A stretch of DNA of 64,000 bases from Limnobacter sp. (GTDB taxonomy: Bacteria > Pseudomonadota > Gammaproteobacteria > Burkholderiales > Burkholderiaceae_B), in NCBI GenBank assembly GCA_029866125.1, contig JARWZZ010000004.1, forward strand, positions 1 to 64,000, read 5' to 3'. The notes under the pieces were generated by a model. It worked only from the letters and a program-made list of their open reading frames with translations. It was not told where the DNA came from and did not search any database. Below are positions 1 through 64,000 of this stretch, piece after piece. The position numbers and the translations under genes were made by a program. The number at the start of each line of letters is the position of its first letter. Within the stretch, counting starts at the first letter, position 1.

Positions 1-90
1 CCGATGCCGATGCCGATGCCGATGCCGATGCCGATGCCGATGCCGATGCCGATGCCGATGCCGATGCCGATGCCGATGCCGATGCCGATG
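1..90. repeat. Hexanucleotide microsatellite (CCGATG)15
   Basis: Fifteen perfect tandem copies of CCGATG run from the first base of the window, so the true array may extend further upstream. The unit is six bases long, so gain or loss of units would not shift a reading frame. On the plus strand it reads Pro-Met in frame 1 and Asp-Ala in frame 3; on the minus strand it reads His-Arg, Ile-Gly or Ser-Ala. Confidence 0.97.
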
Positions 91-150
91 CCGCCAGCAT
101 TATCACCGCCCCAAGCTGCCGCGCAAGCGCAATCAGGCAGAACCGGATAA
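1..150 (+). CDS. Possible 3' end of an upstream gene with Pro-Met repeats (partial)
   Basis: Frame 1 of the plus strand is open from the window edge and ends with TAA at 148-150. It would encode Pro-Met dipeptides followed by an Ala/Pro/Gln-rich tail ending QAQSGRTG. Frame 3 is also open from the edge (Asp-Ala repeats) and runs on to a stop near 349, so the frame cannot be decided here. I recognise no function. The sequence before the window would show whether a real gene ends here. Confidence 0.2.
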   Translation, partial: PMPMPMPMPMPMPMPMPMPMPMPMPMPMPMPPALSPPQAAAQAQSGRTG

Positions 151-272
151 GCGATTCAGGGGACGCGCCGGGCGACAAAACACATCTGCACCGATCCATC
201 CAACCACGCTGTGGAGCCCGGAAACAAGCGGCACCAAGCGTTCCGGTCTGTCGATTGCGATTGCGCGGCAGC
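115..272 (+). repeat. Imperfect inverted-repeat element, copy 1; candidate structured RNA
   Basis: A 20-bp outer helix pairs 115-134 with 253-272 (19 of 20 pairs, one G-A mismatch at 127/260). Inside it are CAG/CTG (138-140 with 248-250) and ACCGGA/TCCGGT (142-147 with 242-247). A 90-nt core (151-240) contains a further helix CCGGGC/GCCCGG (168-173 with 216-221). The core is 82/90 identical, without gaps, to 34872-34961, where the enclosing helices have different sequence but pair again. G-T pairs in the two copies would be wobble pairs only if the plus strand is transcribed. It could be a non-coding RNA or a palindromic mobile repeat (ERIC or MITE type). No protein reading is suggested by the pattern of change. 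Confidence 0.6.
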
Positions 273-310
273 AAGAGTGAACGAGGTCGGTCGATTGCGA
301 TTGCGCGGCA
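251..310. repeat. 20-bp direct repeat: iterated 3' arm of the inverted-repeat element
   Basis: The 20-mer starting TCGATTGCGATTGCG occurs perfectly at 251-270 and again at 291-310, a 40-bp period. The first copy is the 3' arm of the outer helix of the element at 115-272, so the second copy offers an alternative pairing partner for the 5' arm. The other copy of the element has a comparable array behind it (34975-35050). Confidence 0.85.
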
Positions 311-347
311 AAGCACCGATCGCAAACGCAAGCCGCAGCACCAATAG

Positions 348-382
348 AAAAAGGCCAAGTCCAATTGCTCAGACCCGGCCTT
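348..382 (-). terminator. Probable intrinsic terminator of gap
   Basis: On the minus strand AAGGCC (377-382) pairs with GGCCTT (351-356), with a few further pairs inside, and is followed by a short T run. It lies about 30 bp beyond the gap stop codon, the expected place for its terminator. The loop is long, so confidence is moderate. Confidence 0.5.
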
Positions 383-412
383 CCATGCAAACCCGCAAGG
401 ATTTGACAAGTA

Positions 413-1423
413 TTACTTCGCTGTCATCAACGCCACTGTGGTGTCCAACATGCGGTTAGAGAAGCCCCACTCGTTGTCATACCAGCTGGATACTTTGACC
501 AGCTTGCCTGACACCTTGGTCAAGGTTGCATCAAAGCTTGAAGACGCTGGGTTGTGGTTGAAGTCAATCGACACCAACGGTGCTTCGTTGTACTCCAACA
601 CACCCTTCAACGGGCCTTCAGCAGCGGCCTTCAAAATGCTGTTCACTTCGTCAACTGTGGTTTCACGCTTGGCGATGAAAGACAAGTCAACCATGGACAC
701 GTTGATGGTTGGAACGCGGATTGCGTAGCCATCCAACTTGCCATTCAGCTCAGGCAACACCAAACCTACCGCAGCTGCCGCGCCAGTCTTGGTTGGAATC
801 ATGGACATGGTCGCTGAACGGGCGCGACGCAAGTCTTCGTGGTACACGTCGGTCAGTACTTGGTCATTGGTGTAAGCGTGGATGGTGGTCATCAAACCAG
901 TTTCCAAACCGATCACATCATTCAAAGGCTTAACCAATGGGGCCAAGCAATTGGTTGTGCAAGAGGCGTTGGAAATCACTGTATCTGTTGACTTCAACAC
1001 GCTGTGGTTAACGCCGAACACCACTGTGGCATCCACATCCTTACCACCGGGCGCAGAAATAATCACTTTCTTTGCACCACCCTTTAAATGGGCAGATGCT
1101 TTTTCTTTGGAAGTGAAAAAGCCAGTGCATTCCAGCACCACGTCCACACCCAGCTCGCCCCAAGGCAATTCAGCCGGGTTGCGGTTGGCCAGCACTTTGA
1201 TTTTGTCGCCGTTAACAACCATGTAATCGCCGTCTACAGTCACTGTGCCGGGAAACTTTCCGTGGGCTGTATCGTACTGTGTCAGGTGGGCATTGGTCTT
1301 GGAATCGCCCAAGTCATTGATGGCCACAATTTGAATGTCATGCTTCTTGCCACCTTCATAGTGGGCACGCAAAACGTTACGTCCGATGCGGCCATAGCCG
1401 TTAATCGCTACACGAATAGTCAT
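413..1423 (-). CDS. gap: Glyceraldehyde-3-phosphate dehydrogenase
   Basis: This cytoplasmic glycolytic enzyme oxidises glyceraldehyde 3-phosphate to 1,3-bisphosphoglycerate with NAD and phosphate. The 336-residue product has full family length. The cofactor-binding motif NGYGRIGR is at residues 8-15, and SNASCTTNC places the catalytic cysteine at residue 155. The ATG start has AGGAG upstream on the minus strand. It follows tkt by 50 bp on the same strand, so a tkt-gap transcript is likely. The gene pgk, a common next gene, is not found downstream; instead there is a repeat-rich intergenic region. Confidence 0.98.
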
Positions 1424-1473
1424 GAAAAACTCCTGTCAGGATTGATGTAAATTGTGTTGGATCAGGCCAGCGT

Positions 1474-3501
1474 TTATGCTGCGTTGTTCGCTGCCTTCTT
1501 AGCTGCCTCAACCACTTTATCTGCTGTAATTCCAAAATGTTTGAACAAGTCGCCTGCGGGGGCTGACTCACCAAATGTGCGCATGCCCACCACCGAACCG
1601 GTCACACCTGCTTGAACCATGTACTTGTACCAGCCGTCCATCAAACCGGCTTCGACCGCCACGATGGGCAATGTACCCAGCACTTCGGCTTGGTAAGCAA
1701 CCGACTGGCGATCAAATACATTGGTGGAAGGCATGGACACCACGCGGGCTTGAATACCTGCTGCAGCCAACGTCACTGCGGCTTTGGTAATCAGCTCCAG
1801 CTCAGACCCAGTTGCAATCAAGGTAACCTTCGCACCTGCGGGGCTGGACAGCACATATCCGCCTTTGGCAATGTTGGCCAATGTGGCTGCATCGCGCGCA
1901 ACGAACGGCAGGTTTTGACGGCTGAACAGCAGGCTAGACGGGCCGTCAGCACGCATAACTGCAGAATTCCATGCTGCCATGGATTCAACCGTATCCGCAG
2001 GGCGCCAAACGTCCATACCGGGCAGCAAACGCAAGGTTGCAGCATGCTCAACAGGCTGGTGAGTCGGGCCATCTTCACCCAAACCGATTGAATCGTGGGT
2101 AAACACAAAAATATTGCGCTTCTTCATCAATGCAGCCATACGCAGGGCGTTGCGGCTGTAATCCGAGAAAGTCAGGAATGTGGCGCCAAATGGAATGTAA
2201 CCACCATGCAGGGCCACACCATTCAAAGCTGCGCTCATACCAAACTCGCGCACGCCCCAGTTGATGTGGTTGCCGGCGGTAAAGCCATCCGCATTGCGAC
2301 GCACGGCCACGCACTTGGGCCAGTTGGTCAAATTCGAGCCGGTTAGGTCGGCAGAACCGCCCAACAACTCAGGCAACTCAGCGGCCAACAAAGTAATTGC
2401 ATTTTGGCTGGCCTTGCGTGTGGCAATCGTCTCTGCCTTGGCATTGACTTCGGCCAGCAAACGCTGGGCCGTGGCTTCAAAACCACCAGGCAACTCGCCT
2501 TTCATGCGGCGTGTAAATTCAGACGCCTTGGTCGGGAACTTCTCACCATACGCAGCAAACATTTTGTCCCAAGCGGATTGGCGTGCTGCGCCAGCAACCT
2601 GAGCATCCCAAGCGTTGTAGACTTCAGCCGGAATTTCAAAAGGAGCATGGCTCCAGCCAATTGCAGCGCGAGTTTTGGCAATTTCATCATCGCCCAAAGG
2701 TGCGCCATGCACTTTGTCTGTGCCTGCCAAATTGGGAGAACCCTCACCAATATTGGTTTTGCAGCAAATCAGGGTTGGGCCTTTGTCCAAAGTTGCGTTT
2801 TGCTTGGCTTGCGTGATGGCTGCATCCACTGCATCCACATCATGACCATTCACATTCGGGATTACATTCCAGCCATAAGACTCAAAACGCTGGGGCGTGT
2901 TGTCGCCAAACCAGTGCTCAACCTTGCCGTCAATTGAAATGCCATTGTCGTCATACATCACGATTAACTTGGACAAGCCCAAGGTACCCGCCAAGGAGCA
3001 CACTTCGTGAGAAATGCCTTCCATCAGGCAACCGTCGCCCAAAAACACATAGGTGTTGTGGTCCACAACCGGGAAACCGGCCTCATTGAACTCGGCAGCC
3101 AGTAGCTTTTCAGCCAAAGCCATACCGACCGCATTGGCAATACCCTGCCCCAATGGGCCAGTTGTTGTCTCCACTCCGGGGGTGATGTCCACTTCAGGGT
3201 GGCCGGGTGTCTTAGAATGCAGTTGGCGGAAGTTCTTCAGCTCTTCAATTGGCAGATCGTAGCCGGTAAGGTGCAGCAATGCATACATCAGCATCGAACC
3301 ATGGCCGTTCGACAGCACAAAGCGATCACGGTCAGCCCATTGTGGGTTTTGCGGATTGTGCTTCAGGTGGCGTGCCCAAAGGGCGACTGCGATCTCTGCC
3401 ATACCCATGGGCATGCCGGGGTGGCCTGATTTAGCAGCTTGAACAGCATCCATAGCCAAGGCACGGATTGCATTCGCCATATTCTTTGAAGAAGAGGACA
3501 T
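1474..3501 (-). CDS. tkt: Transketolase
   Basis: Transketolase moves two-carbon units between sugar phosphates in the pentose phosphate pathway, using thiamine diphosphate. The 675 residues match the family length. The N-terminal [14 protein letters not shown] segment, the thiamine diphosphate motif beginning GDGCLMEG and ending in DDN, and the central transketolase pyrimidine-binding domain with [12 protein letters not shown] are all intact. It is the first gene of a probable tkt-gap unit and is divergent from rsmE, with about 100 bp between them for both promoters. Confidence 0.98.
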
Positions 3502-3603
3502 AAGTGGGGACGGTCAGTTTGCGCAAGGCAAAGTTGGAAAAAAACGAATTTTATCAAAGCTATCTAGTTAAAACACACCAGTCGTGAAATAAGCAGACTA
3601 AAC

Positions 3604-4485
3604 ATGACAATACCGTTGCAAAAGCGAATGAATCGCTTGTATTTACCTCGAGCCACCGCCCTTGGACAGGTCATCGACCTGGATGAGGAAGTGCTGCATT
3701 ACCTGTCCCGAGTGCTGCGCATCCTGGATCAAACCGAGATGTGGATTTGGAACGGCCAAGGTGCTGATTTTGTGGGGCAAGTTCAATATTTGTCAAAAAA
3801 AACAGCCCAGATTGAGCTGACCCAGGGGCCAATTGACCGCACTTTGAACGAGCTCAAGCGCCCGGTGCACATTCTGCAAGGCCTGCCCGAGGGCGACAAA
3901 ATGGACTGGGTGCTTGAAAAATGCACCGAATTGGGTGCTGCGGGTTTTGTACCCGTACAAGCGCAGCGCAGCGTCGTTAAATTAAAAGGTGAGCGGGTCA
4001 CCAAACGCCAAGCCCATTGGGAGCGAGTGGTGCAAAGCGCGGGCTGCCAATCTGAGCGGGGCTTTGCGCCCAGCGTGCAGGCCATTGGCGACTTGGGTGC
4101 ATCGGTCGCGCAGTTCAGGTCGAATAACCCCAATGCCCAAGTGCTGCTTTTTCACCCCACGGCGGAAATGTCCTTAGCCGATTGGTGCTCATTGCCATCC
4201 CAACTGCCATCGCAATTGCCATCCCAATTGCCATCACAATCGGGCCAAGCCGCTTTAGTTCAACCTTTTGCTCAACCTTCCGCTCAACCTTCCGCTCAAA
4301 ACTCCAGCCCTCCTATTTTGATCGGCGTGGGCCCAGAGGGTGGATGGACTGCAGAGGAATTAAGCACCGCCCAATCCGCAGGTGCCACTTTGCTGCGTTT
4401 TTCAAACCGTATTTTACGAACTGAAACATTTGGTATTGCCTGCTTGTCCCAATTGATAGCCAGGCTGAACCTTGAACCCGCCTGA
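3604..4485 (+). CDS. rsmE: 16S rRNA (uracil-1498-N3)-methyltransferase
   Basis: RsmE is a SPOUT-class enzyme that methylates U1498 of 16S rRNA with S-adenosylmethionine. The N-terminal PUA-like part starts at MNRLYLPRA, and the C-terminal SPOUT knot carries IGVGPEGGWTAEEL and LRFSNRILRTETFGIA. The 293 residues exceed the usual 240-250 because of a low-complexity insert at about residues 198-238, with four LPSQ units and several AQPS units, just before the knot. Neither ATG 3604 nor ATG 3628 has a good ribosome site; 3628 would start directly at the conserved N-terminus. Confidence 0.93.
   Translation: MTIPLQKRMNRLYLPRATALGQVIDLDEEVLHYLSRVLRILDQTEMWIWNGQGADFVGQVQYLSKKTAQIELTQGPIDRTLNELKRPVHILQGLPEGDKMDWVLEKCTELGAAGFVPVQAQRSVVKLKGERVTKRQAHWERVVQSAGCQSERGFAPSVQAIGDLGASVAQFRSNNPNAQVLLFHPTAEMSLADWCSLPSQLPSQLPSQLPSQSGQAALVQPFAQPSAQPSAQNSSPPILIGVGPEGGWTAEELSTAQSAGATLLRFSNRILRTETFGIACLSQLIARLNLEPA
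4195..4310 (+). repeat. In-frame short tandem repeats inside rsmE
   Basis: A 12-bp unit related to CAATTGCCATCC repeats about four times (4195-4240), and a second 12-bp unit related to CTCAACCTTCCG repeats three times (4260-4305). Both have a period divisible by three, so they add LPSQ and AQPS peptide units without a frameshift. They look like slippage expansions in a surface loop of the methyltransferase. Confidence 0.85.
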
Positions 4486-4586
4486 CTGGGAAACACCGGA
4501 AATGAATAAGCTGTGCATTGCTACAGCCTGAACCGTTTATGAACCGTTTACAATGATGGGTTATCGAGTGATCTAGGACAGTTTTC

Positions 4587-5501
4587 ATGTTGACCTTTCA
4601 ACAAGCCATCCTCACCTTGCAGGACTACTGGGACAAACAGGGCTGCGCACTGCTGCAACCCTTTGACATGGAAGTGGGCGCAGGCACTAGCCACACCGCC
4701 ACCTTTCTGCGCGCCTTGGGGCCAGAGCCCTGGAATGCCGCCTATGTGCAGCCCTCACGCCGCCCCAAAGACGGCCGCTATGGCGAAAACCCCAACCGCA
4801 TGCAGCACTACTACCAGTTTCAAGTGGTGCTGAAGCCTTCACCCGAAAACATCATTGATTTGTACTTGGGCAGCTTGAAAGCCTTGGGCATCGACACCGA
4901 GCAAAACGACATTCGTTTTGTAGAAGACAACTGGGAAAACCCGACGCTGGGCGCTTGGGGCTTGGGCTGGGAAGTGTGGCTCAATGGCATGGAAGTCACC
5001 CAATTCACCTATTTCCAGCAAGTGGGCGGCTTGGATTGCAAACCCATTTTGGGCGAAATCACTTACGGTATTGAGCGTTTGACCATGTACCTACAGGGCA
5101 AGGAAAACGTGTACGACTTGGTTTGGAGCGAGCGCGAAGACAAAGGCGTCAAAAAAATCCTGACCTACGGCGATGTGTTCCATCAAAACGAGGTGGAACA
5201 ATCCACCTACAACTTTGAGCACAGCAATGCAGACATGTTGTTCCGCCACTTTACGGAATACGAAGGCGAAGCCAAGCACCTGATTGAAGTAGGCTTGGCC
5301 CTGCCCGCTTATGAAATGATTCTGAAAGCGGCGCACACCTTCAACCTGCTGGATGCACGTGGTGCCATATCAGTGACAGAGCGTGCGGCTTACATTGGCC
5401 GCATCCGCAACTTGTCGCGGGCCGTGGCTCAGGCTTATTTTGAATCCCGAGAAAGGCTGGGCTTCCCCATGTGCGGCACTCCACAGACCCATGCAGCTTA
5501 A
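4587..5501 (+). CDS. glyQ: Glycyl-tRNA synthetase alpha subunit
   Basis: This is the catalytic subunit of the bacterial alpha2beta2 glycyl-tRNA synthetase, which charges tRNA-Gly. The 304-residue class II core begins with [19 protein letters not shown] and carries the [22 protein letters not shown] segment, whose arginine-rich part is diagnostic of GlyQ. It is followed 27 bp later by glyS. AGGA upstream of ATG 4587 supports the start. Confidence 0.98.
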
Positions 5502-5528
5502 TATTGCAGAATTAGAAAGAACAACACC

Positions 5529-7616
5529 ATGAACCCTAGCCTACTGGTTGAGCTGTTTACTGAAGAGCTCCCACCCAAAGCCCTGAAAAACCTGGGCGAT
5601 GCATTTTCAAGCTTGTTGTCTGAACACTTGCGCGCAGAGGGGCATCTCAGTGCCGCCAGCCAAGTGACCTCTTTCGCCAGCCCACGCCGTTTGGCCTGCT
5701 TGGTGACCGATGTGGCCGCCAAAGCAGCCGACAAAGAGGAGAATGCACGCCTGCTACCCGTCAACATTGGTTTGGATGCCAACGGCAAACCCACGCCACC
5801 CCTGCTCAAAAAGCTGGCTTCAATCGGCATTGAGAATGTTGACCCCAGTCAACTGGAACGCATCAGCGACGGCAAGCAGGAAGTGCTTTTTATCCGCCGC
5901 AAAATGGAAGGTAAAAACCTCGAAGTCAGCCTGAATGCTGCGCTAGAGCAAGCCACCACCAAGTTGCCCATCCCCAAGGTCATGAGCTACCAGCGTCCAG
6001 ACGGCAGCACGGTGCACTTTGTGCGCCCTGCCCACCGCTTGATCGCCCTGCACGGCTCAGACGTTGTTCCCGCCCAAGTACTGGGCTTGAAATCAGGCCG
6101 CACCACATTGGGCCACCGCTTTTTAAGCCAAGGCGAAATAACAATTGCCAAGGCTGACGCTTATGAAGAGCAAATGGCCAGCGAAGGCAAAGTGATTGCT
6201 TCGTTTGCCAAACGCAAGGAAGCAGTGCTCAAGCAACTGGCAGAGCAAGCAGCTGGCGACAAAGTCATTCAACCTGACGAATTGGTTGAAGAAGTGAACT
6301 CACTGGTCGAATGGCCGGTGGTGTATGAAGGTCAGTTTGAAAAAGAATTTTTGGAAGTGCCTCAAGAATGTTTGATCTTGACCATGCAGGCCAACCAAAA
6401 ATACTTCGCCATTACAGACCAAAGCGGCAAAATGAAAAACCGCTTTTTGTTGGTGTCCAACCTGCTGACCACCACGCCCGGTTTGATCGTCAATGGCAAT
6501 GCCCGCGTGCTGCGTGCCCGCTTGGCTGACGCCAAATTCTTCTTCGACCAAGACCGTAAAAAATCACTTGAAAGCCGTTTGGACGGCTTGGCCAACGTGG
6601 TGTACCACAACAAACTGGGCAGCCAAAAAGACCGCAATGGGAGGCTTATCGCCCTCGCCGGTCAACTTGCCGCCACCTGTGGTGCCGACCAAGCCTTGGC
6701 CCAACGCGCAGCCCAACTGTGCAAGGCCGACTTGTTGACTGACATGGTTGGTGAGTTCCCCGAGCTGCAAGGCAATATGGGTGAGCACTATGCCAACCAT
6801 GACAAAGAGCACACCGATGTGGCCCAAGCCATTGCCGACCATTACAGCCCACGCTTTGCGGGCGACCAACTGCCGCGCAATGCCGTTGGCTTGGCAGCCG
6901 CACTGGCCGACAAACTGGAAACCATGGTTGGTATTTATGGCATCGGCTTGATACCCACTGGCGACAAAGACCCATTTGCCCTGCGCCGCCACGCCTTGGG
7001 TGTGATTCGCATGATGATCGAAAAAGGCCTAGACCTGGACATCAAAGCGGCTTTGAACAACGCCAGTGAATTGTTCAAAAGCTACCCTGATTTCAAAAAC
7101 AGCAGCGATGGCCTGTACAGCTTTATTCTGGACCGCCTTCGTGGCTACTTGCGCGATCAAGGCTATTCAAGCTCTGAGATTGAGTCCGTACTTAGCCAGC
7201 AACCCACCCGCTTTAACGACCTTACACGTCGCTTGGAAGCCGTGCGCGCATTCTCCAAACTGGACGAAGCCCAAGCACTTGCAGCCGCCAACAAACGCAT
7301 CAGCAATATCCTGAAAAAGTCGGAAGGCGCCACTGTGGCACTGAACACTACCCTACTGAAAGAAGCCGCTGAAATTGCGTTGGCTGCAAAGGTCAAAGCC
7401 ATCGAACCTCAAGCCAATCAAGCTTTTGAGTCAGGCGACTTTCAAAAAAGCTTGGCTTTGCTTGCACCACTGAAACCCGAAGTGGACGCGTTTTTTGATG
7501 GCGTGATGGTGATGGACAAAGACGAAGCCCTGAAAAACAACCGCATCGCCTTGCTGTCATGGATGCATGGTTTGATGAACCGGGTGGCAGACATTTCTCA
7601 GCTGGCTGCATCATAA
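5529..7616 (+). CDS. glyS: Glycyl-tRNA synthetase beta subunit
   Basis: The beta subunit provides tRNA recognition and the HD-like and anticodon-binding domains of the heterotetrameric glycyl-tRNA synthetase. At 695 residues it is of normal length. The start LLVELFTEELPPKAL and the ADAKFFFDQDRKKSLESR segment are typical, and a C-terminal anticodon-binding DALR-like region closes the protein. The stop lies 24 bp before gmhB, so cotranscription with gmhB and plsC is likely. Confidence 0.98.
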   Translation: MNPSLLVELFTEELPPKALKNLGDAFSSLLSEHLRAEGHLSAASQVTSFASPRRLACLVTDVAAKAADKEENARLLPVNIGLDANGKPTPPLLKKLASIGIENVDPSQLERISDGKQEVLFIRRKMEGKNLEVSLNAALEQATTKLPIPKVMSYQRPDGSTVHFVRPAHRLIALHGSDVVPAQVLGLKSGRTTLGHRFLSQGEITIAKADAYEEQMASEGKVIASFAKRKEAVLKQLAEQAAGDKVIQPDELVEEVNSLVEWPVVYEGQFEKEFLEVPQECLILTMQANQKYFAITDQSGKMKNRFLLVSNLLTTTPGLIVNGNARVLRARLADAKFFFDQDRKKSLESRLDGLANVVYHNKLGSQKDRNGRLIALAGQLAATCGADQALAQRAAQLCKADLLTDMVGEFPELQGNMGEHYANHDKEHTDVAQAIADHYSPRFAGDQLPRNAVGLAAALADKLETMVGIYGIGLIPTGDKDPFALRRHALGVIRMMIEKGLDLDIKAALNNASELFKSYPDFKNSSDGLYSFILDRLRGYLRDQGYSSSEIESVLSQQPTRFNDLTRRLEAVRAFSKLDEAQALAAANKRISNILKKSEGATVALNTTLLKEAAEIALAAKVKAIEPQANQAFESGDFQKSLALLAPLKPEVDAFFDGVMVMDKDEALKNNRIALLSWMHGLMNRVADISQLAAS

Positions 7617-7640
7617 ACAACCCTATAAAGGCTCGGGCTC

Positions 7641-8210
7641 ATGACCAACAAACTCATTATTCTGGATCGTGACGGCGTAATCAATCATGACTCCGACGCC
7701 TACATCAAAACCGTGGATGAGTGGATTCCCATCCCCGGCAGCATGGAAGCGATTGCACGCCTGAACCGCGCGGGTTACCGCGTGGTGGTTGCCACCAATC
7801 AATCCGGTATTGCGCGCGGTCTTTTCGACCTAGAAACACTGTCCACCATGCACAAAAAGTTGCATGATTTGGCCAATGCGGTGGGTGCCCACATTGATGG
7901 CATTTTCTTCTGCCCGCATGGCCCAGAGGACAAATGCAACTGCCGCAAACCCAAGCCCGGCTTGTTTCAAGAAATTCAGTCCCGAATTGGTATAGATTTA
8001 AACGGCGTGCCCACTGTGGGCGACTCCCTGCGCGATTTGCAAGCAGGGGTTAGCATGGGTTGCATTCCTTACCTCGTCAAAACTGGCAAAGGTATTAAAA
8101 CTGTAGAAACCAAAGCAGAAGAGTTGCCCAAAGGCACCCGTGTGTTTGAAGATTTGATGGCAGTGGCCAGACATTTGGTGCCTGAAGATCCATTTGCAAG
8201 TCGAAAGTAA
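7641..8210 (+). CDS. gmhB: D-glycero-beta-D-manno-heptose 1,7-bisphosphate 7-phosphatase
   Basis: GmhB removes the 7-phosphate in the synthesis of ADP-heptose for the lipopolysaccharide inner core. The HAD-superfamily motif ILDRDGVIN (residues 7-15) provides the nucleophile and acid aspartates, ATNQSGIARG is motif II, and the zinc-binding CPHGPEDKCNCRKPKPG loop with its cysteines is characteristic of GmhB. The 189 residues match the family. It lies between glyS and an acyltransferase gene, a common betaproteobacterial order. Confidence 0.95.
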   Translation: MTNKLIILDRDGVINHDSDAYIKTVDEWIPIPGSMEAIARLNRAGYRVVVATNQSGIARGLFDLETLSTMHKKLHDLANAVGAHIDGIFFCPHGPEDKCNCRKPKPGLFQEIQSRIGIDLNGVPTVGDSLRDLQAGVSMGCIPYLVKTGKGIKTVETKAEELPKGTRVFEDLMAVARHLVPEDPFASRK

Positions 8211-8261
8211 AACTTTAAAAAAACAAATAAACCATAAAAACCAGAAGCCTTGGAGGCCCAT

Positions 8262-9026
8262 GTGAGATCAATCGTTGGATCCATCCTGTTTTTTCTCTAC
8301 GCCGTGCTGTACACCCCATTGCATGCCACGGTGCTGTTGGTGCTGTCACCCATACTCAGCATCAAGCAGCGCTACACCGTGGCGTGTTACTGGAACCTTT
8401 TCAACATCAAAGTGATGCGTTTTTTGTGCGGCATTGAGTACAAAGTGGAAGGCATGGAACACTTGCCCAACACCGGTGCCATCATTCTGGCCAAACACCA
8501 ATCCGCTTGGGAAACCTTTGGCATTCCAGCCAACCTGCTGCCCCGCCAACTGTGCTTGGTGTACAAGCGCGAGTTGCAATACATACCCTTTTTTGGCTGG
8601 TGCCTGTGGGTGCTGCGCATGGTGCCGATTGACCGCAACAAAGGCGTTGAAGCTTTTGACCAAATTCGCACCATGGCGGGCGAGCGCATGCGGCAAGGCG
8701 CATGGATGATGTTTTTCCCCGAAGGCACCCGAGTGCCCGCTGGTTACAAGCGTCGATACAAAACGGGGGGAACGCGCCTAGCGGTGGCCACCAACACGCC
8801 AGTGGTGCCGGTTGCTGTGAATGCGGGCGAGTTTTGGGGGCGCAGGTCATTCTGGAAAAAGCCAGGCTTGGTCACACTTCGCTTTGGCAAACCCATCAGC
8901 CCCGAAGGGCATGATGCAGACAGCTTGATGGCCGAAGTCGAAACATGGATCGAGACGCAAATGCACCAAATGAGTCCACATTTGTACACATCGGACGAAA
9001 CCCCGATGGTACCCAAAGGGCAATAG
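8262..9026 (+). CDS. plsC: 1-acyl-sn-glycerol-3-phosphate acyltransferase
   Basis: A membrane-bound acyltransferase that makes phosphatidic acid from lysophosphatidic acid. An N-terminal hydrophobic segment is followed by the acyltransferase signature (AKHQSAWET, an HxxxxD-like motif with HQSAWE) and the FFPEGTR glycerolipid-binding motif. I place the start at GTG 8262 because TTGGAGG ends six bases before it; the upstream in-frame TTG at 8250 would put that ribosome site inside the gene. The conserved HX4D reads H-Q-S-A-W-E here, so the acid is glutamate. Confidence 0.93.
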   Translation: MRSIVGSILFFLYAVLYTPLHATVLLVLSPILSIKQRYTVACYWNLFNIKVMRFLCGIEYKVEGMEHLPNTGAIILAKHQSAWETFGIPANLLPRQLCLVYKRELQYIPFFGWCLWVLRMVPIDRNKGVEAFDQIRTMAGERMRQGAWMMFFPEGTRVPAGYKRRYKTGGTRLAVATNTPVVPVAVNAGEFWGRRSFWKKPGLVTLRFGKPISPEGHDADSLMAEVETWIETQMHQMSPHLYTSDETPMVPKGQ

Positions 9027-9040
9027 GATGAGGGCATTGA

Positions 9041-9817
9041 GTGGGGGGTAAAAAGTTGGGCGTTTTAAGCACTCAAAAATCGAACCACACTTTGATGCTC
9101 AACGGGCATGCTGTGCCGTATGTGCTGCGTCGTTCGGCTAGACGCTCAGTGGGGCTACAAATTGGTGACAACGGCCTGATTGTGTCAGCCCCCAAACGCT
9201 TGGCGCAAATCGAAATTGAGCGCTCATTGCAGTCCAAAGCCATTTGGATACAGTCCAGATTGGCCTACTGGCGTCAATGCCAGGCTCGCAGCTTGAGCCT
9301 ATTAGAAGTTTTGCAAAAGGGGCTACCCATCCCGCTACTGGGTGAGCAATATGAAGTGGTTTATTCACCCCAGCTTAAACGCAGCACCATCAACCACCAC
9401 ACACGCACCATCACGCTGAATGACAGCCCGCCCGCCCAGCAAGCCCTGTTTGAAAAACTGGAAGTATTGAGTAAAAAAGTAGAACGCATTTTGCGCCCCT
9501 ATGCATTGGACATGTTTGCAGACTTGGGCCAAGAATTAAGCAGCCGCATACGAGTACCCGCATTTACAACCCAACTCAGCTCAGCCCGATGCAGGTGGGG
9601 CTCGTGCAACAAAAAAAATGAAATGCGCTTGAATTGGCGACTTATTTTTTACCCCCGCCCCATCATCGAATACGTGGTTGCCCATGAAATGGCCCACCTG
9701 ATTGAAATGAACCACAGCCCTGCATTCTGGAAAGTGGTTCAATCCATCAAACCCGATTTTCAACAGGCACATGATTTTTTATCGAAAATGAATCCCGAGA
9801 AAGTGCCTTTACTGTAG
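9041..9817 (+). CDS. YgjP-like M48/DUF45-type metallopeptidase-domain protein
   Basis: A cytoplasmic zinc-binding protein of the YgjP/SprT-like group (DUF45). The C-terminal half has RCRWGSCNKKNEMRLNWRL followed by VAHEMAHLIEMNHSPAFW, containing HExxH and a downstream third ligand. Family members have been linked to nucleotide hydrolysis as well as to proteolysis, so the reaction is uncertain. The GTG start at 9041 has AGGG upstream and begins 14 bp after plsC, so it belongs to the same transcript. The 258 residues are of usual length. Confidence 0.88.
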   Translation: MGGKKLGVLSTQKSNHTLMLNGHAVPYVLRRSARRSVGLQIGDNGLIVSAPKRLAQIEIERSLQSKAIWIQSRLAYWRQCQARSLSLLEVLQKGLPIPLLGEQYEVVYSPQLKRSTINHHTRTITLNDSPPAQQALFEKLEVLSKKVERILRPYALDMFADLGQELSSRIRVPAFTTQLSSARCRWGSCNKKNEMRLNWRLIFYPRPIIEYVVAHEMAHLIEMNHSPAFWKVVQSIKPDFQQAHDFLSKMNPEKVPLL

Positions 9818-9826
9818 GAACACACC

Positions 9827-10222
9827 ATGAGAATTCTTCACACCATGCTGCGAGTCGGCGATCTGCAAAAATCGATTGATTTTTACACCCAAGTGCTGGG
9901 CATGAATTTGATACGCACCACCGAACGGCCCGACCAAGGCTACAGCCTTGCTTTCGTCGGTTACGGCAATGAAAGCCAAGGCGCCGTCATTGAACTGACC
10001 TACAACCACGGCGTAAGCAGCTACGAAATGGGCGGCGCTTATGGACACATCGCCATTGAAGTGGCAGATGCCTACAAGCAATGTGAGGACGTTGCCAGGG
10101 CTGGCGGTAAAGTGACGCGCCCCGCAGGCCCCGTCAAAGGTGGAAAAACCGTGATTGCTTTTGTTGAAGACCCCGATGGCTACAAAATCGAGTTCATCGA
10201 GCGCGGCACACCGATGGAATGA
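9827..10222 (+). CDS. gloA: Lactoylglutathione lyase (glyoxalase I)
   Basis: Glyoxalase I isomerises the methylglyoxal-glutathione hemithioacetal to S-lactoylglutathione. The 131-residue vicinal-oxygen-chelate fold starts with [19 protein letters not shown] and ends with [15 protein letters not shown]. Likely metal ligands are His5, Glu56, His74 and Glu122 by family analogy. AGGA precedes the ATG, and it begins 9 bp after the metallopeptidase gene. Confidence 0.97.
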
Positions 10223-10330
10223 GAAGTCAAGAAATAAATTTTCAATATAAGTCTAAAAATAGCATCGCCCTCTGGGCACATCCCCGCTAAAATGAGGCGC
10301 TCAGCAATTGCTTAATTTTTACGCAAAGCC

Positions 10331-11377
10331 GTGCGCCTCTCCCACTTCGACCTTCCTAACAATCTGTTCCTAGCCCCTATGGCTGGCGTTACAGATAGGC
10401 CTTTTCGACAACTCAGCAAAAAACTGGGTGCGGGCCATGCTGTGTCCGAAATGGCAGCAAGTAATCCACAATTGTGGAAAACTGACAAAAGCACACGGCG
10501 CTTGAATCACTACGGCGAAATCAAACCGATTGCAGTTCAAATCGCAGGCTCCGACCCGGACATGATGGCTCACGCTGCCGCTTACAACATAGAGCGAGGC
10601 GCGCAAATCATCGACATCAACATGGGTTGCCCCATGAAAAAGGTCTGCGCTGTGGCTGCAGGGTCTGCATTGCTAAGGCATGAAGATTTAGTCGCCCGCA
10701 TTTTGCAAGCCGTGCACAAAGTGTGTGCAGAACGCGACGTGCCCTTGACCCTGAAATACCGCACCGGATGGTCGCCAGAAAATCGCAATGCGCTTGTAAT
10801 TGCAAAACTGGCTGAAGAAATTGGAGTCACACTTCTGACTTTGCATGGCCGAACCCGCGCATGTGGCTACACAGGCGAGGCAGAATACGATACGATTCGG
10901 GCCGTTAAACAGGCTGTGAACATTCCTGTGATTGCGAATGGTGACATCGCCGACCCTGATAAAGCCAAATTTGTTTTGGAATACACGGGGGCCGACGGCA
11001 TCATGATTGGCCGTGCGGCACAAGGTAATCCTTGGATTTTCCGGGAAGTAAGCCACTTTTTGAAGACGGGTGAGTACCTACCCCCACCTACCTTGAGTGA
11101 AGCCCATGAGGTGATGTTGGCCCACTTGGAAGATCATTACTCTTTCTACGGCGAGAGGCCCGGGCTACTGACTGCAAGAAAACACTTGCAGTGGTATCTT
11201 TCAAACTATTTGGGTAAAGACAACCCACTGATGGACCAATTGATGGTCGCCCAAAGTACGACGGAACAGTTGGCTTTGGTCGATGAATTTTTTAAGGCAT
11301 GGAAAGGCCAAGGCGGCATGTATTTTGCTGCATTAACAGAAAAGACAATACTCAGAAGAGCAAGACTGGCAGCATGA
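10331..11377 (+). CDS. dusB: tRNA-dihydrouridine synthase B
   Basis: DusB is an FMN-dependent enzyme reducing uridine at position 17 in the tRNA D-loop. The TIM-barrel start LFLAPMAGVTDRPFR and the catalytic motif INMGCPMKKVCAVAAGSALL, with the active cysteine in KVC, are intact, as is GADGIMIGRAAQGNPWIF. The gene starts with GTG. Its stop overlaps the fis start as ATGA (11374-11377), the widely conserved dusB-fis arrangement that couples the two. Confidence 0.97.
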   Translation: MRLSHFDLPNNLFLAPMAGVTDRPFRQLSKKLGAGHAVSEMAASNPQLWKTDKSTRRLNHYGEIKPIAVQIAGSDPDMMAHAAAYNIERGAQIIDINMGCPMKKVCAVAAGSALLRHEDLVARILQAVHKVCAERDVPLTLKYRTGWSPENRNALVIAKLAEEIGVTLLTLHGRTRACGYTGEAEYDTIRAVKQAVNIPVIANGDIADPDKAKFVLEYTGADGIMIGRAAQGNPWIFREVSHFLKTGEYLPPPTLSEAHEVMLAHLEDHYSFYGERPGLLTARKHLQWYLSNYLGKDNPLMDQLMVAQSTTEQLALVDEFFKAWKGQGGMYFAALTEKTILRRARLAA

Positions 11378-11640
11378 CACAAGAGACTCAAATCCAAACC
11401 GTGGGTGAAGCGCCCATCACAATTTCCGACTGTATTCGACTGAACTTGGACAAGTTCTTCGACGATTTGGAAGGTGAAAACGCGAAAGCTGTTTACGACA
11501 TGGTGCTGTCCGCAGTGGAGCGCCCCATGTTGGAAGTTGTCATGGCCAAAGCCAACATGAATCAAACCATTGCCAGCCAAATGCTGGGCATCAACCGCAA
11601 CACGCTGCGCAAAAAACTGCAGCAACATGGTTTGATCTGA
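11374..11640 (+). CDS. fis: DNA-binding protein Fis
   Basis: Fis is a nucleoid-associated protein that bends DNA and activates growth-related promoters. I take ATG 11374, which overlaps the dusB stop by four bases, giving 88 residues. The C-terminal helix-turn-helix MNQTIASQMLGINRNTLRKK is nearly invariant in the family. It is followed 60 bp later by purH. Confidence 0.96.
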   Translation: MTQETQIQTVGEAPITISDCIRLNLDKFFDDLEGENAKAVYDMVLSAVERPMLEVVMAKANMNQTIASQMLGINRNTLRKKLQQHGLI

Positions 11641-11700
11641 ACTCTTTGAAGCCGAATTTAAACCGAATTTAAAACCCACCGCCGCCAAGCAAATCGAATC

Positions 11701-13293
11701 ATGAACTCAAATCCAAGCATCAAACGCGCCCTGTTAAGCGTGTCAGACAAAACAGGCGTGCTTGAACTCGCCCAAGCCCTTCATGCCCAGGGGGTGGAAA
11801 TTTTGTCCACCGGCGGCACAGCCAAATTGCTGGCTGAGAAAGGCATTCCGGTCAAAGAAGTGTCTAGCCACACCGGTTTTCCTGAAATTATGGACGGACG
11901 CGTTAAAACCCTGCACCCCAAAATTCACGGCGGCATTTTGGCGCGACGCGACTTGCAAAGCCATTTGGATGCGATGAAAGAGCACGGAATCGGTGCCATT
12001 GATTTGGTGGCCGTTAACCTCTACCCGTTTGATCAAGCCACAGCGGCAATTGAAGTCAAACTGGAAGATGCGATTGAAAATATCGACATTGGCGGCCCAG
12101 CCATGGTGCGCGCTTCAGCCAAAAACTACACCGGCGTTACCATCATCGTAGACCCCAGCGACTACCCCGCGGTGATTGCGGAAATCAACAGCAACGGCGG
12201 CGCCACTGAACTGAAAACACGTTCACGCTTGGCTGCCAAAGCCTTTGCCCACACCTCTCGCTACGACGGCGCAATTGCTGCATTTCTAACCAGCCTGCAA
12301 GGCACAGATGGCGCTTTGGAAGACACACCCGCACGTCAAGAATACCCAGAGGTGTTAAGCCTGCAATTGCACAAGGTACAAGACATGCGCTACGGCGAAA
12401 ACCCGCACCAAAGTGCAGCGTTTTACCGTGAAGCAAACCCTGCCGCCGGCCTTCTGGCCAACTACGCACAGTTACAGGGCAAGGAATTGTCCTTCAACAA
12501 CATTGCAGACTCTGATGCTGCATGGGAATGCGTCAAAACTTTTGAAGTGCCCGCTTGCGTCATTATCAAACACGCCAACCCCTGCGGCGTGGCAGTGGGT
12601 GCAAACAGCTTGGAGGCTTACTCCAAAGCCTTAAAAACCGACCCCACGTCAGCGTTTGGCGGCATCATCGCCTTTAACCGCCCAGTGGACGGCGCAGCAG
12701 CGAAAGCCGTTGCCAAGCAGTTTGTTGAAGTGGTGATCGCCCCTTCATTTGACGCCCAAGCCAAAGAAGTATTTGCAGCCAAACAAAACGTGCGCCTGCT
12801 GGAAATTCCAGTGGCGGAAGGTAGCCACAAGTTTGACTTCAAACGTGTGGGTGGCGGCATGCTGGTGCAAAGCCCAGACTTGCGCAATGTAGGCCGCGAC
12901 GAGCTGAAAGTAGTCAGCAAACGCCAACCCACTGAGCAACAATGGCAAGACTTACTGTTTGCATGGCGCTGCGCGAAATTTGTTAAAAGCAACGCCATCG
13001 TGTTCTGCAAAGACGGCATGACCATGGGTGTGGGCGCAGGCCAAATGAGCCGTGTGGATTCTGCTCGCATTGCCTCCATCAAAGCGCAAAATGCTGGCCT
13101 TACACTGGCGGACAGCGCTGTAGCCTCCGACGCGTTTTTCCCCTTCCGTGATGGCTTGGATGTGGTGGTGGACGCTGGCGCAAGCTGCGTGATTCAACCG
13201 GGTGGCTCCATGCGTGACAATGAAGTGATTGCTGCTGCGGATGAACGCAACATCGTGATGGTGTTAACTGGCGTACGCCATTTCCGTCATTGA
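11701..13293 (+). CDS. purH: Bifunctional AICAR formyltransferase/IMP cyclohydrolase
   Basis: PurH catalyses the last two steps of IMP synthesis in the cytoplasm. The N-terminal cyclohydrolase domain (about residues 1-200) has [25 protein letters not shown] and [13 protein letters not shown]. The C-terminal transformylase carries the [11 protein letters not shown] motif with its catalytic lysine-histidine and ends with [19 protein letters not shown]. At 530 residues the length is normal. Confidence 0.98.
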
Positions 13294-13335
13294 TTCCATC
13301 ATTGATAATGAGTTGAACCCAACCATGAGCACTCA

Positions 13336-13905
13336 ATGACCGCAAACTCTGGAAGCATGCGCATACTGGGCATCGACCCCGGCTTGCGCATCACCGGATA
13401 CGGGGTCATTGACGTCATTGGCGGCAAACAAAAGTATGTGGCCAGCGGCGTTATTAAAACCGCGTCGGATGACTCCCTTCCCAACCGCCTTCACACCCTG
13501 TTTAAAGGCCTACAAGAACTTGCAGACCTGTACAAACCCCATGTGGCTGTGGTTGAAATTGTGTTCGTCAACGTCAACCCACAGTCCACCCTGTTGTTGG
13601 GCCAAGCCCGTGGCGCGGTATTAACCTCGCTGGTACAAAGTGGCTTGGCGGTGAAGGAATACACCGCTTTGCAAATCAAGCAAAGCATTGTGGGCCACGG
13701 CAAAGCCAAAAAAGAGCAGGTGCAAGAAATGGTGAAACGCCTTCTAAGCCTGCCCGCCTGCCCCACCGCCGACGCGGCCGACGCACTGGCTGCGGCACTC
13801 ACCCACGCACAAACCAACCCACTGATTCAAGCACTCGCCGCAAAAGACTTGCCTGTAAGCATGGTGAAGACCCGCGTGAGGAAAGGTCGAACAAGCTGGG
13901 GATGA
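13336..13905 (+). CDS. ruvC: Crossover junction endodeoxyribonuclease RuvC
   Basis: RuvC resolves Holliday junctions as a metal-dependent dimer. [14 protein letters not shown] carries the first catalytic aspartate, [22 protein letters not shown] the glutamate, and [15 protein letters not shown] the last two aspartates. The usual glutamate-glutamine or double-glutamate before VF is E-I here. The first ATG at 13336 lacks a clear ribosome site, and ATG 13357 (MRILGID) is an alternative. It lies upstream of ruvAB, separated by a LexA box. Confidence 0.97.
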
Positions 13906-13940
13906 GCAACTCCAACTTTGCGAAAGAAGTTTTACTGCAT

Positions 13941-13960
13941 TACTGTATACTTAAACAGTA
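13941..13960 (+). promoter_or_regulatory. LexA (SOS) box upstream of ruvAB
   Basis: The 20-bp site has the LexA core CTGT-N8-ACAG (CTGT at 13943, ACAG ending 13958) with flanking TA on both sides, matching the proteobacterial LexA consensus. TATACT inside it resembles a -10 element. It lies 47 bp before the ruvA start, so ruvAB should be DNA-damage inducible separately from ruvC. Confidence 0.88.
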
Positions 13961-14006
13961 ATTGAGTTTGCGAACAAAACGCTTCGGTAATAACAAGGCT
14001 TAAACC

Positions 14007-14600
14007 ATGATTGGACGATTAAACGGCATTCTGGCGGAAAAAAACGCACCTTGGGTGCTGCTGGATGTGCAGGGTGTGGGCTATGAGGTGCAAGTGCCCA
14101 TGAGCACGTTTTTCAACCTGCCCGAACTGAAAGCCCCCTGCGCACTGGTCACCCACCTTGTTGTGCGCGAAGATGCGCATTTGCTGTTTGGCTTCCTCAC
14201 CCATGCAGAAAGAACATTGTTTCGCACCCTCATCAAAGTGTCTGGCATTGGCCCCAAAATTGGGCTGGCGGTGCTGTCATCGATTACACCGGATGAGTTT
14301 CTCAGGGCTGTGCAAAGTCAAGACCCTGCCCGCTTGGTCAAGATACCCGGCATCGGTAAAAAAACCGCTGAACGTTTGCTGCTGGAATTGAAAGGCCAAA
14401 TTCTGTTTTTGGGTGGCGACCCCGGCCTTACAGCCCTTGAAATGGGCAGCAGCATGCAAAGCCAAGACGAAATTGCTCAAGCACTTGCTGCACTGGGCTA
14501 TTCCGACAAAGAGGCAGCAGCCGCTTGCAAGGGCATACCTGACGGCACATCAGTCACAGATGGCTTAAGATTGGCTTTGAAAAATCTGTCGAAAACTTAG
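14007..14600 (+). CDS. ruvA: Holliday junction branch migration protein RuvA
   Basis: RuvA binds four-way junctions as a tetramer and loads RuvB. An N-terminal OB domain starts MIGRLNGILAEK, helix-hairpin-helix motifs SGIGPKIGLAVLS and PGIGKKTAERLLLELK follow, and the C-terminal RuvB-binding domain ends the 197 residues. It is preceded by the LexA box and followed 15 bp later by ruvB. Confidence 0.98.
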   Translation: MIGRLNGILAEKNAPWVLLDVQGVGYEVQVPMSTFFNLPELKAPCALVTHLVVREDAHLLFGFLTHAERTLFRTLIKVSGIGPKIGLAVLSSITPDEFLRAVQSQDPARLVKIPGIGKKTAERLLLELKGQILFLGGDPGLTALEMGSSMQSQDEIAQALAALGYSDKEAAAACKGIPDGTSVTDGLRLALKNLSKT

Positions 14601-14615
14601 TGTAAAACTTGACCC

Positions 14616-15638
14616 ATGATTGAACCCGACCGCCTGATTAGCCCCGTGAAAACCAGCGTCACCGAAGAGGCGATTGAACGCGCCCTTCGGCCCAAAATGC
14701 TGGATGAGTATGTGGGGCAGCAAAAAATCCGCGATCAGCTGGATATTTTTATTGCGGCGGCCAAAGGCCGTGGTGAAGCCTTGGACCATGTGCTGCTGTT
14801 TGGGCCACCGGGTTTGGGCAAAACCACATTGGCCCATATTCTGGCCCGTGAAATGGGGGTCAACCTGCGCCAAACCTCCGGCCCCGTGTTGGAGCGCCCA
14901 GGTGATTTGGCCGCATTGCTGACCAATTTGGAAGCGAATGACGTCCTGTTCATCGACGAAATTCACAGGCTTTCCCCAGTGGTGGAAGAAATTCTTTACC
15001 CCGCGCTGGAAGACTACCAAATCGACATCATGATTGGCGAAGGGCCGGGCGCACGCAGTGTGAAACTCGACCTTCAGCCCTTCACACTGGTAGGCGCCAC
15101 CACTCGCGCAGGCATGTTGACCAACCCGCTACGCGACCGTTTCGGAATTGTCTCTAGGCTGGAATTTTATACACCCGAAGAACTCTGCCGTATTGTTGCC
15201 CGTTCCGCCAACCTACTGGAAACCCCAGCAGACAATGCGGGCTGCTTGGAAATTGCACGGCGCTCACGCGGTACACCCCGTATTGCTAACCGATTGCTAA
15301 GGCGGGTGCGTGACTTTGCACAGGTCAAAGGCACGGGCGTGATTACGCAAGACATCGCCGACAAAGCGCTGACCATGCTGGATGTGGACAAAGTGGGCCT
15401 GGACCCGATGGACCGCCGCTTGCTGGAGGCCATTCTGCACAAGTTCAACGGTGGGCCGGTTGGTTTGGACAACGTGGCGGCCGCAATTGGTGAGGAAAAA
15501 GACACCATTGAAGACGTGTTGGAACCCTACCTGATTCAGCAGGGTTACATCCAACGCACGCCCAGGGGGCGCGTTGCCACACTTAACACCTATGAACATT
15601 TTGGGGTTACCCCCCCAAGCAACTTACCCAGCGCGTAA
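14616..15638 (+). CDS. ruvB: Holliday junction DNA helicase RuvB
   Basis: RuvB is the AAA+ motor driving branch migration with RuvA. Walker A is GPPGLGKTT, Walker B is [10 protein letters not shown], and sensor 1 is [19 protein letters not shown]. The C-terminal winged helix ends with [19 protein letters not shown]. The 340 residues match the family. It is the last gene of the LexA-controlled pair and converges with the hydrolase gene on the minus strand. Confidence 0.98.
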
Positions 15639-15675
15639 AAACCCAAATCAAGCGGCCTGAATTCAATGGGTACAG

Positions 15676-16917
15676 CTAAAGGGGCCGGTTTTGAATGCCC
15701 AAATCGTGCAGGGTTTGCATCAAGGCCTTGTAAAACGCCCGGCGCGGAAACTTGTTGCGGCCAAAATTGAAGGTTCGGTATGACACACCCCAATGGTGGG
15801 TGCGCACCGCGCCCAGATGAAAAATATGGGATGAGGGAATGTGGCTGACTTGCGGAATCAGGTTGTCTTCCAGCACCACCTGCCCGTCGTTGTAAATCGA
15901 AAAGGGCTCCGACAATTTGGCCTGCAAATACATTGAATAATCATCGAAATTAAACTGCCACCACTTGCGCTTGTAATCGGCCATCGGCATGACAGCAGCA
16001 ATTGAGAAATACTTCACATGCGCGGGTAAATCGGGGCCGTACATCTTCATTTGCTCTTGCCGCACAGGCCGGGTCAGCGAAGTCACCCCGTCCAGCATGT
16101 CATCCTTGAATTGCTGGGTGGGTAAACCCACAATTTTGCCAATCCAAGGGTACTTTCTGCACAAAGCAACCAGTTTGGGAATGCTCACCAATTTGGAATT
16201 TTCTTTCACCACATCGTCAGCCAAATACGACCCGCCTATGGCGCCGCACAAGGCCAAAAAACCCAGCGTATTCTGCAAAATAAACTCATCTTGCACCCGC
16301 CCGGCATTCATATCAGCCAACAACTCCAGCGTCAAAGGGCAACCGTAGGAATAGCCCATAAACACCAATTTGTAACCTTCTTCATTCACCCAACGCCGCA
16401 ACGACTCGCTGTTGTGCAACAAATCAAATAAAGGCTTGTTGATGTGTTGGGATGCCGCATTCGAACGCGGGTATTTGGCATACACCAACTTAAAACCACC
16501 GCCTTGCGCATACTGGGTTTCGATGCTGGGCTGGCCGGGTTCGCCGGGGGTCAACATCCAGACATCGTGGGGGGAATCTTCGCGCTCCATCTCCTCATGC
16601 AAAGACAAATTACGCAAAGTTTCATGGGTAAAGCCGGGCACGACCACCATGATGATTTTGTGGTTGTTGTAGAAAACGGAGCCCGCCATCCGGTCGCTGG
16701 GGTGCGACTCCCCAAGCGAGGCACGCAAATCGTCCACAGTCAAAGCCAACTTGGACAAATCCGTGTCCCGCCCTTCACCCGTCATGGACAATTGCGCTAA
16801 ATCATACGGGCGCCACACATGTTCGAGCATCTGCTCGGGGGTATAACCCAAGTCATGCAAGTACCCAGCAAAATGACGGTGAAACACTTGGGCGGCAAGA
16901 TTTTCCTGCATGGTCAA
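15676..16917 (-). CDS. Alpha/beta-hydrolase family protein coupled to wax ester synthase
   Basis: A 413-residue protein with an alpha/beta-hydrolase look: VVVPGFTHETL resembles the oxyanion strand and the nucleophile elbow GYSYG (residues 188-192, Ser190) follows the strand KLVF. No signal peptide is seen. Its start overlaps the stop of the wax ester synthase gene by four bases, so the two are translationally coupled. The substrate is unknown; an acyl ester or acyl-CoA product of the neighbour is an inference. Late aspartate and histidine candidates are present but I cannot assign the full triad. Confidence 0.72.
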   Translation of the reverse strand: MTMQENLAAQVFHRHFAGYLHDLGYTPEQMLEHVWRPYDLAQLSMTGEGRDTDLSKLALTVDDLRASLGESHPSDRMAGSVFYNNHKIIMVVVPGFTHETLRNLSLHEEMEREDSPHDVWMLTPGEPGQPSIETQYAQGGGFKLVYAKYPRSNAASQHINKPLFDLLHNSESLRRWVNEEGYKLVFMGYSYGCPLTLELLADMNAGRVQDEFILQNTLGFLALCGAIGGSYLADDVVKENSKLVSIPKLVALCRKYPWIGKIVGLPTQQFKDDMLDGVTSLTRPVRQEQMKMYGPDLPAHVKYFSIAAVMPMADYKRKWWQFNFDDYSMYLQAKLSEPFSIYNDGQVVLEDNLIPQVSHIPSSHIFHLGAVRTHHWGVSYRTFNFGRNKFPRRAFYKALMQTLHDLGIQNRPL

Positions 16918-18380
16918 CCACCCGAAGCAGTCTTTTTACGCATCTTTTTGGGTGCACCTGCCGATTCTGCGTCAGCAGCCTCCATGACAACCAAGCGCTC
17001 AAGCTCGTCCAAAGCCTCACCGGCATACACGGACAAACGCTGCATGGAAGGCAATGCATCATGGTCGCCTGTAAACGCCACATTGAATTGCCCGGAATAA
17101 CTCACCACCGTGATGTTCAAAGCCTGACCGTGCGGTATCAGGGACAGCGGGTAAAACTGCTCCAAACGGCAACCGGAAAAATACAAATCCTGGGACGGGC
17201 CGGGTACGTTGGAAATCACCGTGTTGAAAATCGGCCGCCCTACTCCGCCTAAACCTGTAACAAGCTGAACCATCATGGGTGACATCAACATAATGGTGTA
17301 ATTGTTGATCGCATCCTTGGGCAGGGCCTGCAGGCTGGTTTTTGCTTTTTGAGTGGAAACGTGAATGGCATGCAGACGCTTGAGCGGGTCAGGCTCATCG
17401 GTGTACAAATTCGACAAAATAAAGCTGATGGCATTGCCGCCGTCCAAATCATCCGCCGGGCGCACACTCACAGGCAGGCCGGCAGTCAAGGTTTGGGCGG
17501 GCAAAGCATCCCGTTCAATCAAATACCGGCGCATGGAACCCGAGCAAATCGCCAGAAAAATATCGTTGATACTGACCCCAGCGGCTTCAGCAACGGCGCG
17601 GACCCGTTCCAGGGGGTAAGTCTGCGTGGCCAAACGCCGCGCGCCACCTACCCTGCCATTCAAAATGGATTTGGGGCCAGAAAATGGCGTCGCCAAATCG
17701 GGGTCTTCTCGAAGGAAACCCTCACGAATCAGCGCACGCATGGCCTTGCCAGCGGCAGACACGCTGGGCATGCTGAGTTTGGCGTTTTCCCAAGCCAAGC
17801 GGGCTTGGTCAACAAAATGGGGCTGCGAATCGGGCTTTTTCTTTTCCTTTCGCTGCACCGTACCCACCGACCAAGGTGCTTTCAGGTTCATGCTTTCTGC
17901 GGCAGATTTACCGAAAATACGCTGCATCAAACGCATGCCACCCACGCCGTCCATCAGCGAATGGTGCATTTTGGTGTAAATCGCAAAGCGGTTGCCGTGC
18001 AAACCTTCTATCAAATGCATTTCCCACAATGGCTTGTGAAAGTCCAAAGGGTGCGAATGCAAACGAGAAATCAATGTGCCCAGCTCACGCTCACCCCCTG
18101 GAGAAGGCAAAGCGCTGTGGCGAAAATGGTAGTCCAGGTCCACCTTGCTGGTTTCAACCCACTTGGGCCGCAAGGTCAACAAATTCGGCTTGGATAGCTT
18201 GTAGTTAAAAGGGGGTGCAAACTCAGTCGACCCCCTTAACATAGGCAAAATCCGAGCGATGGCATCTTTGGCATCCTCGCCTTCCACCGTAAAAATCGCC
18301 ATGCTGCCTACATGCATGGGTGCGGCTTTGGATTCGACGTACAGCCAAGATGCATCAAGTATCGGAATATTGCGTGCCAT
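16914..18380 (-). CDS. Wax ester synthase/acyl-CoA:diacylglycerol acyltransferase (WS/DGAT)
   Basis: WS/DGAT enzymes esterify fatty alcohols or diacylglycerols with acyl-CoA to make storage lipids at the membrane. The 488 residues start with PILDASWLYVESKAAPMHVG and carry the catalytic motif HHSLMDG (residues 139-145, second histidine 140). The family's NDVxL region appears as SINDIFLAICSGSMRRYL, and SNVPGPSQDLYFSGCRLEQF lies in the C-terminal half. It is the first gene of a two-gene unit with the hydrolase and is divergent from ybgC. Confidence 0.94.
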   Translation of the reverse strand: MARNIPILDASWLYVESKAAPMHVGSMAIFTVEGEDAKDAIARILPMLRGSTEFAPPFNYKLSKPNLLTLRPKWVETSKVDLDYHFRHSALPSPGGERELGTLISRLHSHPLDFHKPLWEMHLIEGLHGNRFAIYTKMHHSLMDGVGGMRLMQRIFGKSAAESMNLKAPWSVGTVQRKEKKKPDSQPHFVDQARLAWENAKLSMPSVSAAGKAMRALIREGFLREDPDLATPFSGPKSILNGRVGGARRLATQTYPLERVRAVAEAAGVSINDIFLAICSGSMRRYLIERDALPAQTLTAGLPVSVRPADDLDGGNAISFILSNLYTDEPDPLKRLHAIHVSTQKAKTSLQALPKDAINNYTIMLMSPMMVQLVTGLGGVGRPIFNTVISNVPGPSQDLYFSGCRLEQFYPLSLIPHGQALNITVVSYSGQFNVAFTGDHDALPSMQRLSVYAGEALDELERLVVMEAADAESAGAPKKMRKKTASGG

Positions 18381-18507
18381 GTCGGCCTCCTTATTTTATT
18401 TTGTCCGCTTGTCCTACAATACGCATGGCAAATGCCTGACGCAAGCGCTCACAATGTGTCTACCCCATATTTTTGCACAATGCCCTACTGTTTGGAGTGT
18501 TAAATCC

Positions 18508-18921
18508 ATGGCCTATGATTTTACATTGCGGGTTTATTTTGAAGACACCGATGCCGGAGGCATTGTTTATTACGGTAATTACCTGAAATTTATGGAAAGG
18601 GCCCGCAGCCAGTGGTTTATCGACTGCAGTATTGGCATGAAAGGGCTGATGGAGCAGCACGGACTGGTCTTTGTTGTCAGTCGCACCGAATTAAACTACA
18701 AGCGCTCTGCTAAACTTGAGGATGTTTTGAAGGTCTCAGTCGAGCTGACTGAATTAAAACGTGTTTCAGCAGTTTTTAAGCAAGAGGTGCGCTGTGAGGG
18801 CATCTTGATGTGCGAGGGTCTGACCCGAGTCGGTTGCGTAGACACCCAAACCCTCAGACCCAAACCCATACCGGACCTGGTGTACAAGCAACTTCAGGCC
18901 ATTGCTGTGGCTGAACACTAG
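18508..18921 (+). CDS. ybgC: Acyl-CoA thioesterase YbgC of the Tol-Pal cluster
   Basis: YbgC is a hotdog-fold thioesterase that heads Tol-Pal operons and acts on acyl-CoA or acyl-ACP near the inner membrane. ATG 18508 gives 137 residues starting MAYDFTLRVYFEDTDAGG, with the 4-hydroxybenzoyl-CoA thioesterase motif EDTDAGGIVYYGNYLKFMER including the catalytic aspartate. The frame is open further upstream, but that extension overlaps the divergent wax ester synthase and is not family-like. Confidence 0.94.
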   Translation: MAYDFTLRVYFEDTDAGGIVYYGNYLKFMERARSQWFIDCSIGMKGLMEQHGLVFVVSRTELNYKRSAKLEDVLKVSVELTELKRVSAVFKQEVRCEGILMCEGLTRVGCVDTQTLRPKPIPDLVYKQLQAIAVAEH

Positions 18922-18963
18922 TTTCAAACCCAAACCCATTTGCCGCATACAAACAGAGTAAAG

Positions 18964-19641
18964 ATGAACGCTACAACCGACATGTCCTTTATTACCCTCA
19001 TCGCTGAGGCGAGCCTTGTGGTTCAAATCGTGATGTTGATCTTGGTCGCGATTTCCTTAGCTTCTTGGGCCACGATCTTTCGCAAATGGCAAGTGCTGGG
19101 CAAAGCCCGCGTGCAAACCAGCGATTTCGAACGCGATTTCTGGTCGGGTGGCGACCTAAGCACCTTGTACCAACGCGCCAGCGCACGCCGCAATGAGGCA
19201 GGCCCCATGGAACGTATTTTTGAAGCCGGCATGAGCGAATTCATGCGCTCGCGCGACAAAAAAGGCCTGACAGACCACAGTTTGTTGATCGACAACGCAC
19301 GCCGCGCCATGAAGGCAGCCTTCCAGCGTGAAAGCGACCTGCTGGAACGCAATCTGCCCTTTTTGGCCTCCGCAGGTTCAGTCAGCCCTTACATCGGCTT
19401 GTTTGGTACGGTTTGGGGCATCATGCACTCCTTCCGTGGCTTGGCCAACGTGCAGCAAGCCACTCTTGCAGCGGTAGCACCCGGCATTGCAGAGGCCTTG
19501 GTGGCCACGGCAATTGGCCTGTTTGCCGCAATTCCAGCGGTGATTGCCTACAACCGATACGCCACCGATGTGGACCGTTTGGCCATTCAGTTTGAGAGCT
19601 TTATTGAAGAGTTCCTGAACATTCTGCAACGTCAACACTGA
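18964..19641 (+). CDS. tolQ: Tol-Pal system proton channel subunit TolQ
   Basis: TolQ forms the inner-membrane proton channel with TolR, energising TolA for outer-membrane constriction at division. I choose ATG 18964 (225 residues, MNATTDMSFITLIAEAS); an in-frame TTG upstream is weaker. Three membrane segments are visible: near 17-37 (VVQIVMLILVAISLASW), then in SPYIGLFGTVWGIMHSF and in the later ALVATAIGLFAAIPAVIAYN. Confidence 0.96.
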   Translation: MNATTDMSFITLIAEASLVVQIVMLILVAISLASWATIFRKWQVLGKARVQTSDFERDFWSGGDLSTLYQRASARRNEAGPMERIFEAGMSEFMRSRDKKGLTDHSLLIDNARRAMKAAFQRESDLLERNLPFLASAGSVSPYIGLFGTVWGIMHSFRGLANVQQATLAAVAPGIAEALVATAIGLFAAIPAVIAYNRYATDVDRLAIQFESFIEEFLNILQRQH

Positions 19642-19653
19642 CAGGTGGCCTGA

Positions 19654-20085
19654 ATGAAAGCAGAACTCGGGCGACGCAAACGTCGGTCAATGAATGAAAT
19701 CAACGTGGTGCCCTACATCGACGTGATGTTGGTGCTGTTGATCATTTTCATGGTGACGGCACCCATGGTCACCCCCTCGGTGATTGATTTGCCCTCCATG
19801 TCCAAAGCCAACACCCCCAAGGAAATGCGTCCCATTGAAGTGGTGGTGCGCCAAGTGGGAAGCCTGCAAATTAAAGACATGAAAACTGGCAAAAGCCAAG
19901 ACAGCACGGTGGACCAACTGGCTGACAAGGTGAAGGAACTTCAGGGTGCCGAAACAGAAAGGCCGGTGGTCATTTCTGCCGAGAAAAGCATTCAATACCA
20001 AGCCGTTGTGGACGCCATGGATGCACTGCAATCGGCAGGCGTTGCGAAAGTGGGACTGCTGGTCAAGCCCAAATCTGCGAAGTAA
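19654..20085 (+). CDS. tolR: Tol-Pal system protein TolR
   Basis: TolR pairs with TolQ in the proton channel. The ExbD/TolR signature MNEINVVPYIDVMLVLLIIF has the essential membrane aspartate in YIDVML. The remainder of the 143 residues is the periplasmic domain ending DALQSAGVAKVGLLVKP. It begins 12 bp after tolQ and precedes tolA by 9 bp. Confidence 0.97.
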   Translation: MKAELGRRKRRSMNEINVVPYIDVMLVLLIIFMVTAPMVTPSVIDLPSMSKANTPKEMRPIEVVVRQVGSLQIKDMKTGKSQDSTVDQLADKVKELQGAETERPVVISAEKSIQYQAVVDAMDALQSAGVAKVGLLVKPKSAK

Positions 20086-20094
20086 TCCGAAAGA

Positions 20095-21057
20095 ATGTCA
20101 GAAACCCCTAACAAGCGAAATGATCAATGGACGTTCAATGAGAGCCACAGGCTGTTGTTGGACCGTATTTCCAATGACACCACGCTGTTTACTCGCTTGG
20201 AACCGCCAGTTGAACTGGATGGGAAAGGCAAAAGCCTTGGCTTTTCAGCGGCAGCACACCTGACGCTGGTGATTTTTTTCATGGTTGGCCTCAGCTGGAA
20301 CACCTCCAAACCCGAGGCTGTGGAAGCCATTTTGTTTTCAGAAATGCCGGCGGTGACTCGCGAAACAATGACGCAAGAGCCCCAGCCTCAGCCCCAACCT
20401 GAACCCGAACCACCTAAGCCAACCCCTGCCCCAACCGCAGCACCTGAACCGACCGTGCCGCCACCACCTGTGGCTAAACCTGACATCAAGCTGCCTGAAC
20501 CCACCAAGGCGCCAAAGCCAAAGCCCACCCCGGCCCCCACACCCGAGCCGACGCCAAAGCCTACGCCCAAGCCCACGGTAAAGCCGACACCGGCCCCAAC
20601 CCAAAAGCCGACTGAAAAGCCCAAGGCCGCGCCTACGCCACCCACGCCGGCTCCCACAAAGCCGACCCCGGCAGTGGACAACGCTGTAGCCAAAAAACTG
20701 CGCGATCAAGAAATGGCTCGAATTATGGGTGGTGGGCCAACAGGCTCGTCCAGCACATCGAATGCAGGCGGCAGGGATCAAGGCAAATACGCCGACAGAA
20801 TTCGCTCTCACGTCCGCTCACGTTTGGTTTTCCCTCGTGCATCCGATCTGCAGGGCAACCCCGAAGCTGTTTTTGAAATCAAACAGTTACCCAATGGTGA
20901 GATACTTACGGTCACGATGAAGCAAAGCAGCGGGATACCGGAATGGGATTCTGCGGTAGAACGGGCAATTCAACGCTCCTCACCACTGCCCCGCGCAGAG
21001 GACGGAACTGTGGAGTCCACCCTGCTGATGAGATTCAGACCCAAAGACTCACAATAA
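20095..21057 (+). CDS. tolA: Tol-Pal system protein TolA
   Basis: TolA spans the periplasm and transmits energy from TolQR to Pal/TolB. One membrane segment lies at about residues 45-63 ([16 protein letters not shown]). The linker at about 95-200 is dominated by Pro with Lys/Thr/Ala units ([16 protein letters not shown]), unlike the Ala/Lys/Glu helix of enteric TolA. The C-terminal TonB-like domain (about 225-320) runs from [16 protein letters not shown] to the end. Start ATG 20095 lies 9 bp after tolR. Confidence 0.93.
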
Positions 21058-21135
21058 AGACGGCATGATGCATTTGTCGGGAACTCTTTAGAACAACCCG
21101 AATCAATTACCTGGTTCGCTAAGAATGGAAAAAAG

Positions 21136-22440
21136 ATGATTCAAAGCCAAAAGATGAGGTTTTCCAACTTCTTCAAGCTACTGATAGCCACCACACTGAT
21201 GGCCGTGGCGCTGCCCGGCTGGGCGCAGCTCAACATCCGGGTGGATGGCGTGGGTGGCACACAAATCAACTTCAGTGCAGCCCCTTTTGTTGGCAATGAG
21301 GGCTTAACTGAAGACATTAAAAAGATCATTGAAGCGGACTTGGAGCGCAGCGGGTTTTTCAAATCCATCCGCACCACCGCCAACATCGTGTTGGACGAAA
21401 CATCCACCATCGACGCCACGGCTTGGAAAGGCATTGGCGTTGACGCGTTGGTGGTGGGCTCAGTCAGAAAACTGGCGGATGGACGTTTGGATGTGCGGTT
21501 CAACCTGCATGACACGGTCAGCCAAAAGTCGCTCGGTAAATTCAGCTATGTGATTGCCCCGTTTGCGCTGCGCCTAACAGCTCACCGCATCGCTGACTTT
21601 ATTTATGAAAAGCTGATGGGGGAGCCGGGTATTTTTGCAACACGTTTGGCTTATGTGGAAAAGGCACCTGGCCGTTATCGCTTGGTGGTATCGGATTCAG
21701 ACGGCATGAACCCCCAAGTGGCGCTGGCCTCTAAAGAGCCGATTATTTCGCCCTCATGGTCCCCAGACGGCACCAAACTGGCCTATGTGTCCTTTGAAAC
21801 CCGTAAACCCGTGGTGTATGTGCACACACTGGCAACAGGCAAACGCAACGCGGTCGCCAACTTCAAGGGCAGCAACAGCGCACCAGTGTGGTCACCCAAC
21901 GGCCGCACTTTGGGTATTGTGTTAACGAAAGACGGCGGATCGCAGATTTTCTTGGTGGATGCTGACGGCAGCAACCTGCGCAAGCTGACCAACACAGGTG
22001 CAGGCATCAACACCGAACCTGCATTTTCTAGTGACGGCAAGAGTATTTACTTCACCTCGGATCGCGGAGGCGGCCCCCAGATTTACCGCATGGACACTTC
22101 AGGGGGTGGCGTGAGTCGTGTAACATTTACTGGGGATTACAACATTTCGCCAAAAGTAAGCCCTGATGGTAAGACCATGGTTTACATCACACGGCGAGAA
22201 GGTAGATTCCGCGTGGCCTCCTTGGACTTGAGAAGCGGTGCAGATGCTATTTTGACGAGCACATCCAAGGACGAAAGCCCGAGTTTTGCGCCCAATGGAC
22301 GCTACATTTTGTACGCCACAAAGGCGGGCAGCCGAGGCGTGCTGGCGATGGTGTCTAACGACGGGCGTGTGAAGCAGGAATTGACAAGCTCAAACGCTGA
22401 CATTGCGGAGCCTACTTGGGGCCCGTATAACAACGAATGA
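21136..22440 (+). CDS. tolB: Tol-Pal system beta-propeller protein TolB
   Basis: TolB is a periplasmic protein that contacts Pal and TolA. A signal peptide (about residues 1-31, LIATTLMAVALPGWAQ) is followed by the TolB N-terminal domain and a six-bladed propeller of repeats such as SWSPDGTKLAYVSFE, VWSPNGRTLGIVLT, AFSSDGKSIYFTSDRGG and KVSPDGKTMVYITRR. The 434 residues have normal length. Confidence 0.97.
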   Translation: MIQSQKMRFSNFFKLLIATTLMAVALPGWAQLNIRVDGVGGTQINFSAAPFVGNEGLTEDIKKIIEADLERSGFFKSIRTTANIVLDETSTIDATAWKGIGVDALVVGSVRKLADGRLDVRFNLHDTVSQKSLGKFSYVIAPFALRLTAHRIADFIYEKLMGEPGIFATRLAYVEKAPGRYRLVVSDSDGMNPQVALASKEPIISPSWSPDGTKLAYVSFETRKPVVYVHTLATGKRNAVANFKGSNSAPVWSPNGRTLGIVLTKDGGSQIFLVDADGSNLRKLTNTGAGINTEPAFSSDGKSIYFTSDRGGGPQIYRMDTSGGGVSRVTFTGDYNISPKVSPDGKTMVYITRREGRFRVASLDLRSGADAILTSTSKDESPSFAPNGRYILYATKAGSRGVLAMVSNDGRVKQELTSSNADIAEPTWGPYNNE

Positions 22441-22512
22441 GCAACGTATGAGCATTAAATAAGCAACAAATAAGAAACACCCAACTATTTAATTAATGAT
22501 CCGGAGGATTGA

Positions 22513-23049
22513 ATGATGACTAACCTGAAAGGTAAATTGGCCGTAACTGCCATGGCCCTGATTTTGGCGGCTTGTAGCTCCGCAGTGCCCTTGAACGACA
22601 AAAAAGTGGAATCCAAAAAGGGCAATACGCCTTCATCAGTGAAGGATTCTGGCGGTAGCGGCATCCCCACCATCACACCCGATGCAAACCGCGACCCATT
22701 GAACGATCCACAAGGTGTGCTGGCCAAGCGCAGCATCTACTTTGACTTGGACCAATATGATGTGAAAGCCGAGTACAAATCGTTGGTGCAAGCTCACGCT
22801 CAATACCTGGCTTCCAACCCCAACATCAAAATTGTGATTCAAGGCAACACCGACGAACGCGGCGGCGCTGAATACAACCTGGCCTTGGGTCAACGCCGTG
22901 CGGATGCAGTGCGCAATCAAATGCGTGCACTGGGTGTGAAAGAAACTCAAATTGAAACCGTTAGCTTTGGCAAAGAAAAGCCAAAAGCATCCGGTAGCAA
23001 TGATTCCGCTTGGGCTGAAAACCGCCGCGCAGACATCGTTTATCAGTAA
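22513..23049 (+). CDS. pal: Peptidoglycan-associated lipoprotein Pal
   Basis: Pal anchors the outer membrane to peptidoglycan. The lipobox LILAAC gives a lipidated cysteine at about residue 17. The C-terminal OmpA-like domain has IYFDLDQYDVK, IQGNTDERGGAEYNLALGQRR and ends with NRRADIVYQ. GGAGG precedes the start, where ATG codons occur at 22513 and 22516. The 178 residues are normal. Confidence 0.97.
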   Translation: MMTNLKGKLAVTAMALILAACSSAVPLNDKKVESKKGNTPSSVKDSGGSGIPTITPDANRDPLNDPQGVLAKRSIYFDLDQYDVKAEYKSLVQAHAQYLASNPNIKIVIQGNTDERGGAEYNLALGQRRADAVRNQMRALGVKETQIETVSFGKEKPKASGSNDSAWAENRRADIVYQ

Positions 23050-23119
23050 AGCAAGTTCAAGCAAAAAATCGCTTTAACCATTGACTGTAACGATTAACAC
23101 ATAAAGGTTTCCACCGCCC

Positions 23120-23872
23120 ATGATGCACCGTTTCAAAAAGCTCAGCTTTGTTGTACTTATTGGATTGGCCTCGGCCCACACCGCTTCGTTCGCTGGATTG
23201 TTTGACGACGAAGAGGCCCGCCGCGCCATTCTGGACATACGGCAAAAACTTGCTAATTTGGATCAGCGCCTCGCCAAGCTGGAAACCACAAGCAGCCAAG
23301 GCCAATTGGCCTTGGTTGACAGCATCACCGAACGTGACCGGGAAATAGCCCGATTGCGCGGTGAAATTGAAGTAGCGACCAACAGCTTACGCAGACTACA
23401 AGACGACAACCGCGCTTTGTATGTGGATTTGGACAAGCGTATTAAATCCCTAGAGCCCAAAGCTGTGGAGTTGGACGGCAAAGTGGTGGAAGTACCCCCA
23501 CAACAGCAATCTGACTACCAAACTGCGCTGAATGTATTTAAATCTGGCAATTTTGACGAAGCCCAAAGGCAGTTTTCTCGCTTTTTGGAAGTGCACCGTG
23601 GAAGCACACTGGAACCACAGGTAAGGTACTTCTTGGGCAGCAGCCAATACGCCACCGGCAAGTACAAAGAAGCCCTGATTACCCAACGGGACTTGGCCAA
23701 AGAGTTTCCTGAGCACCCACGTGCACCAGACGCCCTGCTAAGCCAAGCCAGCAGCCAACTTGAACTGAAAAGTATAGAAGGCGCCAAAAAAACCCTACGC
23801 TCAGTGATTGAACTGTACCCAACAAGTTCAGCTGCAGCGGGTGCGCGTGAACGGTTGGCAGCGCTGAAGTAG
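23120..23872 (+). CDS. cpoB: Cell division coordinator CpoB (YbgF)
   Basis: CpoB is periplasmic and links Tol-Pal to peptidoglycan synthesis at the septum. A signal peptide ends near SAHTASFAG (about residue 23). It is followed by a coiled coil (about 30-105, LANLDQRLAKLETTSSQ) and C-terminal TPR repeats (QSDYQTALNVFKSGNFDEAQ, EPQVRYFLGSSQYATGKYKE). The 250 residues and the position after pal are typical. Confidence 0.94.
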   Translation: MMHRFKKLSFVVLIGLASAHTASFAGLFDDEEARRAILDIRQKLANLDQRLAKLETTSSQGQLALVDSITERDREIARLRGEIEVATNSLRRLQDDNRALYVDLDKRIKSLEPKAVELDGKVVEVPPQQQSDYQTALNVFKSGNFDEAQRQFSRFLEVHRGSTLEPQVRYFLGSSQYATGKYKEALITQRDLAKEFPEHPRAPDALLSQASSQLELKSIEGAKKTLRSVIELYPTSSAAAGARERLAALK

Positions 23873-23935
23873 GCGTTAAATTAACTAAGCGGTTACAATG
23901 TTGGCAATCATTTATCTGGATATGCCAACATAGTC

Positions 23936-25039
23936 ATGGAAGAAATCAATTTAGAGCAGATGCGCCAACTGGTGCTAATTGCCGTCTTTGGCGTCGGGTT
24001 CCTGTTCGGCGCTATTTCTCAAAAATCCCATTTCTGCACCATGGGCGCAGTGTCTGACATCGTTAACTTTGGCGATTGGGGCCGCATGCGCATGTGGGTC
24101 TTGGCCATTGCAGTGGCAGCGCTTGGCCTTCAAACCCTCATTTATTTGGGCAAAGCCAACGTGAACGACACCATTTTTGTGGCGGGCTCTTGGTCTTGGT
24201 TGTCTGCAACTTTGGGGGGCTTGCTGTTTGGTGTCGGTATGGTACTGGCATCGGGCTGCGGCAGCAAAACACTGATCCGCCTAGGCACTGGCAATTTGAA
24301 AGCACTGTTCGTGTTTGTGGTGCTGGGGCTTACCGCTTACATGACATTGAAGGGCGTGTTTGGCGTGTTCCGCGCCAATTACTTGGACCCTTTTAAAATC
24401 GAATTGGGGGCCAGCAGCTACCTGCCCCAATTGCTGGACAATGAGAAAGGCACACTTTCCACAGCGATTATGTTTGGCATTCCACTGGCCTTGCTGGCTT
24501 GGGTATTTGCTAAAAAATCAGCATGGAGCCGCGATGTTCTATTGGGCGGCCTAGGCGTCGGCCTTTGCGTTGTAGCCAGTTGGTGGGCTGTGTTTCAACT
24601 TGGTTTTTTGCCTGAACACCCCGAAACATTGGAAGCCGCTTACATGGGCTCTTACAACAACCGGGCTGAAGGCATGAGCTTCGTCGCCCCCTACGCGTAC
24701 ACGCTTGAATGGTTGATGTTCTACTCCGACGTTACACGTGTGCTGACGGTTGGAGTCGTATCCTGCTTGGGTGTGATTGCCGGCTCCCTTATCACTTCGA
24801 TCATCACCCGTGAATTTCGATGGGAAGCCTTCAATGGCGTTGAAGACATGGCCAACCACACCGTGGGCGCGGCGTTGATGGGTATTGGCGGTGTAATGGC
24901 CCTTGGCTGCACGGTGGGGCAAGGCTTAAGTGGTGTGAGTACCCTTTCCCTGACGTCTTGGATTACGCTGACCTTTATTGTTTTGGGCGCAATTGCGGCC
25001 TTGAAGTACCAGGTGTGGCGTGTTGAACGGATGGCTTAA
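23936..25039 (+). CDS. YeeE/YedE family sulfur-compound transporter
   Basis: A 367-residue polytopic membrane protein of the YeeE/YedE (TsuA-type) family, members of which import thiosulfate or related sulfur species. Conserved cysteine segments are visible: SQKSHFCTMGAVSDIVNFGD near the N-terminus, ASGCGSKTLIRLGTGNLK in the first half and ALGCTVGQGLSGVSTLS near the C-terminus. About nine to ten hydrophobic segments follow one another. It appears monocistronic, between cpoB and a tRNA gene. The substrate is inferred from the family only. Confidence 0.86.
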   Translation: MEEINLEQMRQLVLIAVFGVGFLFGAISQKSHFCTMGAVSDIVNFGDWGRMRMWVLAIAVAALGLQTLIYLGKANVNDTIFVAGSWSWLSATLGGLLFGVGMVLASGCGSKTLIRLGTGNLKALFVFVVLGLTAYMTLKGVFGVFRANYLDPFKIELGASSYLPQLLDNEKGTLSTAIMFGIPLALLAWVFAKKSAWSRDVLLGGLGVGLCVVASWWAVFQLGFLPEHPETLEAAYMGSYNNRAEGMSFVAPYAYTLEWLMFYSDVTRVLTVGVVSCLGVIAGSLITSIITREFRWEAFNGVEDMANHTVGAALMGIGGVMALGCTVGQGLSGVSTLSLTSWITLTFIVLGAIAALKYQVWRVERMA

Positions 25040-25105
25040 AGCCTTTGGCTGAAATAGTTAGCCAAAACAGCCCGAAAGGCCTTCCATTTTTTAAGGAAGG
25101 TGGGC

Positions 25106-25111
25106 TATAAT
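25106..25111 (+). promoter_or_regulatory. -10 box of the tRNA promoter
   Basis: A perfect TATAAT lies 10 bp before the mature tRNA 5' end. A TTCCAT at 25082-25087 is a weak -35 candidate at 18-bp spacing. A hairpin (CCTTCC at 25080, GGAAGG ending at 25100) overlaps the spacer and may be the end of the upstream transcript. Confidence 0.65.
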
Positions 25112-25121
25112 CTTGGTCTTC

Positions 25122-25198
<77 letters not shown>

Positions 25199-25210
25199 GA
25201 AATTATGAAA

Positions 25211-25245
25211 AAAAAGCCTCAAGTTCACAAGACTTGGGGCTTTTT
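25211..25245 (+). terminator. Intrinsic terminator after the tRNA gene
   Basis: Nine pairs join GCCTCAAGT (25216-25224) to ACTTGGGGC (25232-25240) with two G-T pairs and a 7-nt loop. Five A residues precede it and five T residues follow. It lies 13 bp after the CCA end. Confidence 0.9.
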
Positions 25246-25266
25246 CTTGTCTGCAAGAAATGCATT

Positions 25267-25302
25267 CAAAAATGCAATCAAAAATGCAATCAAAAATGCA
25301 AT
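25267..25302. repeat. Three perfect 12-bp tandem repeats
   Basis: CAAAAATGCAAT occurs three times in a row without change (25267-25278, 25279-25290, 25291-25302), preceded by a partial copy. It lies between the tRNA terminator and the FKBP gene, in non-coding sequence. Confidence 0.95.
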
Positions 25303-25420
25303 AAGTAAGCCAAGCATCTACCGCATTGTGGCCGCCCTATCGCACTTCAAGTTAAAAAAATGTGGTCTGATTAAACTTCCCGTTTTTTGTACAACGACGA
25401 TGAAGGATGATGTGTACGCC

Positions 25421-25837
25421 ATGAAAACATTATTAATCTGCTCCGCGGTTTCGGCCCTATCCCTAATGACCTTGTTTCCCGCCGCTGTTGTTGCCGAGGA
25501 AATCAAGCTGCCATCCGGCGTGATTGTTGCAATCGAAGGCAAATCCAAAGGCACTCAAAAGCCGAATTCCAACTCAACGGTAACCGTGCACTACGAAGGT
25601 TCACTGACCGATGGAACGGTGTTTGACAGTTCCTACAAGCGGGGCGCGACAGCCACATTCCCTCTGAACGGGGTTATTCCTTGTTGGACGCAAGGCGTCA
25701 GCACCATGTCGGTGGGTGACAAAGCCGTTCTGACCTGTCCGTCTGACTTGGCCTATGGATCACGTGGTGTGCCTGGCAAAATTCCCGCCAATTCAGTCTT
25801 GAAGTTTAAAGTTGAACTGATAGAGATCAAACGCTAA
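25421..25837 (+). CDS. FKBP-type peptidyl-prolyl cis-trans isomerase, exported
   Basis: Catalyses proline isomerisation during protein folding, probably in the periplasm. ATG 25421 opens a signal peptide (LLICSAVSALSLMTLFPAAVVA, cleaved near residue 25). One FKBP domain follows, with VTVHYEGSLTDGTVFDSS, FPLNGVIPCWTQGV and LAYGSRGVPGKIPANSVLKF. The usual V-I-P-G-W motif reads V-I-P-C-W here. In-frame ATG 25400 is an alternative; the frame is open further up but crosses the tRNA terminator. Total 138 residues. Confidence 0.9.
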   Translation: MKTLLICSAVSALSLMTLFPAAVVAEEIKLPSGVIVAIEGKSKGTQKPNSNSTVTVHYEGSLTDGTVFDSSYKRGATATFPLNGVIPCWTQGVSTMSVGDKAVLTCPSDLAYGSRGVPGKIPANSVLKFKVELIEIKR

Positions 25838-25991
25838 CCCTGGCAAAAAAATTTGTTCGAACTTTTGGTGTAAAACCCACTCACCTAAAACTTGAGTACA
25901 TCGATTCAAACAAAATCCAGCCCATCGGCTGCGATTGAATGCGCGAGTGCATGGCTTAGGTACAACAATTATTCACAATTTGGGGGGTTTT

Positions 25992-26228
25992 ATGCCAGTC
26001 GAACAAATCACGGCCATCAAAGATGGTGACAAGGGTTTTCAAATTAATTATTACTTCAATGCCCAACCCAATGGCCAAACCACCAATGCGGTAACTGCCA
26101 AAGTGGAAGAAGCCAATGCCGCGACGGCAAGCGGGTATGCAGAAAACAATCAAACCTTTGCAGACCTAGAAATGACATTCTGGGCCATGGCTTTTGGTTA
26201 TGGAGGTGATTTGCGTCAGCAATTCTAA
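25992..26228 (+). CDS. Hypothetical small soluble protein
   Basis: A 78-residue protein from ATG 25992, preceded by a G-rich ribosome site (GGGGGG). It starts MPVEQITAIKDGDKGFQINYYF and has an Asn/Gln/Ala-rich middle and an aromatic C-terminus (FWAMAFGYGGDLRQQF). It has no signal peptide and no membrane segment. I recognise no family. A hairpin follows at 26251. Confidence 0.55.
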   Translation: MPVEQITAIKDGDKGFQINYYFNAQPNGQTTNAVTAKVEEANAATASGYAENNQTFADLEMTFWAMAFGYGGDLRQQF

Positions 26229-26250
26229 ACCGTTGAAGAATCTGTGAGCT

Positions 26251-26269
26251 GTGGGCTTTGAATGCCCAC
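26251..26269. terminator. Hairpin between convergent genes
   Basis: GTGGGC (26251-26256) pairs perfectly with GCCCAC (26264-26269) around a 7-nt loop. There is no T run on either side, so a terminator role is tentative. Confidence 0.35.
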
Positions 26270-26292
26270 CGCGCTACAGAACAATGGGCCTA

Positions 26293-26323
26293 ACTACCCG
26301 ATAAACTACCCGATAAACTACCC
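26293..26323. repeat. 12-bp tandem repeat at the end of the membrane protein gene
   Basis: ACTACCCGATAA repeats at 26293 and 26305, with a partial third copy at 26317. The third copy contains the stop codon of the minus-strand gene, so the other copies lie just downstream of it and supply further stop triplets. Confidence 0.9.
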
Positions 26324-26986
26324 AGTCCAAAGCAGGCTAAGTGCCAATGCACCGGCGTAAAAAGCAGTCAAGCCCAATCCGCCAGCAATTTGCGTCAACC
26401 GCTGTTGAGTGCGTAGCAGTTGCCACATCAGTAAGGTTGCCAAACCCAATAAAAGCTCAGGAATGAGCACGTAAATCGCAATTCCCTGCCAAATCAGGGC
26501 ATTTTTTGGCTCCCAAAGCGCCATCACAGGTGCCACCCACTCCCACACCAAAAAACCAGTCATGGATAGCACAGCCATGGTGAGGTAAGGCCTACGTGTA
26601 TGAAGTGCCAGCCAGGTGGTTGGCCAAAGCAACATGATCCACATGCCTGAAAAATACACAGGCACTGCGTCGCCGATGCGAGGAATTCCGTGGTCAGGAA
26701 AATAAAGGGTGCCCAGTTGTTTGACCAGCATCCAATCTGCGAAGGGCAAACTGAGTGACAAGGGCAACAAAAACTGCCACAACCGGACCCAGTCCGAACT
26801 GGGCTTAAGATTGCCGACACACCACCTGCCGTACATGGGCAACGCCAAGTTGTAAGCCAGCGCAAAAATGGACAAGGCCAATCCCAGCTCAAAGCCTCTG
26901 AGGGCTGAGGCTATGGGTATGGTGATTGCAAAAAAAACGCCATGGAAAACCAGCGCATGCCGGACTTCAAAAGGGAGTTGCTTCAT
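26318..26986 (-). CDS. Hypothetical integral membrane protein
   Basis: A 222-residue polytopic protein with about six hydrophobic segments (for example VFHGVFFAITIPIASAL, WQFLLPLSLSLPFADWML, MWIMLLWPTTWLALH, IYVLIPELLLGLATLLMW). Tryptophans are frequent. I recognise no catalytic motif. It lies 37 bp downstream of the SRPBCC gene on the same strand, so the two may be one transcript. Confidence 0.7.
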   Translation of the reverse strand: MKQLPFEVRHALVFHGVFFAITIPIASALRGFELGLALSIFALAYNLALPMYGRWCVGNLKPSSDWVRLWQFLLPLSLSLPFADWMLVKQLGTLYFPDHGIPRIGDAVPVYFSGMWIMLLWPTTWLALHTRRPYLTMAVLSMTGFLVWEWVAPVMALWEPKNALIWQGIAIYVLIPELLLGLATLLMWQLLRTQQRLTQIAGGLGLTAFYAGALALSLLWTG

Positions 26987-27023
26987 GCGGCAATCCAGTG
27001 GGATGTAGGGAACCGAAACCCAA

Positions 27024-27455
27024 TTAGCGCAAATTTTTTGCGATTTTTCTCAAACCGGCCGATGCAGTCAGTTTGAGTTGGGCCAGCACCAAACGATCCA
27101 CCAACGGTGGCTTGCTTTCCAGCTCAATGGTGTATTTCACATGGGTTTTGCCGCCCTGCTCTGCAAACTCCAAACGGCCCAAGTGGTGGCGCACCAATGG
27201 GTTTTTCAACATGGCGTATTCAATGGTTTGGTTGGGTTCAACCAAGGTAATTTGCTCGCGAATCAGCTTGAGGGGCCCTACGCCCATTTCACGAATTGAA
27301 CCCAAGCCGTCTGCGTTGGATGGGTCTTCAGAGTCTTGAATTCGCACAGATTTAATCGGCCAAAACAAGGCATCAAACGTGGCATGCTTGCTGAGCAAGC
27401 CAAACACTTTGCTGACCGGGGCATTGAACTGCTGCTGCATCACTATTTGTGGCAT
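27024..27455 (-). CDS. SRPBCC (START/Bet v1-like) family protein
   Basis: A 143-residue cytoplasmic protein with the polyketide cyclase/dehydrase-like fold that binds hydrophobic ligands. The start MPQIVMQQQFNAPVSKVFGLL and the later LGSIREMGVGPLKLIREQIT and IEYAMLKNPLVRHHLGRLEF segments are family-like. A long C-terminal helix closes it. It is divergent from the arsR-type regulator across an AT-rich promoter region. The ligand is unknown. Confidence 0.8.
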   Translation of the reverse strand: MPQIVMQQQFNAPVSKVFGLLSKHATFDALFWPIKSVRIQDSEDPSNADGLGSIREMGVGPLKLIREQITLVEPNQTIEYAMLKNPLVRHHLGRLEFAEQGGKTHVKYTIELESKPPLVDRLVLAQLKLTASAGLRKIAKNLR

Positions 27456-27518
27456 TTTTTTATCCTTATTGGTGTTTTTTGTAATCTCCAGCCCAGAAGT
27501 ATAGACGAAACCATGGAC

Positions 27519-27547
27519 TTGACTATCATTATATATTTTTATATATT
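27519..27547 (+). promoter_or_regulatory. Sigma-70 promoter of the ArsR-type regulator gene
   Basis: TTGACT (27519-27524) and TATATT (27542-27547) are separated by exactly 17 bp, a strong match to the sigma-70 consensus. The -10 element lies inside an AT-rich palindrome, and the transcript would lead into the gene starting at 27576. Confidence 0.75.
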
Positions 27548-27567
27548 ATTAATATCTTAAATATTAA
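27530..27567. promoter_or_regulatory. Probable operators of the ArsR-type regulator
   Basis: Two AT-rich inverted repeats overlap the promoter: ATATAT-TTTT-ATATAT (27531-27546) and TTAATAT-CTTAA-ATATTAA (27549-27567), the latter with perfect 7-bp arms. AT-rich inverted repeats over the -10 are typical of BigR/SqrR-type repressors, so autorepression is likely. Confidence 0.65.
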
Positions 27568-27575
27568 AGTCAGCC

Positions 27576-27896
27576 ATGAGCCAATCCAACATCATCGATC
27601 CGCAAGCACTGAGGGTGGCCGCGTCCCTTGCGGTGGGTCGCATCAAAACATTGGCCAATGAAGAGCGCTTGCTTTTGCTGTGCCAGTTGTCCCAAGGTGA
27701 AATGTGCGTCAGTGAGTTAGAAAGCACTCTGGATATTCACCAGCCTACCCTTTCGCAGCAATTGGGCGTTTTAAGGAATGAGGGGGTGGTGAGTACACGG
27801 CGCGAGGGTAAACACATTTACTACTCCTTGGCTGACCCGATGATGATTGAGATTTTGGAAATTTTGTATCGAAACTTTTGCCCAAAGGAGGCATGA
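27576..27896 (+). CDS. ArsR-family regulator, BigR/SqrR-like
   Basis: A 106-residue winged-helix repressor. The recognition region reads HQPTLSQQLGVLRNEGVV and the wing STRREGKHIYYSL. Cysteines occur at 36, 44 and 102; in BigR/SqrR-type sensors two cysteines form a disulfide or polysulfide bond on sulfide stress, and Cys44 with Cys102 could fill that role. It lies directly upstream of a split YeeE/YedE transporter, the usual partner of such regulators. The sulfur signal is inferred. Confidence 0.85.
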   Translation: MSQSNIIDPQALRVAASLAVGRIKTLANEERLLLLCQLSQGEMCVSELESTLDIHQPTLSQQLGVLRNEGVVSTRREGKHIYYSLADPMMIEILEILYRNFCPKEA

Positions 27897-27897
27897 C

Positions 27898-28329
27898 ATG
27901 TCAATTGACTGGAATTCATTTACGCCGCTTGCATCAGCAGTCGGTGGCGTTTTGATTGGTATTTCTGCGGCAATGTTTGTTTTATTGAATGGCCGCATTT
28001 TGGGCATCAGCGGGATAGTGGGCGGCTTGTTGTCGCCCAAGCAAGGTGACGTCATTTGGCGGGTGCTGTTTCTGCTGGGTGTGCTGGTGGCTCCACTTGC
28101 CTATGGCTTGTTGACTGAACTGCCCACACGGCAAATTGACGCGGGGTCGGCTGTATTGATTGCGGCAGGTTTGCTGGTTGGCGTGGGTACCCGCATTGGC
28201 TCGGGCTGCACCAGCGGGCACGGTGTGTGCGGTTTATCCAGATTGTCACCAAGGTCGTTGATGGCCACCTTGACATTCATGGCGGCTGGCTTTGCGACCG
28301 TGTTTGTGACTCACCATGTTTTGGCTTAA
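27898..28329 (+). CDS. YeeE/YedE family protein, first half (PmpA-like)
   Basis: A 143-residue membrane protein from ATG 27898, one base after the regulator's stop codon. Four hydrophobic segments are seen, with the family motif GTRIGSGCTSGHGVCGLSRL. Together with the next gene it makes up a split YeeE/YedE transporter of the PmpAB type, linked to sulfur compound import. AAAGGAGG lies upstream. Confidence 0.85.
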   Translation: MSIDWNSFTPLASAVGGVLIGISAAMFVLLNGRILGISGIVGGLLSPKQGDVIWRVLFLLGVLVAPLAYGLLTELPTRQIDAGSAVLIAAGLLVGVGTRIGSGCTSGHGVCGLSRLSPRSLMATLTFMAAGFATVFVTHHVLA

Positions 28330-28343
28330 AGGCGTGAAAGAAT

Positions 28344-28799
28344 ATGAATAACTTCAACTCGAATTTGTCTTCCATTTGGTTGGCTAGGCTGGCCTCGCTC
28401 GCAAGTGGCTTTGTTTTTGGCGTGGGCCTGCTGATTTCCGGCATGGCCAACCCCGACAAAGTACTTGGCTTTTTGGACTTGGCTGGCGAGTGGGACCCCT
28501 CATTGGCGTTTGTAATGGGGGGCGCCATTGCGGTGGGTTTACTGGCTTTTGCAATATCCAAGAAGCGTACCTTGTCTTTTCTGGGCGAGCCCATGCGCAT
28601 GCCCACATCCACCGACATTGATAAAAAGCTGATTCTGGGTGGTGTATTGTTTGGACTGGGTTGGGGCTTGGCAGGTTTTTGCCCGGGCCCAGCTTTGGTG
28701 TCCATCACCAGCTTGGACCCCAAGGTGTTGCTTTTTGTGGGCTCCATGCTGATTGGCATGCTGGGCTTTGAATTGTTTGAACGTTCCAAATCCAAGTGA
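28344..28799 (+). CDS. YeeE/YedE family protein, second half (PmpB-like)
   Basis: A 151-residue membrane protein with four hydrophobic segments. The motifs FGVGLLISGMANPDKVLGFL and LFGLGWGLAGFCPGPALVS are typical of the PmpB/DUF6691 half. It follows the first half by 14 bp, so both are made from one transcript and probably assemble together. Confidence 0.85.
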   Translation: MNNFNSNLSSIWLARLASLASGFVFGVGLLISGMANPDKVLGFLDLAGEWDPSLAFVMGGAIAVGLLAFAISKKRTLSFLGEPMRMPTSTDIDKKLILGGVLFGLGWGLAGFCPGPALVSITSLDPKVLLFVGSMLIGMLGFELFERSKSK

Positions 28800-28808
28800 A
28801 ATAAATTT

Positions 28809-29441
28809 ATGAACAACTGGATTTATGCAGGCATTACGATTGCCATTTTGATTGCCTATGAGGCTTTTTTGGTTGTGCTTTCACGAAGACACCCCGAACG
28901 TTTGGCGCGTGAGGTACACGCAGGTTTGCGCGAAGATTGGGTGAATGCACTTGCACAAAGCAAGGGGTCAGAAATACTGGGGGTGCAAACCCTCAGAAAC
29001 TCCTTGATGTCCTCCTCGCTGGTTGCGTCTACTGCTGCAATTGGCCTGATGGGTACGATCACCCTGTCCATTCCCGGAATTCAAAGCCAACTTCTGCCAG
29101 CCGGGCATGTGGCTGCAGGCATGGCCTCGCCCAAAATTTTTATGGATTTGACTTTGCTTTTGCTGCTGTTTGCATCGTTGGTTACTTCGGTGATGGCTGC
29201 CCGATACTACAACCACGCAGGCTTTGTGGTGGGCATGCCTGTGGATTCCCCAGCAAGGCATAAATGGCAAGCCGCAGGTGTGAAATACACGCGCCGAGCT
29301 GGCATTTTGTACGGCATTGGGCTGCGCCAACTGCTGCTTGTTGCGCCTGTGATTGCTTATATTTTGTACCCGATTGCAGGGCCTTTTGTTGCGCTGGTGG
29401 TCATTGGATCGCTGTGGTCTTTTGACAGATACAGTGACTGA
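28809..29441 (+). CDS. DUF599-like membrane protein
   Basis: A 210-residue membrane protein with four hydrophobic segments (IYAGITIAILIAYEAFLVVL, then SSSLVASTAAIGLMGTI, LTLLLLLFASLVTSVMAARYY and LLLVAPVIAYILYPIAG). The segment QTLRNSLMSSSLVASTA and the C-terminal layout resemble DUF599 proteins. Function is unknown. It starts 10 bp after the PmpB-like gene, so it is probably part of the same operon. Confidence 0.65.
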   Translation: MNNWIYAGITIAILIAYEAFLVVLSRRHPERLAREVHAGLREDWVNALAQSKGSEILGVQTLRNSLMSSSLVASTAAIGLMGTITLSIPGIQSQLLPAGHVAAGMASPKIFMDLTLLLLLFASLVTSVMAARYYNHAGFVVGMPVDSPARHKWQAAGVKYTRRAGILYGIGLRQLLLVAPVIAYILYPIAGPFVALVVIGSLWSFDRYSD

Positions 29442-29502
29442 GGGTAGAAAGACAATAAAGACTTAATCAAAAAATAACAAAGCAATCACGGGAGACATTA
29501 CT

Positions 29503-30078
29503 ATGCTTGGAATTCCTTTGGCACTGGTTACAGCCAATGCCACTGAATGGTTTATGCACAAATACGTGTTGCATGGCTTGGGTAAAAAACAGGGTACGTT
29601 TTGGGCGTTCCACTTTCATGAACATCACAAGGAGGTGCGTAAACATGGCTACTACGACCCCAATTACGAGCGCTTCCCCTTGGGCTTGCATGCACAGGGC
29701 AAGGAAACTTGGGCGCTGATTGCCAGCTCGGTGGCATTGGTGCCGCTGTTCCCTGTTGCTCCGTTTTTTGTGGGTACCTTGTGGTATTGCGCAGGCAATT
29801 ACTACAGGGTGCACAAGCACTCGCACAACAACCCGGAATGGGGCGAGAAAAACGTACCTTGGCATTATGACCACCACATGGGCAACAACCCCGGTGCCAA
29901 CTGGTGCGTCACCAAGCCTTGGTTTGATTACATCATGGGCACGCGGGTGTTTACGAAGGACGGCATACGCGAGAACAACGTGCTGGGCCTGCAAACCCTT
30001 CCAAAGTGGCTTGAACCTTGGCTGGAGAAGGTATTCCCCTCCCTAGACAAGTTAGGACAGGTTGCCGGCCGAGCCTGA
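29503..30078 (+). CDS. Fatty acid hydroxylase/sterol desaturase superfamily protein
   Basis: A 191-residue membrane-associated di-iron enzyme candidate. Histidine boxes are clear: HKYVLH (residues 19-24), HFHEHH, HKHSH and HYDHH. A GGAGA ribosome site supports ATG 29503. It lacks the N-terminal membrane hairpin of longer relatives, so it is of the short type. It lies 61 bp after the DUF599-like gene. The substrate is unknown; carotenoid, fatty acid or ceramide hydroxylation are possibilities from the superfamily. Confidence 0.78.
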   Translation: MLGIPLALVTANATEWFMHKYVLHGLGKKQGTFWAFHFHEHHKEVRKHGYYDPNYERFPLGLHAQGKETWALIASSVALVPLFPVAPFFVGTLWYCAGNYYRVHKHSHNNPEWGEKNVPWHYDHHMGNNPGANWCVTKPWFDYIMGTRVFTKDGIRENNVLGLQTLPKWLEPWLEKVFPSLDKLGQVAGRA

Positions 30079-30105
30079 GTTGTTTATAGCCCTGAGTTGC
30101 TGTAA

Positions 30106-31704
30106 TTAATTGCTATACAACCCGCGAATGTCGTCAGTCATTTTGGATTGACCTTCGCGGGTACTGAAGCTTCTGGCACTGGCAAAATGGAATGACATCC
30201 GCTCGGCCCACTTGGCGTCATCCAGCAAACGTTGGTCCGCAGTGTCAAAACCCGGCTCACCAGAATTTTTCAAAAAGCGGTCAAACCATGCAAGTGTGTA
30301 GTGGGTGATCATGGGGCGCGCCCATCCGCCTACGCAAGCGTTGTTCTCTACTTTTGGGCACCACGAGCTGGCAGGCAAACCGTAACCCAATGAATAGTCC
30401 AAATGCGTGGTCCCAGCAATTGTGAGGGCATACACGGGCTGATTGGACTCTTTCCACTGTTTGAAGGCATTCAAGTGTTCATCCCGCGGCGGGTTGCGCA
30501 CGAAAGGCACAGGTGTAAAGCCGTATTCCGAAGTAAAGCTCATTGCGGGTACGCGAGCACTCACAGGTGGGGCGCTGCTTGGTCGAATCAAACCCTCGGC
30601 CGCGTCAAACGGTGGAAGGCTACTCAATGTGGCTGCATTGGGCTTACTGCGTGAGCCCAGCGCATCCCAAGCCACAACGACTTTGACTGGGTTGGTGGCA
30701 GTAAGCTTGCCCGGCCAAGGCAATGAATCTGCTGCCCCATAACTTTGCACCCAAGTGACCCCACCCGCACCATAGGAATGGCCTGCAAGACCAATGCGCT
30801 CAGCATCCACCACAGCGTGGAATGGATTGAATGGATTGGTTTTTGTGGGGTAAGTGCCTTTACAGGTGGCCTCGTGTGGATAGGGCTTATTGGGTGAGGA
30901 CAGCAGGAAATCAATGTCGTTAACCAAACCCTCATAAAAAACCGCGCCATTGAAGTTGCCGCCTTGCGCACCCTTTGGTGTGGAAAAATCCGATGCGCCC
31001 TGCCCCCGTGGGTCATTGGTGAGTACGGTGTACCCCGCGCGCACCAATTCTTGAACGGCCCACCAATACAATTGTTCGCCAGCCTGTACGGAGCCGTTTT
31101 TGACAACAATCGCGGGAAGCGTGCTGCTGGCCGTACTTCTTGGCCGCCACACTTTGCCGGAAATGCGCGCGCACTCTTGATCGTAGTAAACCACTGGGAT
31201 CACTTCGGCCTCTTGTTCATAAAAGCGTTTTCCATCAGGCCCATCCACCCCGGGGTAACGGAATGGATCGCCCACACACGGGCCCATACCGGCAGCACAC
31301 AAAGGTGTTGCAGGGGAATTTCCAAATGCGGGGGGCAAACTCCAACTGGGGTCATTGATGGAACGCATCAACATGCCACTGCTATTGACCAACTGCTGCT
31401 GCAAGGCCCTGACCTGAAAGGCTGGGTTCAATTGCTCGGTGTTGGCTTCGTAGGTGCGGGCTACGTTTTGGGCCTCGCACTGCACAAACGCTGGGGAGGG
31501 GTAAGCGGCTGTGTCGCATGTAGTGTCAATTTGAACCGGTGCATTGTTGCTGTCGGTTTGATTGGGCTGGAGGGCGGAGGCGCTGTTGGAGCCATTGGCA
31601 GAGAGGGTATTGGATGAATCGCCCCCACAGGCGCTCAGTATAAAAGTGGTGCAGCAAAGCAGACCAAGAAGCCCATGGGAAATACTGCTGGATGTGTGCA
31701 TCAA
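30106..31704 (-). CDS. Lipoprotein alpha/beta hydrolase
   Basis: A 532-residue exported protein. The signal sequence ends in a lipobox (FILSAC, lipidated cysteine near residue 26), followed by a Ser/Asn-rich linker. The hydrolase part has the elbow GLAGHSYGAGG, an upstream TNDPRGQGASDFS and a late histidine in GTTHLDYSLGYGL. The fold suggests esterase or peptidase-like activity at the cell surface or periplasmic face. No neighbour explains its substrate. Confidence 0.75.
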   Translation of the reverse strand: MMHTSSSISHGLLGLLCCTTFILSACGGDSSNTLSANGSNSASALQPNQTDSNNAPVQIDTTCDTAAYPSPAFVQCEAQNVARTYEANTEQLNPAFQVRALQQQLVNSSGMLMRSINDPSWSLPPAFGNSPATPLCAAGMGPCVGDPFRYPGVDGPDGKRFYEQEAEVIPVVYYDQECARISGKVWRPRSTASSTLPAIVVKNGSVQAGEQLYWWAVQELVRAGYTVLTNDPRGQGASDFSTPKGAQGGNFNGAVFYEGLVNDIDFLLSSPNKPYPHEATCKGTYPTKTNPFNPFHAVVDAERIGLAGHSYGAGGVTWVQSYGAADSLPWPGKLTATNPVKVVVAWDALGSRSKPNAATLSSLPPFDAAEGLIRPSSAPPVSARVPAMSFTSEYGFTPVPFVRNPPRDEHLNAFKQWKESNQPVYALTIAGTTHLDYSLGYGLPASSWCPKVENNACVGGWARPMITHYTLAWFDRFLKNSGEPGFDTADQRLLDDAKWAERMSFHFASARSFSTREGQSKMTDDIRGLYSN

Positions 31705-31717
31705 GTTCTCTCGAAGA

Positions 31718-31761
31718 ATCCAAATGGAATGGACTGATACCCAGCGCGGCGGTATTTGGAT
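31718..31761. promoter_or_regulatory. Inverted repeat upstream of the lipoprotein hydrolase gene
   Basis: ATCCAAAT (31718-31725) is repeated in reverse complement as ATTTGGAT (31754-31761), with 28 bp between. It lies directly upstream of the minus-strand hydrolase gene and about 175 bp before flhD. A regulator-binding role is possible but unsupported otherwise. Confidence 0.35.
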
Positions 31762-31936
31762 TTGTAAGGCATTTTCTTACATTTTAAATGGGGTATTTCT
31801 TCCCTCTTTATTAGCAGATTGCTGAATGTGCGTTTGTGCTAAGACCCGCATAATTCTTTCAACGGCACTGCAAGACAAGACGAGGGAATGCAGAGCCAGC
31901 ACAAAAAAACATTTGATTAATTTGGGAGAAATCATC

Positions 31937-32251
31937 ATGAAAAACAGCCGCCTGCTTGAAGAAATCCGCGAAGCCAATTTGTCCTACATGCTGTTGGCAC
32001 AACAGCTGATTCGTGAAGACCGTGCAGAAGCACTGATCCGTTTGGGTGTAAGCGAAACAACGGCTGATTTGATCGAACAACTTTCCACCGCGCAAGTGTT
32101 GCGTGTAGCGTCAAGCAATATGCTGATGTGCCGCTTCCGCTTTGATGATGAGGTGGTTTGGAACCTGTTGACTAGCCACGGCAAAGACCGCGAAGCCAAA
32201 GGCATTCATGCTGCAATTTTGATGGCTGGCAAGGCGATTGAGCACGCTTAA
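31937..32251 (+). CDS. flhD: Flagellar master regulator subunit FlhD (without adjacent flhC)
   Basis: FlhD binds FlhC to form the class 1 activator of flagellar genes. ATG 31937, with GGGAGAA upstream, gives 104 residues. The core EANLSYMLLAQQLIREDR, the following ALIRLG, and LRVASSNMLMCRFRFDD match FlhD closely, including the conserved cysteine. In most genomes flhC follows directly. Here the next gene is a convergent AraC-type regulator and no FlhC-like reading frame is present in the window. Confidence 0.9.
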   Translation: MKNSRLLEEIREANLSYMLLAQQLIREDRAEALIRLGVSETTADLIEQLSTAQVLRVASSNMLMCRFRFDDEVVWNLLTSHGKDREAKGIHAAILMAGKAIEHA

Positions 32252-32261
32252 TTGAGTTGGC

Positions 32262-33278
32262 TTAACCCGTCAATTTGGACCGATATTCCCGTGGGCTTTG
32301 CCCCTGCCAGTGAATGAACGCATTGGTAAAGCTGCGCCGATCGGAATAACCCAGCTTGATGCTAATGGATTCGATGTCGAGGACTGAGCCTTTTAACATT
32401 TCGCAGGCCAGTTCATGGCGGGTTTGGGATTGTATGTCCGCAAAGCTAGAGCCTTCGGCTTTTAACCTGCGCTGCAAGGTCCGTGGATGTAACTCCAAAT
32501 GCTGAGCCACTGCCTCCATGGGTTCGCCCAGCAGGCTGAGTTTGGACCGGAACAGTTGAGTGAGTTGCTTGGACAAACGGCCGTAGGCCGGTTGCACCAG
32601 CAATTGCCCCAGAATAACCTGCTCCGCTTTGATGTGCGCGACAGGAATACCACCTGGCAAAGGTAGGTCTGCATACTTCAAATCAAACACAAACCGGGTT
32701 TGGCTGGCGCCGAAGCGCAGCGGCATTGTAAAAAACTCTGCGTACACCGCCAAATCAGCCAAGGGCTGATGCTTGAACTCCAATGAACGAATGACATGCA
32801 CACCCGGCAACATTTTGGCGCACAAGTGTGTGATCGCTGAACAGGACAGCTCCACCAAAGCCGGTAAGTCCTGGTGCACGCCGGTGGGGTCGCGCACCTC
32901 CACAGTCAGCAGCACGGTGGAATCAGTAATGTCGATTGAGAAGTACAAATTGGGATGCAGCAGCTGCGGCGACCATTTGAATACTTTGAATGTCTCCCGC
33001 AAGGTGGGCGCGCTGGTGACAAAAGCGCCCAGCTCGGGCAAGCCCTCAAAATTGAAAGAAGCCCCAGTTGCCATTGCAAAGTTGGATTTGCTGGCGCGGG
33101 ACTGGCATGCGTCCAACAGCAAACTGAAGGTGGCAAGCGAAATTCGGCTTTGAGGCCTGGGGGACATGTCGATGTCCACATTCAACTCGTGCAGCACTTG
33201 ATTGAGGTCTACCCCGCAGCGGCGTGCAGCCGTGGCAAAAGTGCTCAACAAATGAAAATTCACAGATTCCAGAACCAT
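32262..33278 (-). CDS. AraC-family transcriptional regulator
   Basis: An OruR/ArgR-like regulator with an N-terminal arabinose-binding-type domain (about residues 15-210) and a C-terminal AraC helix-turn-helix. The DNA-binding part shows HLELHPRTLQRRLKAEGSSF and KLGYSDRRSFTNAFIHWQGQ. I give the ATG at 33278 (338 residues), although the GGAGG directly abuts it; a GTG at 33308 is an alternative. It is divergent from the PF10118 gene and may control it. Confidence 0.88.
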   Translation of the reverse strand: MVLESVNFHLLSTFATAARRCGVDLNQVLHELNVDIDMSPRPQSRISLATFSLLLDACQSRASKSNFAMATGASFNFEGLPELGAFVTSAPTLRETFKVFKWSPQLLHPNLYFSIDITDSTVLLTVEVRDPTGVHQDLPALVELSCSAITHLCAKMLPGVHVIRSLEFKHQPLADLAVYAEFFTMPLRFGASQTRFVFDLKYADLPLPGGIPVAHIKAEQVILGQLLVQPAYGRLSKQLTQLFRSKLSLLGEPMEAVAQHLELHPRTLQRRLKAEGSSFADIQSQTRHELACEMLKGSVLDIESISIKLGYSDRRSFTNAFIHWQGQSPREYRSKLTG

Positions 33279-33410
33279 CCTCCGCTTGCAAGTGCAGTGG
33301 TTACCCACAGATTGTCGTCGATTCTTCCTTTTTGTCCTTTGAGATCATATCTTGATTTGAAAGTCAGGAGTAGCCTTAGTTCCATCAAGAAACAAGGAGA
33401 TCACAAGAAT

Positions 33411-34286
33411 ATGGGTAAGACATTGCACCGAGAAGAGATTGTTCCCCGCAGCAATTTGGATTTTGACTTGAAAGGCGATATTCCAAAGTACTGGTTGGGT
33501 GGCGATGCATTCAAGACGCGCGTGTTTGACGGCGTTCAAATGAGCTTCCCGGACGGTGAGCGTTATTTCATCGAAAGCGTGCGTGCCTACAAAGACCAAA
33601 TCAAGGACCCTGAATTGCTCAAGCAGGTGAAGGATTTCACTTGGCAAGAAGGCCAACACGGCAAAGTGCACACCGAGTACAACGAACGCATGAAAGAGCA
33701 AGGCGTACCTGTGGACCGCTTTTTGTCTGTGGTGAAGAAGGTGCTAAACCGCCGCATCAAAAAACTGCCCAAGAAATACAACATTGCAATGACCTCTGCG
33801 CTGGAGCATTTCACAGCCATGATGGCTGAGACGTTTTTCGCCAAGAAGGACGTGATGGCGCAGGCCGACCCCCGCATGCGCGCAATGCTGGCTTGGCATG
33901 CCATTGAGGAAATGGAACACAAGGCGGTTGCATTTGATGTGATGCAAAAAGTAGCGGGTGTGGGCTATGCTTTGCGGGCATGGACCATGTGCCACGCCAT
34001 TTTCGCCTTCACAATGCACACCATGTTGGTGACTTGGTACCTACTGAAAGTGGATGGTTTTACCGGTTGGCAGCGTTTGCAGATGTACACAAAAGGCATG
34101 GCTTGGCTGTTTGGCCCCGGCGGCCTTTACACCAGCTTAATTCCCAGCTTGCTGACCTATTTCAAACCGGGCTTCCACCCTTGGCACACCAAAACCATAC
34201 ACAGCTACGGCGTGTGGTTGGAAACTTTTGAGCAATCAGGAAGCGCCTTGGAAGCTGGGGAAGCCATGTACGCTGCTGCGTATTAA
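33411..34286 (+). CDS. PF10118-type predicted metal-dependent hydrolase, paralogue 1
   Basis: A 291-residue protein of the PF10118 family, whose biochemical role is not established. Likely metal ligands are in FTWQEGQHGKVH, ALEHFTAMMAE and WHAIEEMEHKAVAFDV, an arrangement of glutamates and histidines resembling helical di-iron proteins. A hydrophobic segment follows (HAIFAFTMHTMLVTWYLL). AAGGAGA lies 11 bp before ATG 33411. The paralogue at 40890 keeps the same motifs. Confidence 0.85.
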   Translation: MGKTLHREEIVPRSNLDFDLKGDIPKYWLGGDAFKTRVFDGVQMSFPDGERYFIESVRAYKDQIKDPELLKQVKDFTWQEGQHGKVHTEYNERMKEQGVPVDRFLSVVKKVLNRRIKKLPKKYNIAMTSALEHFTAMMAETFFAKKDVMAQADPRMRAMLAWHAIEEMEHKAVAFDVMQKVAGVGYALRAWTMCHAIFAFTMHTMLVTWYLLKVDGFTGWQRLQMYTKGMAWLFGPGGLYTSLIPSLLTYFKPGFHPWHTKTIHSYGVWLETFEQSGSALEAGEAMYAAAY

Positions 34287-34385
34287 GCAACCCCATCGGT
34301 ACGGGGCATCGGAATATACCCGATAAGCCGTTCTTTTTGAACGATGGTTCTGGTTGAAAATTTGAGATCCTGTGAAGGTAACAGC

Positions 34386-34430
34386 GGTGAACAACACTTT
34401 GAGCGCGATGCGCTACGAGTGTTTTTCACC
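34386..34430 (+). other. Symmetric 45-nt hairpin with three 5-bp helices
   Basis: GGTGA/TCACC, ACACT/AGTGT and AGCGC/GCGCT pair perfectly, separated by two 3x3 internal loops and closed by a 3-nt GAT loop. It lies between the PF10118 gene and a small gene starting at 34470. Runs of T in its 3' half (423-425 within GTTTTT) could give terminator activity. It may instead be a processing or protein-binding site. Confidence 0.6.
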
Positions 34431-34469
34431 CTACCCCACATGCAATAACTCAATTGAACTGGACCACAC

Positions 34470-34766
34470 ATGACCGAACAAGAACTAGAAGTCATCAAAC
34501 TGAAGCTGCGGGTTGAAGCCCATTCCATCATGATTGTGAACCTATGGCGCACGCTGATGAGCCACGACGCCAAATTGGCAGAAAAGCTGCAAGACAGCTT
34601 GGACATGATTGCGGATGCCAATACGGACGTAGTGTTCTCGCACATGTTGCCCGGCTTTTCCAATATGCTGTCAGATGAGTTCAATGAAGTGATATTGGAG
34701 TTGAACAGACGGATCAACCTAGGCAGAGAAAAGCCAGCACATTCCAACGCAGCCAGCGCTGAATAA
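34470..34766 (+). CDS. Hypothetical small helical protein
   Basis: A 98-residue cytoplasmic protein starting MTEQELEVIKLKLRVEAHS. It is predicted mostly helical, acidic, without cysteine, signal or membrane segments. I recognise no family. Charged amphipathic spacing and codon use like its neighbours make it likely to be real. It is downstream of the PF10118 gene, beyond the 34386-34430 hairpin. Confidence 0.55.
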   Translation: MTEQELEVIKLKLRVEAHSIMIVNLWRTLMSHDAKLAEKLQDSLDMIADANTDVVFSHMLPGFSNMLSDEFNEVILELNRRINLGREKPAHSNAASAE

Positions 34767-34834
34767 ATCATGCGTGAGGCTGTATCCTGCAAGAAAGTGC
34801 AACCGCATGCTGCCGCCAAAATATCACCTTCTAC

Positions 34835-34995
34835 GTCAGCGTTGCAAACGCAACTGAGCTGAACCGTCCTAGCGATTCAGGGGACGCGCCGGGCGACAAA
34901 ACACATCAGCAGCGATTCATCCAAGCCTGCCGTGGAGCCCGGAAACAAGCGGAACCAAGCGAGGACGGTCAGTCGGTTGCGTATGCGAAGCGGAC
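34835..34995 (+). repeat. Imperfect inverted-repeat element, copy 2; candidate structured RNA
   Basis: The outer helix pairs 34835-34854 with 34976-34995 (16 Watson-Crick pairs and one G-T of 20). Inside it are CTG/CAG (34859-34861 with 34970-34972), ACCGTCCT/AGGACGGT (34863-34870 with 34962-34969) and CCGGGC/GCCCGG (34889-34894 with 34937-34942). The 90-nt core 34872-34961 is 82/90 identical to 151-240. Compared with copy 1 the flanking helices changed sequence yet kept pairing. The element and its trailing repeats fill the region ahead of the HMG-CoA reductase gene, so it would be in that gene's leader if transcribed from upstream. Confidence 0.6.
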
Positions 34996-35050
34996 AGGGT
35001 TGCGCGTGCGAAGCGGACAAGGTTGCGCTTGCAAGGCGGAAAAGGTTGAG
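34975..35050. repeat. 23-bp tandem repeat, iterated 3' arm of element copy 2
   Basis: A unit of the form GGTTGCGNNTGCGAAGCGGA plus three bases repeats at 34975, 34998 and 35021, with a partial copy at 35044. The first unit is the 3' arm of the outer helix of the element. Divergence increases towards the third copy. Confidence 0.88.
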
Positions 35051-35059
35051 CTAGGGTAG

Positions 35060-36259
35060 ATGGATTGCCCATCACCCATCAAAATCAACATGACCCGCAC
35101 CCCCATTCCCCGCTTTGAAAACAACTATTCTGAAGAAGCCGCCAAAGCCCGTCGGGAATTTATTCAAACCCAAACCGGCACCACACTGCAACACACCGGT
35201 CACTACTCCCTTGCGCCAGAAAGCCTGAAAAACAACACCGAAAACTTCATCGGCGTGGTTCAAATGCCGGTGGGTGTTGCAGGCCCAGTCCTCATCAACG
35301 GCGAGCACGCTCAAGGCTATTTTTACGTACCCATGGCCACCACAGAAGGCACATTGGTTGCCTCCTACAGCCGTGGCATGCGCATGGTCAGCGAGTCAGG
35401 CGGTGTAAAGGTCACTGTGCTGGAAGAGTTTATGCAGCGCGCACCTTTGTTTGAATTTGAGGATGCACGTTGCGCCCGCAGCTTTCTTCAATGGTTGCAG
35501 GACAACGAGCTCAATGTGCGAGCCCAAGCCGAGTCCACCACCAGCTTCGGGAAATTACAGCACATCCAAAGCTGGCAAATCGCCAAAATGGTTTATCTGC
35601 GCTTCAATTACACCACCGGTGATGCCGGTGGCCAAAACATGTGCAGCAAGGCCACGCATGCAGCCTGCGAGTGGATCAAGAAAAACACTCCCGAGAAAAT
35701 CACGCATTATTCACTGAGCAGTTCAATTGACACAGATAAAAAACACTCCCACATGAACCTGATGCACACCCGTGGAAAGCGGGTGATTGCCGAGGCGGTG
35801 ATTACGCGTGAAGTGCTACAGAAAACAGCTCGCATCACGCCTGAAATGGTGTTCAAACAACGCCAACGCAGCATGGTAGGTAATCAGTTGGCGGGCTCAG
35901 CCTACAGCGGGCCCCATTCAGCCAACGGCATAGCCTCGCTGTTTATTGCAACCGGGCAGGACGAAGCCAATGTGGTGGAATCCCACGCGGGTTTTTCATT
36001 CATGGAAATTACGGCTGAGGGGCATTTGTACTTTTCGGTCACACTACCTTCCGTGATTTGCGCCACCAAGGGTGGAGGCACCGGCTTGGCCACTCAAAAC
36101 GAGTGTTTAAGAATGCTGGGGTGCGAGGGTACGGGCAAAGCCCGAAAACTGGCGGAAATTGTAGGCGCTACGGTACTTGCAGGTGATTTATCCCTACTTT
36201 CTGCCATATTGGCAGACGAATGGGTGTCCTCACATGACGCGTATGGACGCAATCGCTGA
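35060..36259 (+). CDS. Hydroxymethylglutaryl-CoA reductase, class I-like
   Basis: HMG-CoA reductase interconverts HMG-CoA and mevalonate with NAD(P)H. All four catalytic residues are present: Glu96 in MATTEG, Lys227 in TDKKHSHMN, Asp301 in ATGQDEANVVESH and His392 in SSHDAYGRNR. QMPVGVAGP, GDAGGQNMCSKAT and KGGGTGLATQNECLRMLG are further family motifs, closest in layout to class I enzymes. The 399 residues lack any membrane anchor. No other mevalonate-pathway gene is in the window, so biosynthetic or degradative use cannot be decided. ATG 35090 is an alternative start. Confidence 0.88.
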   Translation: MDCPSPIKINMTRTPIPRFENNYSEEAAKARREFIQTQTGTTLQHTGHYSLAPESLKNNTENFIGVVQMPVGVAGPVLINGEHAQGYFYVPMATTEGTLVASYSRGMRMVSESGGVKVTVLEEFMQRAPLFEFEDARCARSFLQWLQDNELNVRAQAESTTSFGKLQHIQSWQIAKMVYLRFNYTTGDAGGQNMCSKATHAACEWIKKNTPEKITHYSLSSSIDTDKKHSHMNLMHTRGKRVIAEAVITREVLQKTARITPEMVFKQRQRSMVGNQLAGSAYSGPHSANGIASLFIATGQDEANVVESHAGFSFMEITAEGHLYFSVTLPSVICATKGGGTGLATQNECLRMLGCEGTGKARKLAEIVGATVLAGDLSLLSAILADEWVSSHDAYGRNR

Positions 36260-36360
36260 GGCGAGGCCGAGATGAAATAGATATGAACAGGGACTCTTAT
36301 CCCTTGATCGAATTAACATATATTCACTACTATAGATTCTGTCGACCATAGGAAGAGTCC

Positions 36361-37356
36361 GTGCCAGTGCCACTTTCACGTTATTTCATTCGAATCGCCT
36401 CATCCGGCCTGTTTATTACAAGTTTTTTTTTCAATCCCGCTTTCGCTTCAGATTTTAAAATTGGGGTGTCTAACTCCCCAATGTCTTTACCCTTTGCAGT
36501 GGCCGAGCATCAAAACTTGTTTGCCAAATACGGCGTGCATCCCGAGCTGGTTAAATGTGTGGGTGGCATACGCTGCGTAAAAGAGCTGATCGAAAACAAG
36601 GTGGACATGGCCACTTCGTCCGAGTTGCCTGTGCTTTTTAATGCGTATGAAACCAGTAACCTGAGCATTCTAGGCACCTTTGCTCAAAACAATGACGACT
36701 TAAAACTCATTGTTTCCAAGGAGATGGCAGCCAAAAAACCTGGCGACTGGCAGGACCGCAGGGTGGGTGTGGTCATGAAATCTGCATCCCACTATTACAT
36801 GGACGTTGCATTGCTTTACCACGGTATCGATCCACGTTCAGTCAAACTTGTAGGCCTTACCCCTGAAGAACTGCCCAAAGCCATTTCAAGCGGAAAGGTG
36901 GATGCAGTCTCAGTTTGGGAGCCCTACGGCTACTTGACAAGGTTGGCTGGCGCCAACAATGTGGTGGTTTTAAAAACACCGAAGTTGTACCAGCAAAGCT
37001 TTATCCTCACCACCACCAAAGACTTTTCAAAATCAAACAACGAGAGAATCAGCGGGGTTTTGAGGGCACTGAATGCCGCAAACGAGTTTATCCGCACTCA
37101 TCCAGCGCAAGCCCAGCAAATAATGATCAAGCACAGCAATTTAGACCAAGAATTTGTAAAGCAAAACTGGGGCGCATACCGCTTTGATTTGGCACTGCAG
37201 CAGTCCCTGATTACCACCATGGAAGGCGAAGCGCGTTGGATGGTTCGTGAAAACCATGTCAGCGACAAGGGCAAAACACCTGACGTATCCAAACTGATCG
37301 ATGCCTCGCATTTAAACCGAGTTGCCCCTCAAGCCATTGATTTCGCCTACAAATGA
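36361..37356 (+). CDS. Periplasmic substrate-binding protein (SsuA/NMT1-like), coupled to a hybrid kinase
   Basis: A 331-residue exported binding protein of the nitrate/sulfonate/thiamine-precursor type. GTG 36361 follows GGAAGAG. A signal peptide ends near NPAFAS (about residue 29). The mature protein begins FKIGVSNSPMSLPFAVAEHQ and has KVDMATSSELPVL and SSGKVDAVSVWEPYG. No ABC permease or ATPase gene is nearby; the stop overlaps the start of the kinase gene by four bases. This suggests ligand sensing rather than transport. The ligand is unknown. Confidence 0.85.
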   Translation: MPVPLSRYFIRIASSGLFITSFFFNPAFASDFKIGVSNSPMSLPFAVAEHQNLFAKYGVHPELVKCVGGIRCVKELIENKVDMATSSELPVLFNAYETSNLSILGTFAQNNDDLKLIVSKEMAAKKPGDWQDRRVGVVMKSASHYYMDVALLYHGIDPRSVKLVGLTPEELPKAISSGKVDAVSVWEPYGYLTRLAGANNVVVLKTPKLYQQSFILTTTKDFSKSNNERISGVLRALNAANEFIRTHPAQAQQIMIKHSNLDQEFVKQNWGAYRFDLALQQSLITTMEGEARWMVRENHVSDKGKTPDVSKLIDASHLNRVAPQAIDFAYK

Positions 37357-39368
37357 GTAGCTTATTTCGGATTGATCGTGCGGTTACCATCGCAAGCTGC
37401 ATGGGTTTGTTGTTGATTGCCATGTCAATTGGCATGATTCAATACACGGACGAGTTACGCCGTTCTGCCGCGACAGAGAACATCACAGCAAATCGCATTT
37501 CCCGGCTGACGGCACAGCTTTTGGCACAAACTCAAAGCGTATCGAATTACCCGAACGAAAGCACTCTTCGTCAATGGCGGGGCATACACACCAACTTGAT
37601 AGACCATGCCAGCCAAGCCCAACGCTTGAGTGGCCAACCCGAAAGCTATTCGATGATTACCCGGCAACTGGACGACATGTCGGCCCTGTTTGCAGGGCTA
37701 GAACAAGCAGTGGCTGACAACAACCCCGACCTTGCCAAACGGCGACTATTGATTTTGACTGACCGTTTGGTCGCAGAATCCCAACAACTGGCTGAGGTGG
37801 CTTATAGAATTGAGGACTTTTCCCATGCTGAACATGAAAAGCTGACCACACTTCGGCGCGACATACTGATTGGCCTGTTGCTGTTTTTTGCAATCGCCTT
37901 GTTTGTTTTGTTGTATTTCATTCGGCTGAAAGTGGTTGCACCGCTGAGCCTTGTGGAAGACGTTGCGAACCGAATCCGCAATGGCAACCTAACAGCCCGT
38001 TGCGACTTGCCTGCCGGCAATGAAATTGGAGACGTGGCTGCGGCACTGAATGATTTGGCGTCGTCCCTACAAGCCAGAATTCAGCGCCTTGATGATGTGA
38101 ATCGCACATTGGAATCTGAGGTCAAGGAACGAGAGGCCTCAGAACAAGAACTGCAAAAAACACTAGAAAGCTTGAATGTAGCCCAACAAGCGCTGCAAAT
38201 TGCCAAGGAGCAAGCAGAGTCCAATAGCCAAGCCAAGGGGGAGTTTTTAGCCCACTTAAGCCATGAAATTCGCACACCGTTGAATGCCATTGTGGGCTTG
38301 ATCAGTATATTGAAACAGGAGCCCCATTCCAGCAATCAATTGAGTTTGTTGACTAAACTGGAGGGTGCATCACTCAACCTTGTGGCGCTGGCCAGTGGTG
38401 TGCTGGATGTTTCAAAAATTGAAGCTGGTGCGATGGAGCTGGACAACAGCACCTTCTCGGTGGCTGAGCTTTTGCAGTCTGTTTCGGACGTGATGACTGG
38501 CGCCGCCGCCCACAAACAATTGGCTTTGGTGATACACCAAGACTCGCAAGTGCCTGACCGCCTGAGGGGCGACGTCAACAAGCTGAGGCAAATCCTAGTC
38601 AACTTGGCAGGCAACTCCGTCAAGTTTACCGACCACGGCCAAGTCAAGGTCAGCATCACCGCTGACCATGTGGACAGCAAGCGCTGCATGTTGCGTTTTT
38701 TGGTGCAAGACACCGGCATTGGCATGGACCAAACCATGGTCAAAAGTATTTTCCAAAGCTACGCGCAAGGCGACTCCAGCATTTCAAAACGCTACGGCGG
38801 CACAGGCTTGGGCTTGTCGCTTAGCCAAAGGCTTGTAGAGTTGATGGGTGGCAATATTTCAGTGGCCAGTACACCGGGCAGGGGCAGTATTTTCTCATTC
38901 ACTCTGGGTATGGACTTGTCAACGGAGCTTTTAAACACAGTCCAAACGCCAGGGGCGAGCTACAACAAATCGGAAACACTCAAAGGCATCAAGGTTTTGG
39001 CAGTGGATGACAACACGATGAATTTGTTTGTGCTGCGTAAAATACTGGAAAACCACGGCGCAGAGGTATTAATGGCAGAGAATGGAAAGGATGCAGTAAA
39101 AATACTCTCGGAGCCCGAGCATTCAGGGATTGATGTGTGTTTGATGGACATTCAAATGCCAGAAATGGACGGCATGGAAGCCTGCCGGGTAATCAGGAAT
39201 GTACTGGCACTGCCTGACCTACCTGTTATTGCCTTAACCGCCGGGGCACTGGCGAAGGACCATGCAATGGCCATGCAAAGTGGCATGAACAAGGTGCTGA
39301 CCAAGCCCCTCCAAGTTGGAGAGGTAGTCAGCACTGTGCGGTCATTTGCTCAACTTAATCAGTCGTAA
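37353..39368 (+). CDS. Hybrid sensor histidine kinase with receiver domain
   Basis: A 671-residue inner-membrane kinase. Membrane segments at about 9-30 and 169-190 flank a periplasmic helical domain. HAMP (about 190-245), a coiled coil, HisKA with the phospho-acceptor His304 in HLSHEIRTPLN, and HATPase_c with DTGIGM and GGTGLGLSLSQRL follow. The receiver domain places the phospho-aspartate at 599 (LMDIQMPEMDG). There is no Hpt domain and no neighbouring response regulator, so the output partner is elsewhere. It is translationally coupled to the binding protein, its likely ligand-presenting partner. Confidence 0.92.
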   Translation: MSSLFRIDRAVTIASCMGLLLIAMSIGMIQYTDELRRSAATENITANRISRLTAQLLAQTQSVSNYPNESTLRQWRGIHTNLIDHASQAQRLSGQPESYSMITRQLDDMSALFAGLEQAVADNNPDLAKRRLLILTDRLVAESQQLAEVAYRIEDFSHAEHEKLTTLRRDILIGLLLFFAIALFVLLYFIRLKVVAPLSLVEDVANRIRNGNLTARCDLPAGNEIGDVAAALNDLASSLQARIQRLDDVNRTLESEVKEREASEQELQKTLESLNVAQQALQIAKEQAESNSQAKGEFLAHLSHEIRTPLNAIVGLISILKQEPHSSNQLSLLTKLEGASLNLVALASGVLDVSKIEAGAMELDNSTFSVAELLQSVSDVMTGAAAHKQLALVIHQDSQVPDRLRGDVNKLRQILVNLAGNSVKFTDHGQVKVSITADHVDSKRCMLRFLVQDTGIGMDQTMVKSIFQSYAQGDSSISKRYGGTGLGLSLSQRLVELMGGNISVASTPGRGSIFSFTLGMDLSTELLNTVQTPGASYNKSETLKGIKVLAVDDNTMNLFVLRKILENHGAEVLMAENGKDAVKILSEPEHSGIDVCLMDIQMPEMDGMEACRVIRNVLALPDLPVIALTAGALAKDHAMAMQSGMNKVLTKPLQVGEVVSTVRSFAQLNQS

Positions 39369-39374
39369 GCGAAG

Positions 39375-40589
39375 TTACGCAGCCATCAACATTTTGCGAA
39401 TCACGCCTTCTGCTGTGGGCATGTCCATGTAGCGGGGTACTGCGTAGGTAAAGCGCGCTTCGGCCAAGGCGGACTGCGCAATTTCTGTGATGTCAGAGGC
39501 TTTAAGTTTGTCCAACTGGGTTGGAATACCAAACTTGGCATTCATGTCGCGAATACGCTGAATGAATGCGTCTGCCAACTGGCGGTCGGTTCCACCAGCC
39601 GGGCCAATGTTGCATGCCTTGGCAAGGTAAGCCAAACGCGGTGCGCAATTGTCGACTGAATAATCCAACACATGGGGCATGACAATCGCATTGGCCAAGC
39701 CATGGGGCGTGTGGTACAACGCGCCAAATTTGTGGGCAATCGCATGCACATAGCCCACACCGGCTTGCGTGAATGCAATGCCAGCCAAATGTGAAGCACG
39801 GGCCATTTGCTGACGGGCTTCTACATTGGAGCCGTCGGTTACCGCCGTGTCCAAATGCTTCATAATCAACTTGGTGGCTTCAATCGCTTTTTCATCCGTT
39901 CGACCAAACGCGTTGCGGGAAACAAAAGCTTCCACTGCGTGAGTCAATGCATCCATGCCGGTGGCCGCAGTAATGTGAGCCGGTAGGCCAGTCATCAAAG
40001 CACCATCCAAGGCAGCCGCTGTGGGCATCAATTGCAAATCCATTGCGGCCAGTTTTTTGCGCTGTACTGGGTCTGTCACCACGGCAGCGATTGTGCATTC
40101 GGAACCAGTCCCCGCAGTGGTTGGCACTGCATACAGGGGCAACATGCCACGGTAAACTCGAAACAAGCCAGTCATTTTGACAATGGGCTTTTTGTTTTTA
40201 GCACGTGCACCAATCATTTTGGCTGCATCAATCGGCGAACCACCACCCACGGCCAAAATGGCCTTGCAGTCGTGCTTGTCGCACAGGTCGTAACCACTTT
40301 CAATTTGAGCAACTGTGGGGTTGGGCTCCACGCCGTCGTACACGTGATAGGCAATACCCAAGCGCTGGAGTTCATCAAAAATCTTGTTCAGCACGCCCAG
40401 TTTGATCAACACGGCATCTGTAACAACCAAAATGTTTTTGTGACCTTGCGAGGCCATGAACTGCACCAACTTGAGGGACGAGTCTGCCCCTTCAAAAGTT
40501 TTGGGCCAGCGGAACGGCATGATCATGGTGACCAGCTTGAAAATGAACATGTAAATTTTCAGAAATAGGACTTCGAGCTTGTGCAGCAT
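39375..40589 (-). CDS. Iron-containing alcohol dehydrogenase
   Basis: A 404-residue group III alcohol dehydrogenase using NAD(P). AVGGGSPIDAAKMIGA and YAVPTTAGTGSECTIAAVVTD form the cofactor part; metal ligands are expected in ALDGALM (Asp), MDALTHAVEAF, VGYVHAIAHKFGALYHTPHG (histidines). The N-terminal 25 residues are unusually hydrophobic (LFLKIYMFIFKLVTMIMPF), suggesting membrane attachment. It converges with the kinase gene and is divergent from the second PF10118 gene. A fatty alcohol or related lipid substrate is an inference from neighbours. Confidence 0.9.
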   Translation of the reverse strand: MLHKLEVLFLKIYMFIFKLVTMIMPFRWPKTFEGADSSLKLVQFMASQGHKNILVVTDAVLIKLGVLNKIFDELQRLGIAYHVYDGVEPNPTVAQIESGYDLCDKHDCKAILAVGGGSPIDAAKMIGARAKNKKPIVKMTGLFRVYRGMLPLYAVPTTAGTGSECTIAAVVTDPVQRKKLAAMDLQLMPTAAALDGALMTGLPAHITAATGMDALTHAVEAFVSRNAFGRTDEKAIEATKLIMKHLDTAVTDGSNVEARQQMARASHLAGIAFTQAGVGYVHAIAHKFGALYHTPHGLANAIVMPHVLDYSVDNCAPRLAYLAKACNIGPAGGTDRQLADAFIQRIRDMNAKFGIPTQLDKLKASDITEIAQSALAEARFTYAVPRYMDMPTAEGVIRKMLMAA

Positions 40590-40889
40590 TTGGTTGAGTC
40601 TCCTTTTTAGTTATGGTCGGCGATTGCCCAGTAAGCTTCTAATAGTAACCAGTCTTGCCTTTGGATGTAATGCCTTAGAGGAAGCCCACCAGTGAAAAAA
40701 AGATCATTTTATTAAATTACATAGAAAAAACATTCCTATTCTACTTGTAATGTGACATTGAACAATGTTATGTTTATTTCAAGCTGAAAAAGCCTAAATA
40801 ACTAAAAAGTAGCACAACGCATCCACCCAGTAGTCGCTAAGTATCTGATATGTAAACAAGTCCGTTTAATCGAAGTCAGGAGGCAAGCC
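40590..40889. promoter_or_regulatory. AT-rich divergent control region with AATGT palindromes
   Basis: This 300-bp gene-free stretch separates the divergent alcohol dehydrogenase and PF10118 genes. It is clearly richer in A and T than the surrounding genes. Two overlapping palindromes stand out: AATGT-G-ACATT (40749-40759) and ACATTG-AA-CAATGT (40755-40768), giving three alternating AATGT half-sites. They probably bind a dimeric regulator. I see no small gene or RNA in the rest. Confidence 0.55.
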
Positions 40890-41771
40890 GTGGCCCATGC
40901 AATAAAAAAACCCCATCAGGAAAACATCCGACACGCACCCGTGTCAATACACCAGCGGGGCTCCAGCTTCCCAGTCCGACGAATGGATTTTGAGTTTGAC
41001 GGGCTTCAACGGTATTTTGTGAATGGCGACCCCGCTTCCAGCTTCTTTTTGACCTCCTTTCAAGCGTTTTTCCCAGAAGGCGAACAGTTTTTTGTGGACT
41101 CGGTGAGGGATGCCCAGCCTTTGGTCTCTGATGAGCGTTTGCTCAAGGAAATTAGCGCTTTTATTGGCCAAGAATCGATGCACGGCAAAGAGCACAAAAC
41201 CGCGAACGAAGAATTGCGCCGGCAAGGTATCAATGTGTTTGGACTGGACGCCAAAGCCCGTTGGACGCGTAAGAAACTCAATAAAATTCTTCCCCTAAAA
41301 ATGCGCTTGGCCGGCACCGCAGCGGTTGAACATTACACCGCCGTTTTGGCGGAGTACATCATGAAAACCAAGGAGTTTGAAAACCTCATTCAGGACCCCA
41401 AGGTAAAAAGCCTGATTTACTGGCATGCCATGGAAGAAAGTGAGCACCGCGCAGTGGCTTTTGATGTGTACAAACATGTGGGTGGCGGCTACCTATTGCG
41501 GGCTGTGGCCATGGCGATTGTGTCTGTGTTGATACTGCCTGTGATTATGTCGGGCATGTATTCCATCATGAAGCAAGATGGGCAACTGACCAATTGGAAA
41601 TCATGGCGCAGTTTTGCCAAAACCTACTTTGGCCGCAAGGGGGTTGTGACTGCGCTGCTGCCAGATTTGCTTTTGTACTTCAAACCCAGCTTTCACCCAA
41701 TGGACAGCGACATGGACTCCGTGATGGTGGAATGGAAGGAGCGGCTGGGGCTAAATCCTGCGGCAGCGTAG
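40890..41771 (+). CDS. PF10118-type predicted metal-dependent hydrolase, paralogue 2
   Basis: A 293-residue paralogue of the protein at 33411, from GTG 40890 with a strong AGGAGG six bases upstream. Shared motifs are FFPEGEQFFVDSVRDAQ, FIGQESMHGKEHKTANEEL, AVEHYTAVLAEYIM and WHAMEESEHRAVAFDVYKH, with the same glutamate and histidine positions. A hydrophobic segment follows (AMAIVSVLILPVIMSGMYS). Function is not established; the histidines and glutamates suggest a helical metal centre. Confidence 0.86.
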   Translation: MAHAIKKPHQENIRHAPVSIHQRGSSFPVRRMDFEFDGLQRYFVNGDPASSFFLTSFQAFFPEGEQFFVDSVRDAQPLVSDERLLKEISAFIGQESMHGKEHKTANEELRRQGINVFGLDAKARWTRKKLNKILPLKMRLAGTAAVEHYTAVLAEYIMKTKEFENLIQDPKVKSLIYWHAMEESEHRAVAFDVYKHVGGGYLLRAVAMAIVSVLILPVIMSGMYSIMKQDGQLTNWKSWRSFAKTYFGRKGVVTALLPDLLLYFKPSFHPMDSDMDSVMVEWKERLGLNPAAA

Positions 41772-41782
41772 TGCAATCAAAT

Positions 41783-42868
41783 TCAATTGAAGGTCAGCGC
41801 CCACAATTCCGCCACTGGGGCCAATTGTGGGTCCGCTGAAAGCCGCTCAAATTCCAACCGTGCTTCTGCCCTAAACCCAGCAAACCAAAGGCCTTCAGCA
41901 AAAGTGAGCAAAGCCGTGCTGGGTGATACAAACCGGCCCTTGGCCATGCCCTTCTCCATGGTGTTTACACCGGCCAAACGGTCGCCAGCCAACACTTGCA
42001 GATAACCCTCAGTCAACCAAGCATCACCTGAATCGCCCAGCAGTGCGCTGATCGAGCCTGCACCTTCATCATCCACTTGCTGCAACAACAGGCTGACTTG
42101 TTTGCGCTTTTCGCGATACAACTCACCCAATTCTGCATTGGGTAAAGCCCCTTTGCGCACGGCCAAATCCAGTGCAGCTTGCGCTTCTAAATAGAAACCC
42201 TTGCGAGTAAAAATTTCTGCGGCATCCAAGTATTCTCCGGGGGCGCCAAAACCTTCAGTGGCAAGCATTAAACGATACAAATGCAAATCACCGGCAACAC
42301 GAAACACCCCAGCCTGTGCGCAGGCTTCTATCAGCTCTGACCAAGATTCGGAGTTTGGGTACAGCGAAGCCCATAACTTAAGCCCCTTCAATAGGGCATT
42401 TTGATCGTTGAGATGGCGGGCAGCCTGGGTGTGAAGTTGCAGCAAACCCTCACCGGGCTTTGCGCCTTTTTCTTTGAGCACCATCAACTCAACTTGGGCA
42501 GACTGCAAAGTCTTGCTGGGGTTGCCCAGCAGGTAATAGCCCTTGGTGCGCAATGCCAAAAGCGAGGTGTCTTGTGGGCTTTCAAGCAACAATTGGTCAA
42601 GCAACTGCACCAGCTTGCTGTGCTGATCGGTTTGTAGGTACGCAATCAACAAACTTTGCTGAAAGTAGGCTCGGTCCAAAGGGTCCAGCAAGGGTGAATT
42701 CAAGGCCGAAAGGGATAGCAATTCGACTTGCTCAAAATTTTTTGCATCCATGCTGGCTTGCACTTGACTGCCAGCACTGGCTGCATAGGCGTAAAGGTTT
42801 GGCACCATAGCAGCAGTGAAAAGAACCACAGTCTTCCACCTGCTCAGCTTGCCCATCAAAACCCGCAT
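41783..42868 (-). CDS. Exported TPR-like protein of unknown function
   Basis: A 361-residue protein with an N-terminal signal peptide (TVVLFTAAMVPNLYAYAASA, about residues 13-32) and a wholly helical repeat body resembling tetratricopeptide repeats (for example FEQVELLSLSALNSPLLDPL, LLALRTKGYYLLGNPSKTLQ, AAEIFTRKGFYLEAQAALDL). It probably acts as a periplasmic scaffold. No specific family is recognised. It converges with the PF10118 gene, 11 bp apart. Confidence 0.65.
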   Translation of the reverse strand: MRVLMGKLSRWKTVVLFTAAMVPNLYAYAASAGSQVQASMDAKNFEQVELLSLSALNSPLLDPLDRAYFQQSLLIAYLQTDQHSKLVQLLDQLLLESPQDTSLLALRTKGYYLLGNPSKTLQSAQVELMVLKEKGAKPGEGLLQLHTQAARHLNDQNALLKGLKLWASLYPNSESWSELIEACAQAGVFRVAGDLHLYRLMLATEGFGAPGEYLDAAEIFTRKGFYLEAQAALDLAVRKGALPNAELGELYREKRKQVSLLLQQVDDEGAGSISALLGDSGDAWLTEGYLQVLAGDRLAGVNTMEKGMAKGRFVSPSTALLTFAEGLWFAGFRAEARLEFERLSADPQLAPVAELWALTFN

Positions 42869-42982
42869 TTGCGCCCCCGCTCACTCTAAATATTTCTTGT
42901 ATATCCATTTTTACACAAAACTTGTATCCATTTAGATTGGACCGAAACTTGGTACGCCTGGAGACACTTGCACATTGCAGAA

Positions 42983-43039
42983 CCCATTAAATGGGAATTT
43001 TTCCCTTGCAATAATTGGATTTATGGGAAACAATCCCAT
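42983..43039. promoter_or_regulatory. Cluster of ATGGGA/TCCCAT palindromes upstream of the DUF5666 lipoprotein
   Basis: Three symmetric sites follow each other: CCCATT-A-AATGGG (42983-42995), GGGAA-TTT-TTCCC (42993-43005) and ATGGGA-AACAA-TCCCAT (43023-43039). They share a GGGA half-site and end 34 bp before the start codon. A dimeric regulator that binds cooperatively is a likely reading. Confidence 0.6.
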
Positions 43040-43072
43040 TTGTTATTCAAATTTTAATCGAGGGACGTAGAC

Positions 43073-44713
43073 ATGATAAGTACTCCAACTTTCAAACATT
43101 TGGCACTGAGCACCGTTACGGTGTCGGTTCTGACATTACTTGCAGCTTGCGGTAGCGATAACTCGGATACACCCAGTAACAGCGAAGCACCCAACAGCAA
43201 CGCAGCCTCTGGCACTGTGACTGGCTTTGGTAGTTTGATTGTGGATGGTATTCGTTACGATGACAGCCTTTTGGACAATGCCGGTGCCATTCAAATTGAG
43301 GGCGACGACGCCAGTTTGCGCAACGGTACACGCAGCGACTTGAGTATTGGGCAAAAGGTGGACATTGGTTTTCGCGATGCGAATGTGTTGACCAGCTTGC
43401 GCTTGGGCAGCGAAATTGTGGGTTTTGTCACAGTACCTGCCTCAGGCAATATGATTACCGTGGCCGGCCAACGGGTAAAAATCAATGTTGACCCCAGCGT
43501 GGGACCGCTGACATTTTTGAGTGACATCACCAGCATCAATAGCCTAACCGTAGACGACCGGGTGGAAGTGCACGGCGTACTGGGCATCGACAACAACGGC
43601 AGCTTTATACAAGCACGCCGACTTGAACGCGAGCCCTCACTGGATGAAGCGGGCGCCATCATTATGACCACCAAGTTAACGGGCGTTATTTCCAACTTCT
43701 CCACCACCAGCACAGGCCGGCGCTTTACGCTGGGCAGCATTACGGTGAATGTGCCCACCTCAACCAATGTGGACCCAGCCGGACTGCAACTTGCCAACGG
43801 CGTACTGGTTAAAGTATTTAGCACCACGGGCATTGTCAATGGCACCTTAACGGCCAACGCCATTCGCTCCAACTCATTGCGCGGCAATTCAAGTGACTTC
43901 CGCGTGTCGGGTGTGGTCACCAACTTGGACACAAACGCCAAAACTTTCAAAGTGGACGGCACCATGGTAAACGGCGCTGCGCTGAACGCATTGCCCACTT
44001 TGGGTAGCACGATTCGAGTAGATGGCCGCTATGATTCAGCCACTCAAATTCTGACAGCCAGAGACTTTAAATTCAGCAAAGCGGATGTAACAGATGCATC
44101 ACTGCGTGGGTCGATCACTGAATACGTCAGCAACTCAAACTTCGTAGTGCGTGGCATTACCGTGGACGCCAGCGAAGTACCCGGACTCACTGGCTTGGCC
44201 AATGCGGTGTTTGTTGAAGTCACAGGCGCAGTCAACAACGGCACCGTAAAAGCCACCGCTGTGAGTGTGAGGGCACCGGATGCGGGCTCACGCCTTGAGG
44301 GCAGTGGCACAGTCAGCGCTTTGAACACCGCAGCAAAAACATTCCAGCTGGGCACACAAGTGGTGAATTACAACAACGCCACGTTTGAGGACGGCGTGCT
44401 GGCCAACTTGACGGACGGCAGCATTGTGAAAGTGGAAGGTGTGCTGTCAGGCGGCGTGCTACAAGCGCGGGAAATTGAATTCCGCACGGCATCCAGCCAG
44501 TTCGAGGTGGAGGGTGTATTACAAACCTCAGCCGCGGCTGAAGGCAGTAACCTGCGGTTTATTTTGGACGGCATTAACTTGGTGTGCTCACCCTCTGCGT
44601 CTTTGCAAGCATGCTCGGCCACTACCCTAAGAGATGGGGCCAAAGTGGAAGCGAAATATCAAATCAGTGGCACAAATAACATTGTGACTCGACTTAAATT
44701 AAAAAGCCGCTGA
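43073..44713 (+). CDS. DUF5666 repeat lipoprotein
   Basis: A 546-residue surface or periplasmic lipoprotein. The lipobox LTLLAAC gives a lipidated cysteine near residue 26. The rest is made of about six related beta-rich modules of roughly 70-80 residues, each with a turn like GTVTGFGSLIVDGIRYD, GVISNFSTTSTGRRFTLGS, GVVTNLDTNAKTFKVDG, GSITEYVSNSNFVVRGITVD and GTVSALNTAAKTFQLGT, as in DUF5666 proteins. Function is unknown. Only two cysteines occur near the C-terminus (LVCSPSASLQACS). Confidence 0.82.
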   Translation: MISTPTFKHLALSTVTVSVLTLLAACGSDNSDTPSNSEAPNSNAASGTVTGFGSLIVDGIRYDDSLLDNAGAIQIEGDDASLRNGTRSDLSIGQKVDIGFRDANVLTSLRLGSEIVGFVTVPASGNMITVAGQRVKINVDPSVGPLTFLSDITSINSLTVDDRVEVHGVLGIDNNGSFIQARRLEREPSLDEAGAIIMTTKLTGVISNFSTTSTGRRFTLGSITVNVPTSTNVDPAGLQLANGVLVKVFSTTGIVNGTLTANAIRSNSLRGNSSDFRVSGVVTNLDTNAKTFKVDGTMVNGAALNALPTLGSTIRVDGRYDSATQILTARDFKFSKADVTDASLRGSITEYVSNSNFVVRGITVDASEVPGLTGLANAVFVEVTGAVNNGTVKATAVSVRAPDAGSRLEGSGTVSALNTAAKTFQLGTQVVNYNNATFEDGVLANLTDGSIVKVEGVLSGGVLQAREIEFRTASSQFEVEGVLQTSAAAEGSNLRFILDGINLVCSPSASLQACSATTLRDGAKVEAKYQISGTNNIVTRLKLKSR

Positions 44714-44788
44714 TTTTCCCGAGTTTGAGGCTCACGCCTTGAACCCTGGTGGGTTTATCCCTAGACTCACCACCCTGTAGAAGCCTTT

Positions 44789-44817
44789 AGCCCACTCCCC
44801 CCGAGTGGGCTTTTTTT
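44789..44817 (+). terminator. Intrinsic terminator after the DUF5666 gene
   Basis: AGCCCACTC (44789-44797) pairs perfectly with GAGTGGGCT (44803-44811) around a C5 loop, followed by a run of T to 44817. It lies 75 bp after the stop codon. Confidence 0.93.
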
Positions 44818-44889
44818 ATGCCACATGTTGTTTCACCCTCAGGTGTGGGCAGGTATGATCCCAAAGGTTGAAACAATCCGATTTTTAAG

Positions 44890-45168
44890 ATGAATGAAAC
44901 TCAAGCCATTGGCATGGCAGCCGCGTTTTGCACCACCTTGTCTTTTGTACCGCAGGTGTGGCGGGTTTGGAAAACACGGTCAGCCAAAGACATTTCATTG
45001 GGCATGTACGGTATTTTTGTCAGCGGCGTGGCCATGTGGCTGGTGTACGGGCTAAGGGTGTCAGACCCGGCGATTATTGCTGCCAATGCTGTAACCTTGG
45101 TACTGGCGGGCAGCGTGTTGGCCATGAAGCTGATATTTGACCGAAACGAAAAGTGCGGGGGAATGTGA
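44890..45168 (+). CDS. SemiSWEET sugar transporter
   Basis: A 92-residue three-helix protein of the SemiSWEET/PQ-loop family, which dimerises to move sugars across the inner membrane. The PQ motif lies in TTLSFVPQVWRVWKTRSAKD, followed by ISLGMYGIFVSGVAMWLVYG and a third helix with the conserved asparagine (AANAVTLVLAG). The stop overlaps the next start as TGATG, so the two genes are translationally coupled. Confidence 0.92.
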   Translation: MNETQAIGMAAAFCTTLSFVPQVWRVWKTRSAKDISLGMYGIFVSGVAMWLVYGLRVSDPAIIAANAVTLVLAGSVLAMKLIFDRNEKCGGM

Positions 45169-45545
45169 TGTCAAACCTACTGAACCACCCTTGGCTGAAC
45201 AACCCCTATTTGCTGACCATTGGTTTGTTGACTGCAAGCAATGTGTTTATGAGTTTTGCCTGGTATGCCCATTTAAAGGACATGAGCCAAAAGCCTTGGA
45301 TTGTTGCGGCGTTAATCAGCTGGGGAATTGCGCTGTTTGAGTATTTGCTGCAGGTGCCCGCCAACCGGATTGGCTACACCACCATGAGCTTGGGGCAGTT
45401 GAAAATACTACAAGAAATAATTAGCTTGTCGGTGTTTGTCCCGTTTGCCGTGCTTTACATGAAAGAGCCCTTCAAGCTGGATTACTTGTGGGCAGGGCTT
45501 TGCATATTGGCAGCGGCTTACTTCATTTTCCGGGACAAACTTTAG
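45168..45545 (+). CDS. DMT-family membrane protein (DUF486)
   Basis: A 125-residue four-helix protein of the DUF486 group related to small multidrug and metabolite exporters. It has SFAWYAHLKD, an ISWGIALFEYLLQVPANRIGY segment and a C-terminal WAGLCILAAAYFIF helix, all family-like. ATG 45168 overlaps the SemiSWEET stop by one base. The transported compound is unknown. Confidence 0.88.
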   Translation: MSNLLNHPWLNNPYLLTIGLLTASNVFMSFAWYAHLKDMSQKPWIVAALISWGIALFEYLLQVPANRIGYTTMSLGQLKILQEIISLSVFVPFAVLYMKEPFKLDYLWAGLCILAAAYFIFRDKL

Positions 45546-45579
45546 AAGCTATTTTGAACCGATCAAGCGATTTGCTTCG

Positions 45580-45993
45580 TCAGGCCTTGCCGTAGGCGGC
45601 TTGTTTCATGACTGTGGCCAAGGTGACGTAAGCCTTGGTCCAAGCGGCTTTGACTTCCTCTGTAAACGCATCGCCCAAACCCGCACCCAAAGTCCACAAC
45701 AGTGCAGTACCCACAGTGTCGTAATGCTCGGCTTTGACTTGGTATTGAATGTGGCGTTTGCCCAAATCCTGCACGGCAGGTACTAAAGTGTCCAGCTTTT
45801 CAAGGCTTGTAACCACGGTGTTCAACATCATCATGAGCTTGCGGCCTTGCTCTTTCATGTCGCCCTTGAAAAGGGGTTTTACATTGGCGTCCAATTCAAA
45901 CAATTTGCCATAAAACAACTCGGCAGCTTGCTCGCGGATGGGTACCACCTTGGCCCAAGAGCCTTTAATCAATTTGATTTCTTGTTCGTTCAT
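45580..45993 (-). CDS. Single-domain globin
   Basis: A 137-residue haem protein of the Vitreoscilla-type globin family, used in oxygen or nitric oxide handling. ATG 45993 (MNEQEIKLIKGSWAKV) has AAGGG upstream; a longer in-frame start is not family-like. The proximal histidine is expected in DLGKRHIQYQV (F8), and the C-terminal helices ALLWTLGAGLGDAFTEEVK and AWTKAYVTLATVM fit. There is no reductase domain, so it needs a separate electron donor or acts without one. Confidence 0.92.
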   Translation of the reverse strand: MNEQEIKLIKGSWAKVVPIREQAAELFYGKLFELDANVKPLFKGDMKEQGRKLMMMLNTVVTSLEKLDTLVPAVQDLGKRHIQYQVKAEHYDTVGTALLWTLGAGLGDAFTEEVKAAWTKAYVTLATVMKQAAYGKA

Positions 45994-46091
45994 TTTATTG
46001 CCCTTTGGTTGGCTGACAGATTGGTTTTTCTTATTGGGTGTACAGGCGGGGCTCATTCGTTGGAATTAACCCATTGTCGCCTTCCAACCAT

Positions 46092-47039
46092 TTAATCAAA
46101 CTCTTTAGATATGAATTGCTTGAGGAAGGCTGTCATTACCCTTGTTTTCAGCGGTATTTGCCCTGCGGGGCCGGGTGGATACACCAGATAGACAGGCATT
46201 CCCCCCGAGCCTGGCGGGTCGCACACCCAAGGTGTAAGTATTTCAACCAGCTTGCCTTGGGCAACCAAATCACGGCACATCCATTCAGCGCTCCGGCCCA
46301 CGCCCAAGCCCATTTGAATGGCGTGCAAAACCATCAGCGGGCTGGAGCAAGTTAGCCAAGATTTCACGCTCAAGGACCACGGTTTCGCATCCTTCCCGCC
46401 TTGGTCTGCAGGCCAAAACTGCCAATCCATCACGTTTTGCCTTTGTGAAAACGCAATGCACCGGTGATTCAGCAGCTCTTCTGGGCTTAAAGGAGTGCCG
46501 CTTTTCTCCAAGTACTCGGGCGACGCATACACCTTGCGATGAATACCAGCAACTCGCAGCGCCCGCAAACTGGAGTCAGGCAATGCCCCCACCCGGATGG
46601 CGATGTCGATGCCCTCCTCCACAATCGAAATATTGCGATTGGACAAATCAATTTGCAAATCCAAATCAGGGTAGAGCCTGTGAAATTCCGGTAGGTACTT
46701 GGCCATCATTTGCTCACCCACAATGACGGGCATGCTGACTCGCAAGGTTCCCTTGGGGCTTCCTCCCCGAAGGGTTTGGAGTGATTCACGTGCTTGAGCC
46801 CGGCTGTCCAGCATGGTTTGGGCATAGTGCTGGTAAATTTGACCCGCCTCGGTGATGCGAATGCTGCGGGTGGTTCGAGTCAGTAAGCGCTCGCCCAAAT
46901 GGGATTCCAGTTGAGCCATTGAACGGCTGACGCTGGAAGGATTCTCGCCCAAGGCTTTGGCCGCCTCCACAAAGCTGTTGGTGGCAAGTACTTTGAGAAA
47001 TACCTCTGCAGCCTGAAGCTCATTGAAATGGTTACTCAT
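46092..47039 (-). CDS. LysR-family transcriptional regulator
   Basis: A 315-residue LysR protein. The N-terminal winged helix has FVEAAKALGENPSSVSRSMAQLESHLGERL (residues about 18-47) and LTRTTRSIRITEAG. The rest is the ligand-binding domain, with GTLRVSMPVIVGEQMMAKYL and LSNRNISIVEEGIDIAIRVG. The arrangement resembles CrgA/DmlR-type members. Its target is not evident; the globin gene lies downstream on the same strand and a small membrane protein gene is divergent. Confidence 0.92.
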   Translation of the reverse strand: MSNHFNELQAAEVFLKVLATNSFVEAAKALGENPSSVSRSMAQLESHLGERLLTRTTRSIRITEAGQIYQHYAQTMLDSRAQARESLQTLRGGSPKGTLRVSMPVIVGEQMMAKYLPEFHRLYPDLDLQIDLSNRNISIVEEGIDIAIRVGALPDSSLRALRVAGIHRKVYASPEYLEKSGTPLSPEELLNHRCIAFSQRQNVMDWQFWPADQGGKDAKPWSLSVKSWLTCSSPLMVLHAIQMGLGVGRSAEWMCRDLVAQGKLVEILTPWVCDPPGSGGMPVYLVYPPGPAGQIPLKTRVMTAFLKQFISKEFD

Positions 47040-47192
47040 GCTGGCCTTTGGAGAGATTTGAGGGGTTTAACTTGGGTTTAACTTCTATTAATGCATTATT
47101 TGCAATAGTGAAGTGGTTTTCAAGCTATTTATTTGCTAATGCCGCATGAATAAGATGAAGACTCACTGATGCTGAATAGAAAGGAGTTAAAA

Positions 47193-47468
47193 ATGAATGC
47201 GAACCTGACTCACAACGAATGGCCTGAAGAATATGGCATTGACCTGAACTCCACTTTGGCAATTGCCAGTGTGTGGGAAGCGCCAGCGCTGAAAAGCATA
47301 ACCCTGTTTGTGGTGGCCGTGGCGGTGCTTTTGCTGGCGGCGGCCGAGGCCAATGCGTTGGGCAGCGGGCATTCTACGTTGCTAGGAATGGGCTGGTGGG
47401 AAGGCTTGTTTGACGCTTACACAGCTGGTGGCTATGACGCAGGTGGTGCGACAATTGTGGGATTCTGA
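47193..47468 (+). CDS. Hypothetical small membrane protein
   Basis: A 91-residue protein from ATG 47193, with AAGGAG seven bases upstream. An acidic N-terminus (THNEWPEEYGIDLNS) is followed by one hydrophobic helix (ITLFVVAVAVLLLAAAEANA) and a Gly/Trp/Tyr-rich tail (GWWEGLFDAYTAGGYDAGG). I recognise no family. It is divergent from the LysR gene, which may regulate it. Confidence 0.6.
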   Translation: MNANLTHNEWPEEYGIDLNSTLAIASVWEAPALKSITLFVVAVAVLLLAAAEANALGSGHSTLLGMGWWEGLFDAYTAGGYDAGGATIVGF

Positions 47469-47666
47469 TCGGACAATGACTTTGCGATTTGTGTCGCCTA
47501 AGGGCCGCAAGCATTCCTACTTACAGAAATTCGCACATTGTAAACAATGGTTTAAACCATGAGCAATCAGGTACTTAACCCCCTTTGACTGTTAAAAAAT
47601 TTACAAATCGAAATAAACAAAACCGATAAAGTGCGACCCGATCAATAATTTGAGCGGGAGACTTGG

Positions 47667-48407
47667 ATGTTGTACTGGACTCGGGATTTCAAGAAACTTT
47701 TAACAATTGGATTTGCCTCAATGGCGGCTTTACCTTGCGCCGTTGCATTTGCGCAGCCCACCACCAAGGTACCTAGCGCGGTGCTTAGGCCTTTTGTTCC
47801 TGCTTTGGTGAAACCGGTAGACATCGTACCCGCACTGCCTACGGTCAAAGAGGTGTACATCCTGCAACCCATTGTTTCGAAAACTCCCGTGACAGAGGCT
47901 TTAAAAACCGAAACTTTGAAGGCTGAACCTTTGAAAGCTGAAACTTTGAAAGTCGAGACGATTAAAGCTGAGGTCTTGCGGACTGAATCCACCCTTCTGG
48001 AGACAAGCAAGACTTCGCACGATGCGAACCATGTGAGCTCTGAACTGGCAGCGATTGCCGAGAACTTTTTGGGTGTTAGATACAAGTTTGGTGCGAACGA
48101 TCCCAAAGTGGCATTGGATTGTAGCGCTTTGATCGTCCGAATTATGGAAGCGGCTGGCAAGAAGAATTTGCCACGGACAGCACATATGCTGGCAGCGACG
48201 TCTAAACCCGTCGAAACTGACAACCTTAAAGTGGGCGACCTGCTTTTCTTCAATACCCGTGGCTGGGATTTTTCCCATGTGGGTATGTATATGGGTGGCG
48301 GCAGGTTTGTTCACGCTTCCCAACAAAAGGGCAAAGTCACCTTTAGCACATTGTCCGCTTCCTATTTCGCCAAACGCTTTACGGGTGCGCGTCGGGTTAT
48401 TCACTGA
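47667..48407 (+). CDS. NlpC/P60-family cell wall hydrolase
   Basis: A 246-residue exported peptidoglycan peptidase candidate. A signal peptide (about 1-27, MAALPCAVAFAQ) leads to a linker with pentad repeats of the type LKAET (about residues 76-103). The NlpC/P60 domain occupies about 125-246: the catalytic cysteine is in ALDCSALIVRIM, the first histidine in WDFSHVGMYMGGG and the second polar residue in GRFVHASQQKG. It ends before a strong bidirectional terminator. Confidence 0.9.
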   Translation: MLYWTRDFKKLLTIGFASMAALPCAVAFAQPTTKVPSAVLRPFVPALVKPVDIVPALPTVKEVYILQPIVSKTPVTEALKTETLKAEPLKAETLKVETIKAEVLRTESTLLETSKTSHDANHVSSELAAIAENFLGVRYKFGANDPKVALDCSALIVRIMEAAGKKNLPRTAHMLAATSKPVETDNLKVGDLLFFNTRGWDFSHVGMYMGGGRFVHASQQKGKVTFSTLSASYFAKRFTGARRVIH

Positions 48408-48417
48408 ACAAATCCAT

Positions 48418-48451
48418 AAAAAAACCCCGGATTCTTTAGGTCCGGGGTTTT
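48418..48451. terminator. Bidirectional intrinsic terminator
   Basis: AAAACCCCGGA (48421-48431) pairs with TCCGGGGTTTT (48441-48451), an 11-bp stem with a 9-nt loop. Seven A residues on the left make a T tract for minus-strand transcripts. It serves both the NlpC/P60 gene and the convergent repeat-protein gene. Confidence 0.93.
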
Positions 48452-48494
48452 GAACAACTGCTGTAGTTTTAGTTGTTATTACTTCAGCAAAGGA

Positions 48495-49598
48495 TTAGGC
48501 CAGTGGCAAGTTGTCCAGCAGGCCTGCGGGGTCACCCGCTGCGCTGCTGATCACACTGGTCAAAGTGTCCAGTCCAAGCATGTCGTCTGAGCCGGAGGCT
48601 GACGCACCCGGAATACCGCCGCCAGCCGCACCTGCCAAGGGGTCAAGTACCACATCCAAAGGTGTACCAGTCGTACCACCTGTACCGGAATCTGTACCAC
48701 CGCCAGCTGCACCAGCCAATGGGTCAAGTACCACATCCAAAGGCGTACCAGTCGTTCCACCTGTACCGGAATCTGTACCACCGCCAGCTGCACCAGCCAA
48801 GGGGTCAAGAACCACATCCAATGGCGTACCCGTTGTACCACCTGTACCGGAATCTGTTCCACCGCCCGCTGCGCCTGCCAAGGGGTCGAGCACTGCATCC
48901 AGTGGCGTACCGGTTGTACCACCTGTGCCTGCACCTGTACCACCGCCCGCACCGCCCAAGGCACCAGCCAATGGGTCTAACACTGTGTCCAAAGGCGTAC
49001 CCGTTGTACCACCTGTGCCTGCGCCTGTACCGCCGCCCGCTGCGCCTGCCAAGGGGTCAAGTACCGTATCCAAAGGCGTACCCGTTGTACCGCCTGTGCC
49101 TGCGCCAGTACCGCCGCCCGCACCGCCGCCCAAGGCACCTGTCAATGGGTCCAATACTGTGTCCAGAGGCGTGCCTGTAGTGCCACCTGCTCCCGTGCCT
49201 GTGCCATCACCCTGCGCTGTGCCGTTGCCATCAGCGGGGCCGGGTACGCCAGTCAAGTTGTCATCTTCAGCTGCAACCACAGAGCCAATCGCTACAGCAC
49301 CAAATGCTGCGGTGGCAATTGTGCTGCCAGAAAACAAACCTGCGCCAAACAAACCGGAAAACGTACCGGTTTCAGCTTCTTCCTCAGCTTCCACTGCGGC
49401 CTGTTCTTCAGCAGGCGCGACTTCAGCTTGAGCTTCAGCCTGCACAGCGGCTTGTGGCGCTGCTTCGGCAGGAATTGTGGCTTCAACAACTGGAATACCT
49501 GCGGGAGCCGCATCGGCTGGGGCTGCATCCATCGCAACTTGCTGAATGTCTTGTGAATCAGCTAGGCCTGCGTTTTGTACTTGTACTTCGTCGGACAT
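48495..49598 (-). CDS. Acidic Gly-rich protein with seven 27-residue repeats
   Basis: A 367-residue protein of unknown function. The N-terminal third is Ala/Glu-rich (AEAQAEVAPAEEQAAVEAEEE), followed by a hydrophobic stretch (STIATAAFGAVAIGSVVAAEDD) resembling the leader region of some type I secreted adhesins. Seven tandem units of about 27 residues built on GTPLDxVLDPLAGAAGGG follow. The last three are almost identical. GGAGAAG precedes the ATG. It has no cysteine and a very low calculated charge balance on the acidic side. Secretion or surface function is inferred only. Confidence 0.75.
   Translation of the reverse strand: MSDEVQVQNAGLADSQDIQQVAMDAAPADAAPAGIPVVEATIPAEAAPQAAVQAEAQAEVAPAEEQAAVEAEEEAETGTFSGLFGAGLFSGSTIATAAFGAVAIGSVVAAEDDNLTGVPGPADGNGTAQGDGTGTGAGGTTGTPLDTVLDPLTGALGGGAGGGTGAGTGGTTGTPLDTVLDPLAGAAGGGTGAGTGGTTGTPLDTVLDPLAGALGGAGGGTGAGTGGTTGTPLDAVLDPLAGAAGGGTDSGTGGTTGTPLDVVLDPLAGAAGGGTDSGTGGTTGTPLDVVLDPLAGAAGGGTDSGTGGTTGTPLDVVLDPLAGAAGGGIPGASASGSDDMLGLDTLTSVISSAAGDPAGLLDNLPLA
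48600..49190 (-). repeat. Seven ~81-bp coding tandem repeats
   Basis: The repeat units encode the GTPLDxVLDPLAGAAGGG modules of the protein above; periods are 78-90 bp, always a multiple of three. The units nearest the 3' end of the gene (48600-48850) are most alike, pointing to recent duplication. Strain-to-strain variation in copy number is expected. Confidence 0.93.
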
Positions 49599-49756
49599 GT
49601 CTCTTCTCCGGTCTCATTCGGGGTTGGGTGAATAGAGGTTCACCCTTTATGGGTTTCGTGAAGGATATACTTCGCCAACACGCAATTTGGATGCATTTGA
49701 GACTAATTTATGCTGAAAACTCATGGATTCAGCTGCAGACTTGTGGGTGTAGGGTG

Positions 49757-50896
49757 CTATTGACCGGGGCCAGGGTCCATGCCGGTTGGAATGTCTTTGT
49801 CAGTAGGTAGATCAATGGTGTGGCCCATGCCCTCGGCCAAGGCATACACATAAGCCAGCAATTTGGCCACGGCTGTGTACAAGGCAGCTGGAATTTCGCG
49901 CTCCACTTCCACATTGGCATACAGGGCACGCGCCAAAGGTGGGGCTTCCACGGTGGGCACTTTGTTTTCTTTCGCAATTTCACGAATTTTGAAAGCCAAT
50001 GGGCCAATGCCCTTGGCTACCACGGTGGGTGCGCCATTGCCTGATTTGTCGTATTTCAAAGCCACAGAGTAGTGGGTGGGGTTGGTGACCACCACGTCGG
50101 CATTGGGTACGGCGGCCATCATGCGTTTGCGGGCGGCTTCGCGCTGCAAGCTGCGAATTTTGCCTTTCAGGTGCGGGTCACCATCGGATTCTTTGCTTTC
50201 GCGCTTGAGTTCTTCCAAATTCATGCGCAAACCTTTGTAGTATTTCCACAACTGGTAAGGCACATCAATCGACACCAAGCCCAAATACACCACAGATAGA
50301 ATCAGCGAATCGAACATGACAATTCGCCCAGTCTCGATCATGGCTGTTTCCAGCGGCATGGCGGACAATTGGGTGAAGTGGCCTAAATCGGCCTTGATGA
50401 GCAGGTACCCGGTAAAACCCAACACCACGGTTTTAAGAATGGCTTTGAACAGCTCCATCAAACCGTTGCTGGAAAATATATTGGACAAACCCTTGATGGG
50501 ATTGAGCTTGGACAGTTTGGGCTCCATGGACTTGGTGGACCAGTTCCACCCACCCACAGCCAAATTTGAACCCACACCAGCCACAACCACCAGTACAAAC
50601 AAGGGCAGAAGAATCCACAGACTAGACTCCAAAAGGCTGGACCATTGCAGGCCCATGCTTTTGGAATCGAATGCGTGATTACGATCCAACATCAAACCGT
50701 TGCGCATCAAACGCTCGCTTTGCTCCATAAAGCTGGCGCCGGTTATATACAGCATGCTGACGGCACCGAGCAGAACAACGCCTCCACCTAGCTCTCGGGA
50801 CCGAGGTACATTACCCTCTTCCCTGGCTTTCTGGATCTTCTGTTCCGACGCGGGTAATTCGCGTTCGAGATCGTCGTCTTGCTGAGACAAACTCAA
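49757..50896 (-). CDS. flhB: Flagellar export switch protein FlhB
   Basis: FlhB controls substrate order in the flagellar type III export gate. The N-terminus ASEQKIQKAREEGNVPRSREL is typical, four membrane segments follow, and the cytoplasmic domain has the self-cleaving motif Asn272-Pro-Thr-His275 in VVVTNPTHYSVALKYD. The 379 residues are full length. flhA, its usual neighbour, is absent; the gene stands alone between the repeat protein and the Hpt gene. Confidence 0.97.
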   Translation of the reverse strand: MSLSQQDDDLERELPASEQKIQKAREEGNVPRSRELGGGVVLLGAVSMLYITGASFMEQSERLMRNGLMLDRNHAFDSKSMGLQWSSLLESSLWILLPLFVLVVVAGVGSNLAVGGWNWSTKSMEPKLSKLNPIKGLSNIFSSNGLMELFKAILKTVVLGFTGYLLIKADLGHFTQLSAMPLETAMIETGRIVMFDSLILSVVYLGLVSIDVPYQLWKYYKGLRMNLEELKRESKESDGDPHLKGKIRSLQREAARKRMMAAVPNADVVVTNPTHYSVALKYDKSGNGAPTVVAKGIGPLAFKIREIAKENKVPTVEAPPLARALYANVEVEREIPAALYTAVAKLLAYVYALAEGMGHTIDLPTDKDIPTGMDPGPGQ

Positions 50897-51024
50897 CCCC
50901 TGTAATGGATAACGCTCCTATTATGTAAAAAGACTGGGCAATCCAATTGGATGAACTGGTGTGGTTTTTGTCGACAATTTAAAAACCCTTGGTAAACTAA
51001 AGAAGTAGTCGGCAGGAGTTTTAA

Positions 51025-51387
51025 ATGAGCAATGAAACTTTGTTTAATGTGACAGAGGCCTTAAAAAGGCTGGATCAGGACAAAGAACTTTTGGTGATGT
51101 TGATGCATGTGTCGTCTAGCGAACTGGACAACAACCTTCAAGCGCTGGGCACTGCTTTAAGCAAAGGCAGCTGGACCGAGTTGCGGGCTGCAGCCCACCG
51201 AATCAAAGGCACCTGTGGAACCTTGGGCTTTGACTCTTGCTACGCCAAAGCCACCTTTTTAGAAAAATTTTGCTCTTCGGGCGCTGCTGAGAAAGACCCC
51301 ACCCAAACCGTCATATTGACTCAAGAGCTTCAACAAACCTTGAATGACGCCTTGAAGGCAGGGCTAGCGTGGGCAAAAACAGCTTAG
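51025..51387 (+). CDS. Histidine phosphotransfer (Hpt) domain protein
   Basis: A 120-residue stand-alone Hpt protein that relays phosphate between receiver domains. The phospho-histidine is in [17 protein letters not shown] at about residue 58. It is divergent from flhB and its stop overlaps the stop of the convergent receptor gene by four bases. A hybrid kinase that lacks an Hpt domain is encoded at 37353, so it is one possible partner; CheA-linked signalling is another. Confidence 0.9.
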
Positions 51388-53165
51388 TCGTTGATTAACA
51401 TTTCAGGACTAAAACCAAGCCGTATACCGCCCCAATGCCTGCCGTCTAACTCAATCGGCAGAGACAAATCGTTCAGTACTTCACCCGTGTCGCGTCGATA
51501 GGTTTGCAACAACCACCTGTTGGTGTTTTTGGCGGCTCTGGACCCCACCGGGTCATTGAACAATCGCTTGTCGCGGCTGTTTACCAAATCAAGCTTGATG
51601 TTGCCTGTGGGCTTTTGTGAGTATTTGCCATTGTGTGTGGGCGCGTAACCCGAAACATCAACACACAAGGAGAAAACTGAACCGGGCACACTGGCGACCA
51701 AGTTGTCATACACGCGTTGCAATTGCCCTTCCACTTGACGGTCATACTGGGTGGAATACTTTTGCGGGTTGGTGTTGGGTATGGCCTTGTAGCTTTGATC
51801 AAACACATTCAAGCCTTGGGCTTGTGCCGCTTTCAAAATTTCAGCGCATTCGTTCCGTGCGGCCATGACTTGTTCAATCACATGCTCGTAAGCGCCTTTA
51901 CCAATCTTAAATCGGGCCACCAATTCTTTGATGCGGTCGGTGGCCAAAGCCAGGTCGGTGCTGGATTGCTCTGAGGTATCGGTCTGGCTAATGACGGAGC
52001 GGGCTGTGCTCTGAATTTGCGAGGCTTTGCCCACCACTTGCTCATTGGTTTGCACCAAGGCCTCTACGCCATCGGATACTTCGTTGATGCGGTGGCTCAT
52101 GCGCTCAAAACTACGCACCATGCCAGAAAACTTGTCGGAGGACTGCACCACCACATCGCGGCCTTTTTGAATCTTTTGGTGAATTTGCTCAGTCTCGCGC
52201 TGGGTGTCGTCCACCAATGTCAGCATGGAATTGATGTTGCCACGAATCTCACCCGTGGCAGACTTGACCCGTTCGGCAAGGCCGCGCACCTCATCAGCCA
52301 CCACGGCAAAACCCCTGCCCTGCTCGCCGGCTCGGGCCGCTTCAATCGCAGCATTTAAGGCCAGCAAATTGGTTTGGTCAGAAATGTCGTTAATCAGTTT
52401 GACGATTTTTTCAATGCCCTTGCCATTGGTGGCCAGTTGCTCAACAGTACGACCAAAATTGACCAAGCTGTTGGAAGCCTGATTCATTTCGTCAACAACA
52501 TGCAGCATTTCTTTGTGCGAGCTGTCTACGGTCAGTACATGCTCTTGCGTTTCACTGGCAAGGAAGTGGGCGCTGTCAGACACATTGCGCATGGCGCTGG
52601 TGGCTGATTCCGAGGCGGAACAAATGTCGTCGGACATGCAGCCTTGTTCAGTGGCCAACTTACTGGCGTCTTTCAAGCTGCCGGATACCTTGACGGATTC
52701 GTAAGAAACCTGCGCAGTCATGCGGCGAATTTCATGCACCAAGTCGCGCAGGCGGGCCATGAAGTTGTTGTAATTGGTGGCAAGGTCGCGTAGCTCATCC
52801 TGCGTCATGGAGGGCATGTCAGCCGATAAATCGCCTTCACCGTCAGCCAGCAAAGCCATGCGCTCACGCAATGCATGCACAGGGCGTACAATTAAATGAC
52901 GAAGGTAAAGGAACGTACCCATCACAGTTGCCCATGTAGCCAGTAAACCCACACCCAAAATGGTGAAGAATGGGGTTAGATTTTTGGTTAAGATGCTACT
53001 GTGAGGCTCAGTGTTTGAGCTTATTCCTATGCTTGAAAAAGCCCAGTAAGACAGCGCAGCCAAAGCCAAGCTGCTGACCACACCCACTGTGGCCACGTTA
53101 GCAAACAGCTTTCGGCTGAGGGTTTGAAAAAAAGTGGCTTCTACGCGTCTATAAAGGGAACTCAT
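51384..53165 (-). CDS. Methyl-accepting chemotaxis protein with C-terminal sensor domain
   Basis: A 593-residue receptor. Two membrane segments (about 20-42 and 66-88) enclose only a short periplasmic loop, followed by HAMP and the signalling domain with the hairpin tip [20 protein letters not shown]. After it lies a cytoplasmic domain (about 425-593) ending in [30 protein letters not shown] and RLGFSPEML, resembling Cache-like sensor modules found at the C-terminus of some receptors. The sensor is therefore inside the cell. It is the last gene of the minus-strand chemotaxis run. Confidence 0.9.
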
Positions 53166-53180
53166 CTCACATCACTCCCA

Positions 53181-55184
53181 TCAAGCCTTGAATTGATTGA
53201 CTTGATTTTGAATATTGGTTGAAAACTGCTCTATGCTGCGTACAACCTGGTCGACCTCTTGTATCGCCAAATTGCTTTCTTCAGTCATGCGAGCGATCTT
53301 TTCTACTTGTTGAGCAATTAGGTTTGAAGCCTCCGATTGCTCACGGATAGAATTTGAAATCTCATTCACAGCACCCGATGCGCTGGATGCGCGCTCTTGA
53401 ATGTCGACCATCACTGAGTCAGCTCGAGTCGATTGGGTTTTGCCATTTGAAATCATTTCACCCCAGCTGGACACCTGAGCCACTGCGCTTTCAGCCTCAG
53501 TCTGAATGGTAGAAATCAAATCAGAAATTTGGCTGGTGGAGGAAGAGGTTTTCTCGGCCAGTTTGCGCACTTCATCAGCCACCACAGCAAAACCCCGACC
53601 TTGATCACCGGCACGGGCCGCTTCAATTGCGGCATTCAGTGCCAGCAAATTGGTTTGATTGGCGATGTCGTGAATAACCTGAACAATGGTGGAGATTGAC
53701 CTTGAGCTTTCGCCCAAGTCATGGATGGTTTGGGCCAGCTCGGTCGAGGCTTGTCCAATCTGCTCCATGGAACTGGAGGCCACTGCCACGCTGCTGCGTC
53801 CTTGTTGGGAATATTCTCCGACTTCCGCAGTCATGTCGTGTGCATCACGTGCATGGCTAGCAATTTGAGAGATAGAAACTGTCATTTCTTCAATAGAGGC
53901 GGCCACTGCACCCGCAGAATCAGTCTGGTGCATGGCACCGTTTCTCACTGTTGCTGAAGACTCAGCCAAAGTGCGAGAGGTGCTGACCAACTGGCTTGCG
54001 GTGGACTGCAGCTGCTGGACCAATCCAGACTGAAAGGTACGAATATTTTCGACCGACACGGCCATTCGACCCACTTCATCCTTGGACTTCAGCAGAAGGG
54101 GCCTGGTTAAATCACCTTGGGCAACCCACTGGGAATGCTCAAGCACCTTTTGAATTCGCAAGCTAAGGCCCGAGAAAATGAGATAAGCCATGACCGCACA
54201 AGCAACCAACATCAAAACCGAGCCGATCAAGGTAACCCACAATTTGAGGCTCAGTGATTGAGCCCGTTCTTCCAGCAATGCGCGCAATGAATCCAGTGTG
54301 GAGTCTTGATAAACATGAACTTTAGACACCGCATCGGAGCCCAGCTTGAAGAACGCCTCGGGGGTAGTTTGTACCTTGGACTGAATAAGGCCATTTAAGG
54401 TAACACCCATACTTTCGATTGCCTGATTGGCTGCCTTGGCATCTTCCGCCAAACTGGCTTTCAGCACCACATTCGAGGCTTGCACTTTAGCCAAGGACTC
54501 CTGCAGGTCGTGTGCCTCAGAAATCAAAACCTGGTGATAACCCAAAGCTTGTTGAAGTATTTGCATGTCGGGTGGGTTTGAATTGGCCAATGCGCCTGAC
54601 ACCTTGCCCCTGATTTTTGCAAGGTATTCACCAGCCAATGGCAGGGTGAATGCGGAGTTGCTCATCAGGTAATAGGTTGGCATTTCGGGGTCGAGAGTGA
54701 GCTCGCTTTCGTCAGCCAACACTCTGCCCAAGCTAATCAACTCTTCAACCAACTGGCTGTGCTTGTCGAATGACTGCGCAGCTGACAGTTGCGGAAGCTG
54801 CGCCTGCAGGGATTCCCATGTATTCCTGAGTTGGGTTGTTCGTGCTTGCGTTGCTGTCCAGCTTGCGGATTGACCTTGCGCAAACTGGCCCCAACTGATC
54901 CGTAATTCATTGCGAACCGCATCCGCTTGGCCGGATGCGCTTTCATCGCCCCCCAGCTTGCGATTGTGCAAGCCACGGTGACGCTGGGTTTGGTCTATGA
55001 GTGTATTGAGGGACTTGAGCGAGTGAGAACCAGAAATCTCGTTCTGAGTGGTTCTCAACAAGCTTAATGTTTGCAATTCCAATTGAACCAACAAAGCCAC
55101 GATTGCCAATATCAACACCGATAAAACCAGTGCAAATTTTTTGGGCAAGGCTACGCCTGACAAACTTCTGTCTAATATATTCAC
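53181..55184 (-). CDS. Methyl-accepting chemotaxis protein with large periplasmic domain
   Basis: A 667-residue receptor. A first membrane segment (about 16-37, [19 protein letters not shown]), a mostly helical periplasmic domain (about 38-310) beginning near the [20 protein letters not shown] stretch as in nitrate-sensor-like (NIT) domains, a second segment ([23 protein letters not shown]), HAMP and the signalling domain with [21 protein letters not shown]. It lies 15 bp upstream of the other receptor gene on the same strand. The ligand is unknown. Confidence 0.9.
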
Positions 55185-55254
55185 GTTACTTCTCCAACCG
55201 CCCGCTTTAATAGCGAGTCAATATGCAAACATTAATCTTTTGGAACCGTACTTT

Positions 55255-57207
55255 TTAAATGATGCCTTCAAGTAATTCGCGCAGTTCTAGTACCAAGACC
55301 AACAAACCTTCACCTGATAATGTTGCACCCGCAACGCCTTTGGGTTTAACGCCTTCCAATGGTTTGATCATGACCTCGTCCTGACCTACCAATGTATCTA
55401 CTGCCAATATGCATTTCTTGTTTCCGCTGATGGCCAGCACGCCCACTTTGGGCCCAGTGGTAATTCGGCGGCCAATGAGGGCTGCCAAGTCCAACAGTGG
55501 CAGTACTTCGCCACGCACCACCATGGTGGGTTTACCGCTGACCGATTGCACGCGATCTTCCTCGATTGGAATAATTTCGCGTACACAGGACAGTGGCAGT
55601 GAATAAATTTGTTCTTCCAACTTCAGCATCAATACCGGCAAAATGGCCAAGGTAAGTGGTAGCGAGATGGTGATGCGTGAGCCTCGTCCCAACTCGGAAT
55701 CAATGTCGATGCGGCCATTTAAGCGCTGAATATTGGTCTTGACCACATCCATGCCCACGCCCCGACCCGATATGTCAGAGATTTGGTCTTTGGTGGAAAA
55801 GCCGGGCAGGAAAATCAGCTGCAAACAATCTTGTACGCTGAGTGAGCCCGCTTCGTCAGCGTTGATCAACCCTTTGGCTACGGCTTTGTCGCGCAGTACG
55901 TGGGGGTTCATGCCTTTGCCATCGTCTTGAATTTCAATAACAATGTGGTCGCCGGTTTGACGGGCGCTTAGGTTCACAATGCCCTTGGTGTCTTTGCCTG
56001 CTGCTTTACGTTCTTCGATGGTTTCAATACCGTGATCACAAGCGTTGCGTACCAAGTGGATCAAGGGGTCATTCAGTTCTTCAAGAATGGTTTTATCAAC
56101 TTCGGTTTCTGCACCTTCGATCACCAGTTCTACATCTTTGCCCAGTTGGCGGGAAACATCACGCGCCAGACGGCTGTACTTTTGAAACACGCGGCCCACA
56201 GGCTGCATGCGGGCTTTCATCACTGCGGCTTGCAAGTCAGAAACCAGCATGTCCAATTGATTGACCACCACGTCCAGGGTTTTGATGGTGTCTTCACCCC
56301 GATCACCCCGTGCAATCGTTTCGTACAGGCAGTTCAACCGGTTTTTGGTCAAACCGATTTCACCGCTTAAATTCAAAATTTGGTCAAACCGTGCGGTGTC
56401 CACACGGATGGTTGAGTTTTCTGCAGCAGCCGCCACCGGGGCGGGTGCTTTTTTGCGTGCAACGGGTGCAACTGGGTCAGCATCTTTGCCTGCAACCTTG
56501 TCCGCAGCAATGGCTTTGGTGACCGCAGCTGCTTGCTTGGACACGGCTTGTGTGGCCATTTGGGCGCTGAGACGGGCTTGTTCCAACTCTTTAGGTGGTA
56601 CGCCCACGGCAGCTTCGTACAGTGCGGGCCAGTCCAATTCTTCCGGATCTATTGTGGCGCCTGCTGGGCTGGTACCAATCTGTAAATTATTGACTTTGGC
56701 ATACTGGTTGGCAATTGCATCAAACTCGGCCTCAAGCGGGTCGATTGCAACTTCTTGAACAGCCGAAGGTGCGTCATGTGCAGGCGCAGCGTTTGAGCCC
56801 AATTTGATCTCACTGGCCCGGCCTTCTATGGCAAGGTCCAAGGCGTGAAGCAAATCATCGGGTGCAGGGTCTGGCTGGTGGCCGCCGCGCATTTCACCAA
56901 ACATGCGGTGAACTTCGCCTGTGGCAGCCATGATGGAGTCCATCATTTCGGCACTGAGTGTGAGCTCAAATGAGCGCAGTTTGTCAAACAGGTTTTCAGT
57001 TTTGTGGCACAACTGCACCAAGGCCTTGGCATCCAGAAACCCGGCACCACCTTTTATGGTGTGGAAGCCCCGGAACACCGTAGCAAGGAGCTCGCGGTCT
57101 TCTGGGGATTGTTCCAATTCAACCAATTTGCTATCCACGTCTTCTAACAGCTCGCCAGCTTCCATCAGGAAGTCTTGCAGCAATTCGACGTCTTCAAATG
57201 CACTCAT
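55255..57207 (-). CDS. cheA: Chemotaxis histidine kinase CheA
   Basis: CheA receives receptor signals and phosphorylates CheY. Domains in order: Hpt with phospho-His49 in RGFHTIKGGAGFL; an Ala/Pro-rich middle part where the CheY-binding domain lies or has degenerated; dimerisation helices; HATPase with HLVRNACDHGIET, DDGKGM and GRGVGMDVVKTNI; and a CheW-like C-terminal domain. The 650 residues are normal. It lies 59 bp after cheZ. Confidence 0.97.
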   Translation of the reverse strand: MSAFEDVELLQDFLMEAGELLEDVDSKLVELEQSPEDRELLATVFRGFHTIKGGAGFLDAKALVQLCHKTENLFDKLRSFELTLSAEMMDSIMAATGEVHRMFGEMRGGHQPDPAPDDLLHALDLAIEGRASEIKLGSNAAPAHDAPSAVQEVAIDPLEAEFDAIANQYAKVNNLQIGTSPAGATIDPEELDWPALYEAAVGVPPKELEQARLSAQMATQAVSKQAAAVTKAIAADKVAGKDADPVAPVARKKAPAPVAAAAENSTIRVDTARFDQILNLSGEIGLTKNRLNCLYETIARGDRGEDTIKTLDVVVNQLDMLVSDLQAAVMKARMQPVGRVFQKYSRLARDVSRQLGKDVELVIEGAETEVDKTILEELNDPLIHLVRNACDHGIETIEERKAAGKDTKGIVNLSARQTGDHIVIEIQDDGKGMNPHVLRDKAVAKGLINADEAGSLSVQDCLQLIFLPGFSTKDQISDISGRGVGMDVVKTNIQRLNGRIDIDSELGRGSRITISLPLTLAILPVLMLKLEEQIYSLPLSCVREIIPIEEDRVQSVSGKPTMVVRGEVLPLLDLAALIGRRITTGPKVGVLAISGNKKCILAVDTLVGQDEVMIKPLEGVKPKGVAGATLSGEGLLVLVLELRELLEGII

Positions 57208-57266
57208 TTAATTCTCCCACTTGCCTCTACACCATCTGATTCTAGTGAGCGGTTTTTATCACCGCT

Positions 57267-58073
57267 TCAGAAACCCAAACTTTCCAACAGATCATCCACT
57301 TGCCCTTGGTTGGAACACACATCCACTCGGCCACCGGCATCAATCGCGGGGCCTGATAGCCATGTTTCTTCCACTTGTGGGCGGCGGTCTGCAGGTGTTG
57401 TGTCCAGCAGCAATTGGACCAGTTGCTCTTCCAGGTTTTGCGCCATGGTGGCAATGCGGTTGACCACTTGACCGGTAAGGTCATGGAAGTCTTGCGCCAT
57501 CATGATTTCTGTCAGGTTGGAGCCCATGGATTGCGTTTGCAAGGCCACGTCTTTGACAAATTGGCGGTTGGCTTGTGCGTGGGTTTTGAACTCTTCCAAA
57601 CTCATTTGGTTGTTGTAGAGTTTTTCCCAAGCGGTGTCCAATGCTTTGGCGCGCTCTGCCATGCCGTCATTGACGATTTGGCATGTTTCTACACAAGCCA
57701 GTACCTTTTCGGCGGCTTGACCAGTCAAATTGGCAATGTAGGCAAGGCGGGCACGTGCATCGGGCAGGCTGCCCACAGCATTCTCAACACTCTTGTCGTA
57801 ACCCAGCTCGCGTAGGGCATCATGCAATTTACGAGTCAACATACCCACGCGTTGAAATACGTCGCGTGGCTCTTCTGCAGATGAGGTAGTCACTGATACG
57901 TCACCAGGTTTCAATACTGTCTCATCGACCACATGGCCGTGGGGCATGTCTTCATGCGTAGGGGCATCTACTTTGGCAGCAGGTGCAGCACTCCACAATT
58001 GTTGCTCAGCAATCTCGTCGAACAGGGACTCTAGATCGTCGCTGTCACCACTTTTTAAATTTTCCGGGCTCAT
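57267..58073 (-). CDS. cheZ: Chemotaxis protein phosphatase CheZ
   Basis: CheZ dephosphorylates CheY-P and sets the switching rate. The catalytic motif AQDFHDLTGQVVNRI contains the conserved aspartate and glutamine. The C-terminal CheY-tethering helix is recognisable in QVDDLLESLGF at the very end. The 268 residues include a longer N-terminus than in enteric bacteria. It follows cheY by 24 bp. Confidence 0.95.
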   Translation of the reverse strand: MSPENLKSGDSDDLESLFDEIAEQQLWSAAPAAKVDAPTHEDMPHGHVVDETVLKPGDVSVTTSSAEEPRDVFQRVGMLTRKLHDALRELGYDKSVENAVGSLPDARARLAYIANLTGQAAEKVLACVETCQIVNDGMAERAKALDTAWEKLYNNQMSLEEFKTHAQANRQFVKDVALQTQSMGSNLTEIMMAQDFHDLTGQVVNRIATMAQNLEEQLVQLLLDTTPADRRPQVEETWLSGPAIDAGGRVDVCSNQGQVDDLLESLGF

Positions 58074-58097
58074 GGGTATGACCTCTTTTTTGGCGGT

Positions 58098-58487
58098 TTA
58101 AACAGACATTTTTGCGACGATCTTGGAGAGTTTTTCCTCCAAAGTGGCCTTGGTGAATGGCTTAACAATGTAGCCACTCGCGCCCATTTGGGCAGCCGTC
58201 ACAATGTCTTCCTTCTTCGCCTCTGCCGTGACCAGCAACACAGGCAGGTGCTTCAGCTCGGCGTCTGCACGAATGTTTTGCAGCAGTTCAAAGCCGTTCA
58301 TATTGGGCATGTTCAAGTCGCTGACCACGAAGTTAAAGTTGCCGTTCTTGAGCTTGCCCAGCGCAACAGCGCCGTCCTCCGCTTCGTCGGCATTGTTGTA
58401 GCCAATCTCTTTGAGTAAGTTGCGGACAATACGACGCATGGTCGAAAAGTCATCAACAATCAGGATTTTCAGGTCTTCGGGATTCAT
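58098..58487 (-). CDS. cheY: Chemotaxis response regulator CheY
   Basis: Phosphorylated CheY binds the flagellar switch. ATG 58487 gives 129 residues starting [19 protein letters not shown]. Acid residues Asp12 and Asp13, phospho-Asp57 in [12 protein letters not shown], the threonine in [11 protein letters not shown] and the lysine in [14 protein letters not shown] are all present. An upstream in-frame extension overlaps cheV and is not family-like. The next gene on the same strand is cheZ. Confidence 0.97.
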
Positions 58488-58497
58488 GTTCTCTCCT

Positions 58498-59424
58498 TCA
58501 AGCGGGAAGCATGGAGGCAACCATGCTGGCCAACTCCTCTGGGTGGAATTTGGCAACGTAAGCGTCTACGCCCACTTGTTGCCCTAATTTTTTATTGGCG
58601 ACTGATGACAAGGAGGAATGCATCACCACTGGGATGCCCTTGAAACGGTTGTCGCTCTTGATGTTGCGGGTAAGTACATAGCCGTCCATTTCTGGCATTT
58701 CGGCATCGACCAAAATCAGGGACACCACGTCTTTGATGTCGCGGTGTTCTTGCTCGGCGCGGTCTGCTATCACTTTGAGCTTTTCCCAAGCTTCGCGACC
58801 GTTGGTTGCGCTTTGGTGCGGCAGGTTCAGTTTTTCCAGCACTTCGGTGATTTTGCGACGGGCCAATGTGGAGTCGTCTGCGAAGAACACAGGGTGCGGA
58901 TGCTCGGGCTTGAAGTTGTCCATGGTGGGCACTTCTTTTTCGCCGATGACGTCGCCCAGAATTTGCTCCACATCCAGAATAGACACCAACTTGCCATCCG
59001 GCAGCTCGGTCAAGGCGGTGATCATGGTGCTTTGGGACTGGCCAATGCTTTGGGGGGACTTAACCTGTTCCCAATCCACCCGCACAATGCGGTCCACATC
59101 CGCGACCAAAAAGGCCTGTGTGTGAGATGAGAATTCGGTGATGATCAGCTTGGTGCGGTTTTCCGCATTGCCCATTGCAAGGCATTTGGCCAAATCCAGC
59201 ACCGGCAGAATGCTGCCGCGCAGGGAGATGATGCCTTCCACGCCACTTGGCATATTGGGTGTTTTGGTGATTGGTAGCGTTTCGCACACCTCACGCACCT
59301 TGAATACGTTGATGCCGAACACTTCGGTCGATCCCAAGGAGAAAAGCAGCAGCTCCATTTTATTGGAGCCCGCCAGTCTGGCCTTCTCATCAATCATATT
59401 CATCAAGCGGAAATCATTGTCCAT
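58498..59424 (-). CDS. cheV: Chemotaxis adaptor CheV (CheW-receiver fusion)
   Basis: CheV couples receptors to CheA and adjusts coupling by phosphorylation. The CheW-like domain (about 20-160) has [20 protein letters not shown] and [16 protein letters not shown]. The receiver domain (about 178-305) has [16 protein letters not shown] and phospho-aspartate in [20 protein letters not shown]. No separate cheW lies in the window, so CheV may be the main adaptor of this gene run. Confidence 0.95.
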
Positions 59425-59485
59425 AACCTTAGCTCCTGGCTTAAAACGCTTCTCGTATTTAAATTCTTAAACTGCAACTTTCATC

Positions 59486-60457
59486 TCACCGCCCAGGGGG
59501 TGGCATTATTTCTACTTTCGGAATGGCCGGCAGCTGCACGCTGGGTGCAGGTGGCTCGCTCATGCTGTCCTGTCGGGCCATGGCACGCACGGCGTCCTCA
59601 GCCCTTTTGTTCATCACCACAATCGCAATTCGTCGATTGATGGATGCGTATTCATCGTCTAATTTCATCGGTACTGAGGAGGCCAGGCCTACCACTCGAA
59701 GTACTTTGCTTTCTTTCATTCCGGCGGACATCATTTCTCGGCGGCTTGCATTGGCCCGGTCTGCCGACAACTCCCAGTTGCTGTAACCCGCCGCGCCAGA
59801 GGCGTAGGGTGTTGCATCGGTGTGCCCGGACAAGGTCAGTTTGTTGTCCACTTCATTCAACACGGTCGTCAGGCTTCTTAAAATGCCTTTCATGTAGTCC
59901 TTCAACACTGCACTGCCTGAATCAAACATCGGGCGATTTTTGTCGTCCACGATTTGGATGCGCAGGCCTTCTTGCGTAATGTCCAACTTGATTTGATTTT
60001 GAAACTGTTTCATCAAAGTCGAAGCTTCGATTAACCGCTCGATTTCCCCCTTTAATTGATTCAATCGCTGGGTTTCCACTTTTTCAGCGGCTTCCGTCGC
60101 GGGTGTGGGAGGCGTAGATGTGTCCTCACTGGTGCGATCATCCTCATTACTGCCACGCTTAATTTGTCCCACAGAACGGGCTAGGTCGGTACCCCCCGCA
60201 TCAATTACACTGGTTGCGGTACCCGAGCCTTTGCCCCCCATTAAGGACACTTTCAAGGGGGAGCTGAAATACTCGGAAATGCCCTTTAAGTCGCCTTCGG
60301 AAGTGGAACCGAGCAGCCACATCAACAAGAAAAAAGCCATCATGGCCGTCACAAAGTCGGCGTACGCAATCTTCCAGGCGCCGCCGTGGTGTCCGTGTCC
60401 GCCTTTTTTGATCTTCTTGATAACAATGATTGGGGCTACTTCGTCGCTCTTGGCCAT
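59486..60457 (-). CDS. motB: Flagellar stator protein MotB
   Basis: MotB anchors the stator to peptidoglycan and supplies the proton-binding aspartate, here in the membrane helix YADFVTAMMAFFLLMWLLG. The periplasmic OmpA-like domain has LSGHTDATPYASGAAGYSNW and ELSADRANASRREM. The 323 residues match the family. It begins 13 bp after motA. Confidence 0.97.
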   Translation of the reverse strand: MAKSDEVAPIIVIKKIKKGGHGHHGGAWKIAYADFVTAMMAFFLLMWLLGSTSEGDLKGISEYFSSPLKVSLMGGKGSGTATSVIDAGGTDLARSVGQIKRGSNEDDRTSEDTSTPPTPATEAAEKVETQRLNQLKGEIERLIEASTLMKQFQNQIKLDITQEGLRIQIVDDKNRPMFDSGSAVLKDYMKGILRSLTTVLNEVDNKLTLSGHTDATPYASGAAGYSNWELSADRANASRREMMSAGMKESKVLRVVGLASSVPMKLDDEYASINRRIAIVVMNKRAEDAVRAMARQDSMSEPPAPSVQLPAIPKVEIMPPPGR

Positions 60458-60470
60458 GGCTTATTTGTCC

Positions 60471-61334
60471 CTATTTGCCCTTGGTGCTTTTGACGTGTTC
60501 TTCCAACTCGGCGAAGCTTGGACGCTCGGTGGAGTACAGCACTTTTCGACCAAATTCGACTGCCAATGCGGGTGAGTAACCGTTTAGACTAGCCAGCAAG
60601 GTGGTCTTGACACATTCAAAGGGCTTGGAGGATTCAGAAATTTTGTGATTCATCACGCTGGCCAATGGGCCCACAAAGCCGTAAGCCAACAAAATACCCA
60701 AGAAGGTACCCACCAAGGCAGCTGCAATCATGTTGCCCAGCTCGGCGTTACTCACCTGCCCTACTGAGCCCATCACGTGCACCACACCCATTACCGCAGC
60801 CACAATACCGAAGGCTGGCAAGCCATCGGCCACTTGCTGCACAGCGGCTTGCGGGGCATGGGCTTCTTGGTGGTGGGTTTCCAACTCGCCGTCCATGAGG
60901 TTTTCAATTTCCATGGGGTTGAGGTTGCCTGACACCATCAGGCGCAGGTAGTCGGTCATGAATTCCACAATGTGGTGGTCATGCAGAATTTCGGGGTATT
61001 TTTGGAACAATGGGCTTTCTTCGGGCGCTTCGACATCGCCTTCGATGGACATCAACCCTTCTTTGCGCACCTTGGAGAGAATTTCAAACATCAAGGCCAT
61101 CAAGGACATGTAGAACGCCTTGGTGGTGTGGGACGCTTTGAACACAGCCCCCGCCGCCTTGCCTGTGGCCTTGAGCAGGGACGTGGTGTTACTCACCACC
61201 AATGCGCCGATTGCACCGCCGCAAATGATGATGACTTCAATAGGCTGCCAGAGCACGGAGAGGTGGCCGCCTGTTAAGGCAAACCCCCCGACCACCGCGA
61301 CTATTACGATTACCCAACCGATGATGACGAACAT
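60471..61334 (-). CDS. motA: Flagellar stator protein MotA
   Basis: MotA forms the proton channel of the flagellar stator with MotB. ATG 61334 gives 287 residues (MFVIIGWVIVIVAVVGGFAL), with four membrane segments and the motif PAFGIVAAVMGVVHVMGSVG. The frame stays open about 60 codons upstream, but that part covers the sigma-28 promoter and is not family-like. It is the first gene of the chemotaxis run that continues to 51384. Confidence 0.96.
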   Translation of the reverse strand: MFVIIGWVIVIVAVVGGFALTGGHLSVLWQPIEVIIICGGAIGALVVSNTTSLLKATGKAAGAVFKASHTTKAFYMSLMALMFEILSKVRKEGLMSIEGDVEAPEESPLFQKYPEILHDHHIVEFMTDYLRLMVSGNLNPMEIENLMDGELETHHQEAHAPQAAVQQVADGLPAFGIVAAVMGVVHVMGSVGQVSNAELGNMIAAALVGTFLGILLAYGFVGPLASVMNHKISESSKPFECVKTTLLASLNGYSPALAVEFGRKVLYSTERPSFAELEEHVKSTKGK

Positions 61335-61377
61335 ATGTGTTTCTCTGTCTGCAAAGTTATTTTTTTGTACAGTCACA

Positions 61378-61404
61378 TTTTCGGCTGAGTTGTATGAAAC
61401 CTTT
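61378..61404 (-). promoter_or_regulatory. Sigma-28 (FliA) promoter of motA
   Basis: On the minus strand AAAGGTTT (61397-61404), 11 bp and GCCGAAAA (61378-61385) match the sigma-28 consensus TAAAGTTT-N11-GCCGATAA at 6/8 and 7/8 positions with exact spacing. It lies 44 bp before the motA start. It implies FliA-dependent late expression of the stator and chemotaxis genes. Confidence 0.85.
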
Positions 61405-61522
61405 TGCTTGAATAACGAGCGTTTTAGAGCTGAATTCAGTAGATTCAGGATTGGGGGGGGGACGGGAGATTGGAAAGAAGAATTGTTAAAAAGGGTGCAC
61501 ATTGGCCCCGATTGCAACATCG

Positions 61523-61537
61523 GGTGAGTAACTCACC
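61523..61537. promoter_or_regulatory. Perfect palindrome upstream of motA
   Basis: GGTGAGT and ACTCACC form perfect 7-bp arms around a single central base. It lies about 120 bp upstream of the motA -35 element. It may be a binding site for a dimeric activator or repressor; no T tract suggests a terminator. Confidence 0.45.
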
Positions 61538-61766
61538 TCAAGTTTTCCAGCTCGATAGTCAGGTATGCGCGACACGTCCCAAGCGAGTTTTAGGGGTAGG
61601 AACGCGATGAGAGCGGTCAACAAGCCTCGACGATTGAACGCTGCTGGTTTAACGGACCTCAATGATTGAAAAGTCGGTGTAATGACTTAAAAACTCGATC
61701 AAATTTTTATTCATAAAGACTATTAAAACAGTCACTAACCAATCTTTTATTGCATTATTTGACTTT

Positions 61767-61788
61767 AGTGACTAGTATATTAGTCACT
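61767..61788. promoter_or_regulatory. Probable HipB operator
   Basis: AGTGACTA (61767-61774) and TAGTCACT (61781-61788) form perfect 8-bp arms around GTATAT, 27 bp before the hipB start. A further AGTCACTA half-site occurs at about 61728-61735. Antitoxins of this family repress their own operon through such palindromes. Confidence 0.72.
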
Positions 61789-61815
61789 ACGAATTTCACT
61801 TTTTAAGGCAATCTT

Positions 61816-62163
61816 TTGAACTTTGGACTTTCCACCGCGGATGAGATTGCCACTGAACTTGGGGCCCGCCTGAAGGCTTTGCGCTTGGCACAGGGCCTGC
61901 AGCAAGGCGAGCTTGCAGGCCGCGCAGGCGTGTCGAGAAACACAATAGTGACGCTTGAGAACAAGGGCCAAACCACGCTGGCATCCCTACTGAAAGTGGT
62001 AATGGCACTGGGTAGGGAAGCCGACCTAGAGCCTTTGTTTGAAATCAAAATTCAATCGATTGCCCAGATGGAGCAGGCTGAGGCGGCAAAACGCATCAGG
62101 GCACCGCGCAAATTTTCCCGCAAAACAACGCCAACAAAAGCTAAACCGGGGCATGCATCGTGA
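61816..62163 (+). CDS. HipB-like antitoxin/XRE-family regulator
   Basis: A 115-residue protein with an XRE helix-turn-helix (GARLKALRLAQGLQQGELAG and RAGVSRNTIVTLENKGQTTL). The start is TTG 61816 with AAGG eight bases upstream. The C-terminal tail is basic (APRKFSRKTTPTKAKPGHAS). Its stop overlaps the hipA-like start as GTGA, the usual antitoxin-toxin coupling. It should bind the palindrome at 61767 and neutralise the kinase. Confidence 0.86.
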   Translation: MNFGLSTADEIATELGARLKALRLAQGLQQGELAGRAGVSRNTIVTLENKGQTTLASLLKVVMALGREADLEPLFEIKIQSIAQMEQAEAAKRIRAPRKFSRKTTPTKAKPGHAS

Positions 62164-63443
62164 AGCGTATGTCGGTTTACTACGAGGGTTGGGGCGAGCG
62201 TTGGCTGTTGGGCAATTTGGCAGACAATGGCAAGCAGTTGTTATTCGAATATTCTGAGCGAGCATTGAAGGAGGGACTCGAGCTTTCGCCGTATAAGTTG
62301 AAGCTTTCGTCTCAGGCTTATGGTGATCTTCCGATGCATTTGAACCGTTTGCCGGGGCTAATATCAGACGCTCTACCTGACGGTTGGGGCTTGATGCTAA
62401 TGGACCGTTTGTTCCGCAAAAGTGGAAGAAATGCGTCTACCCTATCGCCTTTAGACCGCCTGGCTTTTATAGGCAACCGTGCCATGGGGGCCTTGGTTTT
62501 TGCGCCTGCAGACCTGGAATCAATTGCCCCTGAAGAGCTGGATATTTTAGAACTTTCTAGGCAGGCTTATGCCTTGGCCAATCGGCTGGAGCCTTCAATT
62601 GAAGACTCTGAATTCGAGGACTCAGAAAGTGAAGTTTTTCGGCACTTAAAACAGTTGGCATTGCTGGGCGGTTCACCCCATGGCGCAAGGCCGAAGGCGC
62701 TTGTGTATTACAACCCCGTCAGCACACGCATCAGCAGCCAAATATTTGAAGGTGGCGAACCTTGGTTGGTGAAGTTTCAGGCCATGGGTGAGCACAAGGA
62801 GGCATGTGCAATTGAGCAGCTGTATGCTGAGCTTGCTAGGGCCTGCGGGCTAAACATGCCAGACACCGCCTACTTTGACTTGGATAAGCATTTGGCAGCT
62901 TTTGGAATTAAGCGTTTTGATGTAGCGGATGGACTTAGGGTACCGGTGCACACTTTGGCGGGAGTTTTACATGCCGATTTTCGGACAGTGGGGTCTGTGG
63001 ATTACACCACACTGCTGCGCATTACCCGATTTTTGACGCGGGACGAACAGTGTGTCAGAGAAGCTTTTGAGCGCTGTGTGTTCAATGTACTGTTCAACAA
63101 CCGTGATGACCATGCCAAGAACTTTTCTTTCAGATTGAACAAGCAGCGCCAATGGCAGTTGGCACCTGGATACGACCTCACTTTCAATGAAGGGCCCGGT
63201 GGCGAACATCAAATGGACATCATGGGTCACGGTAAAAACATCACCCGTGAACTGTTGCTGAAGCTTGCCACCAGCGGAGGCTTGGCCCCCAGTTGGGCAA
63301 ATGAACCTATTGATCGAATGCTGGAGGTAGGTCTGCAGTTCAACACTTTGGCGAGATCGTTTGCTAGCAATAACTCAATTCGAAGCACAACAATCCGCGC
63401 CATTCAAAACCGCGTGAAAGCAAACGCGGCTTTATTGATTTAA
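62160..63443 (+). CDS. HipA-like serine/threonine kinase toxin
   Basis: A 427-residue HipA-family kinase. HipA of Escherichia coli phosphorylates glutamyl-tRNA synthetase and induces persistence; the target here is not known. The ATP-binding glycine/serine loop is GGSPHGARPKALV, followed by the lysine in PWLVKFQA. Catalytic residues are in FNNRDDHAKNFSF and the metal-binding aspartate in APGYDLTF. GTG 62160 overlaps the antitoxin stop. It lies just before a convergent glycosyltransferase gene, so it is not part of the motility run. Confidence 0.88.
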   Translation: MKRMSVYYEGWGERWLLGNLADNGKQLLFEYSERALKEGLELSPYKLKLSSQAYGDLPMHLNRLPGLISDALPDGWGLMLMDRLFRKSGRNASTLSPLDRLAFIGNRAMGALVFAPADLESIAPEELDILELSRQAYALANRLEPSIEDSEFEDSESEVFRHLKQLALLGGSPHGARPKALVYYNPVSTRISSQIFEGGEPWLVKFQAMGEHKEACAIEQLYAELARACGLNMPDTAYFDLDKHLAAFGIKRFDVADGLRVPVHTLAGVLHADFRTVGSVDYTTLLRITRFLTRDEQCVREAFERCVFNVLFNNRDDHAKNFSFRLNKQRQWQLAPGYDLTFNEGPGGEHQMDIMGHGKNITRELLLKLATSGGLAPSWANEPIDRMLEVGLQFNTLARSFASNNSIRSTTIRAIQNRVKANAALLI

Positions 63444-63448
63444 AACAT

Positions 63449-64000
63449 TCACCCCAAGTTATTCAACCAATTGTCCTCGGCGTTGTAAGCAACACCCCGC
63501 TCGGCACGCAGTTGGTCTTTGTGGCCGTGGGCCCATTTCATGGCCAGTACAAACTCATCGGCAAAGGCGCTTTCGTCGTTGTGGTGGTGTTCTAGGAAAG
63601 AGGCCGCTCGCACCATGTCTCGCATGGCTTTTAAGCTGGCAGGGTTGTTAATCCAGCTGACTGCACCGGCCACGTAATCATCCACTGTGGTCGCAACGCA
63701 ATAGTCTTCCAGCCCAAAGGTGGCAAGAATGTCGTAATCCGTTCGGGAATGGGGCTCTGCGCCAATCATGGCTATAAACGGCAAGCCCAAGGCCAAGCAG
63801 TCGGCTGAGGAGGACGAGTTTCCAAACGGAAAGGGGCTCAGGGCCATTTGGCATTGCTTAAGCTGGCCCAAGTAGCCTGCATAGTCTTCACGCAAGGCCA
63901 CGATGCAATTGGGGAAGTAGCTACGCAAACGGCGGAAGGTGGCAATGTAATGGAAGCCTTTCTCATAAGGGAAAAACAGGAATTGGATGGGGCGGTTGGC
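63449..64000 (-). CDS. HMW1C/SPINDLY-like glycosyltransferase, C-terminal part (partial)
   Basis: The reading frame is open to the window edge, so only the last 184 residues or so are seen. The segment ALSPFPFGNSSSSADCLALG followed by LPFIAMIGAEPHSRTDYDIL resembles the UDP-sugar-binding region of HMW1C-type and GT41 glycosyltransferases, which add sugars to protein asparagines or serines/threonines. Adhesin or flagellin glycosylation is possible given the neighbouring motility genes, but that is inference. The N-terminus and any acceptor gene lie beyond the window. Confidence 0.7.
   Translation of the reverse strand, partial: ANRPIQFLFFPYEKGFHYIATFRRLRSYFPNCIVALREDYAGYLGQLKQCQMALSPFPFGNSSSSADCLALGLPFIAMIGAEPHSRTDYDILATFGLEDYCVATTVDDYVAGAVSWINNPASLKAMRDMVRAASFLEHHHNDESAFADEFVLAMKWAHGHKDQLRAERGVAYNAEDNWLNNLG

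Follow-up and report, generated by a model that had tools for sequence, protein, structure and literature searches.

The RAYT enzyme of REPINs is a Y1 transposase of the IS200/IS605 kind, and no dedicated transposase is known for the ERIC/YPAL repeats. Integron attC sites keep their structure with little conservation of sequence, carry bulged bases and a variable terminal part, and are bounded by the boxes RYYYAAC ... GTTRRRY. Group IIC introns are folded nucleic acids that land behind transcription terminators. In the available text of PMC3116915, PMC3733652 and PMC8049555, REPINs and REP doublets are described as non-autonomous, extragenic elements of inverted foldable units with a variable spacer, often situated between convergent genes, that also occur as tandem clusters and decayed singlets. 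The accessible part of PMC2267715 describes ERIC/YPAL as intergenic repeats of about 130-170 bp, present in many copies and foldable as one long stem-loop. The Limnobacter element reported here shares these traits with both groups. With attC sites it has in common the kept folded shape, the bulged bases and a variable terminal part, and with group IIC introns the folded form and an apparent siting behind terminators. It differs from REPINs in its much larger arms, its internal covariation, hairpin alleles that differ as a block, a hexamer-array spacer in many copies, and the lack of a fixed GTAG tag and of a detectable Y1 transposase. Compared by description rather than by sequence, it is distinguished from ERIC/YPAL by paired arms, the array and covariation at multiple pairs within one genome. 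On balance, the feature probably represents one arm, the right one, of a miniature non-autonomous mobile element, amplified in one Limnobacter lineage, whose arms are recognised in the folded state.

The window, i.e., the whole stretch of 64,000 nucleotides analysed, comprised the first 64 kb of contig 16 of the source genome (3.28 Mb, 21 contigs, 93% complete). The contig starts within an array of GATGCC hexamers (1-92, + strand, 15 full units), thus any left arm of this first copy lies outside the window. A linker, GCCAGCATTATCACCGCCCCAA (93-114, +), conserved by eye across copies, connects the array to the right arm of copy 1, a full hairpin at 115-272 (+) to which the covariance model aligned at 116-273 with 175 bits. 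Within the arm, all on the + strand, the 5' strand of helix P1 (124-134) pairs with 253-263 with one mismatch and extends outward in copy 1 to 115/272, and that of P2 (136-147) pairs with 242-252 with one bulge; their 3' strands together occupy 242-263, and P1 and P2 hold most of the double changes in the family. The conserved internal loop has its GCGNTT side at 151-156 (30 of 31 cores and 12 of 13 left arms, the thirteenth being cut short) and its AAGC side at 236-239 (AAGC in 27 of 31 rows, TAGC in four). Beyond it, P3 (159-166) faces 228-235 with six of eight positions paired in copy 1, P4 (CCGGGC, 168-173) pairs with 216-221, and the apical domain (174-215) consists of the conserved ACAAAACACATC followed by a small variable hairpin, seen by eye. 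A tandem fragment of the 3' part of the arm follows at 285-310 (+; 96% identical to 245-270 over 26 nt), and then gapA, assigned by its domain to glyceraldehyde-3-phosphate dehydrogenase, with its 3' end towards the element (413-1423, - strand). Copy 2 (34837-34995, +, model match) is a lone arm with neither left arm nor hexamer array. Three short tandem units repeating its 3' arm (34976-35042, +, limits by eye) and an HMG-CoA reductase gene (35090-36259, +, domain assignment) lie downstream. This reductase gene, here in a betaproteobacterium, was detected in 14 of the 16 Limnobacter genomes, counting the source genome; in the six relatives for which the upstream side was examined, a different gene precedes it.

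The first-pass annotation had described the two copies as long hairpins around a gap-free 90-nt core, and positions 150-239 indeed match 34871-34960 at 82 of 90 sites; the identical run of 21 nt was borne out, the longer one measured 37 nt rather than 36 nt. The 20-bp outer helix that it had assigned to both copies is real in copy 1 (115-134/253-272, 95% complementary, one mismatch at the eighth pair from inside), but copy 2 retains only its inner 7 bp and the mismatch at the eighth pair, and the helix is ragged further out (14 of 18 positions Watson-Crick by eye). The mismatch is common to copies 1 and 2, but not fixed in the family, where 16 of 31 copies do not pair at this position. Both stem swaps, CAG/CTG to CTG/CAG and ACCGGA/TCCGGT to ACCGTCCT/AGGACGGT, are present as read.

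A covariance model, which had been proposed as a check, was built from 31 aligned copies (24 right or lone arms and seven inverted left arms); four full arms were left out of this alignment, namely C20, C7, the truncated C2:104655 and C16:343479, which was matched by the model only. The search of the source genome returned 46 matches, 39 of them to the full model, including four tandem fragments; manual sorting of the matches yielded 35 full arms in 28 elements. BLAST detected 52 pieces of the hairpin family. Thirty-five dispersed full arms are not the two-copy RNA motif first envisaged. The model found the family in none of 15 congeners and none of 59 relatives, in agreement with BLAST, which found it in none of 39 relatives. 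Among 399 genomes of the order, searched with stricter filters that lose weak matches, three other genomes had weak matches of 25-29 bits, which were taken as chance: L136 falls within a long open frame whose product, on reading, resembles a GGDEF protein, and L134 and L135 were judged from their alignments alone. Plasmids and phages gave no match to the element, two element patterns had none in the GTDB genome collection, and the core pattern had none in IMG/VR; all of these collections may omit the source genome or close records. A bare 16-mer pattern matched seven viral contigs. Rfam 15 at the gathering threshold reported only a tRNA (25122-25195) in the whole window, and at E-values up to 1 it had no match at eight element loci, consistent with the earlier statement that no known RNA family was recognised. 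In the open-licence literature no published description of the element was found.

Rather than a lone RNA gene, the feature is part of a larger element, of which the hairpins form the arms. In seven elements two inverted cores face outward, in one of them (L022) with a hexamer array between the cores. Left arms of about 250 nt each, in inverted orientation, were found 13 times: in eight cases a right core comes next on that contig (in L036 with no array), in one (C6) the array and the start of a core, and the remaining four are truncated by the contig end. Eight further right cores, copy 1 included, begin at a contig end with the array and no visible left arm; the other copies, copy 2 among them, are solitary cores that have diverged further. 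The hexamer runs without interruption for 2 to 22 units, and a 23-nt array pattern matched the genome 117 times forward and 105 times in reverse, overlapping matches counted, whereas its reversed control had no match. At least 14 of the 42 contig ends fall within elements, thus the arrays probably break the assembly. Left arm and core follow a common basal plan of a helix, a single bulge, a helix ending in GC, the asymmetric loop GCGNTT/AAGC, a helix, a bulge and a helix, yet the stems of the two kinds of arms differ in sequence. At their outer ends the elements bear tandem fragments of the 3' side. In L010, L011, L013, L022, L025 and L026 tandem partial units restart in the apical domain (GCGACAAAACACATC), and the junction is similar in several of them, as if one ancestral duplication had been copied or the event recurs. 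The lone copies L129 and L130, and partly L079, have (GAGT)CTAGGG in front of them, immediately at the stop codon of the gene on the left, and this motif may mark where the element ends on that side. The inverted-pair copy L028 carries a separate 12-bp tandem array, (GAGTTGCTTGAT)n, at its outer left end.

Covariation across the family was pronounced. RNAalifold predicted 25 pairs, 11 of them with double changes. For a 38-pair structure, chosen after inspection of the 31-row alignment, 88.7% of the cells were standard pairs, compared with 79.2% in shuffled alignments and 27-39% with partners slid by one to three columns. Double changes were observed at 22 of the 38 pairs (14.3 when shuffled) and in 105 cells (33.3), further pair types numbered 52 (39.6), and the covariation score was 0.284 (0.123); none of 500 shuffles reached the data in any of the five measures. 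The relatedness of the copies inflates these numbers, but the safer measures, which count pairs and types, stand out as well. The covarying helices of the first-pass annotation were thus well supported against both kinds of controls. It had regarded many copies lacking covariation as the mark of a repetitive DNA element; many copies there are, but with covariation. Two P3 pairs and the eighth P1 pair were unpaired in half or more of the copies, and the energy fold of copy 1 alone retained P1 and P2, not P3 and P4. The arm at C16:343479, outside the model alignment, has fully paired P2 and P3 with a stem sequence of its own (z = -4.35). Folding z-scores on the + strand of three arms, this one included, were -2.26, -4.33 and -4.35, those of the other strand, tested for two, -1.20 and -2.44; a left arm reached -7.45. 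G-U and A-C combinations, which distinguish the strands, numbered 37 against 16 cells and 12 against 8 column pairs on the + strand of the 24 right arms, and 13 against 4 in the inverted arms. This test mildly favours the + strand; the asymmetry is mild for right arms, and left arms have no clear lean by eye. A candidate pseudoknot, GATT/AATC, was dropped on inspection by eye because the second base varies without a change of its partner.

Selection on the fold was examined through changes among 14 recent right arms, in which 76 of 140 positions are paired. Seven of 19 private changes lay at paired sites and five of these seven break the pair; of 21 changes shared by at least two copies, five were at paired sites and none of the five breaks a pair. 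The difference in pair-breaking was significant (Fisher p = 0.028), or p = 0.061 without the break beside the insertion in L022, in a comparison that rests on 12 changes and in which gene conversion between copies could blur the counts. Two of the private and two of the shared changes are steps from G-C to G-U and count as kept only if the + strand folds. Paired sites were significantly underrepresented among shared changes (p = 0.007), not among private ones (p = 0.17). Such a pattern is expected of a propagating lineage under structural selection that leaves unselected offspring copies. The folded single strand thus seems to be selected in the propagating copies.

The 13 left arms, all outside the window (L124:162-412, L126, L027 and ten others), contain a 33-nt hairpin. 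It occurs in four alleles, A to D, in seven, three, two and one copies. Between alleles the hairpin is on average 37.7% identical, compared with 94.9% in the rest of the arm and 97.9% within alleles; the pairwise values are 18% (A-C), 26% (C-D), 35% (A-B), 39% (B-D), 53% (B-C) and 75% (A-D). Among 33-column stretches clear of the hairpin, up to column 226, none fell below 91% between alleles. All four alleles nevertheless form 14-15 pairs, closed by a loop of three bases and interrupted close to the foot by a single bulged base, with one extra mismatch in C and D, and 97.8% of the hairpin cells are paired, against 25-47% in slid controls. Because the alleles are few, shuffles equal the data in two of five measures, the number of pairs with double changes and that of further pair types. 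The block-changed hairpin amounts to a natural experiment in which the shape was kept and the letters were not.

Covariation of this kind could also originate from mutation instead of selection, if template switching between the arms of a quasi-palindrome copied changes from one arm to the other. The process has been proposed, in the available text of PMC8794818, to create and maintain the stems of RNA genes; long palindromes are its natural substrate, and adjacent pairs in the family often change jointly. Template switching should, however, make stems ever more perfect, yet the loop GCGNTT/AAGC is kept, and every one of the four left-arm hairpin alleles has the bulged base close to its foot. 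A single arm-to-arm copying step leaves one arm shared, unlike most allele pairs, which share neither (18-53%; A-D 75%), and the breaking of pairs by private changes is left unexplained. Some G-U intermediates were seen among the copies. Template switching may supply the double changes, but alone it does not account for the kept bulges and loop, and we consider it distinctly improbable as the source of the pattern.

Movement of the element, as expected for an amplified miniature mobile element, was traced by probing four congeners with both flanks of eight loci. At three loci the flanks adjoin without the element in at least one congener: the MltA-DsbC locus is element-free in G008, G012 and G013, the DUF493-phosphoribosyltransferase locus in G012 and G013, and the locus between lysyl-tRNA synthetase and a transglutaminase in G013. 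For the latter, the lysS and transglutaminase pieces are 1.3-2.3 kb apart in G008, G010 and G012, and G013 alone was examined in detail. The convergent genes of the DUF493 locus have overlapping stop codons in G013; in the source genome 642 bp separate these codons. The other five loci had no syntenic pair (one with flanks far apart, three with matches to one flank, one with none). Filled and empty sites, the general mark of MITE-like elements, were thus found at three of eight loci; gain in the source genome and loss in all relatives both fit these three, gain being the simpler. The sites at the HMG-CoA reductase gene and at C20, probed earlier, were not syntenic in the relatives. Genes flanking the element in C20:60443-63600 and in the window at 34300-36300 are far apart in congeners, and copies may sit at rearrangement breakpoints or cause them. 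No clean target-site duplication was seen; a possible TTT/ATTT, ambiguous, was noted at the DUF493 locus only. The first-pass annotation had named an ERIC-like mobile repeat as the main alternative to a structured RNA. Dispersal and element-free syntenic loci fit that alternative, the covariation fits the RNA, and the marks of both coincide; its interpretation is therefore supported in part.

The orientation of the genes around the elements was assigned by a longest-frame rule. Of 26 clear right ends, 23 face the 3' end of a gene (p = 9e-5), and the proportion becomes 23 of 28 when two unclear ones are counted against (p = 9e-4); in the remainder three genes point away, and two flanks have competing frames of which the longer points away. 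On the left, 14 of 19 genes end towards the element (p = 0.06), and nine elements lack a left flank in the assembly. By eye, several right ends adjoin an apparent intrinsic terminator of the right-hand gene; in window 1-500 a terminator scanner detected none, and no promoter-like site was present. REPs also favour convergent and unidirectional spaces according to the accessible part of PMC3733652, and stem-loops in general favour convergent spaces according to that of PMC1590033, hence siting alone does not identify the mechanism.

Position at gene 3' ends would also suit an RNA element acting in place, each copy folding upon read-through to protect or destabilise the mRNA or to insulate convergent genes, roles that have been reported for ERIC and REP copies. 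The + strand z-scores and that of the left arm, the slight G-U excess on the + strand and the ERIC repeats of yersiniae, which in the available text of PMC2267715 are said to regulate their neighbours by folding in RNA, point the same way. This reading is nevertheless unlikely: five of seven private changes at paired sites break the pair, several copies lie beyond the apparent terminator of the neighbouring gene (judged by eye, the scanner having reported none in window 1-500), window 1-500 lacks a promoter-like site, and all 15 congeners live without the family.

For the preferred reading, a mobile element recognised through its folded arms, a mobilising enzyme was sought in the source genome. 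The 93% complete assembly had no match to Y1_Tnp, with positive controls in 5 of 14 genomes, and none to a reverse transcriptase (RVT_1), with positive controls in 3 of 14. Y2_Tnp (IS91-like) gave no match in the source genome, and none in the control genomes either. The absence of a reverse transcriptase match, together with the lack of Rfam matches in the window and at eight loci (the tRNA aside), sets the element apart from group IIC introns. The two attC boxes were present in the right order in a single one of the 31 cores per strand, and in none of 13 left arms.

A divergent REP/REPIN system could be moved by a RAYT-type tyrosine transposase that is missing from the incomplete assembly or too divergent for the Pfam model. 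Its architecture is similar: two inverted foldable units around a spacer occur in the seven elements with inverted cores and with the 13 inverted left arms, and the variable spacer, diverged singlets, tandem clusters and extragenic siting are described for REPINs in the available text of PMC3116915 and PMC3733652. We hold this origin highly doubtful, since Y1_Tnp had no match where controls were positive, GTAG was present in only 4 of the 31 cores (8 for the opposite strand), and the arms measure about 150-250 nt compared with 20-40 bp for REPs in the accessible part of PMC3733652. The second REP tag, CGTC, was found in 5 of 31 cores, and in 21 on the other strand, by eye inside P3; in the left arms GTAG occurred in 7 of 13 and CGTC in 13 of 13, counted without regard to position. 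The element works most like REPINs and ERIC-type repeats, but lacks the fixed REP tag, and no RAYT was found in the 93% complete assembly. Rather unlikely is a new class of bacterial mobile element, in which a folded single strand would be copied by an undescribed enzyme, whole hairpins would be exchanged as cassettes, and the central hexamer array would grow and shrink. If so, covariation inside one genome would report the structure that its mobiliser reads.

For a miniature element with folded arms, the observations can be combined as follows. The full element would comprise two outward-facing arms, imperfect long hairpins that share the internal loop GCGNTT/AAGC and in many cases flank a (GATGCC)n array. 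A trans-acting factor encoded elsewhere would recognise the arms as folded single strands, either ssDNA exposed in replication or RNA, and copies would land mostly at gene 3' ends. Because shape and loop would be read and the letters of the stem would not, stems could drift freely as long as they remain paired in copies that go on multiplying, and covariation would be recorded across the family. That the family keeps its shape while its letters change suggests that it spreads by virtue of the folded form itself.

Covariation usually counts as proof of a functional RNA. In the mobile repeat family of one genome it can reveal which folded shape such an element requires, and pipelines for RNA discovery can pick up elements of this kind. 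With this family, the spread of bacterial palindromic repeats without a known transposase becomes testable in an environmental genus.
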